From the NCBI RefSeq assembly GCF_001886815.1, contig NZ_CP018099.1, positions 3,160,501 through 3,224,500 of the forward strand: a stretch of DNA of 64,000 bases. Direction: 5' to 3'. How positions within the stretch are numbered: position 1 is the stretch's first letter; each line of letters opens with the position of its first letter. The position numbers and the translations under genes were made by a program. The notes below the pieces were generated by a model that worked only from the letters and a program-made list of their open reading frames with translations, ran no database searches and was not told the DNA's origin. Shown here one piece after another: positions 1 through 64,000 of this stretch. Origin of the DNA: Caldithrix abyssi DSM 13497 (GTDB lineage: Bacteria; Calditrichota; Calditrichia; Calditrichales; Calditrichaceae).

Positions 1-752
1 CCCACCAGCACGTACCCTTTTTCGTTATCGGCATCTTTTCGATTAATGCCCACGTCGATAACCACTGCGCCCTCTTTAACCATGTCGGCTTTAACAAATT
101 CGGGCCGTCCCATGGCCGCCACCAGAATATCGGCCTGGCGCGTGAATTCGGGCAAGTTTTTCGTGCGGCTGTGAACAACCGTTACCGTGGCGTTTGCAGC
201 CGATGCTTTTTGCATCAAAAGATTGGCCATGGGTTTACCCACGATATTGCTGCGGCCGATTATCACCGCGTGTTTGCCTTCGGTTTGAATCTGGTAATAT
301 TTTAACATTTCCACAATACCGGCCGGCGTACAGGGCAGCACGTAGGGTTTGCCGCTTACCAGCAGGCCCACATTGCGCGGATGAAAACAATCCACGTCTT
401 TATCGGGATCTATTTTCAACAGGACTCTGTGCTCATCGATATGCGACGGCAAAGGCAGCTGTACCAGAATGCCGTGCGTCGAACGATCCGCATTCAATTT
501 TTCAATGAGCTGCAGCAGTTCCGCTTGAGACGTGGCAGCCGGCAAATGGAGCGTTTCGGAATCCATGCCCAGCTTTTGGCAGGTCTTTTCTTTACGCGAA
601 ACATAAACTTTAGACGCCGGATCATCGCCTACCAGAATCACCGTTAATCGGGGCAAAATTCCTTTTTCTTTTAAGATTTTTAACCGTTCGCTCACCTGAC
701 CGTAAATATGGTCGGCGACGGGTTTTCCTTTTAACAGTTTATCTTTCTGCAC
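1..752 (-). CDS. folD: FolD, methylene-THF dehydrogenase/cyclohydrolase (partial)
   Basis: Bifunctional cytosolic enzyme that interconverts methylene-, methenyl- and formyl-tetrahydrofolate. The gene runs off the left edge, so the C-terminus is missing and about 250 codons are present. Visible FolD motifs are the substrate-site region VSRKEKTCQKLGM, the QLPLP segment followed by DPDKDVDCFHP, and the NADP-binding stretch VIIGRSNIVGKPM followed by ATVTVVHSRT. The start chosen is GTG at 752, with GGAG about 9 nt upstream; translation begins V-Q-K-D-K-L-L-K-G-K-P-V-A, as expected for the family. It lies just downstream of rny on the same strand. Family identity is clear. Confidence 0.93.
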   Translation of the reverse strand, partial: MQKDKLLKGKPVADHIYGQVSERLKILKEKGILPRLTVILVGDDPASKVYVSRKEKTCQKLGMDSETLHLPAATSQAELLQLIEKLNADRSTHGILVQLPLPSHIDEHRVLLKIDPDKDVDCFHPRNVGLLVSGKPYVLPCTPAGIVEMLKYYQIQTEGKHAVIIGRSNIVGKPMANLLMQKASAANATVTVVHSRTKNLPEFTRQADILVAAMGRPEFVKADMVKEGAVVIDVGINRKDADNEKGYVLV

Positions 753-830
753 CTTCAGGTTCTCCGGATATTATTTAATGTTCATAGATTATTTTCAATA
801 AATCAAAGCCGGCCACCGAGTTCAGGGCGG

Positions 831-2384
831 TTAAGCAAAATCAAAGGCCCGGAATTCCCGGATTACCACCACCTTTACCTGGCCGGGATAATCCGTTTCA
901 TTTTGAATTTTTTTAGCGATTTCACTGGCCAGGTTAAAACTGGCCACATCGTCAACCTTTTCATGGTCGATAATCACGCGCACCTCTTTACCGGCCTGGA
1001 TGGCATAGGCCGCTTTAACGCCTTCAAAGGACATGGCGATTTCTTCAAACGATTCCATGCGTGTAACAAAGTTTTCGATGACTTCCCGACGCGCGCCCGG
1101 CCGCGAACGGCTGATATCATTGGCAATTTGCACCAGAATGGTGATAGGCGAAATGGGCTCTACCTCTCCATGATGCCCCAAAATGGCGTTTAGCACAATG
1201 GGATTTTCGCCGTATTTTTTAGCCAGTTCGTAGCCTAACTCTGTATGGCTGCCTTCCACATTCCGGCGATCCACAGCCCGGCCGATATCGTGCAGCAAGC
1301 CGGCCCTGCGCGCCAGTTGTTCGTCCAGCCCCAGTTCAGCGGCCATAATTCCGGAAATGATGGCCACCTCTTTACTATGCTGCAGCACGTTTTGCCCAAA
1401 GCTGGTGCGATATCGTAACTTACCCAGCATGTAGGTTAAATCCTGGTGCAGGCCGTGCAACCCTACATCAATAAGCGCCTGTTCGCCCAGCTCACGCAAA
1501 AATTCATCCATTTCCTGAACGGTTTTTTCATAGGTTTCTTCAATGCGCCCGGGATGAATTCGTCCGTCGTTGACCAGTTTTTCCATGGTCAGGCGCGCCA
1601 GTTCACGACGGTACGGATCATATCCGCTTAAGATAACGGCCTCGGGCGTATCGTCCACAATCACGTCGATGCCGGTTACAATTTCAAAGGCGCGGATATT
1701 CCGGCCTTCGCGCCCGATGATCCGCCCCTTCATCTCATCGTTGGGCAGGGTTACAACGGCCACGGTGGATTCGATGGCGTGATCCGAAGCGGACTGCTGC
1801 ATGGCCGATATGATAATATCTTTTGCCTTGCTCTGCGCCTCTTTTTGCGCTTCTTCCAGAATTTGATAGACCGCAGTGGAAGCTTCTTTTTTAGCCGATT
1901 CCAGCAGGTTGTCGAGCAAAAGTTGTTTGGCTTCTTCGCGCGTTAAACCGGCGATAGATTCCAGTTTTTTATTTTGCTCGTCCAGAAGCTGATTGAGTTT
2001 TTCCTGCTTTAAATTGAGCTGATTTTCCCGATTTTTCAGCTCACGCTCGCGTAAAAAAAGATCGCGGTCTTTTTTATAAATGAGGTCCGCTTTGCGATCC
2101 AGATTATTTTCACGATTGGCGAGTTCATTTTCTAAGTTTTGTAGCGTTTTTTTCTTGGCTTCAAATTCTTCTTCTAATTGCTGTTTAAGTTGAAAAATTT
2201 CTTCTTCGGCTTCTAAAAGTTTCTCTTTTTTCTCATCTTCAGCTTCTTCTTTGGCCGCATCAAGGATTTCTCGGGCCTGCTTTTCCGCTTTTTGCAGGCT
2301 GTTTTGTCCGAGCCATGAATTAACAAACCAGCCGAGGCCGAAGGCAATAATCGCAATCAGTAATATTAAGACAACCGTCAACAT
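831..2384 (-). CDS. rny: Ribonuclease Y
   Basis: Membrane-anchored endoribonuclease that starts mRNA decay. At 517 residues it has the usual length. The N-terminus is one transmembrane helix (about residues 3-22), followed by a long charged coiled coil (about 30-200). A KH domain with GRIIGREGRNIRAFE (about 220-235) and an HD domain with LLHDIGRAVD (HD dyad near 360) complete the family architecture. It follows the 6S-like RNA and zapA and precedes folD. Identification is by domain order and motifs. Confidence 0.96.
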   Translation of the reverse strand: MLTVVLILLIAIIAFGLGWFVNSWLGQNSLQKAEKQAREILDAAKEEAEDEKKEKLLEAEEEIFQLKQQLEEEFEAKKKTLQNLENELANRENNLDRKADLIYKKDRDLFLRERELKNRENQLNLKQEKLNQLLDEQNKKLESIAGLTREEAKQLLLDNLLESAKKEASTAVYQILEEAQKEAQSKAKDIIISAMQQSASDHAIESTVAVVTLPNDEMKGRIIGREGRNIRAFEIVTGIDVIVDDTPEAVILSGYDPYRRELARLTMEKLVNDGRIHPGRIEETYEKTVQEMDEFLRELGEQALIDVGLHGLHQDLTYMLGKLRYRTSFGQNVLQHSKEVAIISGIMAAELGLDEQLARRAGLLHDIGRAVDRRNVEGSHTELGYELAKKYGENPIVLNAILGHHGEVEPISPITILVQIANDISRSRPGARREVIENFVTRMESFEEIAMSFEGVKAAYAIQAGKEVRVIIDHEKVDDVASFNLASEIAKKIQNETDYPGQVKVVVIREFRAFDFA

Positions 2385-2427
2385 TTAGCCTCCTTCTTAT
2401 CCCTCAAACAGAGGATGATTCAAATAA

Positions 2428-2613
2428 AAAAGCCCTGTCTTTAGTGGACTAGTGATAGAACCTCTTCTACAATACAGTGGGCACCTCCTGGACGGGTCAT
2501 GCTTCCTCTGCATCCCGACGAATCGGGACCGTGGCTTGCAATCAACGCCCAGAGCGCGGTTCCCTGTGTTGATGGTGTTGGTCCTATTTAGTCCCTTGTA
2601 AAGACAGGGCTAA
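2428..2613 (-). ncRNA. ssrS: 6S RNA candidate (ssrS)
   Basis: About 185 nt without an ORF between zapA and rny. The two ends, minus-strand AGCCCTGTCTTTA (from about 2611) and TAAAGACAGGGCT (ending near 2431), form a perfect 13-bp closing stem, and the 3' end runs into a T stretch. Inside are weakly paired flanks and a hairpin with a UUCG loop (CCCGA/UCGGG near 2515-2530), which fits the rod-with-bubble shape of 6S RNA. In many bacteria ssrS is next to zapA, which supports the call. The sequence itself is not diagnostic, so another structured RNA is possible. 6S RNA binds the sigma-70-type RNA polymerase holoenzyme. Confidence 0.7.
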
Positions 2614-2633
2614 ATAGCAATGGAAAAGAACGG

Positions 2634-2921
2634 CTATTCTTCTACAAACTCGGCCAGTTCACGATTTAATTTTTTGGCTTCCTCATCTAATTGACTGAGT
2701 AACTTTTGCCGATACAATCGTTCCTGAAACAATTCATCGGCAACATTCAACGCCGTCAAAATGGCTATTTTAACGGTTGATTTAATTGATTGATTTTTAT
2801 CAATTTCCCTCATTTTTTGATCAATGTATTGCGCAATTTCTCGCACATAATTTTCATCATTGTCGGAAACCAATGTGTATTCTGATCCAAAAATGTTAAC
2901 GCGAATCTGGCCGTTAGCCAT
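2634..2921 (-). CDS. zapA: Cell division protein ZapA
   Basis: 95-residue cytosolic protein that bundles FtsZ filaments at the division ring. It has the ZapA pattern: an N-terminal strand (IRVNIFGSEYTL), then YVREIAQYIDQKMREI, then IAILTALNVADELFQER, and a C-terminal coiled coil. It lies directly upstream of the 6S-like RNA and downstream of a coiled-coil gene that could be a ZapB counterpart. Confidence 0.9.
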   Translation of the reverse strand: MANGQIRVNIFGSEYTLVSDNDENYVREIAQYIDQKMREIDKNQSIKSTVKIAILTALNVADELFQERLYRQKLLSQLDEEAKKLNRELAEFVEE

Positions 2922-2956
2922 TCATCCTTTTCCTTATCTTCTTTTACTCAACACCA

Positions 2957-3229
2957 TTAAGTGATGTCAATCTCTTCCAGCTCAGCGATCAATTTTTTTA
3001 AACGTTCTTTTAATTCTGATCGCTCCGCTTTTAATGCGCTGTTTTCCGCTCTTAATTTCTCAATTTCTTGTAAATTAAGCTCTCCGTTGTGTTTTTCGAC
3101 AAGCTTTGCTTTTTCCTTTAGTTCGTTATTCTCTTGTTGTAACTGGTAATACCTGAAGCGTAATTCCCGATACTTATCGATCAGGGAATGAACAGATTTT
3201 TCCAGCTGTTCAAAGTTTTGTAGATTCAT
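2957..3229 (-). CDS. Small coiled-coil protein, ZapB-like
   Basis: 90 residues, almost entirely a heptad-rich coiled coil (about 5-85) with many Glu, Lys and Leu, including YYQLQQENNELKEKA. It starts 3 nt after the pheT stop and precedes zapA by about 35 nt, so the three genes are probably co-transcribed. The size and the place beside zapA suggest a division-ring coiled-coil protein like ZapB. That function is inferred from context, because coiled coils carry little family signal. Confidence 0.6.
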   Translation of the reverse strand: MNLQNFEQLEKSVHSLIDKYRELRFRYYQLQQENNELKEKAKLVEKHNGELNLQEIEKLRAENSALKAERSELKERLKKLIAELEEIDIT

Positions 3230-3232
3230 CGT

Positions 3233-5611
3233 TCACTTCCGCAAGCTCGCCGAAAAGTGTTTAATGGTTTTATTGATTATTTGTTGGAAGTATTGATCAA
3301 CTTCCTTATCACTCAATGTTCTTTCGTTAGATTGATATCTTAAACGCAGGGCAATGCTCCGTTTTCCTTCCGGAATATTTTTACCCTGATACACGTCAAA
3401 GATCTCAACCGATTTTAACAGGGAACCTCCGTTTTTTTGTACAAATTCTACAACGTCAGCCGCCAGTATCTCCTCATCCAGCAAAAAGGCAACATCGCGC
3501 TCGGAATAAGGAAATCTGGGTATCGGCTTAAATTGCCGGTCAAAGACCAGATATTTTTGTAAAAGATCGACGTTTAACTCAAAGCCGTAAACGTCTTTTT
3601 CAATTTCAAACTTCTCGCAAACATCTGCGCTTAATTTGCCGCAAATGGCGATCAAGTCATCATTAATCTTTACGGCAACGGTCTGATCTTTTTCCATGTA
3701 ACCTGTTTTATCATATAAAATAATTTGGTAGTTGTCAAGAAATAATTTATTTAAAAATGCTTCCAGATAACCTTTAATATCATAAAAATCAACCGCTTGT
3801 TCCGGAACATTCCAGGCCGGTACGTGGCGGCTGCCGGTAATGACCACGGCCAGCGCATAGGGCTGTTCCGGCAAATTTTTACCGTCAAATGCCGTAAAGA
3901 TACGACCGATTTCAAAAAAGCGCAGGTTTTTGTTGTTGCGATTCAAATTATGGCTTACCGCTTTTAACATCCCGGCAAACAGCGAGGGACGCATAAAAGC
4001 CATATCGTCGCTGACCGGATTTTTAATGGCAATGGGCCGCTCGTTAAATAGCTGCGCTTCTGCCTGACGCACCATGCTCTGCGTGAAAATTTCCTGCAGT
4101 CCCAGAGCCAGCATTTCCGAGCGTAAAAACTGCAAACGATTTTCCTGCTCCGAAAGCGGCATTTCGTAAAAAGTGGTGGTGTACTGCCGGGCCGGTAAAT
4201 TGGAATAGTTTACCAGACGCGCCACCTCTTCCGCCAGGTCTTCTACAATGGAAAGATCGTGACGAAAGGTCGGCACAATCACCTCATTGTTTTCTATTGT
4301 TAACCGGATGGATTCCAGTTTTTCCCGAATGGTCTGTTCAGAAAAATCCGTTCCCAGAACGCGGTTTATCTTTTCCACGTTCAGCGGAATTCGTTTTTCT
4401 TTAACAGGGGCAGGATACACATCAACAATGCCCTTTGCCACCGCGCCGTCGGCCAGTCTTTCCATCAATGCTGCGGCGTAATTGATGGCACGGATAACAT
4501 TTTCCGGATCGGCGCCCCGCTCAAAATGCTGAGAAGCATCGGTACTCAGGCCCAATCTTTTGGAAGACATGGCGATGCGCTCCGGTTTAAAATAGGCGCT
4601 TTCCAGCAGAATGTCGGTGGTCTGCTCGCTTACTTCCGAATTCTGGCCGCCCATAATGCCTCCGATGGCTACCGGGCGCTCGGCGTCGCAAATCATCACC
4701 GTGTTTTCGGGTAGCTTTCGTTCTTTGTCGTCCAGCGTTACAAAAACATCGCCCTCTTTACTGGGCCGCACATTTATTTCGTTCCCTTTGATAAATTTTA
4801 AATCAAAAGCGTGCAGCGGATGGCCGATTTCGGCCAATACGTAGTTGGTAATATCGACGATGTTGTTAATGGGCCTGAATCCGACGGCCATTAGTCGCTT
4901 TTGCATCCATTCTGGGCTGGGGCCGATTTTTACGTTGCGGATAACGCGTCCGGCGTACCGCGGGCAGCCATCCGGATCATGGATGTTGATTTTAATGATC
5001 TGATCGGCGCTTTCTGCCAGTTCTTCTTTAACCTGCGGCTGCAACTCTTTTAAGGGTCGGCCGGTCAAAGCGGCCACTTCGCGCGCAATACCGTACACGC
5101 TGAGGCAGTCGCCCCTGTTTGGCGTAACCGCGATATCGATGATCCAATCCTGCTCCTGGCTAAGCAGGGCGTAAACGTCCGTTCCCGGCCGGTAGTCCTC
5201 ATCAAAAGCCCAGATGCCGTCAGAATGTTGTTCAAGGCCCAGCTCTTCTCTGGAGCAAATCATGCCGTACGATTCTACGCCGCGGATTTTAGCCTTTTTG
5301 ATCTTCATGCCATTGGGCAGGGTGGCGCCAACCATGGCAAAAGGCACAAGCTGGCCGGCTCGTACATTGGGCGCGCCGCAAATCACCTGAAAGGTTTCCT
5401 TATCGGTCTGCACCTTACAAACCGACAATTTATCGGCATTAGGATGTTTGTTCACCTCCAGCACCTTACCCACCACAACGCCGTTAAAACGTTGTACCAT
5501 GGGAATCACTTCTTCTACTTCCAGCCCGGCTTCGGTAAGCAAACGGGCAATTTCTTCAGCCGATTCTTCAAAATCTACAAAGTCTTTCAGCCAACGATAG
5601 GTTACTTTCAT
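3233..5611 (-). CDS. pheT: Phenylalanine-tRNA ligase beta subunit
   Basis: 792-residue beta subunit of the alpha2-beta2 phenylalanyl-tRNA synthetase. In order it shows the N-terminal EMAP-like tRNA-binding domain (VGKVLEVNKHPNADKLSVCKV, about 45-65), the B3/4 editing domain (SVYGIAREVAALTGR, then NNIVDITNYVLAEIGHPLHAFD), the B5 domain (about 400-475), the synthetase-like core (SDDMAFMRPSLFAGML), and a C-terminal anticodon-binding ferredoxin-like domain (PRFPYSERDVAFL). It is 11 nt downstream of pheS. Length and domain order are normal. Confidence 0.97.
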   Translation of the reverse strand: MKVTYRWLKDFVDFEESAEEIARLLTEAGLEVEEVIPMVQRFNGVVVGKVLEVNKHPNADKLSVCKVQTDKETFQVICGAPNVRAGQLVPFAMVGATLPNGMKIKKAKIRGVESYGMICSREELGLEQHSDGIWAFDEDYRPGTDVYALLSQEQDWIIDIAVTPNRGDCLSVYGIAREVAALTGRPLKELQPQVKEELAESADQIIKINIHDPDGCPRYAGRVIRNVKIGPSPEWMQKRLMAVGFRPINNIVDITNYVLAEIGHPLHAFDLKFIKGNEINVRPSKEGDVFVTLDDKERKLPENTVMICDAERPVAIGGIMGGQNSEVSEQTTDILLESAYFKPERIAMSSKRLGLSTDASQHFERGADPENVIRAINYAAALMERLADGAVAKGIVDVYPAPVKEKRIPLNVEKINRVLGTDFSEQTIREKLESIRLTIENNEVIVPTFRHDLSIVEDLAEEVARLVNYSNLPARQYTTTFYEMPLSEQENRLQFLRSEMLALGLQEIFTQSMVRQAEAQLFNERPIAIKNPVSDDMAFMRPSLFAGMLKAVSHNLNRNNKNLRFFEIGRIFTAFDGKNLPEQPYALAVVITGSRHVPAWNVPEQAVDFYDIKGYLEAFLNKLFLDNYQIILYDKTGYMEKDQTVAVKINDDLIAICGKLSADVCEKFEIEKDVYGFELNVDLLQKYLVFDRQFKPIPRFPYSERDVAFLLDEEILAADVVEFVQKNGGSLLKSVEIFDVYQGKNIPEGKRSIALRLRYQSNERTLSDKEVDQYFQQIINKTIKHFSASLRK

Positions 5612-5622
5612 GGTTCGTACTC

Positions 5623-6630
5623 TTAAAATTGGTTTAAAAATCGAATGTCATTTTCAAAAAAGATTCGTATGTCATCAATGGCGTATTTAATCATGGCAAT
5701 GCGATCAATGCCCATTCCAAACGCGTAGCCCGTGTATTTTTCCGCATCCACGCCCGCCGCTTTAAACACATTGGGATGCACCATTCCGGCGCCGGAAATT
5801 TCCATCCAGCCGGTATTCTTACAAACGCGACAGCCTTTTCCCTTACAAAACACGCAGCTAAAATCATACTCGGCGCTGGGCTCGGTAAAGGGGAAAAAAC
5901 TGGGTCTAAAGCGCACTTTAATATCGGGCCCGAACATACGGTGGGCAAAGGCCTGAATAACGCCCTTTAAATCGGCAAAGGTAATGCCCTCATCCACCAC
6001 CAGTCCCTCCACCTGATGAAAAAAAGGCGAATGGCTGGCATCGGGCGTATCGCGTCGATAAACGCGGCCCGGCGCAATCATCTGAATGGGCGGTTTTTGT
6101 CTTTGCATCACGCGAATCTGCACCGGCGAGGTGTGCGTTCTTAACAGAATATCATCGGTAATGTAAAGAGTATCTTGCATGTCTCGCGCAGGATGGGTTT
6201 TGGGAATATTTAACGCCTCAAAGTTGTAGAAATCGGTTTCGATCTCCGGACCGTCTTCAATGGTAAAGCCCAGACTGGTAAAAATTTGTTTGATTTCGTC
6301 GGCAACTTTTAACAAAGGATGTTTGCGTCCGGCAAACGGTTTGCGCCCCGGCAGGGTCAAATCGATCCTGCGTTTAGCGGCTTCTTTATCTTTAAAACTT
6401 GCCGCCAGCGCCTGGTACTGAGTTTCCAGCTCTTTTTTTAACTCGTTAAGCGCTTTGCCAAATAGAGGGCGCTGTTCTTTGGGCAACTCGGAGATGCGCT
6501 CAAATGAGGTTGAGACCAGTCCCTTTCGCCCCAAAAATTTTACGCGAATGGGCTCCAGATCGGCCGGACTTTTAACCGACTGCACAGCTTGCGAAAATTC
6601 TGCCCGAATCTTTTCAATAATTTCATTCAT
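5623..6630 (-). CDS. pheS: Phenylalanine-tRNA ligase alpha subunit
   Basis: 335-residue catalytic alpha subunit. It has an N-terminal coiled-coil arm (1-90) and then a class II core with motif 2 (PGRVYRRDTPDASHSPFFHQVEGL, quoted only in part: key residues are R-R-D and the F-H-Q-E segment, about 190-215). A CxxC-type insertion (CVFCKGKGCRVCKNTGW, about 265-280) and motif 3 (AFGMGIDRIAMIKY, about 305-318) follow. It is preceded by a terminator-like hairpin after rplT, so it may be transcribed partly by read-through. Confidence 0.97.
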   Translation of the reverse strand: MNEIIEKIRAEFSQAVQSVKSPADLEPIRVKFLGRKGLVSTSFERISELPKEQRPLFGKALNELKKELETQYQALAASFKDKEAAKRRIDLTLPGRKPFAGRKHPLLKVADEIKQIFTSLGFTIEDGPEIETDFYNFEALNIPKTHPARDMQDTLYITDDILLRTHTSPVQIRVMQRQKPPIQMIAPGRVYRRDTPDASHSPFFHQVEGLVVDEGITFADLKGVIQAFAHRMFGPDIKVRFRPSFFPFTEPSAEYDFSCVFCKGKGCRVCKNTGWMEISGAGMVHPNVFKAAGVDAEKYTGYAFGMGIDRIAMIKYAIDDIRIFFENDIRFLNQF

Positions 6631-6654
6631 CTTAATCGTCCGTCGTTTAATGAA

Positions 6655-6689
6655 TAAAAAAAGGAAGGCTTAACACAGACCTCCCTTTA
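6655..6689 (-). terminator. Terminator/attenuator hairpin between rplT and pheS
   Basis: On the minus strand AAGGGAGG and CCTTCCTT form an 8-bp stem with one G-U pair around an 11-nt loop, followed by seven Ts. It sits between the rplT stop and the pheS start, so it can end the infC-rpmI-rplT transcript or act as an attenuator for pheST. Confidence 0.75.
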
Positions 6690-6717
6690 AAACCAAAACA
6701 AAGATTTGCATGGTAAA

Positions 6718-7065
6718 TCAAGCGATAACTTGTTTAACCAGCGCACTAAATCCCTGAGGATCATGCACCGCCAGGTCGGCCAGCGCTTTCCGATTAAGCT
6801 CGATGTTGGCTTTTTTAAGACCGTTCATAAAAACAGAATACGATACGCCGTTCAGGCGGCAGGCTGCGTTAATACGCGTAATCCACAGCGTACGAAAAGT
6901 GCGTTTTTTAGCCCGACGATCGCGATAGGCGTACAGCCAGCTTTTTTCTACCTGATCCTTAGCGGTTTTGTAAAGGCGGCTTTTCCCAAGGCGATAGCCT
7001 TTAGCCGCTTTCAGAATCTTTTTTCTTCTTTGACGAGCGGCAACATTATTTTTTGCACGTGGCAT
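6718..7065 (-). CDS. rplT: 50S ribosomal protein bL20
   Basis: 115-residue basic protein of the large subunit, needed early in 50S assembly. It is recognised from its start ([19 protein letters not shown]), [20 protein letters not shown], and [19 protein letters not shown]. It is the third gene of the conserved infC-rpmI-rplT cluster. In some bacteria L20 represses this operon by binding its mRNA; no clear mimic site was traced here. Confidence 0.98.
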
Positions 7066-7092
7066 TTTTATCTCCTACTTTTCTTTTTTCTC

Positions 7093-7287
7093 TTAAGCCA
7101 AGATCATTCTTCTAACGCGTTTGATATCCGCATCGGTAATCATCGATTCTTTGCGCAAATTACGTTTGCGCTTGGAACTCTTTTTGGTTAGGATATGGCT
7201 ATGATATGCATGATGCCTTTTAATTTTACCGCTGGCGGTAACGCGAAATCTTTTAGCGGCTCCGCGATTTGATTTCATCTTAGGCAT
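7093..7287 (-). CDS. rpmI: 50S ribosomal protein bL35
   Basis: 64-residue basic large-subunit protein with the family pattern [20 protein letters not shown], then [24 protein letters not shown]. It lies between infC and rplT, as in most bacteria. Confidence 0.97.
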
Positions 7288-7302
7288 TGTATTAACCCCT
7301 TT

Positions 7303-7818
7303 CTACTTTAATGTCATCACCATGGTCATGTTACGGCCTTCGAATTGCTTTTTTCCTTCAACCTTGGCGATATCGCTTAATTCGTTTTCGATCTTTTCCA
7401 GCAATCGTTCGCCAAACTCTTTATGGGCCAGCTCTCTGCCCCGAAAATGCACCGTAAACTTGACCTTATTTTTGTTCATTAAAAATTCGCGCGCATGTTT
7501 CAATTTGTATTTCAGATCGTGATCTTCGGTTTTCGGCCGCATGCGAATTTCTTTTACAACAACCGTGTGCTGCTTCTTCTTACTTAATTTCTCTTTTTTA
7601 CTTTGCTCGTAAACGTATTTCCCGTAATCAAGAATTTTACAAACGGGCGGATTGGCGTTCGGCGCAATTTCCACCAAATCCAGTCCTTTTTCCTGCGCTA
7701 ATGCTAAAGCCTTATCCAGGGAAACAATACCTACCTGTTTCCCTTCGTCATCAATCAGCCGCACTTCTCTGGCTGTTATGGCTTCGTTAATTCGGTTTTT
7801 TTGTGTCAATTGAGCGAT
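7303..7818 (-). CDS. infC: Translation initiation factor IF-3, likely AUC start
   Basis: IF-3 binds the 30S subunit and proofreads start-codon pairing. The N-domain (RINEAITAREVRLIDDEGKQVG), linker (KKEKLSKKKQH) and C-domain (VKEIRMRPKTEDHDLKYKLKH, given in part; key REIRMRP-like run) are all present. No ATG lies at the 5' end. A TTG at 7809 is 18 nt from AGGAGG (7833-7828), too far. An in-frame ATC at 7818-7816 is 9 nt from it, giving M-A-Q-L-T-Q-K-N-R-I-N-E and 171 residues. Non-AUG starts of infC are known to allow IF-3 to control its own synthesis (AUU in E. coli), so AUC is the preferred start. Confidence 0.95.
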   Translation of the reverse strand: MAQLTQKNRINEAITAREVRLIDDEGKQVGIVSLDKALALAQEKGLDLVEIAPNANPPVCKILDYGKYVYEQSKKEKLSKKKQHTVVVKEIRMRPKTEDHDLKYKLKHAREFLMNKNKVKFTVHFRGRELAHKEFGERLLEKIENELSDIAKVEGKKQFEGRNMTMVMTLK

Positions 7819-7842
7819 AAGCTCTTTCCTCCTCGTTTTTTT

Positions 7843-9762
7843 CTACTGTTTTAATTCGTCTAAAATTCTATGCTCAAAGTCCTGATATTGCATGGCGCCT
7901 AAATCTCCCTCGCCTTTATGGCGCACAGACAAACGTTTTTCTTCAACCTCTTTATCGCCCAGAATAAGCATGTACGGTACTTTTTGTACTTCGGCTTCCC
8001 GAATTTTAAAGCCGATTTTTTCGTTGCGCTTATCCACTTCTACTCTCACGCCTTTCAAGCGTAATTGTTCGGCGATTTGATCGGCATAATCAAAGTGCCG
8101 GTCCGCAATCGGCAGAACAATGACCTGAAGCGGAGCCAGCCATAATGGGAAAAAGCCGGCATAGTGTTCAATTAAAATGCCAAAGAAACGCTCCAGCGAG
8201 CCCAGCAACGCCCGGTGGATGGTAATCGGTCGATACGCCTGGCCATCGGAATCCACAAAAGTCAAATCAAAGCGCTCGGGCAGATTAAAATCGACCTGAA
8301 TGGTCGAACACTGCCAGCGCCGACCAAGCACGTCTTTAATTTTAATATCAATTTTGGGACCGTAAAAAACGCCTTCGCCCGGATCGATCTGATAATCCAT
8401 CTCCTTACGCTCCAGAGCGTTCTTTAACGCCTCGGTGGCATGATCCCAGCTTTGTACATCGCCCACAAATTTTTCCGGACGAGTAGAAAGATAAACTTCA
8501 TAATCCGTAAAACCAAATTTACTTAATACTCTGGAATTCAAATCCAGCACACGGATAATTTCATCCTGCAATTGATCGGGATGGCAATAAATATGCGCGT
8601 CGTCCTGCGTAAAGCCCCGCACACGCATCAAGCCGTGCAGCACACCGGAACGCTCATATCGGTAAACGGTTCCCAGTTCCGCAAAGCGCAACGGCAAATC
8701 GCGATAACTGCGAATTTTAGATTTATAGATCATCATGTGAAACGGGCAGTTCATGGGCTTAAGCTGGTAAGCCACGTCGTCCACCAACATCGGGCTGTAC
8801 ATGTTCTCCCGATAAAAGCTGGTATGCCCGCTGACCTCCCACAGATGTTCTTTAGCGATGTGCGGCGTGGATACCAGATGATAGCCGCTTTGCAACAACT
8901 CTTCTTTCAAATAGGTTTCAATAATGTGACGCATCAACGCGCCTTTGGGATGCCACAAAATCAACCCACTACCGATCTCATCCTGAATGGAAAACAGGTC
9001 CAGCTCGCGTCCCAGTTTGCGATGATCGCGCTTTTTGGCTTCTTCGAGGCGGCGCAGATGCTCTTTCAGCATCTTTTTATCGGGATAGTTGGTGGCGTAA
9101 ATACGCTGAAGCATCTTGTTTTTTTCGTCGCCGTGCCAGTAAGCGCCCGCCACAGAAAGCAACTTAAAGTTTTTACCAAGATATTTAGTGGACGGCACAT
9201 GAGGTCCGCGACAAAGATCGGTAAATTCTCCCTGACTGTAAGCCGTAATGGTCTCGTCGCGCGAATCGATTTCCTCAATCAGCTCGACCTTCAAATTTTC
9301 GTTGATCTTTTTAAAAAAATCGATGGCCTCCTTTGCGCTCATTACTTTTTTCTCTGTAGGTAAATCTTCGTCAACGATTTTGGCCATCTCTTTTTCGATC
9401 AGCGGAAAATCTTCCGGCGTAATGGGCCGCTCCAGATCAATATCATAGTAAAAACCATCTTCAATGGGCGGGCCGATTCCTAACTGCGCTTCAGGGAAAA
9501 GGCGCTTAATGGCCTGGGCCATCAAATGAGCAGACGAATGCCAGAAGACCTCTCTGCCCTCTTTATCTTTAAAAGTCAATATTTCCAGCTTCCCGGACTC
9601 CGTCAGAGGCTCATTTAAGCCAATCACCTGCTCGTTGAAGCGGGCTGCAACCGCCTTTTTTGCCAGGCTGTTGCTGATCTGCCTGGCGATCTCTATCGCG
9701 GTAACGCCCGACTCATACTCTTTTTCACTTCCATCGGGAAACGTAATTTTAATTAAGGCCAA
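7843..9762 (-). CDS. thrS: Threonine-tRNA ligase
   Basis: 639-residue class II synthetase of full length. It has an N-terminal TGS domain (about 1-62), an editing domain with HSSAHLMAQAIKRLFP (about 75-90) and a zinc-site-type SQGEFTDLCRGPH (about 180), a catalytic core with MNCPFHMMIYKSKIRSYRDLP and VRGFTQDDAHIYC, and a C-terminal anticodon-binding domain (PLQVIVLPIADRHFDYA). It starts the run thrS-infC-rpmI-rplT-pheST. Confidence 0.97.
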   Translation of the reverse strand: MALIKITFPDGSEKEYESGVTAIEIARQISNSLAKKAVAARFNEQVIGLNEPLTESGKLEILTFKDKEGREVFWHSSAHLMAQAIKRLFPEAQLGIGPPIEDGFYYDIDLERPITPEDFPLIEKEMAKIVDEDLPTEKKVMSAKEAIDFFKKINENLKVELIEEIDSRDETITAYSQGEFTDLCRGPHVPSTKYLGKNFKLLSVAGAYWHGDEKNKMLQRIYATNYPDKKMLKEHLRRLEEAKKRDHRKLGRELDLFSIQDEIGSGLILWHPKGALMRHIIETYLKEELLQSGYHLVSTPHIAKEHLWEVSGHTSFYRENMYSPMLVDDVAYQLKPMNCPFHMMIYKSKIRSYRDLPLRFAELGTVYRYERSGVLHGLMRVRGFTQDDAHIYCHPDQLQDEIIRVLDLNSRVLSKFGFTDYEVYLSTRPEKFVGDVQSWDHATEALKNALERKEMDYQIDPGEGVFYGPKIDIKIKDVLGRRWQCSTIQVDFNLPERFDLTFVDSDGQAYRPITIHRALLGSLERFFGILIEHYAGFFPLWLAPLQVIVLPIADRHFDYADQIAEQLRLKGVRVEVDKRNEKIGFKIREAEVQKVPYMLILGDKEVEEKRLSVRHKGEGDLGAMQYQDFEHRILDELKQ

Positions 9763-9792
9763 ATCTATTACCTCTTTCCTTTTTTCGCATAA

Positions 9793-9821
9793 AAGAAACC
9801 ACGGGTTAGCCCGTGGTTCAC
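9793..9821 (-). terminator. Terminator after tRNA-Val
   Basis: Minus-strand AACCACGGG and CCCGTGGTT form a perfect 9-bp stem with a short loop and then a T-rich run, starting a few nucleotides after the tRNA-Val 3' end. Confidence 0.85.
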
Positions 9822-9823
9822 GG

Positions 9824-9897
9824 TGGGACGGGGGGGATTCGAACTCCCGACCTCTACGATGTCAACGTAGCGCTCTAACCAACTGAGCTACCGCCCC
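9824..9897 (-). tRNA. tRNA-Val (GAC)
   Basis: 74-nt cloverleaf. The acceptor stem pairs GGGGCGG with CCGTCCC; the anticodon loop TTGACAT gives anticodon GAC; the T arm is GTCGGGAGTTCGAATCCC. The discriminator is A and the next bases are CCG, so the full CCA is added after transcription. Confidence 0.95.
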
Positions 9898-9913
9898 ATA
9901 AATTCAATTTACA

Positions 9914-9942
9914 AATTTACATTCTAAAACGAATAAAATCAA
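9914..9942 (-). promoter_or_regulatory. Possible promoter of tRNA-Val
   Basis: Minus-strand TTGATT (9942-9937) and TAAATT (9919-9914) are separated by 17 bp, about 16 nt upstream of the tRNA 5' end. The match is moderate in an AT-rich stretch. Confidence 0.4.
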
Positions 9943-9960
9943 TACATATTTTATTTAAAT

Positions 9961-9993
9961 CAAAAAAAAAAGCCCTGATGGTGTGATCAGGGC
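9961..9993 (-). terminator. Terminator after tRNA-Tyr
   Basis: Minus-strand CCCTGAT and ATCAGGG form a stem around a short loop, followed by a run of at least nine Ts. It lies immediately downstream of the tRNA-Tyr 3' end, so the two tRNAs form separate units. Confidence 0.9.
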
Positions 9994-10001
9994 CTGTTAA
10001 G

Positions 10002-10085
10002 TGGGGAGGGAAGGATTCGAACCTCCGAAGGCACTCGGCCGGCAGATTTACAGTCTGCTGCGTTTGACCGCTCCGCAACCTCCCC
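10002..10085 (-). tRNA. tRNA-Tyr (GUA)
   Basis: 84-nt class II tRNA with a long variable arm. GGGGAGG pairs with CCTCCCC in the acceptor stem; GCAGA/TCTGC closes the loop CTGTAAA, giving anticodon GTA. The T arm contains GGTTCGAATCC. CCA is not encoded. Confidence 0.95.
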
Positions 10086-10104
10086 AATTCATTTGAGATT
10101 TCAA

Positions 10105-10133
10105 ATATAATAATTTTGACGCATGCATGTCAA
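10105..10133 (-). promoter_or_regulatory. Sigma-70-type promoter of tRNA-Tyr
   Basis: Minus-strand consensus -35 TTGACA (10133-10128), 17-bp spacer, and -10 TTATAT (10110-10105), 19 nt upstream of the tRNA 5' end. Confidence 0.75.
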
Positions 10134-10300
10134 CATTTTTTTGAATTCGTACAATTTTTTTCAGGGTTTTTATTTTATGATGCGAATTGCTTTAGAGGTA
10201 TTTAACGCTTAGACATCGGTACAAATTATTGGTTATGCTGCAATGCAATGGATTAAATGGCATCGTTCGGCAGTTTTTTTACCGATCGGAACCAATGGGC

Positions 10301-10456
10301 TTATACCGAAAGACTTTTGTCCAGGCGAACCATTTCTGGCGCGGGCTGATGCCTGACGAATAATTTTTTCACCTTTAAATACTGGGCTTTCACTAAAATT
10401 TTGGGGATTTCCACGTAGCGTAATTTTAAATACATCAATTTTGCTCTGGGCGTCAT
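10301..10456 (-). CDS. Small basic protein, 51 residues, downstream of tRNA-Sec
   Basis: ATG at 10456 with AGGAG about 8 nt upstream; the product is MTPRAKLMYLKLRYVEIPKI and 31 more residues, ending at TAA. It is rich in Lys, Arg, Val and Leu, with no signal peptide or clear membrane segment. I do not recognise the family. It starts about 100 nt after tRNA-Sec on the same strand with no obvious terminator between, so the two could share a transcript. A well-placed ribosome site favours a real gene, but the ORF is short and could be chance. Confidence 0.45.
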   Translation of the reverse strand: MTPRAKLMYLKLRYVEIPKILVKAQYLKVKKLFVRHQPAPEMVRLDKSLSV

Positions 10457-10558
10457 AGCCTTTCTCCTGTTTTTTAATCTCTAAATATTATTTTCGGTGG
10501 CGAAATACAAAACTTAAAAAATGATGAAAAAAGGGAGTGAAATAGATCAGGAAAATAG

Positions 10559-10650
10559 CGGGAGTGTGTGGGAGTCGAACCCACCTGTCCCTTAAGCGGG
10601 ACACACGCGGCTTTGAAGGCCGGGGGGACCACCGGGCCCCATGCACTCCC
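10559..10650 (-). tRNA. selC: tRNA-Sec (UCA)
   Basis: 92 nt. The anticodon loop CTTCAAA gives UCA. The D stem has six pairs (GGGGCC with GGTCCC) around a four-base CGGT loop, the long variable arm pairs TGTCCC with GGGACA, the T stem is GTGGG/CCCAC, and the discriminator is G. The first seven acceptor pairs (GGGAGTG/CACTCCC) form, with the eighth position a C-A mismatch. These are hallmarks of bacterial selenocysteine tRNA, read at UGA with SelB. CCA is not encoded. selA, selB and selD are not in the window. Confidence 0.93.
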
Positions 10651-10760
10651 GAAATGTAATACAATTTCTAAAAAATATTAACATAAAGCAAAATTTGTTT
10701 GCAGGAATTGGCAGTTGTTTAGTATTTTCTTTTTAACCATCCAATAAATTGGAGAACAGC

Positions 10761-13184
10761 ATGTTAAAAAAATGTCTTCTCAGCGCAGATCAATTAAAAA
10801 AAGATGTAAGCCTTGCAAAAATTAAATTTAACACCACTAAAGATATTCCCCCGCTGGATACGGTAATCGGCCAGGAACGGGCCGTCTCATCCATCAATTT
10901 TGCCCTGCAAATGGACAAAAGCGGCTACAATTTATTTGTTTCCGGTCGCTACGGTAGCGGTCGAACAACCATCGTAATGGATCTGGTTAAGCGTTTTGCG
11001 CGCCAGGGCCCGCCCCCTCAGGATTGCATAATCATTTACAATTTCGAAGCGCCGGACGAGCCTTACGCCATTTTGATGCCGCCGGGAGAAGGAAGGAGAT
11101 TTAAAAACCGTTTTCAAAAATTAATTCGCAATTTGCGGCGAGACTTATTGAAATCGCTGGAATCCAAGCAATATGACGATGAGCGGGGCAAGGTGGTCGA
11201 AAAATATCAGAAAAAAAAGCAGGAGCTGCTGCAAACCCTGGAAGTAGAAGCCCACGCGCTGGATATTCAAATTCAGCCTTCCAATATGGGTTTTTTAACC
11301 ATTCCAACTAAAAACGGCAAGCCCCTGAATCAGGAAGAATTCCAGTTATTGCCACACGAAGAACGGGAAAAAATCACCAACAACCTGGCCTATGTCCAAA
11401 AACGAATTCAGGAAGTGGTCAAAAACATCAATATTCTCGACCGCGACCTGCACGATGAATTAGAAGACCTGACGCAAAAAACAGCCCGCTTTGTGGTTAA
11501 CAATCACTTTGCCCACCTGTTAGAAAAATATCATGACTTCCCGGAAATCAAAAACTACCTCCATCAGGCTGCGGAAGACATCATCAAAGATGTGGCCAAT
11601 TTTCTGGGTAAAAGCGAAAGCGAGTCTCCCCTGCCGCTTCAACAGGGCCCACAGATCGACAAATATCAGGTCAATATCGTGGTGGATAACACCAAACACA
11701 ATGGCTCGCCGGTGGTTTACGAAACCAACCCCACCTACACCAATCTATTTGGGCGCATTGAAAAAAAGGCTTATCAGGGGTTTGTTTACACCGACTACAC
11801 AATGATTAAACCCGGTTCGCTGCTCAATGCCAACGGCGGCTATCTGGTGATTGATGCCGAACAACTTTTAAAACATCCATTTGCTTACGAATCGCTCAAA
11901 AGGAGCCTGCGTTCGGGTGAATTGCGGATTGAAGATTTTCCTGAACTAATCGGGCTGGCAACCACCACCTCGTTACGACCCAGGCCCATCCCCCTGAAGG
12001 TGAAGGTGATCTTAATCGGTCAGGCCTATTTGTATCGTTTACTGCATTCTTATGATGAAGAGTTCGGTAAAATTTTCAAAGTGCGCGCAGATTTTGACGT
12101 GGAAGTGAAAGAGACGCCCACCACGGTTAAGCAATACGTTCAATTCATCAGTCGCGTGGTTCATGAAGAAAAGCTGAGGCACTTTGATCGCAGCGGCGTG
12201 GAAGCCATCATCGAATACGCCTATCGGCTGGCCGATCACAAAAAGCGCCTGTCCATTCGCTTTGCGGAACTGGTGAGAATCATTCGAGAATCATCCTTCT
12301 GGGCGGCGCAAAAAAGGCATAAACTGGTTTCGCGCCAGGATGTGGAAATGGCTATCGACAACCTCATCTATCGCCATAATTTAATCGAAGAAAAAATTCA
12401 TGAGGCCATCCGCGAACGCACCATCAATATCGATGTCACAGGTTTCAAGGTGGGCGAAATAAACGGCCTGGCGGTTTATGACGTGGGCGATCATGTATTC
12501 GGCCGTCCCAACCGCATTACCATTAACACCTACATCGGCTCACGCGGGATCATTAATATCGAACGGGAAGCCAAATTAAGCGGTAAAATCCACGACAAAG
12601 GCGTGCTTATTTTAGCCGGCTTTTTTTACGAAAAATTTGGCAACGACATGCCGCTCTCCTTTTCTGCCTCCATTACTTTTGAACAGAGCTATTCCGGTAT
12701 TGACGGCGACAGCGCCTCTTCAGCTGAATTGTACGCCCTGATCAGCGCCCTTTCCGGCGTGCCTATCAATCAGGGCATCGCCGTTACCGGTTCGGTAAAC
12801 CAGAAAGGAGAAGTACAGGCCATCGGCGGCGTCAACGAAAAGATCGAAGGTTTTTTTAAGGTTTGCCAGTCGCGCGGCTTGAACGGTCAGCAAGGCGTGA
12901 TCATTCCTCAGGCCAATGTAAAAAATCTTTTGTTAAAAGATGAAGTCGTTGAAGCGGTAAGGGCCGGCAAATTTCATATCTGGGCGGTTGATAATATTGA
13001 GGACGGCCTTTACATCCTTACCGGCCAGAAATGCGGCTTACGTCATAAAGACGGATCGTACACACAAAACTCAATTTTTGAAAAAGTTCGCCAGCGCCTG
13101 GTGGAATTTGCCAGACAAACACAGGCCTTCCGCCAACAGATCAGCGAGATGAGCAAAAAAGACCAGGATGACAGTGAAGAGTGA
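10761..13184 (+). CDS. Lon-like ATP-dependent protease (LonB/COG1067 type)
   Basis: 807-residue cytosolic protease with a fused ATPase domain. An N-terminal P-loop (SGRYGSGRTTIV) is present, then a long coiled-coil insertion (about 110-260), a second AAA region (NGGYLVIDAEQLLKHPFAY, Walker B type), and a C-terminal Lon protease domain. The catalytic Ser is expected in DGDSASSAELY and the Lys in GGVNEKIEGFF. It has no N-terminal LON substrate domain, so it is not classical LonA. Start is ATG at 10761 with GGAG 6 nt upstream; a TTG 12 nt earlier overlaps that site. It is divergent from tRNA-Sec. Confidence 0.9.
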   Translation: MLKKCLLSADQLKKDVSLAKIKFNTTKDIPPLDTVIGQERAVSSINFALQMDKSGYNLFVSGRYGSGRTTIVMDLVKRFARQGPPPQDCIIIYNFEAPDEPYAILMPPGEGRRFKNRFQKLIRNLRRDLLKSLESKQYDDERGKVVEKYQKKKQELLQTLEVEAHALDIQIQPSNMGFLTIPTKNGKPLNQEEFQLLPHEEREKITNNLAYVQKRIQEVVKNINILDRDLHDELEDLTQKTARFVVNNHFAHLLEKYHDFPEIKNYLHQAAEDIIKDVANFLGKSESESPLPLQQGPQIDKYQVNIVVDNTKHNGSPVVYETNPTYTNLFGRIEKKAYQGFVYTDYTMIKPGSLLNANGGYLVIDAEQLLKHPFAYESLKRSLRSGELRIEDFPELIGLATTTSLRPRPIPLKVKVILIGQAYLYRLLHSYDEEFGKIFKVRADFDVEVKETPTTVKQYVQFISRVVHEEKLRHFDRSGVEAIIEYAYRLADHKKRLSIRFAELVRIIRESSFWAAQKRHKLVSRQDVEMAIDNLIYRHNLIEEKIHEAIRERTINIDVTGFKVGEINGLAVYDVGDHVFGRPNRITINTYIGSRGIINIEREAKLSGKIHDKGVLILAGFFYEKFGNDMPLSFSASITFEQSYSGIDGDSASSAELYALISALSGVPINQGIAVTGSVNQKGEVQAIGGVNEKIEGFFKVCQSRGLNGQQGVIIPQANVKNLLLKDEVVEAVRAGKFHIWAVDNIEDGLYILTGQKCGLRHKDGSYTQNSIFEKVRQRLVEFARQTQAFRQQISEMSKKDQDDSEE

Positions 13185-13315
13185 AAAATGAATGGTTTTT
13201 TTTAAATTTTAGAGTGATCGGAAGGGTTTAGTGGTTTAGCAGTTTAGAGGTTTAGGATACTTCCTTCGTAGCATCTGTCCCGCCCGGGCGGGATTCGAAA
13301 ATTTTTGTGCTGCTG

Positions 13316-13370
13316 GATTGGTTGAATAGTTGGATAGTTGAATAGTTGAATGGTTGAATGGTTGAATGGT
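13316..13370. repeat. 8-bp minisatellite GTTGAAT(A/G), copy 1
   Basis: Six to seven units of GTTGAATA, GTTGGATA or GTTGAATG in tandem. The same unit recurs at four other intergenic sites in the window. Confidence 0.9.
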
Positions 13371-13426
13371 CGCCAGCCTGGCATTCCGAATTCCGACCTG
13401 GCGGGAAAAGCGCCAGTCCACGTTTT

Positions 13427-13532
13427 TGTAGGGGCGAAGGATTTCCATCATTATTTTTTCATTGGCCATGTTTTATTTGAAAGCGATTTTTTTCCAGCGC
13501 TGCATTGTTCAGGAAATCCTTCGCCCTTACAA
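13427..13532. repeat. Inverted-repeat element GGGCGAAGGATTTCC, copy 1
   Basis: Arms GGGCGAAGGATTTCC (left) and GGAAATCCTTCGCCC (right) flank about 65 bases without an ORF. A second copy with the same arms but a different core lies at 45475-45587, so this may be a small non-autonomous element. Confidence 0.75.
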
Positions 13533-13744
13533 GTTCGGTCATTCTTCTTTTATTCTGATTGAGGAGGATCGAGGGGGGGGCTGAAATTCTTCTTTTGTTT
13601 CAAAAGTGGAAGAATTTTCTTCCCGCCGATAGCGCCAATCAACGCTATTTTTTTTATTCTTCTGCGAGTATCTGCGAAATCTACGCGAAAAAATTCCTGC
13701 CTGCAACTGTGCTACCTCAGAGTGAACTCCTTAAAGACTTCTTA

Positions 13745-14752
13745 CTAATTAGACCAAACCAGTTTGCCCGTTTTGTCAATGTAAGCCACCTTGCCGTTCA
13801 ACCGTACCAGGGCCAGCCCATTGCGGAAAGGGGAACATGCTTCAAAAGTCTGGCTAATGGCCTGTGTACCAGCGCGGTCGATAAAAATCCACTCGCTTCC
13901 CTGTTTAACCGGCGCCAGGTCTTCTGAAAATGAAAGCGCGTAATCGTAGCGAGCGGGAATAACAAAGCGGCCCGTTTTATTAATAAATCCCCAGGTTTTG
14001 CCTATTCTAACCGCGGCCAGCCCTTCGGAAAAGTTGGAGGCGTTGTCGAATTGCGCTTCAATGGCAATATTGCCGCTCTTATCTATAAACCCGATCAGGC
14101 CCTTTTCCTGAAAACGGGCCATTCCTTCGGAAAAGGAACTGATCCCCTGAAAGGCAGTTTTGATAATCGCATTGCCACTATGATCAACAAAATTACGCTG
14201 GACACGCAGCGGGATAATCCCAAGAAATTTTTTAGTGAAATTGACCAGAGCCAGTCCATCGGAAAAAGGATAGGCAAAGGTGTAAGCCGGCTGTATGACC
14301 GTTTCATTTTTTTTATTGATAAATCCATAGCCGCGATTAATCCACATAAAAAGAAACTTCTTCCCCATCCTTACCGGCGCTAATCCCTCTTTAAAAGCGA
14401 GCGCTTTAGTGTACATGAACGGAATGACCAACGAATCGTTTTTGTTAATATATCCCCAGAAACGACCTTTACGAACGGCGGCCAGCCCATCAGAAAAATC
14501 GAGCGCTTCATCGTATTGGGCAGGAATCACTTTTTTGCCCTGAGGATTGATAAATCCCCACTGGTCATAATCACGAAAACGGGCCAGCCCTTCGTTGAAT
14601 TGACCGCACTCATGAAACTGCGGCGGAATGACTACTTGCCCCTGGCTATCGATAAATCCATGTTTGCCGTCAACTACAATTCGGTAACGAAAATCATTAT
14701 TCTGAGCCGCTAATGCAGAGATTAAAAAAAGGCTTATTAAAATCCATCTCAT
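13745..14752 (-). CDS. WG-repeat protein, secreted
   Basis: 335 residues with an N-terminal signal peptide (about 1-17, ending ALAAQ) and then eight or nine tandem WG/KWG repeats of about 35 residues, each with W/Y-G-F-I-(D/N)-x-x-G, VIP-A-x-(Y/F), and a FS-(E/D)-GLA-x-V end. WG repeats are predicted beta-rich modules whose binding partner is mostly unknown; a periplasmic or surface binding role is likely. Start is ATG at 14752, 6 nt after GAGGTG; the GTG inside that site is less likely. No enzymatic residues are apparent. Confidence 0.85.
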   Translation of the reverse strand: MRWILISLFLISALAAQNNDFRYRIVVDGKHGFIDSQGQVVIPPQFHECGQFNEGLARFRDYDQWGFINPQGKKVIPAQYDEALDFSDGLAAVRKGRFWGYINKNDSLVIPFMYTKALAFKEGLAPVRMGKKFLFMWINRGYGFINKKNETVIQPAYTFAYPFSDGLALVNFTKKFLGIIPLRVQRNFVDHSGNAIIKTAFQGISSFSEGMARFQEKGLIGFIDKSGNIAIEAQFDNASNFSEGLAAVRIGKTWGFINKTGRFVIPARYDYALSFSEDLAPVKQGSEWIFIDRAGTQAISQTFEACSPFRNGLALVRLNGKVAYIDKTGKLVWSN

Positions 14753-14821
14753 TTGTTTCACCTCGTATTTGTTTGTTGTCGGCTATCAATATAAAAGAAA
14801 GTTGCATTCCATCAAAACAAT

Positions 14822-15016
14822 TTCATTCCCGCGCAAGCGGGAATCCCTTCCACCCTTTCATGTCATTCCTGCGAAAGCAGGAATCCCTCCCACCTTTCCA
14901 CGTCATTCCTGCGAAAGCAGGAATCCCTCCCACCCTTCCACGTCATTCCTGCGAAAGCAGGAATCCCTTCCAAAATGCACTGGATTCCGGCTCTCGCTGC
15001 GCTCGGCCGGAATGAC
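14822..15016. repeat. Tandem hairpin array with 40-bp period
   Basis: Four CATTCC(C/T)GCG...GGAATCCC units start at about 14824, 14864, 14904 and 14944, exactly 40 bp apart. Each is a palindrome (CATTCCTGCGAAAGCAGGAAT type) followed by a nearly constant CCTCCCACCTTTCCACGT tail. A partner repeat ATTCCGGCTCTCGCTGCG and its arm CGGCCGGAATGAC end the array. The unit resembles the dispersed ATTCCC-N8-GGGAAT elements known from Neisseria (dRS3). The spacers are conserved, so it is not CRISPR. Confidence 0.88.
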
Positions 15017-15032
15017 ACTTTATCCCCTCCTG

Positions 15033-16409
15033 TCAATCCATGTCTTTCACCATAAGATGCGCTTCCGTATTAAAAACAATTTCATCAAGGTCTAAAAAAT
15101 CCGGATGTTTAAAGAGGAGGTACAGGTACTTTAAAGTTTCCGCAAGAAAGAAGCTTTCCATCGAGTCGGATTTTTCCTTGGTAATAACGTTTTTCAGCGC
15201 CGCATATCCGGCTTTGGTTTTGCAATGTTTTTTCAACGAGGCAAAAATCGCACTACCGGCCTCCCGATATTTTTCATCTCGCGTGAAATAATAAAGGTAA
15301 TAGGTCGATTCAATGAGCTCGGGTCGTAAAAAATAATAGGCGGATACCACTTCCCTCTTCTGGTAATCGAACATTTCCGGCGCCAGGCCGTGATGTTGCC
15401 ACACCTCAAAATAAGATTGCCACAAACAATCGGCAAAATTTAATTGTTTATCCAGCGCAAGCACCGCCGGAAAAAACGCTTCAAGGGCGCCAAACCATGT
15501 ACGATGAATTTTGCCGCTTTCCATGTCGGTGCGGCCATACCACAGGCTGTGATTTGTTTCCTGCTTTAAATACCTGTTAACCGCTGCCACGCTGGTTTTC
15601 CACATCTGCCACAGTTCCGTATCATCCAGCAGGATGGCGCCTTTTAACAAATATTCGTAGTAGGAATCAATCATTCCTCCAAGATGCGAGGAGCGATCAA
15701 TCCAGGCCCCGGTTTCCACATTAATGGTTGTCCCCACCAGCCCGATGCTCGATCGCCTTTGATAAAGCGCCTGCACAGCACGTTTGGCTTTTTCAACATA
15801 CCGTTTGTTTTTAGTTATTCTGGAAAGGGTACCAAACTCAACCATATAGGTACCGATTTCTGCCGGGTTGCTAATTTCTCCGGAAGTTTCGCCAGTAGCC
15901 AGATTGACAAACATGTAGGGCATGCCGGTCGGCGAATCAAACACCGGCAAAAGGCGATCGGCCAGATCTGTAGCCAGCCTGAGAAAACACGAGTCGCCTT
16001 CCAGTTGATAGGCCGATAGCAATCCGCCCAACAGGCGAATATTAATCTCAAAGGCTTTAACGCTAAAATTTTTGTCAAAATTCAGATGAGTGCAAATCAG
16101 CTCTTTGGCCTGTTGCCTTTCGTTTTCCAGGCCCATCAAAATCATGGTGTCATACGCGTCAACCGGAGTCATCAATAAAGATTCTTCATACCAGTTACGC
16201 CCTTTTTGACTCACCGGTTTTAAATCGTCCATACCGCGCGCATACTGCCAGTAACCGCGCCAGGCGTGTAAGAATTCGGCTTTAACCGAATCGGCCAGAT
16301 AATGCTCCGGAGCGGCGTCAGGTTGTTGATCGGGGCTGCAGCTTTGCATGCAAAGTAACAGGCAGGCAAGGGATAAAAAATAAACTCCCAAAAAAACATA
16401 ACTTTTCAT
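15033..16409 (-). CDS. GH47-family alpha-mannosidase, lipoprotein
   Basis: 458 residues with a lipoprotein signal (lipobox LLCMQSC; Cys about 24), so anchored in the membrane and facing the periplasm or outside. The rest matches the (alpha/alpha)7 barrel of class I alpha-1,2-mannosidases: VDAYDTMILMGL, the region with SNPAEIGTYMVEFG, SHLGGMIDSYYEYLLKGA, GALEAFFPAVLALD, LRPELIESTYYLYYFTRD, SMESFFLAETLKYLYLLF and the C-terminal NTEAH, which holds the calcium-binding threonine. The acidic residues of these motifs are present. GH47 is mostly eukaryotic, with few bacterial members. It lies 65 bp downstream of a ROK sugar kinase on the same strand. Confidence 0.87.
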   Translation of the reverse strand: MKSYVFLGVYFLSLACLLLCMQSCSPDQQPDAAPEHYLADSVKAEFLHAWRGYWQYARGMDDLKPVSQKGRNWYEESLLMTPVDAYDTMILMGLENERQQAKELICTHLNFDKNFSVKAFEINIRLLGGLLSAYQLEGDSCFLRLATDLADRLLPVFDSPTGMPYMFVNLATGETSGEISNPAEIGTYMVEFGTLSRITKNKRYVEKAKRAVQALYQRRSSIGLVGTTINVETGAWIDRSSHLGGMIDSYYEYLLKGAILLDDTELWQMWKTSVAAVNRYLKQETNHSLWYGRTDMESGKIHRTWFGALEAFFPAVLALDKQLNFADCLWQSYFEVWQHHGLAPEMFDYQKREVVSAYYFLRPELIESTYYLYYFTRDEKYREAGSAIFASLKKHCKTKAGYAALKNVITKEKSDSMESFFLAETLKYLYLLFKHPDFLDLDEIVFNTEAHLMVKDMD

Positions 16410-16474
16410 GGCGCTGCCTTTGCTGTTAATAACTCCCCCGCCGCCTGGTCATAAGCGGCGGAAGACAGATTTAT

Positions 16475-17434
16475 TTAATCTAATTCATTCCATATCAGAG
16501 CAGCGGCGCCCAAAATGGCCGCATCGCTTTCGGGCAAACCAGAAGGGATTATTTTCACCTTATTTCGGTAAATTGGCAACAGGTTATCTTCCATATATTT
16601 TTTAGTGGGAATGAAAATAAAATCCCCGGCCGCCGCCAGCCCGCCAAACAGAACGATGGCTTGCGGACTGAGGTAGGCCACGGCATCCGCCAGCGCCCGC
16701 CCCAATATCTGGCCGGTAAAATCAAAACTTTTTAGCGCAATCGGATCGCCTTTTAAGGCCGCATCATAAACCATTTTGGAGGTCAAATCGTTAAAAGGAA
16801 TGTCGTGTAAAAGACTGGAGCTGTTTTCACTGGCCAGTAATTCAAAAACCGTACGCTTTAACCCCGTGGCAGAAACATACGTTTCAAGACATCCGCGCCT
16901 TCCGCAGCCGCATAAACGACCATCTTTTTCCACGATGACATGCCCCATTTCGCCGGCGTAACCATCATGGCCATAAACCAGCTGTCCATTAACGATAATG
17001 CCGCTACCCAGCCCGGTGCCCAGCGTAATTTCAATAAAATTTTTCATACCTTTGGCCACTCCAAACAGCATTTCGCCCAGAGCGGCCGCATTGGCGTCGT
17101 TGGTCAGGGCTGCCGGAACATTAAGATGCTCCTGTGCCAGAGCCACCAGATTGACGCGATTCCACTTCAGATTGGGCGGTTTTTCAATAAGCCCCGTAAA
17201 ATAATTTCCATTGGGGGCTCCAATCCCAACACCCAGGATATGTGGCGTAAGCTCATATTGTTTGCAATGTTCATCCAGTTTTTTGAAGATGCGCTCAAAT
17301 AAATCGGATGCCGGTTTTTCGGATGCGGTTGGTAAATCGAAACGCGCGTGAATTTTAGCATTTTTATCGACCAGCCCTACTTTGGTATTAGTTCCCCCGA
17401 TGTCAATCCCCAGCACAAAATCATTTGTGGCCAT
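16475..17434 (-). CDS. ROK-family sugar kinase (glucokinase type)
   Basis: 319-residue cytosolic kinase that probably phosphorylates glucose or a related hexose with ATP. It has the phosphate-binding IDIGGTNTKVG (about 10-20), NDANAAALGE (about 112-121), LGTGLGSGIIVNG, and the ROK zinc site GHVIVEKDG...CGCGRRGCLE. No DNA-binding domain is present, which separates it from ROK repressors. GGGAG lies 5 nt before the ATG. GH47 follows it, which suggests use of a hexose released outside the cytoplasm; the exact substrate is not settled by sequence. Confidence 0.9.
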   Translation of the reverse strand: MATNDFVLGIDIGGTNTKVGLVDKNAKIHARFDLPTASEKPASDLFERIFKKLDEHCKQYELTPHILGVGIGAPNGNYFTGLIEKPPNLKWNRVNLVALAQEHLNVPAALTNDANAAALGEMLFGVAKGMKNFIEITLGTGLGSGIIVNGQLVYGHDGYAGEMGHVIVEKDGRLCGCGRRGCLETYVSATGLKRTVFELLASENSSSLLHDIPFNDLTSKMVYDAALKGDPIALKSFDFTGQILGRALADAVAYLSPQAIVLFGGLAAAGDFIFIPTKKYMEDNLLPIYRNKVKIIPSGLPESDAAILGAAALIWNELD

Positions 17435-17807
17435 TTAAACTCCCTTATTTCCTGACTTTATCAATCCATTTTAAAACAAAAGTCTGAGCGCCCGGTACAA
17501 TGCCCATTTTCGCCCACCACCCCCGAACGCGGCACGGCCCTTTCGCCTTTAAAGAATTTATGCAAATATGATTCATTTTCAAGATTAAATACCATGCGCA
17601 ACGAGTCGATCAACTTTGCCCGCTAAATTAGCGCCGATTGGATCCAACTCTTTTGCTCCTTTCCCAACAAACCGATAAACTTCTTCAGAATTAAACGGGG
17701 CCCGTCATTTTGAGAATTCCGACAGGCCGGCCAAAAAAATCAAAGTTGCGAACAATCTCTGCCGCCCCATTTACCCCGCCCGAGGTGAAAAAGGCGGCAA
17801 AGAGGTC
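17435..17807. other. Intergenic stretch without a recognised gene
   Basis: About 370 bases with many stops in all frames. A GTCATTTTGAGAATTCC segment near 17703-17720 looks like a fragment of a dispersed repeat. I see no convincing RNA or terminator. Confidence 0.6.
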
Positions 17808-19238
17808 TCAGGCGGCCTGTTTTTTCTTGTTATATTTTTCCACCAATTCCTGAATAATCTCTTCGTTGAATTTCACCGGATGCTTTTCGCGCAGGGCGTT
17901 GAGCAACTCACCTCTGTACCGTTTTCTTTTCTCAACTAACAGGCGATTGCGTACATACGGCTTCACATCTTTAAATTTACTGTTTTTCCACAAATTTCGA
18001 TGCCGATCAAAATATTCTTTTACTTCCTGATCGCTTATCGGAATGGCCTCGTCGATCAACCGTTTTTGGGCGATCTTTTCCAGTTCGTGCCGATAATTGT
18101 AGCGAATGAAGTCCTGATACAACGGGTCCTTATCCAGACCGCGCTCTACGCCGTCGTAATACATCAATTCCGGCGAAATGATCTTGCGCACCATGATGTC
18201 AATATCTTCCGGGCGTTCCAGCCGATAGCGTTCATAACGATTGAGTTCGTTGTAGGCTTCCACAAACCCGCCCAGCGACATGGAGTCACGATCGTGTTTA
18301 ATAAAAATGGCCTCCATATCGTTTTCTTTGATTTTTTGCGGATTAATAGTTCCAAAAACACCTTTTCTTTCGAAGGCGTTAAGCAACGCAGGATAGAGTT
18401 CTTTATTGGCAGTCAGATGAAATTTATCAAACAGCGATCGGATGTAATCGCGAATGAATTGATTTTTTGCGGACAGCTGGGCGATTTTTTTCAGCCGTTC
18501 CTGTTCAAAATTAAAAGAGCTGACATCCAGTTTTTCTCGGTACATCAAGCGGATGATATGGTAACCAAAATCCGTTTTTACGGGCCTGGAGATTTGTCCC
18601 TTTTGCCACAGGCTGAAAGCGGCTTCTTCGTATTCCGGAGCGGCCATACCCGGCACTAAATAATCCGAAAGCACGCCCTCTTTTTTGGCAGTGTATAAAT
18701 CGTTGGAATATTTCAGAACCAGTTTGTTCCAGTCGGCCCCCTTCATCAAAGCGTCGTAAATGGAATCGGCCAACGATTTTGAAGTAACCAGAATTTGCTG
18801 CAGGGTCAAACGGTAGGGCAAACGCTGGTACAAGAGTTCCAGCTTTTTATTGTCCACCTCAAATTTTTCTGGAACAATGGCCTTAAATAGCGGCCCGTTT
18901 GGCTTGGTCATTTCTTTAATTTTGATCTTTTTCATGATTTTCAAAAATTCAGGGTCTTCATCCAGCTTTAGCGTTTTTGCTTCTGCCAGCAAATACAATT
19001 CATCCAGAAAATAGTGTTTGATGTAGGATTTCAAGAGTTCGGGCGTAATGGCTTTGGCTTTTTTAAAGTCTTTGCTATATTCAAAAGCATGGTCAACGCG
19101 CGATGCCCATAAATCAAAAGAGTCAACCATGGCAATCCATTGATGGCGAACCTGTGGCGGCTCCTCTTCTTTTTTACAGGCAGTAACAACGATCAAACTG
19201 ATCAAAAACAGAACAAGCCCGTTTTTCACCCAAACCAT
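17808..19238 (-). CDS. PpiC-type peptidyl-prolyl isomerase, lipoprotein
   Basis: 476-residue SurA/PrsA-like foldase, probably periplasmic. A lipobox IVVTACKK (Cys about 21) ends the signal. A helical chaperone region precedes a parvulin domain at about 140-235: LTLQQILVTSKSLADSIYDAL, WNKLVLKYSNDLYTAKKEG, and GQISRPVKTDFGYHIIRLM (conserved FGYHII). A long helical C-terminal region follows and ends in Lys-rich sequence. A strong GGAGGTGG lies upstream of the ATG. Parvulin identity is clear; the client proteins are unknown. Confidence 0.9.
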   Translation of the reverse strand: MVWVKNGLVLFLISLIVVTACKKEEEPPQVRHQWIAMVDSFDLWASRVDHAFEYSKDFKKAKAITPELLKSYIKHYFLDELYLLAEAKTLKLDEDPEFLKIMKKIKIKEMTKPNGPLFKAIVPEKFEVDNKKLELLYQRLPYRLTLQQILVTSKSLADSIYDALMKGADWNKLVLKYSNDLYTAKKEGVLSDYLVPGMAAPEYEEAAFSLWQKGQISRPVKTDFGYHIIRLMYREKLDVSSFNFEQERLKKIAQLSAKNQFIRDYIRSLFDKFHLTANKELYPALLNAFERKGVFGTINPQKIKENDMEAIFIKHDRDSMSLGGFVEAYNELNRYERYRLERPEDIDIMVRKIISPELMYYDGVERGLDKDPLYQDFIRYNYRHELEKIAQKRLIDEAIPISDQEVKEYFDRHRNLWKNSKFKDVKPYVRNRLLVEKRKRYRGELLNALREKHPVKFNEEIIQELVEKYNKKKQAA

Positions 19239-19426
19239 AAATCCACCTCCGTTTAAATTTTTAACACAATTATTTCGTTAACCAGATAAAAAGCCCGTCG
19301 CACTATCGCGCCAGCAGCGTCATGGAGAATTTTTCAATTCCGTTTCTGGAACGATCGCTCCCACCGCATTCCTGCTGTCGTTTAACCGCTCTGAATGGGA
19401 TTAACCATTCATTGCTTTCAAAGACC

Positions 19427-20710
19427 TTATTTAAAAAGTTTTTCCAGCACTTCCCGCCCGGCATGCAAGGTGTTTTGCAAATCTTCTTCGGAATGGGCGG
19501 CAGAAATGAACATGGCCTCAAATTGCGACGGCGCCAGGTAAATGCCTTTGTCCAGCATGCCGCCGAAATATCGGGCAAATAACTCCGTATCGGATTGCGT
19601 GGCTTCGTTAAAGTTGCGAACTTCGCCTGGCTTAAAAAACAGGCAGCCCATGGAATTGACATAATTGAGACTTAAAGGGAAATTCTGATTTTCAACATAA
19701 TGCGCCAGTTCAGAGAAAAACCAGTTGGCTTTTTTATTCAGTTTTTCAAAAAAGCCGGGACGGGAAATGATTTCCAGGGTTTTTAAGCCGGCAGCCATGG
19801 CCAGCGGATTGCCAGAAAGGGTGCCCGCCTGATAGACCGCTCCGGCCGGCGAAACCATCTCCATGATTTCTCTTTTACCGCCATAGGCCGCGGCCGGCAG
19901 TCCGCCGCCAATCACCTTGCCCATGGTGGTTAAATCTGGCTGGACATTGTAAAGGCTTTGCGCGCCACCTGCATGTACGCGAAAGCCGGTCATCACTTCA
20001 TCAAAGATCAGCAGGGCGCCATTTTGCGTACACAAATCGCGCAGGCCCTGTAAAAACCCGTCTGCCGGGGGAATAACGCCCATGTTGCCGGCGATGGGTT
20101 CCACAATCACGGCTGCGATCTGATTTTTAAATGACTCGAACAGCCGTTCCACCGAATCCAGATCGTTAAACCCGGCCGTTAAAGTTTCTTTAGCCAGCGC
20201 GGCAGGAACCCCCGGACTGTTGGGCTCGCCAAAGGTTAAGGCGCCGGAACCGGCTTTGATCAAAAAACTATCGCCATGGCCGTGGTAACATCCTTCAAAT
20301 TTGATGATCTTGTCGCGCCCGGTAAATCCCCGTGCCAGACGAATGGCGCTCATGGTAGCTTCGGTGCCGGAATTGACCATGCGCACCATTTCAACCGAGG
20401 GCACCATTTGCACAATCTTTTCGGCGATTAAGATTTCCAGCTCTGTAGGCGCGCCAAAACTGGTCCCGGATTCGGTTACGCTCTGCAAATACTCCACCAC
20501 TTCCGGATGAGCGTGCCCTAAGATCAACGGCCCCCACGAGCCCACGTAGTCGATATATTCATTTCCGTCAACATCGCGAATTTTACTGCCCGCTCCGGAG
20601 GCAATGAACAACGGGTCTCTGTTGACGCTTTTAAAAGCCCGTACCGGCGAATTTACGCCGCCCGGCAAATACTTTTGCGCTTTACGAAACAATTCTGAAC
20701 TGCGGTTCAT
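19427..20710 (-). CDS. hemL: Glutamate-1-semialdehyde 2,1-aminomutase
   Basis: 427-residue PLP enzyme converting glutamate-1-semialdehyde to 5-aminolevulinate. Class III aminotransferase motifs are visible: [45 protein letters not shown], the PLP-site D in [13 protein letters not shown], and the Schiff-base Lys in [18 protein letters not shown]. It is the last gene of the heme cluster, 33 nt after hemB. Confidence 0.97.
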
Positions 20711-20743
20711 CGAATGTTACTCCCTGCTTGATGTACAATTCTT

Positions 20744-21721
20744 TTAAAGTTCTGCCAGCCATCTGGCGGCATCTTTGGCGTGGTAGGTTAAAATCAAATC
20801 GGCTCCCGCGCGTTTAATGGAAGTCAAAATTTCCAGTGTAACGCGTTTTTCGTCGATCCAGCCCTGCTGCGCCGCCGCCTTGACCATGGAAAACTCGCCG
20901 CTCACATTGTAAGCCGCAACCGGCAGTTCGATGCGTTCGCGCACACGGCGAATTACGTCCAGATAGGAGAGCGCAGGCTTGACCATGATGATATCCGCTC
21001 CTTCGTTGACGTCCAGGTCTACCTCGTACAGCGCTTCGCGCGCATTGGAAGGGTCCATTTGATAGCTGCGACGGTCGCCAAATTGCGGCGCTGATTCGGC
21101 GGCATCGCGAAACGGCCCGTAAAAAGCGGAAGCGTATTTAGCGGCGTAACTCATGATCGGTATCTTTTCAAAACCATTGTCATCCAGCGCTTCGCGAATG
21201 GCGCCCACCATACCATCCATCATGCCGGAAGGAGCGACCATGTCGGCGCCTGCTCTGGCATGGGTAAGCACCTGGTTGCCGAGCATTTCCAGAGTGGAAT
21301 CATTGTCCACATCGCCGTCAACCACCGCGCCGCAATGACCATGATCGGTGTATTCGCAAAAGCAGACATCGGTTATCACGTACATTTCGGGCACGGCGTC
21401 TTTTATGGCCTTAACGGCGCGCTGAATAATGCCCTCGTCGTTCATGGCATCGCTGCCCACGGGGTCTTTATGATCCGGAATGCCAAACAAAATGATGGCC
21501 GGAATTCCCAGTCGATGCACCTCTTTTACTTCTTCCACCAACAGATCGATTGACCATTGAAAATTGCCCGGCATGGAATGAATGGGATTTTTAACGTTTT
21601 TCCCTTCTGTAACAAACAGGGGAAAGATTAAATCGTCAACGCTCAGGTGCGTTTCGCGTACCATCCGACGAATGTTTTCATTTCTTCGTAATCTTCGGGG
21701 ACGATAATAGGGGGTAAACAT
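20744..21721 (-). CDS. hemB: Delta-aminolevulinic acid dehydratase
   Basis: 325-residue porphobilinogen synthase that joins two aminolevulinates. It carries the zinc-type cysteine cluster [14 protein letters not shown] (about 117-130), the [18 protein letters not shown] segment with one active-site Lys (about 195), and the Schiff-base Lys in [11 protein letters not shown] (about 247). The three cysteines mark it as zinc-dependent. It lies between hemY and hemL. Confidence 0.97.
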
Positions 21722-21730
21722 AGGCTCTCC

Positions 21731-23092
21731 TTATTTTTCTTTTAACATTTTTTCGGACGTTTCAAAAGCGGAAAGAACGCTGTCGCCAACGCTGATTCCG
21801 CGCCGGAAGTTACCGGCAAAAAAGAGACCGGAAAATTCCTGTTCCAGTTCGTCGAACAGCGCCTGGATTTTTTTGTACCCCAGCGTGTACTGGGGAATGG
21901 CTCTGGGCCAGCGACGAATTCTGGTTAAAACCGGCTGCCCATGAAGGCCGACCAGGTCATTCAGGTCTTTTAAAACCAATTCTTTGATCTCTTCGTCATC
22001 CTTTAACGCGTTGTCCGGATTGCGCATACCTCCGACAAAGGTGGTAAAGGCCACTTTTCCCTGCGGCGCCCGCTGAGGGAAAATGGTGGAACTGAAAATG
22101 GAGCCCAGAATCTGTTTTTTTTCTTTGGCCGGCAACAAAAAGCCAAACCCATCGAGGGCATGCGCCACGTCGTCGCGCTTAAATCCCATAAACACCACCG
22201 CAATCGGCGGATGTAACACATCGGCCAGTAATGCCGCCCGCTCTTTTAAAATAGAATTTAAAATTTTAGCCTGAACATAGGTGGGAACCGAAATAACAAC
22301 CCGTTCAAAAAAACATTCCTGCTCGCCAGAATCCTGCTCCAGAACCACCTTAAATCCCTTTCCGTGCGGGATGACTTCCCGCACTTCACAATTCAGGTGA
22401 ATTACCTCGCCCAACTGCCGGGCCAGAGCCTGAGGAAAAACCTGCATGCCGTCCAGAAAAGAAAACATTTTAGCGCGATCTTTGGCCACCTCCTGGCGCT
22501 TTTTGCGTTCTCGCTTGCCTTTTATCGCTCCTTTGATAAATGATCCGTAATTTTGTTCAAGATTGTACAATTTCGGGAAGGCGGCTGGCGCGCTCAACTG
22601 TTCTGGATCGCCGGCGTAAACACCGGCTACAAAGGGATTAATGGCGTAATCCAGAAACTCATCACCCAACCGGTAACGCACATAATCGGCCAGTGAAATG
22701 TCATCGACCTCAACCTTTGGCAGAAATGGCTCCTTTAACAACTGCAGCTTCGCCTTCCAGGAGAAGAGTTTAGTTTTAATAAAAGCCGGCGGCGAAAGGG
22801 GCAAAGCGTGCAAAAGACCATCGCGCACCACATACCTTTTATTGCTTACATCGCTGGCATAAACCTTTTGCGACTGCAAACCTATCTGATCGATCAACTG
22901 ACGTAAAACTTGCGAAGTTTCCAGCGTGCTGTTCGGCCCGAGATCGATTAAAAACCCATCCTTTTTTTCGGTGATTACCGAGCCGCCGATGTAATTGTTT
23001 TTCTCAAAAACCTGAACATCCACTCCTTGTTGCTTCAGGTAATAGGCCGTGGTCAATCCGGAAATACCGGCGCCAATTACGGCTACTGTCAT
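21731..23092 (-). CDS. hemY: Protoporphyrinogen/coproporphyrinogen oxidase, HemY type
   Basis: 453-residue FAD protein oxidising (proto- or copro-)porphyrinogen. It has the N-terminal FAD motif AVIGAGISGLTTAYYL (about 4-19) and EKNNYIGGSV, then LIDLGPNSTLETS, and the C-terminal FAGNFRRGISVGDSVLSAFE. It belongs to the oxygen-using PPOX family, not the HemG flavodoxin or HemJ type, although its neighbour hemN is the oxygen-independent enzyme. Whether it acts on copro- or protoporphyrinogen cannot be told; with hemN present the protoporphyrin route is more likely. Confidence 0.9.
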   Translation of the reverse strand: MTVAVIGAGISGLTTAYYLKQQGVDVQVFEKNNYIGGSVITEKKDGFLIDLGPNSTLETSQVLRQLIDQIGLQSQKVYASDVSNKRYVVRDGLLHALPLSPPAFIKTKLFSWKAKLQLLKEPFLPKVEVDDISLADYVRYRLGDEFLDYAINPFVAGVYAGDPEQLSAPAAFPKLYNLEQNYGSFIKGAIKGKRERKKRQEVAKDRAKMFSFLDGMQVFPQALARQLGEVIHLNCEVREVIPHGKGFKVVLEQDSGEQECFFERVVISVPTYVQAKILNSILKERAALLADVLHPPIAVVFMGFKRDDVAHALDGFGFLLPAKEKKQILGSIFSSTIFPQRAPQGKVAFTTFVGGMRNPDNALKDDEEIKELVLKDLNDLVGLHGQPVLTRIRRWPRAIPQYTLGYKKIQALFDELEQEFSGLFFAGNFRRGISVGDSVLSAFETSEKMLKEK

Positions 23093-23157
23093 TTTTTTTC
23101 GCTCCTTCGTTTTTGAATCCTTCTACTCGCTATGCATCGTTTTTTCTTGTTTCAAAT

Positions 23158-24165
23158 TCAATTTTGCTTCGTTTCTTTTTGCCCGACCTGATCCGCTGTC
23201 AGGCGCTCCAGCACTATTTGACTTAAGGCTTCCATAAACAAAGGCTGGGTATTCAGGGCTTCGATCCGAACATAAGATTCGATGCCCTTTTCCAGAGCCA
23301 GGTCGCGGTACAACATGCCTATCTCAAAAATCGTTTCGGAATTATCGGCCACAAAACCCAGCGGAAACACGAACAAACGCTTTACGCCCTGCAAAGCCAG
23401 TTCTTCAATCTTTTCCGGCGTGGCCGGCGACAACCAGCGGATTGGCCCTAATTTACTTTGAAAGGACAGATGAAACTTGACACTCCCTTGCGGAAACTTC
23501 CGGCGCATCAGGTCCATGGCCTGCTTTATTTCGTCAAAATAGGGATCCCCCGAATGAATGCGCTTCATGGGAATGCTATGGGCGCTGAACAAAACATGCG
23601 CCTCGCCGTCAGTTCCTTTTTGCGGTAGATTTTGCCGAAGCTGTTCGGCCATACTTTCAATAAACTTTGGATGGTCGCCAAAGCGATCGATGATCAATAC
23701 TTTTTCCCGCGGCGTGTTGTATTTTTGCATCAGGCGTCTGGCCTCATTAATTACAGAACCGCTGGTTGTGGTGGAGAAAAAAGGATACATGCTGAGCACA
23801 ACGATCTTATCAAAACCTTCCTCCGTTACCTTTTGCCACACCTCTTCCATGAACGGATGCCAGTAGCGCATGGCCGGAAATATTTCAAAGCGCTGATCGT
23901 TTTTTTCATTTAACAATTGTTTTAAAGCCTGTGCCTGTGCCTGAGTGATTTCCAGCAAGGGCGTTTTACCGCCCAGTTTTTGATAAATCTCTCTGCTCTC
24001 CGGCGCGCGTTTTTTGGCTAAAAAACGCACCAGCGGAAGGCGCACAAATTCCGGCAGAGGAATATCGATGATATCCGGGTCCTTAAAAATTTCTAATAAA
24101 TAAGGTTCAACCGCCTCTAACGAATCCGGCCCGCCCATATTGGCTAAAAGAATGGCTATTTTCAT
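23158..24165 (-). CDS. hemH: Ferrochelatase
   Basis: 335-residue enzyme that inserts Fe2+ into the porphyrin ring. Family motifs: LLANMGGPDSLEAVEPYL near the N-terminus, MRYWHPFMEEV, VLSMYPFFSTTTSGS, VLFSAHSIPMKRIHSGDPY (with the metal-site His), FQSKLGPIRWLSP, and FPLGFVADNSETIFEI with the conserved Glu. It lies between hemN and hemY. Confidence 0.95.
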   Translation of the reverse strand: MKIAILLANMGGPDSLEAVEPYLLEIFKDPDIIDIPLPEFVRLPLVRFLAKKRAPESREIYQKLGGKTPLLEITQAQAQALKQLLNEKNDQRFEIFPAMRYWHPFMEEVWQKVTEEGFDKIVVLSMYPFFSTTTSGSVINEARRLMQKYNTPREKVLIIDRFGDHPKFIESMAEQLRQNLPQKGTDGEAHVLFSAHSIPMKRIHSGDPYFDEIKQAMDLMRRKFPQGSVKFHLSFQSKLGPIRWLSPATPEKIEELALQGVKRLFVFPLGFVADNSETIFEIGMLYRDLALEKGIESYVRIEALNTQPLFMEALSQIVLERLTADQVGQKETKQN

Positions 24166-24181
24166 AAATGGTTCATCCTGA

Positions 24182-25576
24182 TTAAACGGTTCGCGAGAAC
24201 TGCGGTTTGTGGCCCTCTCGCTTCATTAAGTAATAATCAAATTGCATGGCAATATTACGGATTAACAGCCGTCCCATGGTTGTAACCTGCAAATGATCGG
24301 CATGCAACTCGATTAATCCGTCGTCCTGCATGGGCGTCAAATTTTGCAACGCATCGGCAAAATAATCGTCGAATACAATTCCATATTTCTTCTCTATTTT
24401 TTCTTTTTGCAAGCGAAAATTACACATCAGTTCGGTGATTACCTCGCGCCGTAAGATATCGTCTTCGTTCAGCTCCACACCTTTGTAAACCGGCAAATGC
24501 CCTGCGTCCAGTAACTCATAATACGGCTCCAGCTTTTTGACATTTTGCACATACAGATCGCTTAACATACTGATGCTGGTAATTCCGATGGCGAACAAAT
24601 TTAAGCCGGCGTGTGTGGAGTAGCCCTGAAAGTTGCGATACAGCGTCCCTTCGTTCATGGCAATGGTTAGCTCGTCATTGGGTTTGGCAAAATGATCCAT
24701 CCCGATGTACACATAACCCGAGGAGGTTAACGTTTCGATGCTCAGCTTAAGCAATTCCAGCTTTTCTTCAGGGCCGGGCAGCCATTCGTCTTTAATCAGC
24801 CGCTGATGTTTGATTATCGACGGCAGATGGGCGTAGTTAAAAACAGCCAGCCGATCGGGATCGATATCCAGAATAATCTCCAGCGTTTTTTTGAACAATT
24901 CTGCGTTCTGAAAGGGAAGTCCGTACATCAGATCAATATTGACACTCTGAAAACCAAGCTCGCGCGCCCAGTCCACCGTTTGGCGCGTAATGTCTTCTGG
25001 CTGGATGCGATTGACTGTTTTTTGTACTTTTGGATTAAAATCCTGAACGCCCATACTGCACCGGTTAAAGCCGGCTTCTTTAAGGGCAACCATGTGCTCC
25101 CTGGTCAATTCTCGCGGATCGATTTCCACGCTCACTTCCGCCCCTTCTTCCAGCTCAAACAGCCGACGGATGTCCTGACCAAGCCGACGGATTTGTTCCG
25201 GCGTTAAATAGGTGGGCGTGCCTCCGCCCCAGTGCAATTGCATCACTTTTCTGTTGTCATTAATTAAAGGCCGCAATAACTCCATTTCTTTAACGAGGTA
25301 ATCGATGTAATGATCGATCTTCTGCCGATTGTGGGTGACCATCATATTGCAGCCGCAAAAGTAGCACAAAGTGTCGCAAAACGGCAGATGAAAGTACAGC
25401 GAAATAGGCTCGCCGCTCTTTTGCTGATCGTCCTTTTGAATATGCCGGATGTAGTCTTTTTCGCCAATGCCTTCATGAAAATACGGGGCAGTTGGGTAGC
25501 TGGTGTAGCGCGGCCCCGGCTGATCGTATTTTTTCAACAGATCAATATCCACGTGTATTTGATTTTTGCTGCTCAT
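24182..25576 (-). CDS. hemN: Oxygen-independent coproporphyrinogen III oxidase
   Basis: 464-residue radical-SAM enzyme of full HemN length. The [4Fe-4S] motif CDTLCYFCGC (Cys about 66, 70 and 73, plus the extra Cys) follows YFHLPF; GGGTPTYL and EIDPRELT are the usual SAM-binding motifs; SMGVQDFNPKVQKTVNRIQ and NIDLMYGLPFQ follow. The HemN-specific N-terminus (GPRYTSYPTAPYFHE) and C-terminal domain separate it from the related HemW. It uses no oxygen, which fits an anaerobic organism. Confidence 0.95.
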   Translation of the reverse strand: MSSKNQIHVDIDLLKKYDQPGPRYTSYPTAPYFHEGIGEKDYIRHIQKDDQQKSGEPISLYFHLPFCDTLCYFCGCNMMVTHNRQKIDHYIDYLVKEMELLRPLINDNRKVMQLHWGGGTPTYLTPEQIRRLGQDIRRLFELEEGAEVSVEIDPRELTREHMVALKEAGFNRCSMGVQDFNPKVQKTVNRIQPEDITRQTVDWARELGFQSVNIDLMYGLPFQNAELFKKTLEIILDIDPDRLAVFNYAHLPSIIKHQRLIKDEWLPGPEEKLELLKLSIETLTSSGYVYIGMDHFAKPNDELTIAMNEGTLYRNFQGYSTHAGLNLFAIGITSISMLSDLYVQNVKKLEPYYELLDAGHLPVYKGVELNEDDILRREVITELMCNFRLQKEKIEKKYGIVFDDYFADALQNLTPMQDDGLIELHADHLQVTTMGRLLIRNIAMQFDYYLMKREGHKPQFSRTV

Positions 25577-25899
25577 TTTTAATTCCCGGTTAAATGGTTA
25601 ACTGGTTGAATGGTTGAATAGTTGAATGGTTGAATGTTGAATGGGGGCGTTTCCCAGCTCCACGTTCTGCGCTCAAATTTTGCTTCTTTTCATATTTCAA
25701 AACCATACCCCAACAACCTCAACTTAATTTATTTAAAACGTTTTTTAGTTATTGCTTTGTTTCCAATGGGCGAAATGGATGGCGCCCATTCCATCTCACC
25801 GATCCGTCGCAGACCTGCAGTACCACACCCGTATCCTTCAAAATTCGCAATTCGCAATTCGCAATTCGTAATTCGTAATTTATAATTCGTAATTGACAA
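25577..25899. other. Intergenic repeats between hemE and hemN
   Basis: About 320 bases without a gene. It carries the 8-bp and 7-bp minisatellites listed separately, with a G+C-richer stretch between them (about 25646-25840) that shows no recognised feature. Confidence 0.7.
25590..25646. repeat. 8-bp minisatellite GTTGAAT(A/G), copy 2
   Basis: About six units of GTTGAATG or GTTGAATA, one shortened to seven bases, just upstream of hemN. Confidence 0.88.
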
Positions 25900-25904
25900 T
25901 TAAT
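25842..25904. repeat. 7-bp minisatellite AATTCGN
   Basis: Nine tandem units of AATT plus three bases (mostly CGC or CGT), degrading to AATTGAC and AATTAAT at the hemE end. The last units run into the hemE stop codon. Confidence 0.85.
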
Positions 25905-26952
25905 CATCCGCTTTGCGCAATTCTGCGCTAATTCTCCGTACTTCCTGAACCAGATGCTCCACGTTTTCCAGCGGAACATCCGGATGGATGCCGTGACCCA
26001 GGTTAAAGATGTGCCCGTTTTGTTTTCCGAAGATTTTTAAAATGCGCTCAACTTCGCGCGTAATGGTTTCCTTACTTCCGTAAAGCACGGTAGGGTCCAG
26101 ATTGCCCTGCAGAGCATATTCCGGATGCAAAAGGCGAATGGCCTGTTCCATATCGGTCTGCCATTCCACGCCCAGGGCCTGCGCCAGGCTATCGCCCAGT
26201 TGAATCAAATGATCGATGCCGCCCATGCCGAACAGGATGACCGGCACGCCATTTTTTTGCAGTTTGTAAGCGATTTCCTTCATGTACCTGGCCGAAAACG
26301 GTTCGTACAGATGGAGAGGCAGCACGCTTCCCCACGTATCAAAAACCTGCACCGCCTGAACGCCCGCCTGGATTTGCATTTGTAGATATTCCACAATGGC
26401 CTCGGTCAATTTTTGCAAAAGCGCTTCTAAAATTTGCGGTTCACGGTACATCATGCCTTTAATGTGTTTAAAATGACGCGTGGGTTTACCTTCGATCATG
26501 TAAGCGGCCAGCGTAAAGGGAGAGCCGCTAAAGCCGATCAACGCTGTATTCTCATCCAATTCGTTTCGAATGACCTTTATGGCCTGGGCCACATACTGCA
26601 ATTTGTCCACGATCTCTGCCGTCGTCAATCGCTCGACCTGCTCTGCCGAACGGATGGGCGGGGTTAGCTTTGGGCCATGATCGGGCATAAATTCCAGGGT
26701 TTGCCCCATGGCTTCGGGAACGACCAGAATATCAGAGAATAGAATGGCCGCATCAAAGCCAAAACGTTTAATGGGCTGCAGCGTTACTTCGGCCGCCAGT
26801 TCCGGTGTTTTACAGACCGTTAAAAAATCGTATTTATCTCGCAGCGCCCGATACTCTGGCAAATAGCGTCCGGCCTGTCGCATAATCCACACAGGCGTGC
26901 GTTCCACCGGTTTTTTGTGTATGGCTTTTAAAAACAGATTATTTTCGCTCAT
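25900..26952 (-). CDS. hemE: Uroporphyrinogen decarboxylase
   Basis: 350-residue cytosolic enzyme converting uroporphyrinogen III to coproporphyrinogen III. Motifs: PVWIMRQAGRYLPEYR (signature, about 20-35), ILFSDILVVPEAMG, FSGSPFTLAAYMIEG, QVFDTWGSVLP and GHGIHPDVPLENV. Start is ATG at 26952 with AAGGA 7 nt upstream; an in-frame upstream codon at 26988 would add 12 residues without a site. It overlaps the end of hemD by 14 nt (ATGAGCGAAAATAA), suggesting translational coupling. Confidence 0.96.
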   Translation of the reverse strand: MSENNLFLKAIHKKPVERTPVWIMRQAGRYLPEYRALRDKYDFLTVCKTPELAAEVTLQPIKRFGFDAAILFSDILVVPEAMGQTLEFMPDHGPKLTPPIRSAEQVERLTTAEIVDKLQYVAQAIKVIRNELDENTALIGFSGSPFTLAAYMIEGKPTRHFKHIKGMMYREPQILEALLQKLTEAIVEYLQMQIQAGVQAVQVFDTWGSVLPLHLYEPFSARYMKEIAYKLQKNGVPVILFGMGGIDHLIQLGDSLAQALGVEWQTDMEQAIRLLHPEYALQGNLDPTVLYGSKETITREVERILKIFGKQNGHIFNLGHGIHPDVPLENVEHLVQEVRRISAELRKADD

Positions 26953-27730
26953 CTTCTTTTCCTTCATAATAATTAATAATTGCCTCAACCATTCCTTTAG
27001 AAGTGCTGATTTTTGGAATAATGTGTACTTTTAGTCCCTGCATGTTAATGGCTCTGGCGGTGGTTTGACCGATTGCCGCCAGGCGCGTCTCGCTTGTTTG
27101 CAGTAAATTTAAGCCCTCCAGGCATAAGATTTCTACCAAAAAATTAAACGCCGAAGGACTGAAGAAGGTGATTACGTCGATTTGTTTGTTTAGCAGTAAA
27201 GAACGAAAGGCCTTGTGATCAAAGTTCGGATTGGGCACCGTTTTATAAAATATTACCGTTTCCACCTGTGCGCCGTGCAATTTCAATCCCGTTTGCAGCT
27301 CTTCCCGGGCCAGGTTTGAGGAAGGGATTAAAATCTTTGTTCCTCGCAACTCCGAAGTGGTAAAGGCGTCAATCAGCCCCTTTGCCGAGAAATCATCCGG
27401 GATCAAATGGATCGGAATGCCTTCTTTTTCAAGGGTTTCAGCCGTTCGGGATCCGACCGCGGCAATTTTGATGGCCGGTAGTTGTATGGCGCCGTCTTGC
27501 AGTCTTTTTAAAAAAAATTTTACCGCGTTTTCGCTGGTAAAAATCAGCCAGTCAAACTGTTCAAGACGGGCAATAACGCGTTCCTGCCCGGCAATATTTT
27601 CGTCGGCGGCAACCGTGGCGATGGTAGGAAACAATACGGCCTTGCCGCCTTCTTTTTCGATCAGTTGAGTCAATGTTCTGGCCTGTTCGGGCTGCCGCGT
27701 AATGACAATGGTTTTATTCTTTAATTTCAT
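26939..27730 (-). CDS. hemD: Uroporphyrinogen-III synthase
   Basis: 263-residue enzyme that cyclises hydroxymethylbilane with ring D inversion. HemD is poorly conserved, but the pattern is there: TIVITRQPEQARTLTQLIE at the start, FDWLIFTSENAVKFFLKRL, IAAVGSRTAETLEKEGI, and DVITFFSPSAFNFLVEIL followed by AAIGQTTARA. It overlaps hemC by 17 nt and hemE by 14 nt, so position in the operon supports the call. Confidence 0.92.
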   Translation of the reverse strand: MKLKNKTIVITRQPEQARTLTQLIEKEGGKAVLFPTIATVAADENIAGQERVIARLEQFDWLIFTSENAVKFFLKRLQDGAIQLPAIKIAAVGSRTAETLEKEGIPIHLIPDDFSAKGLIDAFTTSELRGTKILIPSSNLAREELQTGLKLHGAQVETVIFYKTVPNPNFDHKAFRSLLLNKQIDVITFFSPSAFNFLVEILCLEGLNLLQTSETRLAAIGQTTARAINMQGLKVHIIPKISTSKGMVEAIINYYEGKEDERK

Positions 27731-28655
27731 TTTCGCTTCTAAACTTTTGTAATAGTTGTCTGGCGCCTTTTTTTAACAATTGTTCAGCCAGTTTTACGCC
27801 AAGCTCTTCTGCCTGTTCCATGGGACCAGAAACCTGATCTTTAATCAATATTTTCCCATCTTCACTGCCCACAAACCCCAGCAGGGTTAACTGCGCATCG
27901 CTCACCCTACCGTAGCCGCCAACCGGAAACTGGCAGCCGGTATCCAGGGTTTTCAACAGACTACGTTCTGCCACAACGCCATAATACGTTGGAATATGGT
28001 TCAACTTTTCGAGCATGGTTTTTAATGGTTTGTCGTTTGAGCGAATTTGAATGCCAATGGCGCCCTGGCCAATGGCCGGGATCATTTCGTTGCTCTTAAA
28101 AACCTGAAAATACAGACCTTCAATATCTAGGCGCTTAATGGCCGCCAGCGCCATAATAATGCCATCCAGGTTTTGTTCATGTAATTTTCTGAGGCGCGTG
28201 TCAATATTCCCCCGTAAATCCTCCATGCGCAGGTCGGGCCGCATTTGCAATAGCTGACAGCGTCGCCGGATGCTACCGGTTGCGATACGCGCGCCAGCGG
28301 GCAATTGATTCAGAGTCAGTCCGCCTTGTGTGATCAAAACATCTTCCACCGGACCGCGCGGCGGAATGGCCGCCAGCTCAAGACCCTGCGACATAGCAGA
28401 GGGCAGGTCTTTTAAACTGTGAACGGCAATATCAATCTTCTCCTGCAACAGCGCCTCTTCGATGGTTTTGGTAAAAACGCCCTGGCCGCCAATGCGCGTT
28501 AACGACGATTTTTGATCGCGATCGCCCTGGGTTTTGATGATAACTCGTTCCAGTTCCAGTTCCGGATAGCGCCGGCGCAGTTCGTTTTCTACAAAGTCGG
28601 CCTGCCATAAAGCAAGCGCGCTGCCCCTTGTTCCGATGCGTACTCTTTTTAGCAT
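27714..28655 (-). CDS. hemC: Hydroxymethylbilane synthase
   Basis: 313-residue porphobilinogen deaminase that builds the linear tetrapyrrole. Motifs: RIGTRGSALALWQADFVE, GGQGVFTKTIEEALL, IAVHSLKDLPS, ATGSIRRRCQLLQMRPDL, and the cofactor Cys in LDTGCQFPVGGYG (about 242). AAGGA lies upstream of the ATG. It is 9 nt after hemA. Confidence 0.97.
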   Translation of the reverse strand: MLKRVRIGTRGSALALWQADFVENELRRRYPELELERVIIKTQGDRDQKSSLTRIGGQGVFTKTIEEALLQEKIDIAVHSLKDLPSAMSQGLELAAIPPRGPVEDVLITQGGLTLNQLPAGARIATGSIRRRCQLLQMRPDLRMEDLRGNIDTRLRKLHEQNLDGIIMALAAIKRLDIEGLYFQVFKSNEMIPAIGQGAIGIQIRSNDKPLKTMLEKLNHIPTYYGVVAERSLLKTLDTGCQFPVGGYGRVSDAQLTLLGFVGSEDGKILIKDQVSGPMEQAEELGVKLAEQLLKKGARQLLQKFRSENEIKE

Positions 28656-28664
28656 TGTTTTCCT

Positions 28665-29942
28665 TCACGATTTCTTTTCAAATTCATAAAGTTCTTCCAG
28701 AAATTCCAGATATTGTTCGTACTTTTGCGAATCCTTTAAATTGGATTTTAACAGCTTGATGTGTTGATGCAGTATTTTATTAATGATGCTTTCGGTTAAG
28801 TATTCAACATGCTCAAAGCCCTCTTGCGGCAGACGGGAACGCAGCCTTTGTAATTCATTTTGACGCAAGTTGTTAAAATAATTTCTTAAGCGATTGATAA
28901 TCTGTGATGAGGCGTGAGTGGATAGCCAGACGACGAACTCATGCACGAAGTGAAGTATGATTTTTTCCGCTTTAGGAATTTCTTTCTTTCGTTTGCTCAA
29001 ATTGCTTTGTACCACTTCGTTCAAATCGTCCAGGTTGTACAGATAAATAAAATCCAGCTCATCCAGCTCCGGATCAATATCCCGCGGGATGGCCAGATCG
29101 ATTAAAAATAAAGGACGGCTGGCGCGTTTTTTCAGAACGGGTTCGATCATTTCTCGTGTTAAAACGTAATCGGCGCTGGAGGTGGCAGAAATCACAATAT
29201 CCACATCCTCGATGATTTCCGTTAGTTCGCTTAAATTGTAGGCTTCGCCGGCAAAACGTCTGGCCAGTTCCACTGCCTTTTCATAAGTGCGGTTGACAAT
29301 TAGTATTTTGCCCACGCCTTTTTCCACAAAGTGCTGGGAGGCCAGTTCGGCTGTTTCGCCGGCGCCGATCAGCAAAGCAACTTTATCATCTAAATTGGTA
29401 AAAATTTTACGCGCCAGTTCCACGCCGGCATAACTGACAGATACGGCGCCATCGGAAAGAAAGGTCTCGGTGCGCACTTTTTTCTCAGCTTGCAGGCCAT
29501 AGTTAAACAACTTGTTGAGTAAAGCATCGGTCTTTTGCGCTTCGTAGGCAAAATGGTAGGCATCTTTTACCTGGCCGGTAATTTGCGGCTCGCCTAAAAT
29601 CTGCGAATCCATCCCGGCAAAGACACTGAAAAAATGAAAAACGGCTTCTTTGCCTTTCAGAACATAAATGACTTCATCGTTCGTAAAATAATCGCATTTT
29701 TTAAAGTCATTTAAAAAACGCCGCAAATCTTTAATCTGATCGTCCGAAAGATCTCCGCTCAGATAAAGCTCCGTGCGGTTGCAGGTGGAGAGCACCAGCG
29801 CGCCGCGCAAATCGAATTTGAGCGTTAGCTCGTTTAATAGCTTTTGCTGTTCTTCTCTGGAAAAAGCCAATTCTTCCCGAATTTCAACTTTTGCCGTTTT
29901 ATGGGAGATCCCAATTAAACTTAATGGAATATGTGTATTCAT
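28665..29942 (-). CDS. hemA: Glutamyl-tRNA reductase
   Basis: 425-residue NADPH enzyme making glutamate-1-semialdehyde from charged tRNA-Glu, the first step of the C5 route. Active-site Cys sits in LSTCNRTELY (about 56); GMDSQILGEPQITGQ, ALLIGAGETAELASQHF and LFLIDLAIPRDIDPEL follow, with a C-terminal helical dimerisation domain. ATG at 29942 gives a normal N-terminus (MNTHIPLSLIGISHKTA); a GTG at 29954 is possible but has no better ribosome site. It follows hemX by a few bases. Confidence 0.96.
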   Translation of the reverse strand: MNTHIPLSLIGISHKTAKVEIREELAFSREEQQKLLNELTLKFDLRGALVLSTCNRTELYLSGDLSDDQIKDLRRFLNDFKKCDYFTNDEVIYVLKGKEAVFHFFSVFAGMDSQILGEPQITGQVKDAYHFAYEAQKTDALLNKLFNYGLQAEKKVRTETFLSDGAVSVSYAGVELARKIFTNLDDKVALLIGAGETAELASQHFVEKGVGKILIVNRTYEKAVELARRFAGEAYNLSELTEIIEDVDIVISATSSADYVLTREMIEPVLKKRASRPLFLIDLAIPRDIDPELDELDFIYLYNLDDLNEVVQSNLSKRKKEIPKAEKIILHFVHEFVVWLSTHASSQIINRLRNYFNNLRQNELQRLRSRLPQEGFEHVEYLTESIINKILHQHIKLLKSNLKDSQKYEQYLEFLEELYEFEKKS

Positions 29943-29956
29943 CCCTGCTTTCACTG

Positions 29957-30781
29957 TTAATAGAATTCATGAAACGATTTTCCAACGACAAGCGCGATCA
30001 CCATTCCCGTTAAAAGAATTATAAAACCGAAAATTGAAAGATAGGCCATAATGCGCGCCGACCATTTTTTAAAATGCGACGCCACGTAAACGATTAGATA
30101 GGACAGCCAGATCAAATCCGTAATAATGACCTTTGGATCAGGATAAAAAAATTGACCAAATGCCCGTCGGGTTTGCACGTGTCCCAGAAAAATTCCGATG
30201 CCCATCAGTATTATTCCTATTAAAACGGCTCTTTTACTCATACTTTCAAGATAACTCACCGCCGGAAGCTGATCGAATATTTTTGTAAATCGTTTTTCTT
30301 TGATATTTCGGTACTGAATTAGATAGAGCAAAGCGTAAATGGCGCTAATCGCTAATGCCGTGTAGCCAATGATGTTTAAGGAAGCATGAATCGTAAATGT
30401 AGGATCGCTGAGTAAAGGATTGGACTCAGCCTGCCAGTCGTGCTGAAAAGCGGAAATCAGAACCGGAAAAAAGGCAAACAACAGAATAAAAAAGCCGGAA
30501 GCCCGGTTCTCAAAAGTCTTTTCGATAATGTAATAAACCAGCAGAATGGAAAACCCCAGAAATGAAAGCGCGTCGAAGGTCGAAGAGAGCGGCATGGCTT
30601 TTAAAAAAAGCTGACGCACCACAATTTCTGCACCATGAACGATAATTAAAAGGAGCAAAATGATTTTGGTTCGGTTTTCGTACTTTCTTCCATTGCCAAA
30701 ATAGATGCGATAATAGATGCTCAGAACAATTAAATAGAAAACGGGAAGCAAATAACTGAGTACCAGACTAAATGTTTGCAT
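29957..30781 (-). CDS. hemX: HemX/CcsA-like cytochrome c assembly membrane protein
   Basis: 274 residues with about eight hydrophobic helices, matching the cytochrome c assembly (CcsA/HemX) family. The family is recognised from HASLNIIGYTALAISAIYALLYL and the length. A conserved His (in TIHASLNIIGY) lies in the expected heme-related region. Start is ATG at 30781, 7 nt after AAGGA; a codon at 30802 would add seven residues without a site. It sits immediately upstream of hemA, as hemX does in many bacteria, where it affects HemA level or heme handling; which role applies here is not known. Confidence 0.82.
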   Translation of the reverse strand: MQTFSLVLSYLLPVFYLIVLSIYYRIYFGNGRKYENRTKIILLLLIIVHGAEIVVRQLFLKAMPLSSTFDALSFLGFSILLVYYIIEKTFENRASGFFILLFAFFPVLISAFQHDWQAESNPLLSDPTFTIHASLNIIGYTALAISAIYALLYLIQYRNIKEKRFTKIFDQLPAVSYLESMSKRAVLIGIILMGIGIFLGHVQTRRAFGQFFYPDPKVIITDLIWLSYLIVYVASHFKKWSARIMAYLSIFGFIILLTGMVIALVVGKSFHEFY

Positions 30782-30902
30782 AATGCTTTCCTTAATTATC
30801 ATTGAATTAAAGAGATTAAATTAAAAAGAAATTGGCTTAAAACAAAATCCGATTGTCGAACGGCTGGCAGCGTTGGCCAAAGATCAGCTTGTGCTTACCC
30901 GT

Positions 30903-31637
30903 TTAATTCTCTTTTTTAAAAACGCCGATCAAAGCTCCCGATTCATCCGGCTGAAAGGGGGCCTTCTTAAAATCTCCGTAAAAACCGACCTTTTTAAAAT
31001 TGTTCTTTTCATGCAAAGCCCGTAGATCATGGGAATTATGAGCGAACAAACGGTGGGCGTCTTCAAAAATAATTTTCCCGTCTTTTTCTAATCTGGTTTG
31101 AAAAATGGCGCCCGCCGGCGTAAGATTGTTGTAGGCGCGAATAAACCGCACCCCCTGTTCCCTGTTTTCAATAACAGGAAAGACAAACGTTGTTTGCCGT
31201 AAAATATTCTGCCAGTTTACCACCTGAAAAATCCAGTGCCCCTGCGGCTTAAGCAAATTAAAAATAGCGCCAATGGCCTGACCAAGTTCGTCCGGCGCGA
31301 GATACGATAATACGTTTCCCGTACAAAAAATGAGATCAAATCGTTCATTTCGATCCCGGGGTAAACGAGCGGGCAATTCATCCAGGTTTTTTAAATCCAA
31401 CGCCAGCCAGGTTCCCTGCGGACATCTCTGTTTGGCCATTTGCAGCATGGTTTCATTGAGATCGATCCCCACCACTTCATGTCCTTCCTGCGCAAAGCGG
31501 GCAAGATATCCCCCCGTGCCACATCCCAGATCAAGAATTCGATTTCGATCATTTTTTAGCCAACTCTTCAAAAAGCGGTAGGTCGCATCGCGAAAGGGAA
31601 AAATCAAATCGTAATATCTGGCAAATTGTTCGTACAT
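30903..31637 (-). CDS. SAM-dependent methyltransferase, class I
   Basis: 244 residues. Motif I is ILDLGCGTGGYLARFAQEGH (about 36-55), with an acidic end of strand two in VVGIDLNETMLQMAKQRC, motif post-I, and DLIFCTGNVLSYL. The fold is clear but the substrate is not; small-molecule methylation is as likely as anything. AGGA lies upstream of the ATG. It stands alone after the heme cluster. Confidence 0.85.
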   Translation of the reverse strand: MYEQFARYYDLIFPFRDATYRFLKSWLKNDRNRILDLGCGTGGYLARFAQEGHEVVGIDLNETMLQMAKQRCPQGTWLALDLKNLDELPARLPRDRNERFDLIFCTGNVLSYLAPDELGQAIGAIFNLLKPQGHWIFQVVNWQNILRQTTFVFPVIENREQGVRFIRAYNNLTPAGAIFQTRLEKDGKIIFEDAHRLFAHNSHDLRALHEKNNFKKVGFYGDFKKAPFQPDESGALIGVFKKEN

Positions 31638-31809
31638 ACTCTTTCCTCACTTTAAACTATTTTAAGAATGGCATTTTGGTCTCTCTCCCTTTTGCGACAG
31701 CCGCGGCTTAAATATCAAGAACTTTGAAAACTGATGAAATTTATTTATGGAAATCCTTTGTTTCAACACAAACGGTGGCGGGGATTCGAAGTGACAGCCA
31801 AGCATCTAT

Positions 31810-31843
31810 TTAACTATTCAACCAATTAACCATTCAACCAACT
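31810..31843. repeat. 8-bp minisatellite, inverted copy 3
   Basis: Plus-strand ATTCAACCA-type units, that is the reverse complement of GTTGAAT(A/G), four to five units with some degeneration. Confidence 0.8.
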
Positions 31844-31866
31844 GGTAGCCCTCCCCCCCCTGCACC

Positions 31867-31897
31867 CCCTCTCCCAGAATAAAAGTCTGGGAGAGGG
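31867..31897. repeat. Perfect 12-bp hairpin CCCTCTCCCAGA
   Basis: CCCTCTCCCAGA and TCTGGGAGAGGG pair perfectly around a 7-nt loop. No T run follows on either strand, so a dispersed palindromic repeat is likelier than a terminator. Confidence 0.7.
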
Positions 31898-32018
31898 AGA
31901 CAGCTGTCGCTAACACGGCAGACTGTCTTGAATTAAGGCTGAAGGGCTTGAATGCTGTCGTTCAGCCAATCAACCAACAGACTCTTCAACTCTTATACTC
32001 TTACACTTTCCCCCTCGC

Positions 32019-32198
32019 TCAGCTATTCATCATCTTCTTGCGCCATTTGAGCCTGGCGCGGTGGCGTTTCTGGCTTGGACTGATGTAATGGGACTTTTTG
32101 TGACAGATTTCTATGATTTGCGCTTTGCGAACTTTCCGGTTAAAGGCTTTTAAGGCAGATTCAAAATTCCCGTAATTTGGCACATGCACGGTTATCAT
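32019..32198 (-). CDS. rpsU: 30S ribosomal protein bS21
   Basis: 59-residue basic protein of the small subunit near the anti-Shine-Dalgarno end of 16S rRNA. The bS21 pattern is visible: ITVHVPNYGNFESALKAFNRK, then ICHKKSHYISPSQKRHRARL and a Lys/Arg tail. Start is ATG at 32198, 5 nt after GGGGG; an in-frame codon 14 residues upstream lacks a site and would add a non-homologous extension. Confidence 0.9.
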   Translation of the reverse strand: MITVHVPNYGNFESALKAFNRKVRKAQIIEICHKKSHYISPSQKRHRARLKWRKKMMNS

Positions 32199-32283
32199 GA
32201 CTACCCCCAATTTGATTAAACCATTACATTTAAAACGCATCAGAGATAGTCAGGTTTCAAAAAGAAACGGTAAAAATTATCCT

Positions 32284-33213
32284 CTATTCCAGCAATTGTC
32301 CTGCCTGTAAGCGATAACCGTTCAAAAAATCTTCCACGGTCATCCGTTTTTTGCCCTGTACCTGCACCTCGAAGATATCAACCGCTCCTGAAGCGCATTT
32401 CACCGTAAAGCCGTTTTTAAACACTTTAACCACAGTACCCGGCGGCACATCGTCTGATAAACGGGCTACCGGGCGGGAGCGAAAGATTTTCAATAGCTTC
32501 CCCTGCCAATAGCAGTAAGCGGCCGGATAAGGGCTCAGGCCTCTGATCCAGTTGTGCACCTTTTGCGCCGTTTGGTTAAAATTTAGATGGCATATTTTTC
32601 TCGTAATCTTGGGCGCTCTGGTTGCCTGCCCTTCATCCTGCTTTACTGGAACGATATCATTGGCTTCAAGTCTGTTCAGAGTTTCCACCAGTACATCGGC
32701 GCCAATTTCAGCCAGCAAATCGTGCAATTCGCCGGCCGTCATATCCGGAGCAATGGGCACCGATTTTTGCAAAAGCATGTTGCCTTCGTCAACGCGTTCA
32801 TTGATTAAAATGGTGGTAACGCCTGTTTCCGTTTCGCCGTTTATGATCGCCCAGTTGATGGGAGCGGCTCCGCGGTAACGGGGCAAAAGCGAGGCGTGTA
32901 AATTTACCGTGCCTTTTGGCGGAATGTTGAAGACTTCTGGCGGAAGAATTTTAAAGGCAACCACCACAAAAGCATCGGCATTGAACTGCTTGAGCTGTTC
33001 GACAAATTGCGGATCGCGCAATTTTACCGGCTGCAGCACTGGTAGGCCCAGATCAACGGCCAGTTGTTTAACCGGCGAAGGTTTTAATTTTTGTCCTCTT
33101 CCCTGAGGCTTATCCGGCACCGTGACAACAGCCACAACCTCATGTGGAGAATGAATTAATTTTTTAAGGGACGTCCTGGCAAAATCAGGCGTCCCCATAA
33201 AAACAAGTTTCAT
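32284..33213 (-). CDS. fmt: Methionyl-tRNA formyltransferase
   Basis: 309-residue enzyme formylating initiator Met-tRNA. Motifs: KLVFMGTPDFARTSLKKL, FKILPPEVFNIPPKGTVNLHASLLP (in part: the NLHASLLPRYRGAAPINWAI signature, about 107-126), and GETETGVTTI. The C-terminal tRNA-binding domain is present. Its start shares one base with the yajC stop (TAATG), so translation is coupled. Confidence 0.96.
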   Translation of the reverse strand: MKLVFMGTPDFARTSLKKLIHSPHEVVAVVTVPDKPQGRGQKLKPSPVKQLAVDLGLPVLQPVKLRDPQFVEQLKQFNADAFVVVAFKILPPEVFNIPPKGTVNLHASLLPRYRGAAPINWAIINGETETGVTTILINERVDEGNMLLQKSVPIAPDMTAGELHDLLAEIGADVLVETLNRLEANDIVPVKQDEGQATRAPKITRKICHLNFNQTAQKVHNWIRGLSPYPAAYCYWQGKLLKIFRSRPVARLSDDVPPGTVVKVFKNGFTVKCASGAVDIFEVQVQGKKRMTVEDFLNGYRLQAGQLLE

Positions 33214-33548
33214 TAGTTTTTGCTACCGGACTTTTTTACCACGTTGATTGCGGAACGTTCGATATTAAGTTTAACATTGTCGTCAACTTTAATAATAACC
33301 GTTTTGTTATCGTCGGTAAAGCCAACCACTTTGCCGTGAATGCCGCCCATGGTGATGACCTGATCGCCTTTTTGCAAGGCTTCCAGCATCTTTTGCTTTT
33401 CTTTCTGGCGCTTGGCCTGAGGACGTATCATTAAAAAATACATGATCACAATGATCAGAATAAAAGGTAAAAAGGCAACCAGCGGATTGCCACCGCCACC
33501 TGCGCCTCCCTGATTGGCCGGGGCCATTAACATGATAAACTGTAACAT
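33213..33548 (-). CDS. yajC: Preprotein translocase subunit YajC
   Basis: 111-residue inner-membrane accessory of SecDF. One transmembrane segment (about 22-43, LVAFLPFILIIVIMYFLMIRPQ) ends in the conserved MIRPQAKRQKEKQKML; EALQKGDQVITMGGIHGKVV forms the cytosolic barrel. AGGAGAACTT precedes the ATG. It lies between tgt and fmt. Confidence 0.93.
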   Translation of the reverse strand: MLQFIMLMAPANQGGAGGGGNPLVAFLPFILIIVIMYFLMIRPQAKRQKEKQKMLEALQKGDQVITMGGIHGKVVGFTDDNKTVIIKVDDNVKLNIERSAINVVKKSGSKN

Positions 33549-33564
33549 AAGTTCTCCTCAATTT

Positions 33565-34698
<1,134 letters not shown>

Positions 34699-34959
34699 TC
34701 AATCCGTTCAATTTGATTTTTCAAAACGTTTAAGTTAATAGTTTTTAAGGAATCGGGGCAAATATTTCTTTTGGGCGCTTCTGTTTTGCCCACTCAAAGG
34801 ATTTAGTTAGCCAGCCGTTTTTTACAGTCAATTCTGCAAACAAATATGGGACGCCCACCGCGGGCGCCCATCGCTGTCGGAATAACCATTGGCAAGATTT
34901 ATCAAATGGTTCCTTATTTCACTTCTGGCTCAACAGCCGACGGAGGAAAGGCGTTCCTG

Positions 34960-36216
34960 TTAATTTCTGAAGAGTTCGCGATATTTAGAAATATTGAGGC
35001 GCTGATTGTAAAAAAGGTCTTCCAGCACTAACGCAACGGCGCCCAGAATGGCCGCATTTTCCTTTAATTTGGCCTTTTTCACCTTGACGATGCGACTGGG
35101 GGTACGCAAAATGTCGTGTTTTATCTGATCCTTGATGATTTTTAAAAGCAAGGGGTCGTGGGCAATGGACTGCCCTCCGATGACAACCAGTTCCGGATTG
35201 AGTGTGTTGATAAGATTGGTTAACACCACACCGACTAAAAAGCCGTATTCTTTGACCAGTTGCAAGGCGAGAGGATTGTCATTATGGGCCTCTTCCAGAA
35301 TATAATCGACGCTTAAATTATCGGCGTCCAGATAACCGGCAAACTGTCCTTGCAGTCCGCGTTTTGCCCCTTCCAGAAGCACTTTTTCAGAAAGAATATC
35401 GCCAAAGTTTTTATGGCCGTCGTAAATTAGTTGACAATGACCTTTTTCGCGAATCAGGAAACCGACATCGTAATAACCAACCTCTCCGGCGGAAGCCGAA
35501 ACGCCGCGATGCAGTTCGCCATTAATGATAATACCTGCGCCAACGCCATCGCCGACCCACAAATAGACCATATCGCGCGCTGTTTTTCCCGTGCCAAAAT
35601 GAAACTCACCAAGGCTGATGGCCTTCACGTCATTTTCGACAAAGGTTTCAATTTTATAGCGGCTTTCGTATTTTCCTTTTAAAGGAAAACCAACCCATTT
35701 TTTAAGCGTATCCGACTCCTGAATCTTACCCGTCTTATAATTAACCAGTCCCGGAATGGCGATGCCAATCCCTATGGGTCTGGCTCTTTGCACCCAATCG
35801 ATCTTAAAAAACTTATCGATGTAAGTAAAGGTCTGTTGAACAATTTCTTCCAATGGCGCGCCCGGTTTAAATGAAAAATAATCATTATTGTAAATTTTAG
35901 CGTCCAGATCGCTCAGCGCCACTCTGGCGTGGTCGCGCTTAATTTCGATTCCTATCGCAAAGCCGGAGCGCGGATTGAATTTCAATAAAATGGGTTTGCG
36001 ACCGCCCAGCTTGGTGGAATTGCCCATGCCAATTTCATGAATATATCCCATTTCCAGAAGATTACTGATGATTTCTGAAACGGCAGCCTTCGAAAGCCGG
36101 TAGCGCTTGGCCAGTTCTGCTCGTGAAAGCGGACCGTCGTTTTTAATAAAGCGTAAAATATTTAATTCATTGAATTCGCGAACCAGTTTTGGCCCATATC
36201 CTGCTTCTCTTATCAT
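34960..36216 (-). CDS. ROK-family transcriptional repressor
   Basis: 418 residues with an N-terminal winged helix-turn-helix (about 12-70: NILRFIKNDGPLSRAELAKR, then LSKAAVSEIISNLL) and a ROK sugar-kinase-like domain (VENDVKAISLGEFHFG, GDGVGAGIIINGELHRGVS). The usual zinc motif CxCGxxGC is absent: the corresponding place reads EKGHCQLIYDGHKNF, so its sensing may differ from NagC/XylR. Start is ATG at 36216 after GGGGTAGG; an upstream TTG at 36249 is unlikely because it lies within a palindrome. It is divergent from the DUF4954 gene and may repress both. Confidence 0.87.
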   Translation of the reverse strand: MIREAGYGPKLVREFNELNILRFIKNDGPLSRAELAKRYRLSKAAVSEIISNLLEMGYIHEIGMGNSTKLGGRKPILLKFNPRSGFAIGIEIKRDHARVALSDLDAKIYNNDYFSFKPGAPLEEIVQQTFTYIDKFFKIDWVQRARPIGIGIAIPGLVNYKTGKIQESDTLKKWVGFPLKGKYESRYKIETFVENDVKAISLGEFHFGTGKTARDMVYLWVGDGVGAGIIINGELHRGVSASAGEVGYYDVGFLIREKGHCQLIYDGHKNFGDILSEKVLLEGAKRGLQGQFAGYLDADNLSVDYILEEAHNDNPLALQLVKEYGFLVGVVLTNLINTLNPELVVIGGQSIAHDPLLLKIIKDQIKHDILRTPSRIVKVKKAKLKENAAILGAVALVLEDLFYNQRLNISKYRELFRN

Positions 36217-36234
36217 CCTACCCCTTCTCTTAGT

Positions 36235-36249
36235 TTGTTTGCCAAACAA
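36235..36249. promoter_or_regulatory. Candidate ROK operator TTGTTTGCCAAACAA
   Basis: Perfect 7+1+7 palindrome between the divergent ROK repressor and DUF4954 gene, 19-33 nt upstream of the repressor ATG. With the preceding bases (TTAGTTTGTTTG) its left half resembles the known half-site of Bacillus XylR, another ROK repressor. Binding is inferred, not shown. Confidence 0.6.
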
Positions 36250-36378
36250 TCAATAGTGTTTAAAGATAATATCAAATCCGGTCGAATAAAAGAGTTTTCT
36301 GCAATAAATATTAGATTTTTAAGATTTTTTGTGTTATTATTTGCAAAAATTATCAGTTCGGGAAGGAGTGTACTGCAA

Positions 36379-38550
36379 ATGGACAGGGTGATACTGGATA
36401 AATTAGAAAACTTTAGCATCGATTTTGTGCCCCGCAAATTTCTGGTGGACAAAGAAAATCCCTACCTTTTAAGAAATCGTCAGAGCGATTCAAGCCGCTT
36501 CCGAAACCTTACTTCCAGGGAAATCGAAATCCTGGTCAAACACAACAATTCGGCCGAAAGCTGGGACAGGGTGCTGGTTACAGATCATTTTAATCCCAAC
36601 CTGGTAAAAAATTGTGAGTTCTGGGGCCTGGTGCGCATCGGCGATCTTCAATCGGGCTATCTGGCTTACCACAAATTACGCCTGCCCGTGGGACTTTACA
36701 ACAGCACCATCATCTCCTGCGATTTAGGCGATAATGTGGTTGTGCGGAATGTAAGATATCTATCGCATTACATTATTGGTCATCACACTATTTTATTCAA
36801 TCTGGATGAAATGATCACGGTAGATAACGCCAAGTTCGGGAACGGAATCGTTAAAGAAGGCGAAACAGAGGATGTGCGCATCTGGATTGAACTGGCCAAC
36901 GAGAACGGCAACAGAGCCATTTTGCCCTTTGTGGGCATTTTGCCGGCCGATGCTTACATCTGGTCCAGAAACCGGGCTGACAGGAAATTTCAACAAAAGC
37001 TCAAGGAACTGACCGATAAATTAGGCGATACGCGTCGCGGCTATTACGGCGAGGTGGGAGACCACTGTGTCATTAAAAACAGCCGCATCATCAAAAACGT
37101 TAATTTTGGTTCCTATTGTTACGTAAAAGGCGCCAATAAATTAAAAAACCTAACCATTCAATCCAGCGCCGACGAACCTTCTCAAATTGGTGAAGGCGTG
37201 GAGCTGGTTAACGGAATTATTGGTTACGGGAACAGAATTTTTTACGGGGTTAAAGCGGTACGATTTATTACAGGACGAAATGTTCAGCTAAAATACGGCG
37301 CCCGGCTTTTAAACTCCTTTTTGGGCGATAACTCCACCATCTCCTGTTGCGAGGTGCTCAACAACCTGATCTTTCCCTTCCACGAACAGCACCACAACAA
37401 CTCCTTTTTGATTGCGGCCACCGTTCAGGGGCAGGCCAATATTGCGGCCGGAGCCACCATCGGCTCCAATCACAACTCCCGCGCTCCGGACGGAGAAATC
37501 ATCGCCGAACGCGGGTTTTGGCCAGGGCTGTGCAGTAATTTTAAACACAACAGCTATTTTGCACCCTTTGCCCTGGTTGCCAAGGGTACCTACTACAGCG
37601 AACTAAACATTAAACTGCCCTTTGCCCTGGTGAGTCCTGCAGACAAAGCGAACGAGATCAATATCTATCCCGGCTACTGGTTTAAACACAATATGTACGC
37701 CCTGGCGCGCAACAGCTGGAAATTTAAAAATAGAGACAAACGGGTAATCAAAGAACAGCACATCGAAACGGATTATCTTGCGCCGGACACGGTAGAATCC
37801 ATGATCAGCGGCATAGAAATTCTGCGGCAGGGCATTTGCCAGGCTGCCGGAAAAGAATTTTCCATCGCGGAAATCATCGAACAACAAAACAGTATTGATG
37901 GCAAACTGCAGGTTGTTTTGAATGATTTTGTTTACCACGGAAAAGCCCGTGTGTTAAAGCCGGCTCAGGGACTGCATCTTTATTATCAAATGATCGCCTA
38001 TTACGGCGGGCTGGCCTTGTACGAATTTTTGAAAACGCAGTCGTTTAAATCCGAAAAAGAACTGGCGGCCGCTTTACAAGAACGCTTAACCGAACATCAC
38101 CGAAAGTGGGTCAATTTAGGCGGACAACTGGTTCCGGCAGCAGAGGTGCAAAAATTAATCGACGATATTAAATCCGGTTTGCTCGATTCCTGGCAAAAAA
38201 TTCATGAGCGGTACGACCGGTTGTGGGAAGCATATCCACGGCAAAAATGGTCGCATGCTGTTTACAGTCTTTTAGACCTGTATGAAATTACGCCCCATGA
38301 TCTGACCTTTGAACGGCTGCGCAAAATTTTAAAGCATGTGAAAGAAATAGCCGGACAACTATTAAAAAACGCCTTTAAATCCAGAGAAAAGGATTACACC
38401 AATCCATATCGTAAAATGACCTATGAGAATGAGCAGGAGATGGAAGCGGTTCTGGGTAAAATCGAGGACAACAGCTTTTTAGTGGAGTTTGAAAACGAAG
38501 TCAAAGAAATGCAGCAACAAATTGACGGAATTCTCGCCAAATTGGTTTGA
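36379..38550 (+). CDS. DUF4954 family protein (left-handed beta-helix)
   Basis: 723 residues, cytosolic (no signal peptide or membrane segment). The N-terminal half is mostly short turns with N-G-V/I-type repeats (GVELVNGIIGYGNRIFYGVK, VRFITGRNVQLKYGARLLN), typical of hexapeptide left-handed beta-helix proteins. HHNNSFLIAATVQGQANIAAGATIGSNHNSR and NFKHNSYFAPFALVAKGTY follow; the C-terminus (about 530-720) is helical. The pattern matches DUF4954, an uncharacterised family I associate with Bacteroidota and spirochaetes. A nucleotide-sugar or acyl transferase is one possibility from the fold, but no catalytic site is established. Start is ATG at 36379, 10 nt after AGGAG. It is followed by a LOG gene. 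Confidence 0.8.
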   Translation: MDRVILDKLENFSIDFVPRKFLVDKENPYLLRNRQSDSSRFRNLTSREIEILVKHNNSAESWDRVLVTDHFNPNLVKNCEFWGLVRIGDLQSGYLAYHKLRLPVGLYNSTIISCDLGDNVVVRNVRYLSHYIIGHHTILFNLDEMITVDNAKFGNGIVKEGETEDVRIWIELANENGNRAILPFVGILPADAYIWSRNRADRKFQQKLKELTDKLGDTRRGYYGEVGDHCVIKNSRIIKNVNFGSYCYVKGANKLKNLTIQSSADEPSQIGEGVELVNGIIGYGNRIFYGVKAVRFITGRNVQLKYGARLLNSFLGDNSTISCCEVLNNLIFPFHEQHHNNSFLIAATVQGQANIAAGATIGSNHNSRAPDGEIIAERGFWPGLCSNFKHNSYFAPFALVAKGTYYSELNIKLPFALVSPADKANEINIYPGYWFKHNMYALARNSWKFKNRDKRVIKEQHIETDYLAPDTVESMISGIEILRQGICQAAGKEFSIAEIIEQQNSIDGKLQVVLNDFVYHGKARVLKPAQGLHLYYQMIAYYGGLALYEFLKTQSFKSEKELAAALQERLTEHHRKWVNLGGQLVPAAEVQKLIDDIKSGLLDSWQKIHERYDRLWEAYPRQKWSHAVYSLLDLYEITPHDLTFERLRKILKHVKEIAGQLLKNAFKSREKDYTNPYRKMTYENEQEMEAVLGKIEDNSFLVEFENEVKEMQQQIDGILAKLV

Positions 38551-38580
38551 AGAGGACATACATTATGAAGGAGAATGGAA

Positions 38581-39441
38581 ATGGCTACCAACAGAAAAAA
38601 ACCGGAAAAAGCATATAAAAATCTTCAATTTTTAACCAGTCCGGAGGCGCGTCCCATCCGCATTCTGGCTGAATTCACTGAGCCCAGCGTTCGCTTTCGT
38701 AAATTTGGCATTCACAGCACCGTTGTATTTTTTGGTTCGGCGCGCGTCAGGCCGCACGATGTGGCCAAAAAGGAATTAAAAGTCATTGCGGATGCGTACG
38801 AGGAACACCCCTCCGAAGAGCTGGAAAAAGAACTGTCTGCTGCCAGGTTACGCCTGCGCCTTTCCAAATATTACGAAGACGCCACAGAGCTGGCCCGGCT
38901 GCTCACCGAATGGGCCATCGAAAAAGGCAACGGAAAGCAGGCCCTTTATGTTTGCACCGGCGGCGGACCGGGCATTATGGAAGCGGCCAATAAAGGCGCC
39001 TATCTGGCAGGCGGTAAATCCATCGGCCTTAACATCTCTCTTCCACATGAACAGGAACCCAATCCTTACATTTCTGAAGAATTGGGTTTTGAATTTCACT
39101 ATTTTTTCATGCGTAAATACTGGCTGGTATATCTTTCTAAAGCGTTGATTATTTTTCCGGGCGGCTTTGGTACGCTGGATGAGTTAATGGAAGTATTGAC
39201 CTTACTACAAACCGGCAAGATCCACCGACCGCTGCCTATTGTCGTTTTCGGGCAGGATTACTGGCAGGAAATCATCGACTTTGAAGCCATGGCCCGCTGG
39301 GGAACCATTGCTTTCAATGATCTTAACTTTTTTAAATTCGTGAATTCAGCGGAAGAAGGATTTCATTACTTAAAAAAACATCTTGAAAAATGGGTAACCA
39401 GCGACCTGGATCCTGAAAATGAAGTCAGGTTTTCACGGTAG
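38581..39441 (+). CDS. LOG-family protein (Rossmann, lysine-decarboxylase-like)
   Basis: 286 residues of the LOG/TIGR00730 group. The motifs CTGGGPGIMEAANKGAYLAG and PGGFGTLDELMEVLTLLQTGK (PGGxGTxxE, about 185-205) are present, the sites for a nucleoside monophosphate in LOG phosphoribohydrolases. An N-terminal extension (about 1-90, including FFGSARVRPHD) is longer than in plant LOG. Family members cleave nucleotide 5'-monophosphates, sometimes cytokinin-like; the substrate here is unknown. ATG at 38581 is 7 nt after AAGGAG; the ATG at 38575 is too close. It is 30 nt after the DUF4954 gene. Confidence 0.88.
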   Translation: MATNRKKPEKAYKNLQFLTSPEARPIRILAEFTEPSVRFRKFGIHSTVVFFGSARVRPHDVAKKELKVIADAYEEHPSEELEKELSAARLRLRLSKYYEDATELARLLTEWAIEKGNGKQALYVCTGGGPGIMEAANKGAYLAGGKSIGLNISLPHEQEPNPYISEELGFEFHYFFMRKYWLVYLSKALIIFPGGFGTLDELMEVLTLLQTGKIHRPLPIVVFGQDYWQEIIDFEAMARWGTIAFNDLNFFKFVNSAEEGFHYLKKHLEKWVTSDLDPENEVRFSR

Positions 39442-39466
39442 GAGGCGGCATTATTTGCGGGCCGAA

Positions 39467-40399
39467 TTATTCCGATTGGTTTTTACCGTTCTGGTATGAC
39501 CAGCGTTTTTTATCTCTGAAGTCTTCGCCCCAGTGTAATTTGCTGCGCAGGGTCTCGTAAAAACTTTTATCCTGCATTTTAACCAGTTTTACCACAAAGG
39601 GGGCGCGACTCAATTTAAATCGCGTACCGTTGGGAAAGCTCTTCATCAACTGGCCGTCGCGAAACAATTTGATCTCTTTAAACTCGGTATAAACGGTTAA
39701 CATGATGGTGCTGTTGTCCGGCACCACCACCGGCCGATTGGTTAAAGAATGCGGGCAAATGGGATTGACAATAAAAACATTGGTTTCGGGCACGACGATC
39801 GGTCCGCCGGCCGAGAGCGAATACGCCGTAGAACCCGTGGGCGTGGAGATGATTAAGGCATCGGCAATGTAAGAGTTAAGCAGTTTGCCATCTACCCGCG
39901 TCACGATTTCAATCACTCTTGAAAAGCCTGCCTTATCGACCACAAAATCGTTAAAGGCAAAGTATTTTTCATCGCTATCCAACACTTCACACTGCAGTAG
40001 CGATCTTCTTTCGACCACGCAGGCGCCGTTCAAAAAATTTTCCACATGCTGGATGACCTCTTCGGGCGACGTTTCGGCTAAAAATCCCAGTCCGCCCAGG
40101 TTCACGCCCATGATGGGAATCTGTCGTCGGCCAATAAACTGCACAGAGCGTAAAATCGTACCATCGCCGCCCAGAGCCAGAATTAAATCGGCGCTTTCGA
40201 TAATCTTTTGCACAGGCTGTATTTTTAAATAGGGAAATTGCCCCTCCCGAATGAAAGGCGAATCGAAAGAACAAAGTAATACAGAAATTTCCCGGGCGGA
40301 ATTTTCTTTTTTCCAGTCATCTAAAATTTTGAGAGGGATTAAAATTTGTTCTTTACGCGGATTGACTAAAATGCCAATGGTAACGGGTTTCTTTTCCAT
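39467..40399 (-). CDS. nadK: NAD kinase
   Basis: 310-residue cytosolic kinase making NADP+ from NAD+. Motifs: LILALGGDGTILRSVQF (GGDG, about 75-80), GVNLGGLGFLAE, and DALIISTPTGSTAYSLSAGGPI (about 180-201). It overlaps the xseB stop by one base (TAATG), so the xseA-xseB-nadK genes are translationally coupled. It converges with the LOG gene. Confidence 0.95.
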   Translation of the reverse strand: MEKKPVTIGILVNPRKEQILIPLKILDDWKKENSAREISVLLCSFDSPFIREGQFPYLKIQPVQKIIESADLILALGGDGTILRSVQFIGRRQIPIMGVNLGGLGFLAETSPEEVIQHVENFLNGACVVERRSLLQCEVLDSDEKYFAFNDFVVDKAGFSRVIEIVTRVDGKLLNSYIADALIISTPTGSTAYSLSAGGPIVVPETNVFIVNPICPHSLTNRPVVVPDNSTIMLTVYTEFKEIKLFRDGQLMKSFPNGTRFKLSRAPFVVKLVKMQDKSFYETLRSKLHWGEDFRDKKRWSYQNGKNQSE

Positions 40400-40620
40400 T
40401 ACAAATCACTTGAATTAAAATTACCGTCGCCGTCTTGCGAAAGTTTTTTGACTTTGGTTTCCGCCTCGTTTAATTTTTGCAGGCAAAACTGAACCAGTTT
40501 CTGGCCTTCCTCAAAAGCTTTGATGCTTTTGTCCAGCGAAATTTCACCGCTCTCTAATTTTCCGACAATTTCTTCCAGGCGCGCTAAGGCCTCTTCGAAT
40601 GTCATTTTTTTTGCTGCCAT
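40399..40620 (-). CDS. xseB: Exodeoxyribonuclease VII small subunit
   Basis: 73 residues with the XseB pattern MTFEEALARLEEIVGKLESG, then ISLDKSIKAFEEGQKLVQFC. It forms a complex with XseA that degrades single-stranded DNA. Start and stop each overlap neighbours by one base. Confidence 0.93.
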   Translation of the reverse strand: MAAKKMTFEEALARLEEIVGKLESGEISLDKSIKAFEEGQKLVQFCLQKLNEAETKVKKLSQDGDGNFNSSDL

Positions 40621-41828
40621 TACTTCCCTTTTACTACTTTGGTAACCCTACCCAGAATTTCCCCTTTAAACAATTCCGTCCGGATTTCCTCACCGCTTTT
40701 GACCATGGCGGCATCTTTTAATACCTGCCCGTTAATATAGCTAATACTGTAACCTCTTTCCAGCACTTTTTTAGGATTTAAATTCAAAAGACGCAAATTT
40801 ATCTGTTCCAGATGTCGTTTATGGGCGCTTACGTTTTGTTCGTAATTTCTGATCAGTTGATTGGTTAGTTCATCAACGCGGTAGGCGTATTGATGCAGAA
40901 TGTCTTCCAGGCGCCGCAATCCGTAGCTGCGGCGAATGCTTTCCAGCTGCTGTTTGTGCCGCTCAATTTTCAGCACAACGGCCCGTTTTAATCTTTGACC
41001 GTAAAGCAGAATACTTTGTTTGATTTCGTTGAAATCGGGCACGGCCAATTCTGCCGCTGCCGAGGGCGTCGGCGCGCGCAGGTCGGCCACAAAGTCGGCA
41101 ATGGTGTAGTCGATTTCATGCCCGACCGCCGAAATAACAGGAATCTTTGAGTCGAAAATGGCGCGGGCGACCGTTTCTTCATTAAAGGCCCACAGGTCTT
41201 CCAGCGAGCCGCCTCCCCGCCCGACAATCAGCACGTCCACCTTGCCATATTCATTAAATTCCTTAATGGCTCTGGCAATATCTCTGGCCGCCCCCTCGCC
41301 CTGAACCTGCACCGGCCGTAAAATAATTTGCACATGAGGCGCACGCCGGCTTAAAACATTAATAATGTCTTTGATGGCCGCCCCCGTATCAGAGGTAACC
41401 ACGCCCACGCGCAACGGAAATTTAGGTATGGGCTTTTTAAATTTTGAATCAAACAGCCCCTCGGCCGCTAACTGCTTTTTCAGACGTTCAAACTCCATTT
41501 GTAGGCGCCCTATACCGGCCGGCTGGATGTGAATGATATCGAAGTTGTAACGCCCGCTGCGTTCAAATACACGCACATTGCCCAGAGCCTGGACATGCAT
41601 TCCGTCTTCCAGTTTAAAGTCGATATTGAACACACGCGAACGCCAGATAACTGCCGAAATTTGTGCCTGCTCATCTTTAAGCGTAAAATAATAATGGCCC
41701 GAAGAATGCGCCTTAAAGTTGGAAACTTCTCCTTCGAGCCAGATAGTGGGAATGTTTTCTTCTAAGAGTTTTTTTATGGTGTGCGTTAATTCGCTAACAC
41801 TAAATATGTGCGTATCTTCTGTCCACAT
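40620..41828 (-). CDS. xseA: Exodeoxyribonuclease VII large subunit
   Basis: 402 residues: an N-terminal OB fold (VSELTHTIKKLLEENIPTIW, then VSNFKAHSSGHYYFTLKD), the catalytic domain with RVGVVTSDTGAAIKDIINVL, VDVLIVGRGGGSLEDLWAFN and VISAVGHEIDYTIADFVADL (in part), RAPTPSAAAELAV, and a coiled-coil C-terminus that binds XseB. It is downstream of the mS38-like gene, separated by a terminator. Confidence 0.96.
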   Translation of the reverse strand: MWTEDTHIFSVSELTHTIKKLLEENIPTIWLEGEVSNFKAHSSGHYYFTLKDEQAQISAVIWRSRVFNIDFKLEDGMHVQALGNVRVFERSGRYNFDIIHIQPAGIGRLQMEFERLKKQLAAEGLFDSKFKKPIPKFPLRVGVVTSDTGAAIKDIINVLSRRAPHVQIILRPVQVQGEGAARDIARAIKEFNEYGKVDVLIVGRGGGSLEDLWAFNEETVARAIFDSKIPVISAVGHEIDYTIADFVADLRAPTPSAAAELAVPDFNEIKQSILLYGQRLKRAVVLKIERHKQQLESIRRSYGLRRLEDILHQYAYRVDELTNQLIRNYEQNVSAHKRHLEQINLRLLNLNPKKVLERGYSISYINGQVLKDAAMVKSGEEIRTELFKGEILGRVTKVVKGK

Positions 41829-41851
41829 CTATCAGCCTGTATTAGCTAAAA

Positions 41852-41880
41852 TAAAAAGGCTCATGGTCGATGAACCTTTT
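41852..41880 (-). terminator. Terminator of the mS38-like gene
   Basis: Minus-strand AAAGGTTCAT and ATGAGCCTTT form a 10-bp stem with one G-U pair around a 5-nt loop, then Ts. It overlaps the stop codon of the small gene and precedes xseA. Confidence 0.8.
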
Positions 41881-41974
41881 AACGGATCTTCTTTTTATGA
41901 CGATTTTTTCTTAAACGTTTTTTCCTTTTGTGCGTCGCCATCTTTGCGCGTTTTCTCTTCCGTCCACAAGGCAT
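41879..41974 (-). CDS. mS38/AURKAIP1-COX24-like small basic protein
   Basis: 31 residues: MPCGRKRKRAKMATHKRKKR then LRKNRHKKKIR. Sixteen are Lys or Arg. This is the short form of the AURKAIP1/COX24 domain, found as a ribosome-associated protein in Bacteroidota-related bacteria and in mitochondria as mS38. Start is ATG at 41974, 10 nt after AAGGAG. It lies between xseA and the zinc-ribbon/TPR gene. Identity rests on the HKRKKRLRKNRHKK core, which is short but distinctive. Confidence 0.82.
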   Translation of the reverse strand: MPCGRKRKRAKMATHKRKKRLRKNRHKKKIR

Positions 41975-41998
41975 GTTTAATGGTCTCCTTTCGTTTTG

Positions 41999-42706
41999 TT
42001 AGGACTTATTTAACCTCTTTTTCGCTTCTTCGATAAATTGCTTTACTGTTGTCGCTTCTTTAGACTCGGGATAGACTTTTATTAATTTTTCCCAGGTAAT
42101 AATTGCATTCTGAAATTTATTTAAATTGTACTCAATAACGCCCTTGTTATAAAGCCCCAGGCGATGGTCTGGCTCCAGCTTTAAAGCTTCATCCACATAC
42201 ATCAACGCCGAATCGAGCTTTGCCAGGTTAAAGTAAGACACCCCAATATCAATAAATACTTCGGGCGTTTTTACCTGATGCTCTATCGCCTTTTTGTAGT
42301 AGATTTTTGCCAGATCAAAACGACCAATGTCAAAATAACTATTCGCCAGATGCACCATCAACTGGCCGTTTTCCGGTTCTTGTTTTAGCCTATCTTTAAG
42401 CTCCTGAATCTGGCGCATTTTTTCCATATCCGGATGATTCTGCTCCATAGGAGAACCCTGGCGCTGCATTTGCGAAGACATCCTTGATTTTAAAGTTTCT
42501 CGATTGCTGCTTAAAATTAAAAGCACCACAATAAGAGAAAAAATAAACGTTGCGCTCAGGGCAACTATTGCTTTGCGGCTTAATCCCCCCTCGCTTACAG
42601 GGGCGGCCTTTAAATTGTCTTTAATTTTCGCCCCGCATTTCGGACAAAAATTGGCGTCCTCAACAATATGGGCGCCGCATTCCGGACATTTAATCTTTTT
42701 ATCTAT
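41999..42706 (-). CDS. Zinc-ribbon, membrane-anchored TPR protein, likely AUA start
   Basis: 235 residues. Residues 6-28 form a zinc ribbon (CPECGAHIVEDANFCPKCG), 50-70 a transmembrane helix (AIVALSATFIFSLIVVLLIL), and about 100-235 TPR repeats (MVHLANSYFDIGRFDLAKIYYKKAI in part, then VFIDIGVSYFNLAKLDSALMY). The first in-frame ATG, GTG or TTG lies inside the membrane helix, so the ribbon must use another start. An in-frame TAA lies just before, and only AGG-AGG-CAG-GCT-ATA-GAT separates it. AGGAGG sits 6 nt before ATA at 42706, the best start. It precedes the mS38-like gene. Confidence 0.78.
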   Translation of the reverse strand: MDKKIKCPECGAHIVEDANFCPKCGAKIKDNLKAAPVSEGGLSRKAIVALSATFIFSLIVVLLILSSNRETLKSRMSSQMQRQGSPMEQNHPDMEKMRQIQELKDRLKQEPENGQLMVHLANSYFDIGRFDLAKIYYKKAIEHQVKTPEVFIDIGVSYFNLAKLDSALMYVDEALKLEPDHRLGLYNKGVIEYNLNKFQNAIITWEKLIKVYPESKEATTVKQFIEEAKKRLNKS

Positions 42707-43012
42707 AGCCTGCCTCCTTTATATTAAAAAATCAGCTAACAATTTTAATATTTTTAAGCGTTAATGTCAATTTTAATTTTAAATAATAGAATTCGCCCTA
42801 AAAAGGGGAGAACCGTCATTTGGAACGAAGAGAAAAATCTTATAACGGCAATAAAAACAATCTTACTTTTCAAGGATTCTCTTACTGGAATACTAAAAAA
42901 TCCTTTTTAGCCTGACATCATAATTTTTTGATTTTTAATTAATTAATCTCTAAGGAGAAAAAACGCATCCTGAGAACCTTTAATTCAATCATGCGTAAGC
43001 GGGCCTTTCCAT

Positions 43013-43318
43013 GTCATTCCCGCCCCCCCACCGTCATTCCCTCGCAAGCAGGAATCCCTGACACACCAGCCAGTCATTCCTGCGCAAGCGGGAATCCCTT
43101 TCACCTTTGCACGTCAACCAGTCATTCCTGCGAACGCAGGAATCCCATCCCTCCTTCAGGGGATTCCGGCTCTCGCTGCGCTCGGCCGGAATGACACCAG
43201 GCAGTCATTCCCGCGCAAGCGGGAATCCCCTCCCACCTTTCCACGTCATTCCCGCGCAAGCGGGATTCCCTTTCACTTTGCAGTGGATTCCGACTGTCGC
43301 TCCGTTCAGAAAGACAGC
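43013..43318. repeat. Dispersed hairpin repeats of the ATTCC(C/T)GCG family, second site
   Basis: At least five GTCATTCC...GGAATCCC palindromes, with the CGCGCAAGCG, CTCGCAAGCA and TGCGAACGCA loop variants, spaced less regularly than at 14822. They are joined to GATTCCGGCTCTCGCTGCG and to TCGGCCGGAATGACA, the same partner repeat. Confidence 0.85.
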
Positions 43319-43320
43319 CC

Positions 43321-43340
43321 GTTGACCATTCAACCATTCA
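43321..43340. repeat. 8-bp minisatellite, inverted remnant copy 4
   Basis: GTTGACCATTCAACCATTCA: two to three units of the reverse complement of GTTGAATG at the end of the palindrome array. Confidence 0.65.
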
Positions 43341-43438
43341 CCTCTTACACCCTTAACTCTACTAACCCGCTTAAAAGAATAGAAAATACCATAAAATTTA
43401 GTTAGATTAATCAAAACAAAACAAAAAAACAGCAACAG

Positions 43439-45265
43439 ATGAAGTTAGAAGATAAATTATCGCGCATCCCGGCAAAACCAGGTTGTTATTTGTTTAAGGA
43501 TCAAAGCGGCGCCATTTTGTACGTGGGCAAAGCCAATGTGCTCAAAAACCGCGTACGCTCCTATTTTCAGAAATCCCGGCCGTTTCACCCGCGTTTAAAT
43601 GCCCTGGTTAAGAAAATTGCCGACATTGAGTGGATTGTCACCGATTCAGAAGTGGAAGCCTTAATCCTCGAAAACAATCTGATCAAAGAGCACAAACCAC
43701 GCTACAATGTCAATTTACGCGACGACAAGACCTACCCTTTCATCCGCATCACCAGCGAAGATTTTCCGCAGGTTTTTGTCACGCGTAAAATTGTGCGCGA
43801 CGGATCGGAATATTTTGGTCCTTACACAGACGTAAAAAACGTTCGTTACGTCCTAAAAACCTTACGGCAAATCTTTCCCATTCGCTCTTGCAAATTCCAG
43901 CTCACGCCGCAGGTCATCGAAAAAAAGAAGGTCGATTTGTGCCTGGACTATTACATCAAAAAATGTAAAGGGCCGTGCCAGGGGCTGCAAAGCAAAGAAG
44001 ATTACGCGCGAATGATCGAGCAGGTGCGCAAGTTTTTGCGAGGGAAAACGGACGAGTTGAGCAAGGAGCTTAAACGACAAATGGCCGACTTGGCCGCCAG
44101 AATGGAATTTGAAGAAGCGGCGCTGGTGCGCGATCGCCTTAAGGCGCTGGAACAGTACCGTAACAATCAAAAAATCGTTCAGGGCGATTTTAAAGACCGG
44201 GATGTTTTTGCCATTGCCCTGGAAGATCAGGATGCCTGCACGGTGGTTTTTAAAATCCGCGAAGGCAAGATCATCGGCAAACAACATTTTTATCTGAAGC
44301 AGGTCGGCTGGAAGAATGATGCAGAAGTGCTGGAAGAATTCTTAAACCAGTACTATTTTTCCAATCAGGACCGGCCTCAGGAGATTTTTGTTCAGACCGC
44401 TCTGGAATCTGCCTCGGCTCTGGAAAGCTGGCTTACGCGGGAATCGGGGCGCAGGGTGCGCGTGGTGACGCCGCAGCGCGGCGAAAAGCACAAACTAGTG
44501 CAAATGGCCGTTAAAAACGCCCGCTTTTTACTGGACGAGTTGCAGCTGCAAAAGATGAAAAAAGAACAAACCGTTCACTTTACGGTGCTTGCCCTGCACC
44601 GCGACCTGAATTTACCCAAACCGCCGCTGATCATTGAATGCTTTGACATCTCCAATATTCAGGGTAGCGACGCCGTGGCTTCCATGGTATGCTTTGAAAA
44701 CGGCAAACCCAAAAAAAGCGAATACCGCCGTTTTAAAATCAACACCAAACAAACCCCGGATGACTTTGCCATGATGCGCGAGGTGATCGGCCGACGCTAC
44801 CGCCGACTGCTTGACGAAAAAAAACGTCTGCCCGATTTGATCGTCGTCGATGGCGGCAAGGGACAGCTCTCCTCCGCCGTGCAGGTGCTCAAACAATTGG
44901 GTCTGGAAGATCAGCCGGTCATCGGTCTGGCTAAACGACTGGAAGAGGTTTTTGTACCCGGCGAAAAAGAGTCCCGAATTCTGCCGGAGAAATCATCGGG
45001 CCTGCGTTTGCTGCAACAAATTCGCGACGAAGCCCATCGTTTTGCCGTTACCTTCCACCGCAAAAGGCGTTCAAAAAGAACGCTACACTCCACATTGGAT
45101 GACATTCCCGGCGTGGGCCCCACGCGCAGACAAAAATTGCTGCGCGTATTCGGCTCAGTTAAAAACGTGGCCGCTGCCAGCAAACATGAGCTGATGAGTA
45201 AAGCCGGTCTCCCGGAAAAAGTGGCGGAAGCGGTTAAAGAGTTTTTCGAGAAAAATCCGCTGTGA
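43439..45265 (+). CDS. uvrC: UvrABC excinuclease subunit C
   Basis: 608-residue nuclease of nucleotide excision repair. GIY-YIG domain at the N-terminus (PGCYLFKDQSGAILYVGKA, about 13-31), the cysteine region CLDYYIKKCKGPCQG, a UVR motif (MADLAARMEFEEAALVRDRL, about 205-225), the RNase H-like nuclease (ECFDISNIQGSDAVASMVCF, about 400; DLIVVDGGKGQLSSA, about 463), and two C-terminal helix-hairpin-helix motifs (IPGVGPTRRQKLLRVFGSV). ATG at 43439 has no strong ribosome site. Full length. Confidence 0.96.
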   Translation: MKLEDKLSRIPAKPGCYLFKDQSGAILYVGKANVLKNRVRSYFQKSRPFHPRLNALVKKIADIEWIVTDSEVEALILENNLIKEHKPRYNVNLRDDKTYPFIRITSEDFPQVFVTRKIVRDGSEYFGPYTDVKNVRYVLKTLRQIFPIRSCKFQLTPQVIEKKKVDLCLDYYIKKCKGPCQGLQSKEDYARMIEQVRKFLRGKTDELSKELKRQMADLAARMEFEEAALVRDRLKALEQYRNNQKIVQGDFKDRDVFAIALEDQDACTVVFKIREGKIIGKQHFYLKQVGWKNDAEVLEEFLNQYYFSNQDRPQEIFVQTALESASALESWLTRESGRRVRVVTPQRGEKHKLVQMAVKNARFLLDELQLQKMKKEQTVHFTVLALHRDLNLPKPPLIIECFDISNIQGSDAVASMVCFENGKPKKSEYRRFKINTKQTPDDFAMMREVIGRRYRRLLDEKKRLPDLIVVDGGKGQLSSAVQVLKQLGLEDQPVIGLAKRLEEVFVPGEKESRILPEKSSGLRLLQQIRDEAHRFAVTFHRKRRSKRTLHSTLDDIPGVGPTRRQKLLRVFGSVKNVAAASKHELMSKAGLPEKVAEAVKEFFEKNPL

Positions 45266-45377
45266 TGGGAGAAGGGGGGGGGTAAGAGCTTAGGAGTTTA
45301 GGATACTTCCCTTGGAAGATCTAATGGAAAAGCGTTTGAAAATTTTTGTGCTGTTTTAAAAACTCATCCCCCGTCAA

Positions 45378-45420
45378 TGGATTGGTTGAATAGTTGATTA
45401 GTTGAATGGTTGAATAGTTA
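45378..45420. repeat. 8-bp minisatellite GTTGAAT(A/G), copy 5
   Basis: Four to five tandem units: GTTGAATA, GTTGATTA, GTTGAATG, GTTGAATA. Confidence 0.88.
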
Positions 45421-45474
45421 GCCTGTCATTTCAAACCTGTTTCTGCAAATGTGGTGAATTCCTGCCACCGTTTA

Positions 45475-45587
45475 TGTAAGGGCGAAGGATTTCCAAGAAC
45501 AATTCAGCGATGGTAAGTATTAATCTTTAGTCATATCAAAAAAGAGCTCTGTATAAAGTAGGGTTGGAAATCCTTCGCCCTTACAAG
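45475..45587. repeat. Inverted-repeat element GGGCGAAGGATTTCC, copy 2
   Basis: Arms TGTAAGGGCGAAGGATTTCC and GGAAATCCTTCGCCCTTACA form a perfect 20-bp inverted repeat around about 70 non-coding bases that do not match copy 1. Confidence 0.78.
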
Positions 45588-45698
45588 TACGTTCATTCCT
45601 GATCTTTTGTCTGGGAGTGAGGATCGAGCGAGCAAGGGTAATTTAATTTAAAATATTCATTGCGCCCTTTTTGACTTCTCTGCGCTTTATGTGGTCGC

Positions 45699-47738
45699 TT
45701 AACCCATCTTGAACACTAAAACGGTTTAAGTTATTTAAAAACAACATGTCGTTCTTTTTTATTACCACTACAATATTTAAATTCTTATCTTTTTCATACC
45801 TAATGGCTTGGGCTTGATCTTAAATGCCTGCGCCATTAAATAATGGATCGCCTCCGGTTCGGTCGTATCTCTTATAACTAATAAATCTCCTTTCTGCGTT
45901 TTCATCTCCACGCTTACTCGCTGCTGTACGGAAAGTAATTCACGAATGGTTGTCCAGCGATGATAAACGCCTGCATCATGTAATTGTTTTTGAAGACTTA
46001 TCAATACATGAAAGGCTAAAATCGAAATGAAAATATGCCCTTCAATGCGTTTATCCTTCTGGTGAAAATTAGGCCTTAAGCCTAATTCACTCTTCAACGA
46101 GCGAAATCCATCCTCCACATCCGTTAAACTGATGTAGAGCTGCCAAATCTCACGATCCGTTAAATCCAGACGACTCGTCCGTAAATAATACGTGCCGGAA
46201 AATCGATCATCCATCTTTTGCTCATCTTTTATCTTCCAGCTGATCTCTGTCACGATACCATTGTGATGCTCAACCGTAATATCATAAAAATAGGCCACCT
46301 TTGCATGACGTTCCTTTATGCGGCCAATGCGTTCTAAAACCTTGGGATATTTCTTCGTGCCTCGTTTCTTGTGCAAACTCTCCGCCGCATATTTCAACTC
46401 CGCCTCAAAGCGCTGCTGATGAAATTGTCGAATGGCTTCCTCTTTCTTTTGCCTTGAGGCGCTGCGACAGTATAAATAAAGCTCTTTATCCTTACGGTAA
46501 AGATAGGCTTCCACTTTATGGCGTTGATCGTGATTAATCTCTTTAAAAGCATTTTCTTCGATCTCGATTTCCGGTTTACTGCGTGAGACAACCAGATAGT
46601 CGTGTCCACGCTTTGTGATCAGTTGCAAGTTCTCTTCTGTGGCAATCCCGGCATCTAAAATAATCAATTTCCTGACTTTGCCGCCTATCGTATCCAGAAT
46701 TTTAGACAAAGTCTCTGGTTCGGAAACATTGCCAGAGAAAAGACGACTCTCCTTGGGGAATCCATCCTCATCCAATACCAGGCCTAAAGTAACCAGGGGC
46801 ATATCGTGACGCTTATCTTTACTACGTCCGCGAGCCTTGAGTTCACTGGTACGGCTACTCTCAAAATACGTATTGGTTAAATCGTACAGGATGATCTTTT
46901 CCTGCAAGGAAAATAACAGACGCTCTTGCTCTACTAAACCATTCTCGATTTTGTCCTTATGTTCTAATAATTGATCCGTAATTCGATAAAGTTTATTGTG
47001 AGAAAGTCTTGAAAGGTCTAACTCTAAAAGCTCATCGATGGCGCTTTGCTTTTTGACCCAGCGTAAGGTCGCCCATTCGCTTGAGGGGTGCACCAGGCGC
47101 CCAACGATCAACAGTTCGGCCAGTTTAATATCCTTCTCCTTAAAGCCCAGCTTTTTTAAAAGTTCATTGAACTTAAGCTTTCTTAACATCATCAAACTGA
47201 TGTATTCGCCTCCTATACTGCGAGCATCTCTGAATTTGACAGAGCCCGTAAAAATGGTCTCGGTTTCCTGTGGGCTTTCTTTTTTTTCTACCTTTTCTTG
47301 TTTTAGTTTGTTTTGAATTAAAAGCGAGGCATAGCGCTGGGCTAATTGTTCAATTTGCTCATCCACTTCGATCAGTGAAGTTTGTCCGCTTATGATCTCT
47401 TCGATGCGATTGGCAAGTGTTTTCCATTGGTCTTTAGGAATGGTAAGCTTGCCCAGGTTGAGCAATTTTCTTTGTCTTGGGCCTTTTTCAGTACGATAGG
47501 ATTCGACCAATTGATGGTAAACGAAGGTTTTATCGTACCCTTTATTCTTTTTTGTGACTTCTTTAATAAACATGTTCAAATATAATCATATCAGTCAATT
47601 AAGTCAAGGGGGAAACCAATATAGTATGGGGCACTACAACGACATCTCGAAAACTCGATCCAAAAAAACCAATAACTTACAAAAACCGAAGGTGGAAATT
47701 TGGTGATTTGGGCTTAAATTTTGTTCAAGATGGGTTAA
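45699..47738. mobile_element. Insertion sequence, IS1634 type
   Basis: About 2.04 kb bounded by perfect 17-bp terminal inverted repeats, TTAACCCATCTTGAACA (45699-45715) and its complement (47722-47738), enclosing one transposase on the minus strand. I found no short target duplication at the ends. It lies in the repeat mosaic after uvrC. Confidence 0.88.
45777..47573 (-). CDS. IS1634-family DDE transposase
   Basis: 598 residues. The N-terminus (KTFVYHQLVESYRTEKGPRQ, given in part; then LLNLGKL) and the core with LYDLTNTYFESS, MPLVTLGLVLDEDGFP, LIILDAGIATEENL, GTYYLRTSRLDLTDREIWQLYI in part, and DVEDGFRSLKSELGLRP are typical of the IS1634 group of IS4-like transposases. Expected DDE acidic residues lie in the D of LYDLTNTYF, the D of LIILDAG and the E of GFRSLKSEL. 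It is intact and full length, so possibly active. ATG at 47573 is preferred over a TTG at 47579. Confidence 0.93.
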   Translation of the reverse strand: MFIKEVTKKNKGYDKTFVYHQLVESYRTEKGPRQRKLLNLGKLTIPKDQWKTLANRIEEIISGQTSLIEVDEQIEQLAQRYASLLIQNKLKQEKVEKKESPQETETIFTGSVKFRDARSIGGEYISLMMLRKLKFNELLKKLGFKEKDIKLAELLIVGRLVHPSSEWATLRWVKKQSAIDELLELDLSRLSHNKLYRITDQLLEHKDKIENGLVEQERLLFSLQEKIILYDLTNTYFESSRTSELKARGRSKDKRHDMPLVTLGLVLDEDGFPKESRLFSGNVSEPETLSKILDTIGGKVRKLIILDAGIATEENLQLITKRGHDYLVVSRSKPEIEIEENAFKEINHDQRHKVEAYLYRKDKELYLYCRSASRQKKEEAIRQFHQQRFEAELKYAAESLHKKRGTKKYPKVLERIGRIKERHAKVAYFYDITVEHHNGIVTEISWKIKDEQKMDDRFSGTYYLRTSRLDLTDREIWQLYISLTDVEDGFRSLKSELGLRPNFHQKDKRIEGHIFISILAFHVLISLQKQLHDAGVYHRWTTIRELLSVQQRVSVEMKTQKGDLLVIRDTTEPEAIHYLMAQAFKIKPKPLGMKKIRI

Positions 47739-48101
47739 AATACTTTGTTTATTCATTTTCTGCGATGATTGACGTAATCTGCGAGAAAATTTCTTTGCGT
47801 ACGTTGCGGTTGTTTTTAGTTGCGGCTGTGCTGCCTTAGGAGTTTAGGGGTAGTTTTTGAACCTTGATTTTCAGGATTTTATTGATTTATTATTGCGGGG
47901 AAAAGATAATCCTGCGAATCCCAAAATCAAGCAAACCATAGTTCAAAATATTTGCACCGGCCTGCCATTTCGAGAATCCCACTCCGGCTGGAGACGAGAA
48001 ATCTTTTCCTTTCTTCACTGTTCCACTCTCTCTTCAACCACGCTCAGCGCATAGGGGATGAAAGCCGGACTGCGCAACAAACCGTCGCCACAAATCCCCC
48101 T
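47739..48101. other. Intergenic repeat remnants between the IS and pabC
   Basis: About 360 bases without a gene. It carries a TTCTGCGATGATTGACG block (47758-47790) like that at 13650, a TTGATTTTCAGGATTTTATT repeat (47860-47885) with its inverse AATCCCAAAATCAAG, and a CATTTCGAGAATCCC...GAGAAATC fragment (47965-48005). Confidence 0.6.
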
Positions 48102-48932
48102 TTACCCGCTTAAAAACCTCTGGCGGTACTTTCGTTTAATCGCTTCCCAATTTGCAACCAGTGTTTTAAATTGAGACAAATATCTTTGCGCAAATTTTTG
48201 CCCATCAATTTGCCTTACAAAGCGCAATTCCCGCACCGAACTGCTGACAAAGAAAAAATCATACTGTGGCAATTGATCAATATGAATGAGCGCTTCCCTG
48301 GCCTTTAACTCCTTAACCAGCACCGAACGTACTGTTCCGGGCAGTATGCCGACCTCAGCGGGCGGCGTGAACAATCGGCCGTCTTTTACGCCAAAAATAT
48401 TGGCAATAGAAGTTTCCATTAACAATCCCTGTTTATTTACGTAAAGTACGTCGTCAAAGCCTTGCTGCTGCGCCAGGCCGCGAAAATAAAAATGATAGCC
48501 ATAGTTAATCGTTTTATGTTGTAACAGGGGCGCCTGCTCATTGTACGGCGTAGGAAAAATCTTTAAGGCCAGGGGAGCCGGTTCTTTCTGAGACGGAGAA
48601 ATGGCTTCGACCAAAATAAGAAAATGTTGTGCATTGATTTTAACATTTCGCCGATCCAGCGGCAGCAAACAAATTAGTTTAACGCGCGCCTGGCGGTAGG
48701 CAGATTCATTTTGCAGGCGCGTTAAAATGATCGTTTTTAAATCCGGCCAGTTTACTCTCGCCTGAAAATCATTCAAACTGTTCTGCAGACGCGCAAGGTG
48801 TTCTTCCCAGAAATAGAGGACGCCCTGTTCGTAGTAAATCGTTTCGAACAAAGCCTGTCCGCTGCTGAGTAACGACAGCAGAGAAAATCGAAGCGGCTCT
48901 TGCTGCCAGGAATTGTTTTCAAAAATGAGCAT
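48102..48932 (-). CDS. pabC: Aminodeoxychorismate lyase (class IV aminotransferase)
   Basis: 276-residue fold-type IV PLP enzyme releasing p-aminobenzoate for folate. The catalytic Lys lies in LQHKTINYGYHFYFRG (about 147), followed by DDVLYVNKQGLLMETSIANIF and GILPGTVRSVLV. It is the last gene after pabA and pabB, which makes the lyase the best call; a branched-chain or D-amino-acid aminotransferase would look similar. Confidence 0.87.
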   Translation of the reverse strand: MLIFENNSWQQEPLRFSLLSLLSSGQALFETIYYEQGVLYFWEEHLARLQNSLNDFQARVNWPDLKTIILTRLQNESAYRQARVKLICLLPLDRRNVKINAQHFLILVEAISPSQKEPAPLALKIFPTPYNEQAPLLQHKTINYGYHFYFRGLAQQQGFDDVLYVNKQGLLMETSIANIFGVKDGRLFTPPAEVGILPGTVRSVLVKELKAREALIHIDQLPQYDFFFVSSSVRELRFVRQIDGQKFAQRYLSQFKTLVANWEAIKRKYRQRFLSG

Positions 48933-48950
48933 AATACCTCGCTTTAGATT

Positions 48951-50252
48951 TTAATCCTTTAAAAACGGCGCGGCCTTGGCCAGGCACTCTTCGTATTCTT
49001 TTTGTGGCTCGGAATCGATGACAATGCCTCCCCCGGCCTGGTAGTGCACATAACCATCCTTTAAAATGGCGGTGCGGATAAGTATACTGGAATCGGTCAC
49101 ATTCCGCAAGGGGAAGCGCAGAAAAAACGAGCCCGTGTAAAAGGAACGATTATGGGCTTCAAGACGGTTAATGTACTGCATGGCGGCTATCTTGGGGCAC
49201 CCGGTAATGGAGCCGCCCGGAAAGGTCGCATCTATCAGGTCAACAAAATCCTTTCCTGGCAAAAGCCTGCCCCTGACTTCCGACACCAGGTGATGCACGT
49301 GACTGAAAGTGCGCAAATCGTGCCGTTTTTTTACCAGAACCGAACCGGTACGGCAGACTTTTGCAAGATCATTACGTAAAAGGTCGGTAATCATGTCCAG
49401 CTCGGCGCGATCTTTCTTTGACTTTAAAAGCAGCTGCTTTAACCGCAGATCTTCCCCGGCATCGGCAGAACGTTTGATTGTCCCTTTAATGGGTTCAGTC
49501 AAAACCGTCTGCCCCTTCTGAAGCCAGAAGCGCTCCGGAGAGATGGATAGTATTTCCGCTTCCGAAAGCGCCAGGTAAAAACTGCGCGGCGCCCCTGTTT
49601 TTTTGTACCATTCTTTAAAGATTTCAAAACCAGGCCGGTCAGCCGGTTTACTGAAACGCAAAGTAAAATTGAGCTGGTAAAATTCTCCGCTGGCGATTAA
49701 ATCGCGAATGCGCTGAATTTTTTTTAGATAGCCGGTTTGAGGTTCGCTTTGCGCCGCTCCATTTCCCTGCGCCAATGTTTGTAGCGGCGGTCTGCAGGCC
49801 AGCCCGGCGCTCCCCGCATCAAAACGCAAAACCTGATTCGCATCCCCGTAACGCAGGTATCCCCTGGCCGGCAAAATCAAATACCACTCCGGCAAAGAAT
49901 AAAAATCAATTTCATGCTGAATACCGTTGCGGGCGGCGCCAAAATCGTAACTGAGCAACAGCAGGTAAAAAAAGTGTTCCGATTGCACGCGGCGCGCTTC
50001 TATTGACTTTAACAACCGGAATAAATCGCCGTCAATCTCTTCGCTTTGTTCGGCTCGTTTCACTAAAATTTGCTCTCTACCGGCCGGAGACAAAACCGCA
50101 AAAAATTGCTCTATGTAAATTTCTACCTTCTGGCCGTCCGGCAATTGCCAGCCGGGTAAGTAAAAGCAGGGGGCGCCGCCAGAGGTAAAAGCCCCTTCTT
50201 TTTCGGCCCTGAACGTCAGCTTTTCCAGATACGGTTCAACCCAGTCGATCAT
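48951..50252 (-). CDS. pabB: Aminodeoxychorismate synthase component I
   Basis: 433-residue chorismate-binding enzyme using ammonia from PabA. The core is LIASGEFYQLNFTLRFSK, then SISPERFWLQKGQTVLTEPIKGTIKR, in part; the PIKGT lysine separates PabB from TrpE (PIAGT). DLLRNDLAKVCRTGSVLV and FPGGSITGCPKIAAMQYINR follow. The N-terminal half is less conserved. Start overlaps the pabA stop by 17 nt. Confidence 0.92.
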   Translation of the reverse strand: MIDWVEPYLEKLTFRAEKEGAFTSGGAPCFYLPGWQLPDGQKVEIYIEQFFAVLSPAGREQILVKRAEQSEEIDGDLFRLLKSIEARRVQSEHFFYLLLLSYDFGAARNGIQHEIDFYSLPEWYLILPARGYLRYGDANQVLRFDAGSAGLACRPPLQTLAQGNGAAQSEPQTGYLKKIQRIRDLIASGEFYQLNFTLRFSKPADRPGFEIFKEWYKKTGAPRSFYLALSEAEILSISPERFWLQKGQTVLTEPIKGTIKRSADAGEDLRLKQLLLKSKKDRAELDMITDLLRNDLAKVCRTGSVLVKKRHDLRTFSHVHHLVSEVRGRLLPGKDFVDLIDATFPGGSITGCPKIAAMQYINRLEAHNRSFYTGSFFLRFPLRNVTDSSILIRTAILKDGYVHYQAGGGIVIDSEPQKEYEECLAKAAPFLKD

Positions 50253-50829
50253 GAACCATCCTTACAAAATTTTCAATAATCTGCAGCCCCCGGGGCGTTA
50301 AAAAAGATTCCGGATGAAATTGTACGCCAAAAAGCGGCAAATGGCGGTGTTCAAAGGACATGGGCGCTGTTTTGTAAACCGAAGTTAAACGTAACTCTGG
50401 AGGAATATCGGAGCAGATCAGCGAATGGTAGCGGGCGGCCTGAAAAGTGGCGGGCAAACCGGCAAATAATGGAGAGGGATGGATGATTTTTACGCGACAG
50501 CTTTGGCCGTGAACCGGCGTTTGTGAGCGAATGGTTTTTCCTCCCAGAACCTCGTTAATGATTTGCATACCCAGACAGACGCCCAGAAGGGGCTTTTGAT
50601 CGTAAAATGCTTTAACGATTTGCGGCGTAGTGCCGGCATTTTCTGGTCTGGATGGACCGGGAGAAATCACCAGTCCATCGGCCTCAGCGGCATGCTCAGC
50701 CAGCCGTGGATCGTCGTTCAATTTAACCACCGCTCTGGCGCCGGCCCGCACGAGGTAATGGTACAAATTGTAGGTAAAAGAATCGTAATTGTCGATGAGT
50801 AGAATTTCAGGCGCTGAGCTATTGTTCAC
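50236..50829 (-). CDS. pabA: Aminodeoxychorismate synthase glutamine amidotransferase
   Basis: 197-residue class I glutaminase. ILLIDNYDSFTYNLYHYL (start), GLVISPGPSRPENAGTT, the nucleophile Cys in LLGVCLGMQIINEV (about 84), and the His-Glu of LPLFGVQFHPESFLTP are all present. It could also serve TrpE, but the pabB-pabC context favours folate. Confidence 0.92.
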   Translation of the reverse strand: MNNSSAPEILLIDNYDSFTYNLYHYLVRAGARAVVKLNDDPRLAEHAAEADGLVISPGPSRPENAGTTPQIVKAFYDQKPLLGVCLGMQIINEVLGGKTIRSQTPVHGQSCRVKIIHPSPLFAGLPATFQAARYHSLICSDIPPELRLTSVYKTAPMSFEHRHLPLFGVQFHPESFLTPRGLQIIENFVRMVHDRLG

Positions 50830-50953
50830 GGTTGTTCGATTCTTACGATTAAAGATTTGCGTTTAACATTGGTTGAATTTTTCGGGCCGTCTGTTTTAAA
50901 CAGAAGCCAGATTTTCACAATCGTCTTTTAAAAAAGATTTCTCTCCCTCCCGG

Positions 50954-52663
50954 GAGGCTGTTGCATGGGGGGGGGGAGGAATTAATGTTTATATTCTCCG
51001 ATATTGATAATTTTTTCTCATTCTTAAACGTTGGGCAAAATATAGAATTAAAAATGCCAAAATATTCTTTGAAAATAAAATTAATAGATCATCTTTTTCT
51101 TGTGATGCTTTTATAAACGCTGCTAAACGTTTCCCTAACATATTTTTAAATAGAACATTAATATTATGCCCAATACACATTAACGTAAATTCACTACGAA
51201 CATTATTAAGACCAGATAAGGAAAATCCACGATAGCCTAAATTATGCTTCAAATTACCAAAAACAGGTTCAACTGTCACCGAACGCTTTTTTAGTCGTTC
51301 CTGCGCCGCTGAAGTTTGTAACTTTTTCGCCATACGTTCGCAATAACTCTCATTAACTGAACGATGGATTTGCTTAACTTTCTTTTTACTGGAAATGCAT
51401 AAATTAATTAAGGGACAGTCCTGACAATCATTGGAACGATATACGATCCGTTCGCTATTCCTCTCAACTGGAAAAAGCTTCTTACCCGCCGGACATTCAT
51501 AGTAATCTCCCTGTTCATGATACACAAAATCACTTCGTTTTAGTTTTCTTTCTTCTTTTTGCAATTCTTCCTTGGAGGTCGGTGTCTCCTTTATCGAACG
51601 ATTGGATAACTGGGGATCGGCTATTACGGCATCGATCTGCTTTTCTTCCAATTCTTTTAGGTCTGCGCTATTGTGATAACCGGAATCGGCTGTGTAAGAT
51701 CGCTTATCATCTGAACCAAGATTCTTCTCTACTTGTTCTTGGATCGGTATGAATTGACCCTGGTCGTTGGGCTGGCTTACCACTTCATGGGCTACAATTA
51801 AATGACTGGACATATCTACGCCTAATTGTGCGTTATAACCCGGCCCATCCACCGAAGGCATCATGCGGGCATCCGGCTCTTTTACATTTATTTGATGTCT
51901 TGAACGATGTTCTGATTTGAGCTGTTTCTTACGCTCTTTCAATTGGGCTTTACGTTCTAATATCTCTTTCTCTAAGCGCTCAAGCCGTTCTTTCTCCGCT
52001 CGAAGAGTTTCTAAATCTAATTCATCCGTGGCCCCCTGTTCTACAAAATTACAGCGCTGCATGTATTGCTTGATCTCTGCTCTTAACTTCTCTATACGTT
52101 TGTCTAATTGATCCTCAGTGTAGCCATGACGCTTACTGCTGTGCGCTTTGATTTTCGTGCCATCTATGGCTATCTGGTTGAAACTACTTATGCCTTCGGC
52201 CTGGGCAATTAAAAGTATCTCTACAAAATATTGGTCTAATAAATCCAAATGTGCCTTGCGAAAACGACTTAATGTACTATGATCCGGATGCTGATTCCCA
52301 GTGATATAAATGTAGCGCGTATCAAATTTACACAATTCCTCCAGCTTACGGGTGCTGGTAATGCCGTTACTATAAGCATAAAACCATAAGGCAAGCATCA
52401 TGTCTGGGGCATAAGAATCACCGCCTTGCGAACTATAACGGGAATAAAGTGCACTTAAATCAAGGCGCGAAACCAACTCCACTACAAATCGACTCTTTGG
52501 ATCGTCTCTGGCAAAATCTTCCACACTATAGCCAAAGAGATTCATTTGTGAGCGATTATAAGTAATAAAACTCATGGAATTCCTTTGTTATTACTTGTTT
52601 TATCTGTCGCCCAGAATTTACAAATTTTTTGAATTTTACTCAAACTGAATTTGCAACAGCCTC
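50954..52663. mobile_element. Insertion sequence, IS1182 type, with CCGG target duplication
   Basis: 1.71 kb. Terminal inverted repeats GAGGCTGTTGCA (50954-50965) and TGCAACAGCCTC (52652-52663) enclose one transposase on the minus strand. CCGG occurs on both outer sides (50950-50953 and 52664-52667), a likely 4-bp duplication. The flanks are complementary (GATTTCTCTCCCTC and GAGGGGAAAGAGAGAAATC), so the element sits in the loop of a palindrome. Confidence 0.88.
50989..52575 (-). CDS. IS1182-family transposase
   Basis: 528 residues. DUF772-like N-terminus (SRFVVELVSRLDLSALY, PDMMLALWFYAYSNGI, GNQHPDHSTLSRFRK), a coiled coil (about 160-225), the DDE domain (IAIDGTKIKAHSSK; YTADSGYHNSADLKELEEK) and the C-terminal cysteine-rich DDE_Tnp_1_6 segment (YYECPAGKKLF, DCQDCPLINLCISSKK, VEPVFGNLKHNLGYRGFSLS). 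AAGGA precedes the ATG. Intact, so possibly active. Confidence 0.95.
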   Translation of the reverse strand: MSFITYNRSQMNLFGYSVEDFARDDPKSRFVVELVSRLDLSALYSRYSSQGGDSYAPDMMLALWFYAYSNGITSTRKLEELCKFDTRYIYITGNQHPDHSTLSRFRKAHLDLLDQYFVEILLIAQAEGISSFNQIAIDGTKIKAHSSKRHGYTEDQLDKRIEKLRAEIKQYMQRCNFVEQGATDELDLETLRAEKERLERLEKEILERKAQLKERKKQLKSEHRSRHQINVKEPDARMMPSVDGPGYNAQLGVDMSSHLIVAHEVVSQPNDQGQFIPIQEQVEKNLGSDDKRSYTADSGYHNSADLKELEEKQIDAVIADPQLSNRSIKETPTSKEELQKEERKLKRSDFVYHEQGDYYECPAGKKLFPVERNSERIVYRSNDCQDCPLINLCISSKKKVKQIHRSVNESYCERMAKKLQTSAAQERLKKRSVTVEPVFGNLKHNLGYRGFSLSGLNNVRSEFTLMCIGHNINVLFKNMLGKRLAAFIKASQEKDDLLILFSKNILAFLILYFAQRLRMRKNYQYRRI

Positions 52664-52697
52664 CCGGAGGGGAAAGAGAGAAATCCCGCACTTTTAA

Positions 52698-54107
52698 TTA
52701 AAACCGCTCGCCTTGCTGCATCAGGCCGGACTTTTTGGTAATAATTTCCCGCCAGTTCGGATTTTGCAGCTCTTTGCGATAGCTGGAATGGATGAGTTCG
52801 TACTCTCCGAAGCCGCGCTGATCGGCAAAAACAAATTCGGCCCCGCCTTCCAGATTATGATAGTACCAGATAACGTAAGGCAGTAAATCCATGGAGCTGG
52901 GATGGCGCTCGATTTCATCCGGCTCGCCGTAAATCAACAACACCCGGCCTCTGTCCGTCTGCCAGCCTTCTCTACCCATGGCCCTAAAGCGCCGATTCGC
53001 TTCTTCTACTCTACGCAAATAGTTGATGCGCGTGGTTCCAAATGGCGTTTGATTCATCTTGTCCCGCCGGTACCAGAACTGCGTTAAAAACTTACGCATG
53101 GCGTTGGCGTTATCTAAGTTTTTGAACATCCTCTCTTCCTGACGGGTGGCGATGTATTTGGCCATTTCAAATTCTTTTTTCAATTGTTCTTTGGTTAACA
53201 GCACCAGCGCTTCGTCAATTTCCGGCATCTCTCCGGAGAACTGCGCCTCTGTTTTTTCTATTTGTTTGCCTTTGTACACATAAAATGACTTGCGGGCGGT
53301 GGCCTGTTTGCCGCTTTCCAGGTCTTCTACGTGAATGGCCAGAAAATAGCCGTTCTGGGGCAGGGCCATAACGTTAAATCCGCCAATTTCAACCAGATCC
53401 GGCCGAATAATTTTCTTTATCTTTTGCTGCCCTGTTTTAACCGTGTCTCCTTTGTTGTCAATGACAAAATACTGAACGCGGTAGCGCGTCTCTCGCTCAG
53501 GATCAAATGACAGATTGTTAAGCTCAATGTAATAATAGAGCATGGGCTGCAAAATATCAAACACCGGTCGCGGATTGGGCACCACGTACAAACCGTTCTT
53601 GTAAAAACGGTCTTTGCTTTCCGCCTTCTTTAAATTCATGCAGAACTCAAGATCGGAAAGGAACAATTCGTCTTTGGGGCGAATGGTATTCAAGTCAAAA
53701 ATGTATTCTCCGCTGCGATTGGAAACATTATCCGTCAACTGTACTTTAGCCTTGTAATTGCCGTAAGGCAAAGACAGGGGAAAGATATCCACAAACTGGT
53801 TGTAGCGATTCATTTGAGCCGTGTCCTGCGCGGTATTTTTCAGATTGTGGGAAAAACTTTTCAGCAGATTGCCATCCGTATCAAAAATTTCGAGATGGCT
53901 GGTAAAATTGGCCTGAAAGGTACTGTCATCGAGCGCCTTGTAGATTAAATTCCCCTGAAAGATAGAGACATAAACTTCTACATAAGAACTGGAATCGGTT
54001 TCCTTAAAAGAAGCATAATCCACATTAATGGGTACAAAATTCATTTGCGCCAAAACAAGCGCAGGGAGAACAAATATCATCAATGCGGATATTAATTTAC
54101 GTTTCAT
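52698..54107 (-). CDS. GWxTD domain protein, secreted
   Basis: 469 residues with a signal peptide (about 1-20, ending VLALVLAQ type). The C-terminal domain (about 315-460) holds the GWxTD motif in RAMGREGWQTDRGRVLLIYG, followed by PYVIWYYHNLEGGAEFVFAD. The middle is beta-rich (YASFKETDSSSYVEVYVSI). GWxTD proteins occur mainly in FCB and related bacteria; the function is unknown. The gene follows smc with a 13-nt gap. Confidence 0.85.
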   Translation of the reverse strand: MKRKLISALMIFVLPALVLAQMNFVPINVDYASFKETDSSSYVEVYVSIFQGNLIYKALDDSTFQANFTSHLEIFDTDGNLLKSFSHNLKNTAQDTAQMNRYNQFVDIFPLSLPYGNYKAKVQLTDNVSNRSGEYIFDLNTIRPKDELFLSDLEFCMNLKKAESKDRFYKNGLYVVPNPRPVFDILQPMLYYYIELNNLSFDPERETRYRVQYFVIDNKGDTVKTGQQKIKKIIRPDLVEIGGFNVMALPQNGYFLAIHVEDLESGKQATARKSFYVYKGKQIEKTEAQFSGEMPEIDEALVLLTKEQLKKEFEMAKYIATRQEERMFKNLDNANAMRKFLTQFWYRRDKMNQTPFGTTRINYLRRVEEANRRFRAMGREGWQTDRGRVLLIYGEPDEIERHPSSMDLLPYVIWYYHNLEGGAEFVFADQRGFGEYELIHSSYRKELQNPNWREIITKKSGLMQQGERF

Positions 54108-54119
54108 GGCAACACCTTT

Positions 54120-57100
54120 TTAATTAAATTTAACCGATACAATTTTCGATACGCCTTCTTCTTCCATTGTTACGCCGTAAAGGGTTTCGGCCGCTTCCAT
54201 GGTTCGCTTGTTATGCGTAACAATGATAAATTGCGTGTTTTTAGAGAACTGTTTCAACGCTTCCGTAAAGCGACCGATATTGATATCATCTAGCGGCGCG
54301 TCAACCTCGTCTAATATACAAAACGGACTCGGCTTTACCAGATAAATGGCGAACAACAGAGAGATGGCGGTTAGTGTTTTTTCGCCCGAAGAAAGCAGGG
54401 TAAGCGTTTGCAGGCGCTTTCCTTTGGTTCTGATTTTAAAGATAATGTCCGCTTCCAGAGGGTCCGCCTCTTCTTCCAGCTCAATGGTTCCCTCGCCGTT
54501 TTCAAAAAAGGATTTAAAAACCTTTTCGAAATTTTCCTTGATCTGATTAAAGGTCGTCATGAACTGTTCTCTGGCCGTTTTATTGATCTTGTCAATGGTT
54601 TCAATTAACGACTTTTCGGCCTGCAACAGGTCGTCTCTTTGTTTCACCAGAAAGTCGAGACGCTCCTTTTCTTCTTCGTATTCCTGAACTGCCAGCGGAT
54701 TGACGGGTCCCATGTTTTTGATGCGCATCCTTAACATTTCAATCCGCTCTTCCGCTTCCTGCTCGTTAAAATCCTGATAAGGAATACCAATTTCCACGTC
54801 TTCCGAATATTCCTTCAGGGCGTATTCCCGAATGCTCTCCGCTTTATACTCGTTTTCCTGTATTTTAAGTTCCAATTGTTTGCTTTTTTCAACGGTTGAA
54901 TCATGCTGGCGTCTGTAAGCGCGCGTTTGTTCCTCCAGCTCAATGATTTTGGCTCTTAATTCCTGGTAAGTCTGTTCGATCTTTTGCTTTTCGTCTTCCA
55001 GCGCGTCTCTGCTGGCCCACAATTTTTCACGATCCTCTTTGCGCTTTTCGGCGTCGATATCAATTTGCGTCAATGTTTCGTTGATGTTTTTGATCTCATT
55101 ACGTTTTCGTTCAATTTCCGCCGTCAAATCGGCAATGGATCGTTCTGTGCGTTGAATATCGGCTCGCCGGTTCTCGTATTGATTGCGCATATTGTTGGCT
55201 TTTAAGCGCGCCTTTTGCACCTCTTCCAGCAAATACTCCATGGCCTCGCTTTTGCGTTCGTATTCGGAGGTGCGCGTAATGGTCTCCCTTTCCAGCTCGT
55301 TTAACTCTTTTTGCAGCTCCTCCAGTTCAACGCTGTGCGTTTCGATCTCTTTTTTCAGGGCGTGATTCTCTTTGCGCAGGCGATCGATCCGCTGACGGGC
55401 ATTCTCCGTTTCCTGAGTCAGTTTCTGAATTTCGTATTGTAATTGCGTCTCCTTTTTATCGATCTCCAATTTCTCGTTTTGCAGATGTTGCAGTTTTTGC
55501 GTGGTATTCTGAATTTCGTCGCCGGTTTGTTTGATCTGTTGTTCGGTTTTGCTGATTTTTTGCGTTACCTGGTTCACCTCATTTTCCAGCGCCGCCACCT
55601 GTTCTTGCAAACGCTCTAATTGCTCTTTGCGTCCCACCATGGAAACGGATTTTTTGGCCAGCTCGCCGCTGCTGATCTCACGGTTAAAATTGACCGCCTC
55701 GCCCTGTTCGGTAATAAAACGGTACTGCGGAAATTGGTTGGCCAGCTGCAGCGCTTCGTCCAGATCGGGCGTAATGATTACATCCCCTAACAGCAGTTCG
55801 ATCAGGTCTTCGTACTCCGGCGCGTACTTAATTTGATCCTTTAAAAACTGAAGGCCTTCCGGTCGATTCAACGGCGCGCCATGCCGCGGAACTCTTTCCA
55901 GCGGGATAAGCGTAATTCGTCCCTTCTTTTCTTTTTTAACGTGGTCGATGATTTGCCGGGCCGCCTTTACCGAATCAACCAGCACGTAGTTCAACGCGTC
56001 GCCCAGCAGGTTTTCTAGTAACAGGGTCGCCCGTTCATCGGCCGAAATAATATCGGACAGGGTGCCTTTAATTCCGCTAAACTGCCCGCGGTTGGTCATG
56101 ATGTATTTGGTGCTTTGCCAGAAGCCTTCGTAGCTGGTTACAATTTGTTCAAAAAAGTTTTTACGCGAACGGGCCTCTTCCAGGCTGCCCATCAACTGGC
56201 GCCGTTTTTGGTCCAGTTGATTACGCTGATCGGTAAGAGCTTTCACCTTTTCCTGTAAACGATCGAGGGCCGATTTCAGGCGATCCTGCTCCGTTAAAAA
56301 TTCGTTTTGCCTGTTTTTAAGACGGGCGATCTCCGTTTCCAGATGCTGAATGTCCTGCTGCCAGCCGGCGATCTTCTCTTCGGCTTCTTCCAGTTGCTCC
56401 GTTTGAAAGCGGTAGCGATATTCCCGCTGGGCCTGCAAATCTTTAAATTGCGAGACCTGCTGGAATTTTTGCCGGAACTCCTGGTTGAGCTGATCGATTT
56501 CCTGTTTTTCTTTTTGCAATATTTCAAGATCGGCCTGGCGCTGCGCTTCAATTTCGGCCAGGGTTTGCTCGGCCTCTTCCTTCTGGCGCACAATCTCATC
56601 GATCTCGATCTGGTAGGTTTTCAGATTTTCTTTCAGCAATTTGATTTTTTGCTCGGCCTGATCGATATCTTCGATGTAGCGCGCCTTGTTCTGCATTAAC
56701 TGCTCTTTACGCGTTTCGGCCACCGCCTGATCCTGATTCAATTTGGCGAGCTGTTCGCTCAGGGCGCTGATCTGAATATTAAATTGCTGAATCTTTTGTT
56801 CGAGTTGAATTTGTTCGCGTTTGTAATCTTCCAGCAGCGCTTCGTCTATGGTAATTTGATGGTGGCTTTCTTCTTTTATTTTGCTGATCTCCTGCAGCTG
56901 CTGTTTTAAGGGTCTGATTTCATCTAACAGAGCATGAAAACGATAGCGGCACAGGTCGATGTCCAATTTTTTCAATTCATCGGAATAAGCGATGTAGCGT
57001 CTGGCCTTGCCCACCTGACGCGAAAGCGAGTTCACCTTTTTTTCCACCTCGCTGATGATGTCGTTGATGCGCACCAGGTCGGTTCGCGTGTCCTCTAACT

Positions 57101-57638
57101 TTCTTAAAGCCGATTTGCGCCGGATTTTGTACTTAACGATGCCCGCCGCTTCTTCTAACAACAGGCGCCGTTCGGCTTTATTCTCGCTCAGGATGGACTC
57201 CACCATTTTCAACTCGATCACCGAATACGAGTTAGGGCCAAGACCGGTGTCCATAAACAGGTTGAGCACATCTTTTAAGCGCACCACGCTGTTGTTGATC
57301 AAATATTCGCTTTCGCCCGAACGGTAAAGGCGGCGCGTGATGATCACTTCGTCAAATTCTGTTTTGAGGATTTTTTTGTTGTTCTGAATGGTTAAGGAGA
57401 CTTCGGCCATGCCCATCGGTTTGCGCGTTCGCGTGCCGTTAAAAATCACGCTTTGCATTTTATCGCTGCGCAACACGCTGGTCCTTTGTTCGCCCAGAAC
57501 CCAACGCACGGCGTCAACAATATTAGATTTTCCGGAACCATTCGGCCCGATGATGCAAGAAATCCCCTCGTTAAAATCTAATTTGATTTTTTGGGCAAAA
57601 GATTTGAAACCCAATAATTGTAATCTTGAAAGATACAT
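54120..57638 (-). CDS. smc: Chromosome partition protein SMC
   Basis: 1172 residues. Walker A GPNGSGKSNIVDAVRWVLGE (about 32-51), a long coiled coil (about 170-500), a hinge (about 510-680, SGIKGTLSDIISADERATLL), second coiled coil (about 690-1000), ABC signature LLSSGEKTLTAISLLFAIYL and Walker B SPFCILDEVDAPLDDINI. It compacts and segregates DNA with ScpAB. AAGGAG lies upstream of the ATG. scpA and scpB are not in the window. Confidence 0.97.
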   Translation of the reverse strand: MYLSRLQLLGFKSFAQKIKLDFNEGISCIIGPNGSGKSNIVDAVRWVLGEQRTSVLRSDKMQSVIFNGTRTRKPMGMAEVSLTIQNNKKILKTEFDEVIITRRLYRSGESEYLINNSVVRLKDVLNLFMDTGLGPNSYSVIELKMVESILSENKAERRLLLEEAAGIVKYKIRRKSALRKLEDTRTDLVRINDIISEVEKKVNSLSRQVGKARRYIAYSDELKKLDIDLCRYRFHALLDEIRPLKQQLQEISKIKEESHHQITIDEALLEDYKREQIQLEQKIQQFNIQISALSEQLAKLNQDQAVAETRKEQLMQNKARYIEDIDQAEQKIKLLKENLKTYQIEIDEIVRQKEEAEQTLAEIEAQRQADLEILQKEKQEIDQLNQEFRQKFQQVSQFKDLQAQREYRYRFQTEQLEEAEEKIAGWQQDIQHLETEIARLKNRQNEFLTEQDRLKSALDRLQEKVKALTDQRNQLDQKRRQLMGSLEEARSRKNFFEQIVTSYEGFWQSTKYIMTNRGQFSGIKGTLSDIISADERATLLLENLLGDALNYVLVDSVKAARQIIDHVKKEKKGRITLIPLERVPRHGAPLNRPEGLQFLKDQIKYAPEYEDLIELLLGDVIITPDLDEALQLANQFPQYRFITEQGEAVNFNREISSGELAKKSVSMVGRKEQLERLQEQVAALENEVNQVTQKISKTEQQIKQTGDEIQNTTQKLQHLQNEKLEIDKKETQLQYEIQKLTQETENARQRIDRLRKENHALKKEIETHSVELEELQKELNELERETITRTSEYERKSEAMEYLLEEVQKARLKANNMRNQYENRRADIQRTERSIADLTAEIERKRNEIKNINETLTQIDIDAEKRKEDREKLWASRDALEDEKQKIEQTYQELRAKIIELEEQTRAYRRQHDSTVEKSKQLELKIQENEYKAESIREYALKEYSEDVEIGIPYQDFNEQEAEERIEMLRMRIKNMGPVNPLAVQEYEEEKERLDFLVKQRDDLLQAEKSLIETIDKINKTAREQFMTTFNQIKENFEKVFKSFFENGEGTIELEEEADPLEADIIFKIRTKGKRLQTLTLLSSGEKTLTAISLLFAIYLVKPSPFCILDEVDAPLDDINIGRFTEALKQFSKNTQFIIVTHNKRTMEAAETLYGVTMEEEGVSKIVSVKFN

Positions 57639-57646
57639 CGCGCTCC

Positions 57647-60163
57647 TTAAAACAAACTCTGTGCTTTCATCAATAGTTGTAAATAATCGACCCAGTAACC
57701 AGGCGGATTAAAAAGAGCCCAAAAGATAAGAATTGGAATGAAATAACACAACAATAAAATTGAGAAGACCCTGGAAGTTTTGGCAATAAATAAAATGTGA
57801 ATGCCATTAATGAGGCGTATTTGCGTCCAAAAGGCAAAAATGCCAAAGATAATCCACAACCACTGTAGCGGCTGTTGATACAATAACCAGTGGTAGCTTA
57901 TCAGGCTAAACGGAAAAAACCAGACAAAAGGCGCCCCAGCCCAGGCGATGATGGCAAATCCCTGACGGTAGCGAATTTTTGAGCGGTTGATCCAGGCCAA
58001 AATTTTCAAAACAAAAGCGCCGATCACCGGAATTAAAACGAAAAACAAAAACAACAAAGCGGTTATTAACAGTTTGTCACGGCTCCACTCCAGGTAACGT
58101 TTAAACAGGCCAAGAGGAATCAGAATGACCGACAGTATTTCCTGTAACCAGAGCGATTTATGGAAAAAATAAATCTGCGAGGCCAAAAAGACAGCGGCAA
58201 TCAGGGCGATAAACGTGCTTACTGTAATGGAATTAAAAAAGGGTATGATCCGTCTTTCGCGTAAATCCACAAAAAATCCGTACGAATGTCTGAGCGAGCG
58301 CCTGAAATTTTCTCGCAGGCGGGGTACGCGCCGATAGATGGCAAAAAACAGGATGGCGCTAAAGGTCACCAGAATGGAGAAAAAGTTGGTCTTAGGCTGC
58401 TGCGTGAAATAGCGATCATTAATTGCCGTTTCGTTTTGCAGCCAGGGATTTCCCAGCAGCTTTGTCCAGGGCTTGGGATCGCCGTTCAGGTCCAAAAAAC
58501 CATGGGGCGTAACATTTCCGGCGCTGTCCGCCGCGCCCAGGTCGTTCGGATATTCGGTGCGCCAGTCGAACAGACATTCCACAAACCCGCCATTAGGCTG
58601 GATGTCATTAATCGATTTGTAGAGTTCATTGCGTATTAAAAGGCCGCGGTTGATCTGATGCGTTATTTCGGAATTTTCCATCTGTAAAAGATCGGCCGTT
58701 AAAAATCCTATTTTACCCATCAATGAAAAAGCCTGCAAATGCTGGTTCGCATTTAAAAAGAGTACTGGCCGGTAGCGGTCGTAAATATAAAAATCGGCAA
58801 CGCGCTCCGGCGGCAGAGGAAAACCGGGAATGGGCGAAATATAAGTTAAAACGCCAGGTCCGGCCTTTAATTTGCCGTTTAAGATAAACATGAACTTTTG
58901 TGCTACGGGAACATGCAGTGGTATTTCCTGCCCCAGTCCGATAGCCGTTAACGAAGGATGGCCGGCGTAAAAATGGCGTATTTGATGGCCCACATTTTTA
59001 GCCGCCTCCAGCAAAAAGTTTTCATTAAAAAATTCAGACGGAAAGCGCCACAAAGGAAACTCCGCAAACACCATCAGTCCCAGAGAATCGGCCAGACGCA
59101 AAAGCGGTTCATCAGGTAAAAAATGCGCCAGACGCAGAGCATTAAATCCCTGACCGCGGGCAAAATTCAACAACCGCCGCAATTGCGCGTAATATGATTT
59201 GCCGGCAAAGATTTCCGGCGACAGGTGCATGGTGATCCCTCGAATCTGCACAAGCTGGCCGTTGAGGTAGAACTTTTGTCGAACATGTTCGATCTTTCTG
59301 GCGCCAAAGGTCTGAACGCGCGTAAACTTCTTTACGCCATTTTCAAAAGTCACCTCGGCCTGCAAAGTAAAACGCAACATCTGCGGATTTTCCGGAGACC
59401 AGACATTGGAAGGGTCCAGCGCAAACTGTCCTTCCAGTGTAATCTTTTTTCCGTTAAGCTGACGCGAATAGCGCTGCTTGCGCAACAAAATTTTTTGATC
59501 GGATGTTCGTTGAATAATCTCAACGATCTTAAACGCCTTCATGTTTTGAGGGGCAACAATGTCGTAGCGGTAGTTCAGCGTAAAGCCCGCCTCGCTGTGC
59601 TGCAAATTAAATTGAACATTGTTCACCGCAGGCGGATCGGCTACAATCAGGTAAAGCGGAGAGGCCAGACCAATGTACCGTTCTTCAGAAAAGGTGTGGA
59701 CAATGGTCGGAAATCCGCGATCGGTTGATTGCGGCAATTTTATCCTGATCTCAATATTCAGAACGGAATCTTCCTTTACATAATCAGCGGGGATTTGCAG
59801 GCGAAAGGGATTACGGGAATTGGGCGAAATGCCAAGGATATGGCCGTTCACGTAAAAATAAGAGGAACCGTTAACGCCCTGGGTGATCAAATAGAGCGTC
59901 TGCTCAGAACGCCAGTTTTTTGGCAACTTAACGCGTCTGGAAAAAGTCAGTTGATCGCGGTTTTTAACCAGCAACGGTATTTGCACTTCCTCTGTCTCGC
60001 TGCCGCGCCCGCTCAGCGTCCATTCTTTTATTTCATACATCTGCCAGTTAGACGCAGAAACGTTAAAGGTCTTATCGCCCTCTGGCCAGTCATATTGTAA
60101 AAAGCCCTGCGCGTTCAGGGCGGTTGTCAGTAAGCAAATCAGTAAAAAATGCTTTATCTTCAT
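57647..60163 (-). CDS. GH2-like protein with C-terminal membrane domain
   Basis: 838 residues. Signal peptide (about 1-18), a beta-sandwich region (about 60-170: NGSSYFYVNGHILGISPNSR) as in the sugar-binding domain of GH2, an immunoglobulin-like region (about 180-290), and a TIM-barrel-like part (about 290-480) with KFYLNGQLVQIRGITMH, GFNALRLAHFLPDEPLLRLA and LGLMVFAEFPLW. The GH2 acid/base motif is altered: IGLGQEIPLH replaces the usual GNE. No clear nucleophile glutamate is found, so it may be inactive or divergent. Residues about 595-835 form six to seven membrane helices, resembling Yip1-like domains. It lies between smc and pdxJ. Confidence 0.68.
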   Translation of the reverse strand: MKIKHFLLICLLTTALNAQGFLQYDWPEGDKTFNVSASNWQMYEIKEWTLSGRGSETEEVQIPLLVKNRDQLTFSRRVKLPKNWRSEQTLYLITQGVNGSSYFYVNGHILGISPNSRNPFRLQIPADYVKEDSVLNIEIRIKLPQSTDRGFPTIVHTFSEERYIGLASPLYLIVADPPAVNNVQFNLQHSEAGFTLNYRYDIVAPQNMKAFKIVEIIQRTSDQKILLRKQRYSRQLNGKKITLEGQFALDPSNVWSPENPQMLRFTLQAEVTFENGVKKFTRVQTFGARKIEHVRQKFYLNGQLVQIRGITMHLSPEIFAGKSYYAQLRRLLNFARGQGFNALRLAHFLPDEPLLRLADSLGLMVFAEFPLWRFPSEFFNENFLLEAAKNVGHQIRHFYAGHPSLTAIGLGQEIPLHVPVAQKFMFILNGKLKAGPGVLTYISPIPGFPLPPERVADFYIYDRYRPVLFLNANQHLQAFSLMGKIGFLTADLLQMENSEITHQINRGLLIRNELYKSINDIQPNGGFVECLFDWRTEYPNDLGAADSAGNVTPHGFLDLNGDPKPWTKLLGNPWLQNETAINDRYFTQQPKTNFFSILVTFSAILFFAIYRRVPRLRENFRRSLRHSYGFFVDLRERRIIPFFNSITVSTFIALIAAVFLASQIYFFHKSLWLQEILSVILIPLGLFKRYLEWSRDKLLITALLFLFFVLIPVIGAFVLKILAWINRSKIRYRQGFAIIAWAGAPFVWFFPFSLISYHWLLYQQPLQWLWIIFGIFAFWTQIRLINGIHILFIAKTSRVFSILLLCYFIPILIFWALFNPPGYWVDYLQLLMKAQSLF

Positions 60164-60177
60164 TCACAAAATCCTTT

Positions 60178-60888
60178 TTACATCAATGCAATCAGATCTC
60201 GCACAGCCTGTTCAAATCCAATAGCCAGACTTTTGGAAAAGAGCGGTTTGCCGACGATGATGTCTTCTATGTTTTCCATTTTGGTAATATCGCGGATATT
60301 ATCATAGCCGATGCCTCCGCTGATATTAACGCCCATGCCCAGTTTATTGGCCGCCAGAGAAAGATTATCCAGCTCTTGCAGCAAAGCAATTTCGGAATCC
60401 ATGTCCTCCGCATTGGCCAGTCCGGTGGCATCCAGCTCAACATAGTCAAATTCCAGCTTGCCGGCCAGCTTTACCTGTTCCACCTGCGGTTCAATCAGCA
60501 CCGAACTCAAAATACCGTTGGTGCGTAATTCGATGATAAAATCCTGCAATTGGGTGGGATACATGTCCACATTCAGAGGATGCGGCGCAATATCATGCAG
60601 TTCGCCCGGCGCGACAAAAGTAACCATATCGGGTTTAATGCGCAGCAGTTTGCGCACATTTTCTTCGGTCAGGTTGCAGCGGATGTTTAAATAGGTTTTG
60701 ACGATATGCTTTAAAAGAACAATATCCGTCTCTTTTACGGTTTTTTGATTATCGTGCAAATAAGCGACAATGCTTTCAGCGCCGCCCAGTTCTGCCAGAA
60801 CCACGGCCTGAATGGGATCGGGATATTTGTCATTGAAGCTGTTTCGTACAAAAGCGATCGGGTCAATATCCACCGCTAATCGATGCAT
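60178..60888 (-). CDS. pdxJ: Pyridoxine 5'-phosphate synthase
   Basis: 236-residue enzyme that joins 1-deoxyxylulose 5-phosphate and aminoacetone 3-phosphate. LAVDIDPIAFVRNSF, VTFVAPGELHDIAPHPLNVD (in part), VLIEPQVEQVKLAGKLEFDYVEL in part, GMGVNISGGIGYDNI and IIVGKPLFSKSLAIGFEQAV are PdxJ motifs; several positions, such as VAPGE for VPE, differ from the Escherichia sequence. AGGAGG precedes the ATG. Confidence 0.88.
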   Translation of the reverse strand: MHRLAVDIDPIAFVRNSFNDKYPDPIQAVVLAELGGAESIVAYLHDNQKTVKETDIVLLKHIVKTYLNIRCNLTEENVRKLLRIKPDMVTFVAPGELHDIAPHPLNVDMYPTQLQDFIIELRTNGILSSVLIEPQVEQVKLAGKLEFDYVELDATGLANAEDMDSEIALLQELDNLSLAANKLGMGVNISGGIGYDNIRDITKMENIEDIIVGKPLFSKSLAIGFEQAVRDLIALM

Positions 60889-60909
60889 GTTGTTTCCTCC
60901 TGTAAGCGT

Positions 60910-61455
60910 TTAGAACGACGACAAATCTTCCCAGCGGATGATGCGCCAGATGCCGGTGGTGTCGTTCGCCGAAAATAATTTTTTCTTGAAAACAAAAAGC
61001 GCTTCCCCGCGGATGGTCGGAATTTCACGTCCGCCGTCAATCACTAAACTAAAAACTTTTTTGATTTCTTTCAATGTTCTTTCTTCGTTCAAATAGCGGG
61101 CGTAAACCGTGCCCTCCCACGTCAGGTTTAGCGTCTGAAAATGGCGGAAGAGCCCCACCGTGGTTTTGATGTCCACATCGCGCCCCCACGTTAAATCGGT
61201 AATGGGTTCGGTGGCAAAGTTCTTGGAAATGAACAGAAAACTGCTGTCTAACAGATCGGCGTAAACCAGTGAATCCTTAAAGTTGTAAGCATATTTAAAA
61301 TTGATTAACACATCCTCCGGCGTCTTTTGATCGGTAACAATTAAGGCGGCGCCTTCAAAATCGTGCTTTAATCCCGGTGCGAATGGATTTTCGCAGGAAA
61401 ACACAAAAAGCAACGCTCCGATAACCAAAGCTAAAAAAATGCCTGCCTGTTTCAT
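60910..61455 (-). CDS. Lipoprotein of unknown function
   Basis: 181 residues from ATG 61455 with a lipobox LLFVFSCEN (Cys about 20). The body (VLINFKYAYNFKDSLVYADLL, then WGRDVDIKTTVGLFRHFQTL) has the look of an NTF2-like fold and ends in GIWRIIRWED. An upstream in-frame codon (61500) overlaps the neighbouring gene and lacks a signal. No family name is supported. It forms a pair with the similar upstream gene, starting 3 nt after its stop. Confidence 0.7.
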   Translation of the reverse strand: MKQAGIFLALVIGALLFVFSCENPFAPGLKHDFEGAALIVTDQKTPEDVLINFKYAYNFKDSLVYADLLDSSFLFISKNFATEPITDLTWGRDVDIKTTVGLFRHFQTLNLTWEGTVYARYLNEERTLKEIKKVFSLVIDGGREIPTIRGEALFVFKKKLFSANDTTGIWRIIRWEDLSSF

Positions 61456-61457
61456 TT

Positions 61458-62117
61458 TTATAGCGCCTTTTTGCGGTAATACAGTTTTAAAGCGGTCCAT
61501 GTTCCATCGTAATTCTGGTTAAGAGCGTTATCCTGCCAGAAATAGATGTACCACACCTCCGGCGGAGTTCTGGATTTAAATAAGCGAAATTGCAACAGCC
61601 CGCTGTAGGTTTTGCTGGAATCCGGCGAAAAAGATATCCTGAGGTTGTACTTTACACTGCCGCTTTCCAGCGAATCGTTCACTGATGTGGGCGTAATAGG
61701 ATTTAAAGGAATTTCGTTGCCCTCAGCCAGAATCAGGTCAAGCTTTGGATAGCCGCTAAGTTGAGACTGCACAAGCTGCGTAAAGTAATTCTGTTCATCG
61801 TTCAAGGTCCAGGGCTGACGGGCAAATTCATTGGCAAAATGCTGCTCCGGAATAAACAAAAAGGAATGGGGCTGCCCTTCCAGCGTTTGGGGGATAAAGC
61901 ATTTCATGTACTCGGCAATGTTTTTATCTTGCAGCGCTTTTTTCAGATTGACAAACACCAGTTCAGGATTAACCGCCGGATCGTAGGTGCCGTTTTGCCC
62001 GGGAGAAAAATTCTCCGGAGCTTCTACCTGCCCTTCGCGCGTGGTAAAAGGATTGGTACAGGTCAGCAATATTCCGCCGATCAGCAAAATTAAATATTTA
62101 TTAATGATTTGTAACAT
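61458..62117 (-). CDS. Lipoprotein of unknown function, paired with next gene
   Basis: 219 residues with a lipobox ILLTCTNPF (Cys about 20). The mature part has VFVNLKKALQDKNIAEYMKC and ends in PEVWYIYFWQDNALN, a pattern like the downstream lipoprotein (W-x-I-x-x-W-x-D/E), so the two may be distant paralogues. Function unknown; probably an envelope protein. It is divergent from ligA. Confidence 0.7.
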   Translation of the reverse strand: MLQIINKYLILLIGGILLTCTNPFTTREGQVEAPENFSPGQNGTYDPAVNPELVFVNLKKALQDKNIAEYMKCFIPQTLEGQPHSFLFIPEQHFANEFARQPWTLNDEQNYFTQLVQSQLSGYPKLDLILAEGNEIPLNPITPTSVNDSLESGSVKYNLRISFSPDSSKTYSGLLQFRLFKSRTPPEVWYIYFWQDNALNQNYDGTWTALKLYYRKKAL

Positions 62118-62264
62118 TTGCCTTTATCTTCTTTCTAATTAATTGAAAAAAATAAGGATAAAATACTGTAAAATCAAATTGAGGTGCGCTTTAAAGCCCG
62201 CACCTCGGGTTGAACTTTTAGTAAAGAAATATTATCTTGTGAGGTACAAAATCTCGCTAAATGA

Positions 62265-64000
<1,736 letters not shown>

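Follow-up and report, generated by a model that had tools for sequence, protein, structure and literature searches.

In the Caldithrix abyssi DSM 13497 genome, comparison with orthologues identifies an AUA triplet as the real start codon of a gene for a zinc-ribbon/TPR membrane protein, located in the 64,000-nucleotide stretch analysed here (the window; contig NZ_CP018099.1, positions 3,160,501 to 3,224,500). In the explanation that we consider, taken as a whole, to be highly probable, this start would derive from an ancestral change of AUG to AUH (AUA, AUC or AUU), and would act as an IF3-responsive throttle on an mRNA shared with the ribosomal protein bS22.

On the minus strand, the region reads TAA AGG AGG CAG GCT ATA GAT AAA AAG ATT AAA TGT, and the following features were retrieved from it and from the frame downstream:

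42721-42719, minus strand: TAA, in-frame stop upstream, read from the sequence
42713..42720, minus strand: Shine-Dalgarno (SD) sequence AAAGGAGG, core AGGAGG at 42718-42713, read from the sequence
42712-42707, minus strand: CAGGCT spacer, 6 nt between AGGAGG and ATA
42704..42706, minus strand: AUA start codon of the zinc-ribbon/TPR gene, assigned from SD spacing and orthologues
41999..42706, minus strand: membrane protein with zinc ribbon, single TM helix and TPR, 235 aa from the AUA, assigned from Pfam and from orthologues in the order and class
42527..42529, minus strand: GTG, first in-frame canonical start, inside the TM helix, from table-11 start calling

The TPR frame spans 239 codons from stop to stop (42718-41999). 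Within this frame, table-11 start calling returns GTG 42529 alone, i.e. a protein of 176 aa starting 3' of the zinc ribbon, 59 codons after the ATA. The two-CxxC zinc ribbon and the TPR domain had originally been predicted to share one frame, and Pfam indeed scores both there: the zinc ribbon PF13240 reaches 36 bits (cut-off 25), alongside matches to PF13248 and TPR_1/2/8, while NCBIfam returned no named family above its cut-off for the TPR protein. The original prediction was also accurate in placing the first ATG, GTG or TTG within the membrane helix (GTG 42529), an in-frame TAA upstream, and an ATA at 42706, 6 nt from AGGAGG. Its claim that this ATA is the only plausible start holds as well, since no canonical alternative keeps the zinc ribbon and the orthologues agree. 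Translation from AUA 42706 would give the N-terminus (f)M-DKKIKCPECGAHIVEDANFCPK.

The order to which the window's genome belongs is represented here by two families, its own (f1, 15 genomes) and a sister family (f2, six genomes). The TPR gene was found in 13 of the 15 f1 genomes, one of which (G001) was left out of the start-codon count because a contig end cuts off the 5' part of the gene. The start position is occupied by ATA, ATC or ATT in all 12 genomes with an intact 5' end, which represent nine genera:

ATA start (four genomes): G000, G002, G003, G010
ATC start (six genomes): G004, G008, G009, G011, G012, G013
ATT start (two genomes): G006, G014

The AUH codon precedes the first Cys by four codons in 10 of these 12 genomes, the other two (G000 and G002) having two extra codons between start and first Cys. 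The f3, f5 and f6 genomes have an ATG at this same distance of four codons (e.g. ATG GCG AAA AAA TGT in f5 versus ATC GCG AAC AAA TGT in f1), and in the sister family an ATG is located five codons before the Cys. Of two f4 sequences, one has ATG and the other (L029) TTG/ATT. A usable canonical alternative is absent from 11 of the 12 f1 genomes; G010 is ambiguous, as it also has an ATG, two codons before the ATA and 2 nt after the SD, that could serve as a canonical start. An upstream TTG is also present in G011 and G008, with an SD spacing that is wrong or absent. A search for related loci in genome contigs retrieved one weak, uninformative Bacteroidales match. The maintenance of an AUH start across the whole family points, by analogy with known systems, to deliberately low translation that is probably IF3-sensitive.

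Non-AUG starts detected in a single genome are usually errors or misannotations, which speaks for a sequencing or assembly error concealing an ATG. However, when start codons are compared, as was proposed along with the original prediction, 11 other, independently sequenced genomes turn out to have ATA, ATC or ATT at the equivalent place, with A, C or T as third base. This excludes the error restoring an ATG that the prediction had named as its own refutation, and leaves this explanation a negligible probability. Initiation further 3', at GTG 42529 or at an ATG, with a zinc ribbon that is untranslated or a relic, corresponds to the output of the table-11 gene caller, but it would remove the conserved ribbon together with half of the membrane helix. 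Both CxxC motifs are retained in all 30 orthologues used, the segment 5' of GTG 42529 scores as coding, and the ribbon is translated from an ATG in outgroup families, all of which make such a start very improbable. Gene callers restricted to ATG, GTG and TTG thus hide starts of this kind in annotated genomes.

The duplex between the SD of the window's TPR gene and a canonical anti-SD amounts to -12.0 kcal/mol, stronger than for 93% of the ATG-started genes of the sampled genome (top 7%). Across orthologues, the median SD-antiSD energy is -9.45 kcal/mol for AUH genes versus -5.6 kcal/mol for AUG genes (P=0.0015, related sequences being non-independent), and family means are -9.25 kcal/mol for f1 versus -4.5 kcal/mol for the sister family. 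Strong enrichment of the motifs AGGAG, AAGGA and GGAGG upstream of ATG genes, rather than the 16S 3' end, indicates that a canonical anti-SD is in use.

Two other sources of control were considered and set aside. A stable RNA hairpin over the start was not found (z of 0.75 and 0.67), so that hairpin control of the AUA start is unsupported. As for an unusual initiator tRNA, the tRNA-Met genes among the 30 tRNA loci scanned all have the anticodon CAU, and no unusual initiator was flagged among them; 13 further tRNA matches are only partly covered by these loci.

The TPR gene is followed, after a gap of 24 nt, by a short second cistron, and signals for transcription were predicted on both sides of the pair:

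42742..42770, minus strand: predicted sigma70-type promoter TTGACA-17-TAAAAT, 11/12 matches
41879..41974, minus strand: bS22 (mS38 / AURKAIP1-COX24-like), 31 aa, ATG start with its own strong SD, second cistron, assigned from PDB matches
41854..41880, minus strand: predicted intrinsic terminator, AAAAGGTTCAT...ATGAGCCTTTTT, hairpin and T-rich tail

The bS22 open reading frame matches the PDB entries 9i5v (AURKAIP1/COX24 domain), 8fmw (Borrelia bS22) and 7jil, with E-values from 3.3e-8 to 2.5e-7. Of the 30 listed loci with an intact TPR gene, 27 carry bS22 directly 3' of it, class-wide and including outgroup families; the bS22 pattern was unmatched in the remaining three. Seven of the 12 family members have the promoter motif TTGACA/T-17-TAAAAT 34-45 nt 5' of the start codon, and a further two have TTGACT-17-TAAACT. 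Likewise, a hairpin of the form GGTTCAT/ATGARCC or similar, with a T-rich tail, follows bS22 in every examined f1 or f2 locus holding this gene. Promoter, AUH-started TPR gene, AUG-started bS22 and terminator therefore form a conserved two-gene unit. This shared unit and the conservation of the non-AUG start, neither of which the original prediction reports, are what give the AUA start its meaning. In Borrelia, bS22 binds among the 16S helices h2, h27, h44 and h45 (PMC10618245).

The sequence of the terminator hairpin itself, AAGGTTCAT...ATGARCCTT, is kept across the two families beyond the needs of a terminator, and a further role of this element may be possible.

A maximum-likelihood tree of 30 TPR-gene orthologues was computed, with 200 bootstrap trees. 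The AUH sequences occupy one side of a single branch (support 84/91, recovered in 83% of bootstrap trees), suggesting, with moderate tree support, that the switch from AUG to AUH was one event. It was followed by at least four changes of the third base among A, C and T and by no return to a clear ATG. The chance of never hitting G is approximately 0.2 if every change is free, and the number of changes alone is thus weak evidence; the apparent lack of any clear AUG across nine genera with long branches is nonetheless notable. This family-wide switch amounts to a natural experiment, as the main differences between the orthologues are the start codon and the strength of the SD, and such a set makes IF3 regulation of genes beyond infC directly testable.

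The genome was then surveyed for ATA, ATC or ATT codons preceded by a strong SD and lacking a canonical start in their vicinity. The survey covered 2.46 Mb (approx. 49% of the 4,978,541-base single-contig genome; 1670 predicted genes), under a rule that misses short genes and genes whose AUH and first canonical codons are close together. Among all AUH candidates, the TPR gene came out on top both at 864 kb and over the full 2.46 Mb, and only two other convincing AUH starts emerged:

7303..7818, minus strand: infC (IF3), AUC start 7818-7816, SD AGGAGG at 9 nt; PF05198, PF00707, TIGR00168
L090:1396 (genome position 126396), minus strand: hflX, AUA start after AAAGGAGGT; TIGR03156, 464 bits

Apart from these, AUH starts are very rare among the 1670 predicted genes surveyed. 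The AUC start of infC, reported by the original prediction, is indeed present in the window, where it serves as a positive control and makes an apt comparison, and is conserved as AUC or AUU in every readable f1 and f2 genome, that is, order-wide. For hflX, a canonical start is absent for 25 codons, and the AUA is common to all three genomes of the genus with the gene (G000, G002 and G003); the other f1 genera with the gene mostly have ATG near this place. HflX is an alternative ribosome-recycling GTPase (PMC9067457), and both infC and hflX are ribosome-linked.

The survey yielded five further AUH candidates that were not retained. The candidate at 2011393 has a clear ATG at MKKDFDFIVIGSG; those at 2294120 and 3674226 have an ATG three codons on, and those at 1292740 and 524977 depend on an extension without domain support. 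None of the five is disproved, the last four counting as weaker candidates.

In the mechanism that we propose, the AUG of the family ancestor would have become AUH and been retained since. The strong SD would hold the ribosome on the weak AUH codon, and one strong promoter would feed bS22 translation from its normal AUG, so that the TPR membrane protein would be made at a fraction of the bS22 level. Whenever IF3 falls short of 30S subunits, the amount of TPR protein would rise, as for infC. IF3 sensitivity is expected because IF3 tests for, and rejects, a mismatch between the third codon base and the CAU anticodon of the initiator tRNA. Codons with weak third-base pairs are repressed by IF3, yield little product and become disfavoured as IF3 rises (PMC10158994), and S. 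aureus reporters with AUA or AUU starts and extended SDs give approximately 10% of the AUG yield (PMC13009471). Discrimination by IF3 against AUA 42706 would follow by extension from work in E. coli, Streptomyces and S. aureus. The analysis thus establishes where the gene starts, that the segment is coding, how the start is conserved and in which direction it changed, together with SD strength, gene order, promoter and terminator; we infer from there the low yield, the response to IF3 and the purpose of the throttle. The sister family seems to obtain low translation of its first cistron through AUG and a weak SD; the AUH codon and strong SD of f1 would add IF3 sensitivity to this, either as a signal or as a by-product.

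It is quite possible, although we would not put it at even chances, that the AUH start does no more than act as a static throttle, keeping TPR protein scarce relative to bS22, with the IF3 level carrying no signal. A ribosomal protein in second position is reason enough for low translation of the first cistron, the weak SDs of the AUG-started gene in the sister family would also give low translation, and some S. aureus AUU starts act without condition dependence (PMC13009471). Yet a weak SD would suffice for this purpose, whereas the family retained an IF3-type codon behind a strong SD. IF3 and HflX, the products of the only two further genes with a convincing AUH start, are both involved in subunit separation. 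Neutral drift, by which a poor start was fixed once in a dispensable or tolerant protein and simply persisted, agrees with the single origin and with the third base having varied since. It is unlikely, as the strong SD and the conserved promoter were maintained, the protein is evidently constrained, and reversion to AUG, which takes one base, is not clearly seen in 12 genomes of nine genera.

Building on the IF3-responsive throttle, a small IF3-sensed regulon comprising infC, hflX and the TPR-bS22 unit can be tentatively envisaged in Caldithrix. AUG would have been replaced by AUH at different depths (the order for infC, the family for the TPR-bS22 unit, the genus for hflX), and whenever IF3 became scarce in comparison with free 30S subunits, the factors that keep subunits apart or service them would increase together. 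We hold this regulon to be rather doubtful, as it rests on three genes and a half-genome survey, with infC expected in advance. If hflX and the bS22 unit do respond to IF3, they would constitute, to our knowledge, the first multi-gene set controlled in this way besides infC and isolated targets like sigR.

Several other elements of the window deserve mention. Approximately five 36-nt palindromic repeats (GTCATTCCCGCGCAAGCGGGAATCC), resembling REP/PU elements, occupy positions 43023-43270 between the TPR gene and uvrC. A tRNA-SeC with anticodon UCA (10558-10650, minus strand) suggests a selenocysteine system. Open reading frames of 600 aa (45777-47579) and 528 aa (50989-52575), both on the minus strand and presumably transposase-like, lie in an otherwise housekeeping region.

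Among known systems, the closest is infC itself, with AUU, AUC or AUA starts and IF3 autoregulation in E. coli, Streptomyces, S. aureus and this genome. It shares with the TPR gene an AUH codon, a strong SD, conservation within a clade and a tie to the ribosome, but the TPR product is not IF3, so that any loop would make the gene an IF3 target rather than an autoregulated one. In S. aureus, cvfC1 (AUU) and ccpN (AUA) also combine a conserved non-canonical start with an extended SD, and cvfC1 is likewise the first gene of an operon and has a putative zinc finger (PMC13009471). The proteins and the phylum are however unrelated, and those starts were demonstrated by ribosome profiling and reporters, whereas ours is deduced from sequence. 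Streptomyces sigR is similarly a regulatory target with a non-canonical start outside infC, but differs in its codon (GTC), in encoding a sigma factor and in its experimentally shown repression by IF3 (PMC5472188). In E. coli pcnB, according to the passage of PMC1780047 that cites this work, an AUU start limits the amount of protein, as proposed here. The product of pcnB is, however, poly(A) polymerase. We know of no ribosomal protein on a shared mRNA with this gene. Finally, the second cistron matches the bS22 chains of 8fmw, 7jil and 9i5v over 28-29 residues; Borrelia bS22 is reported with a GUG start (PMC10618245), whereas here bS22 starts with ATG and the odd start belongs to the preceding gene. 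No report of an AUH start on the TPR-bS22 gene family or operon was found in the literature searched, and the AUH start of the TPR gene thereby joins the known precedents of infC, pcnB, sigR and ccpN/cvfC1.
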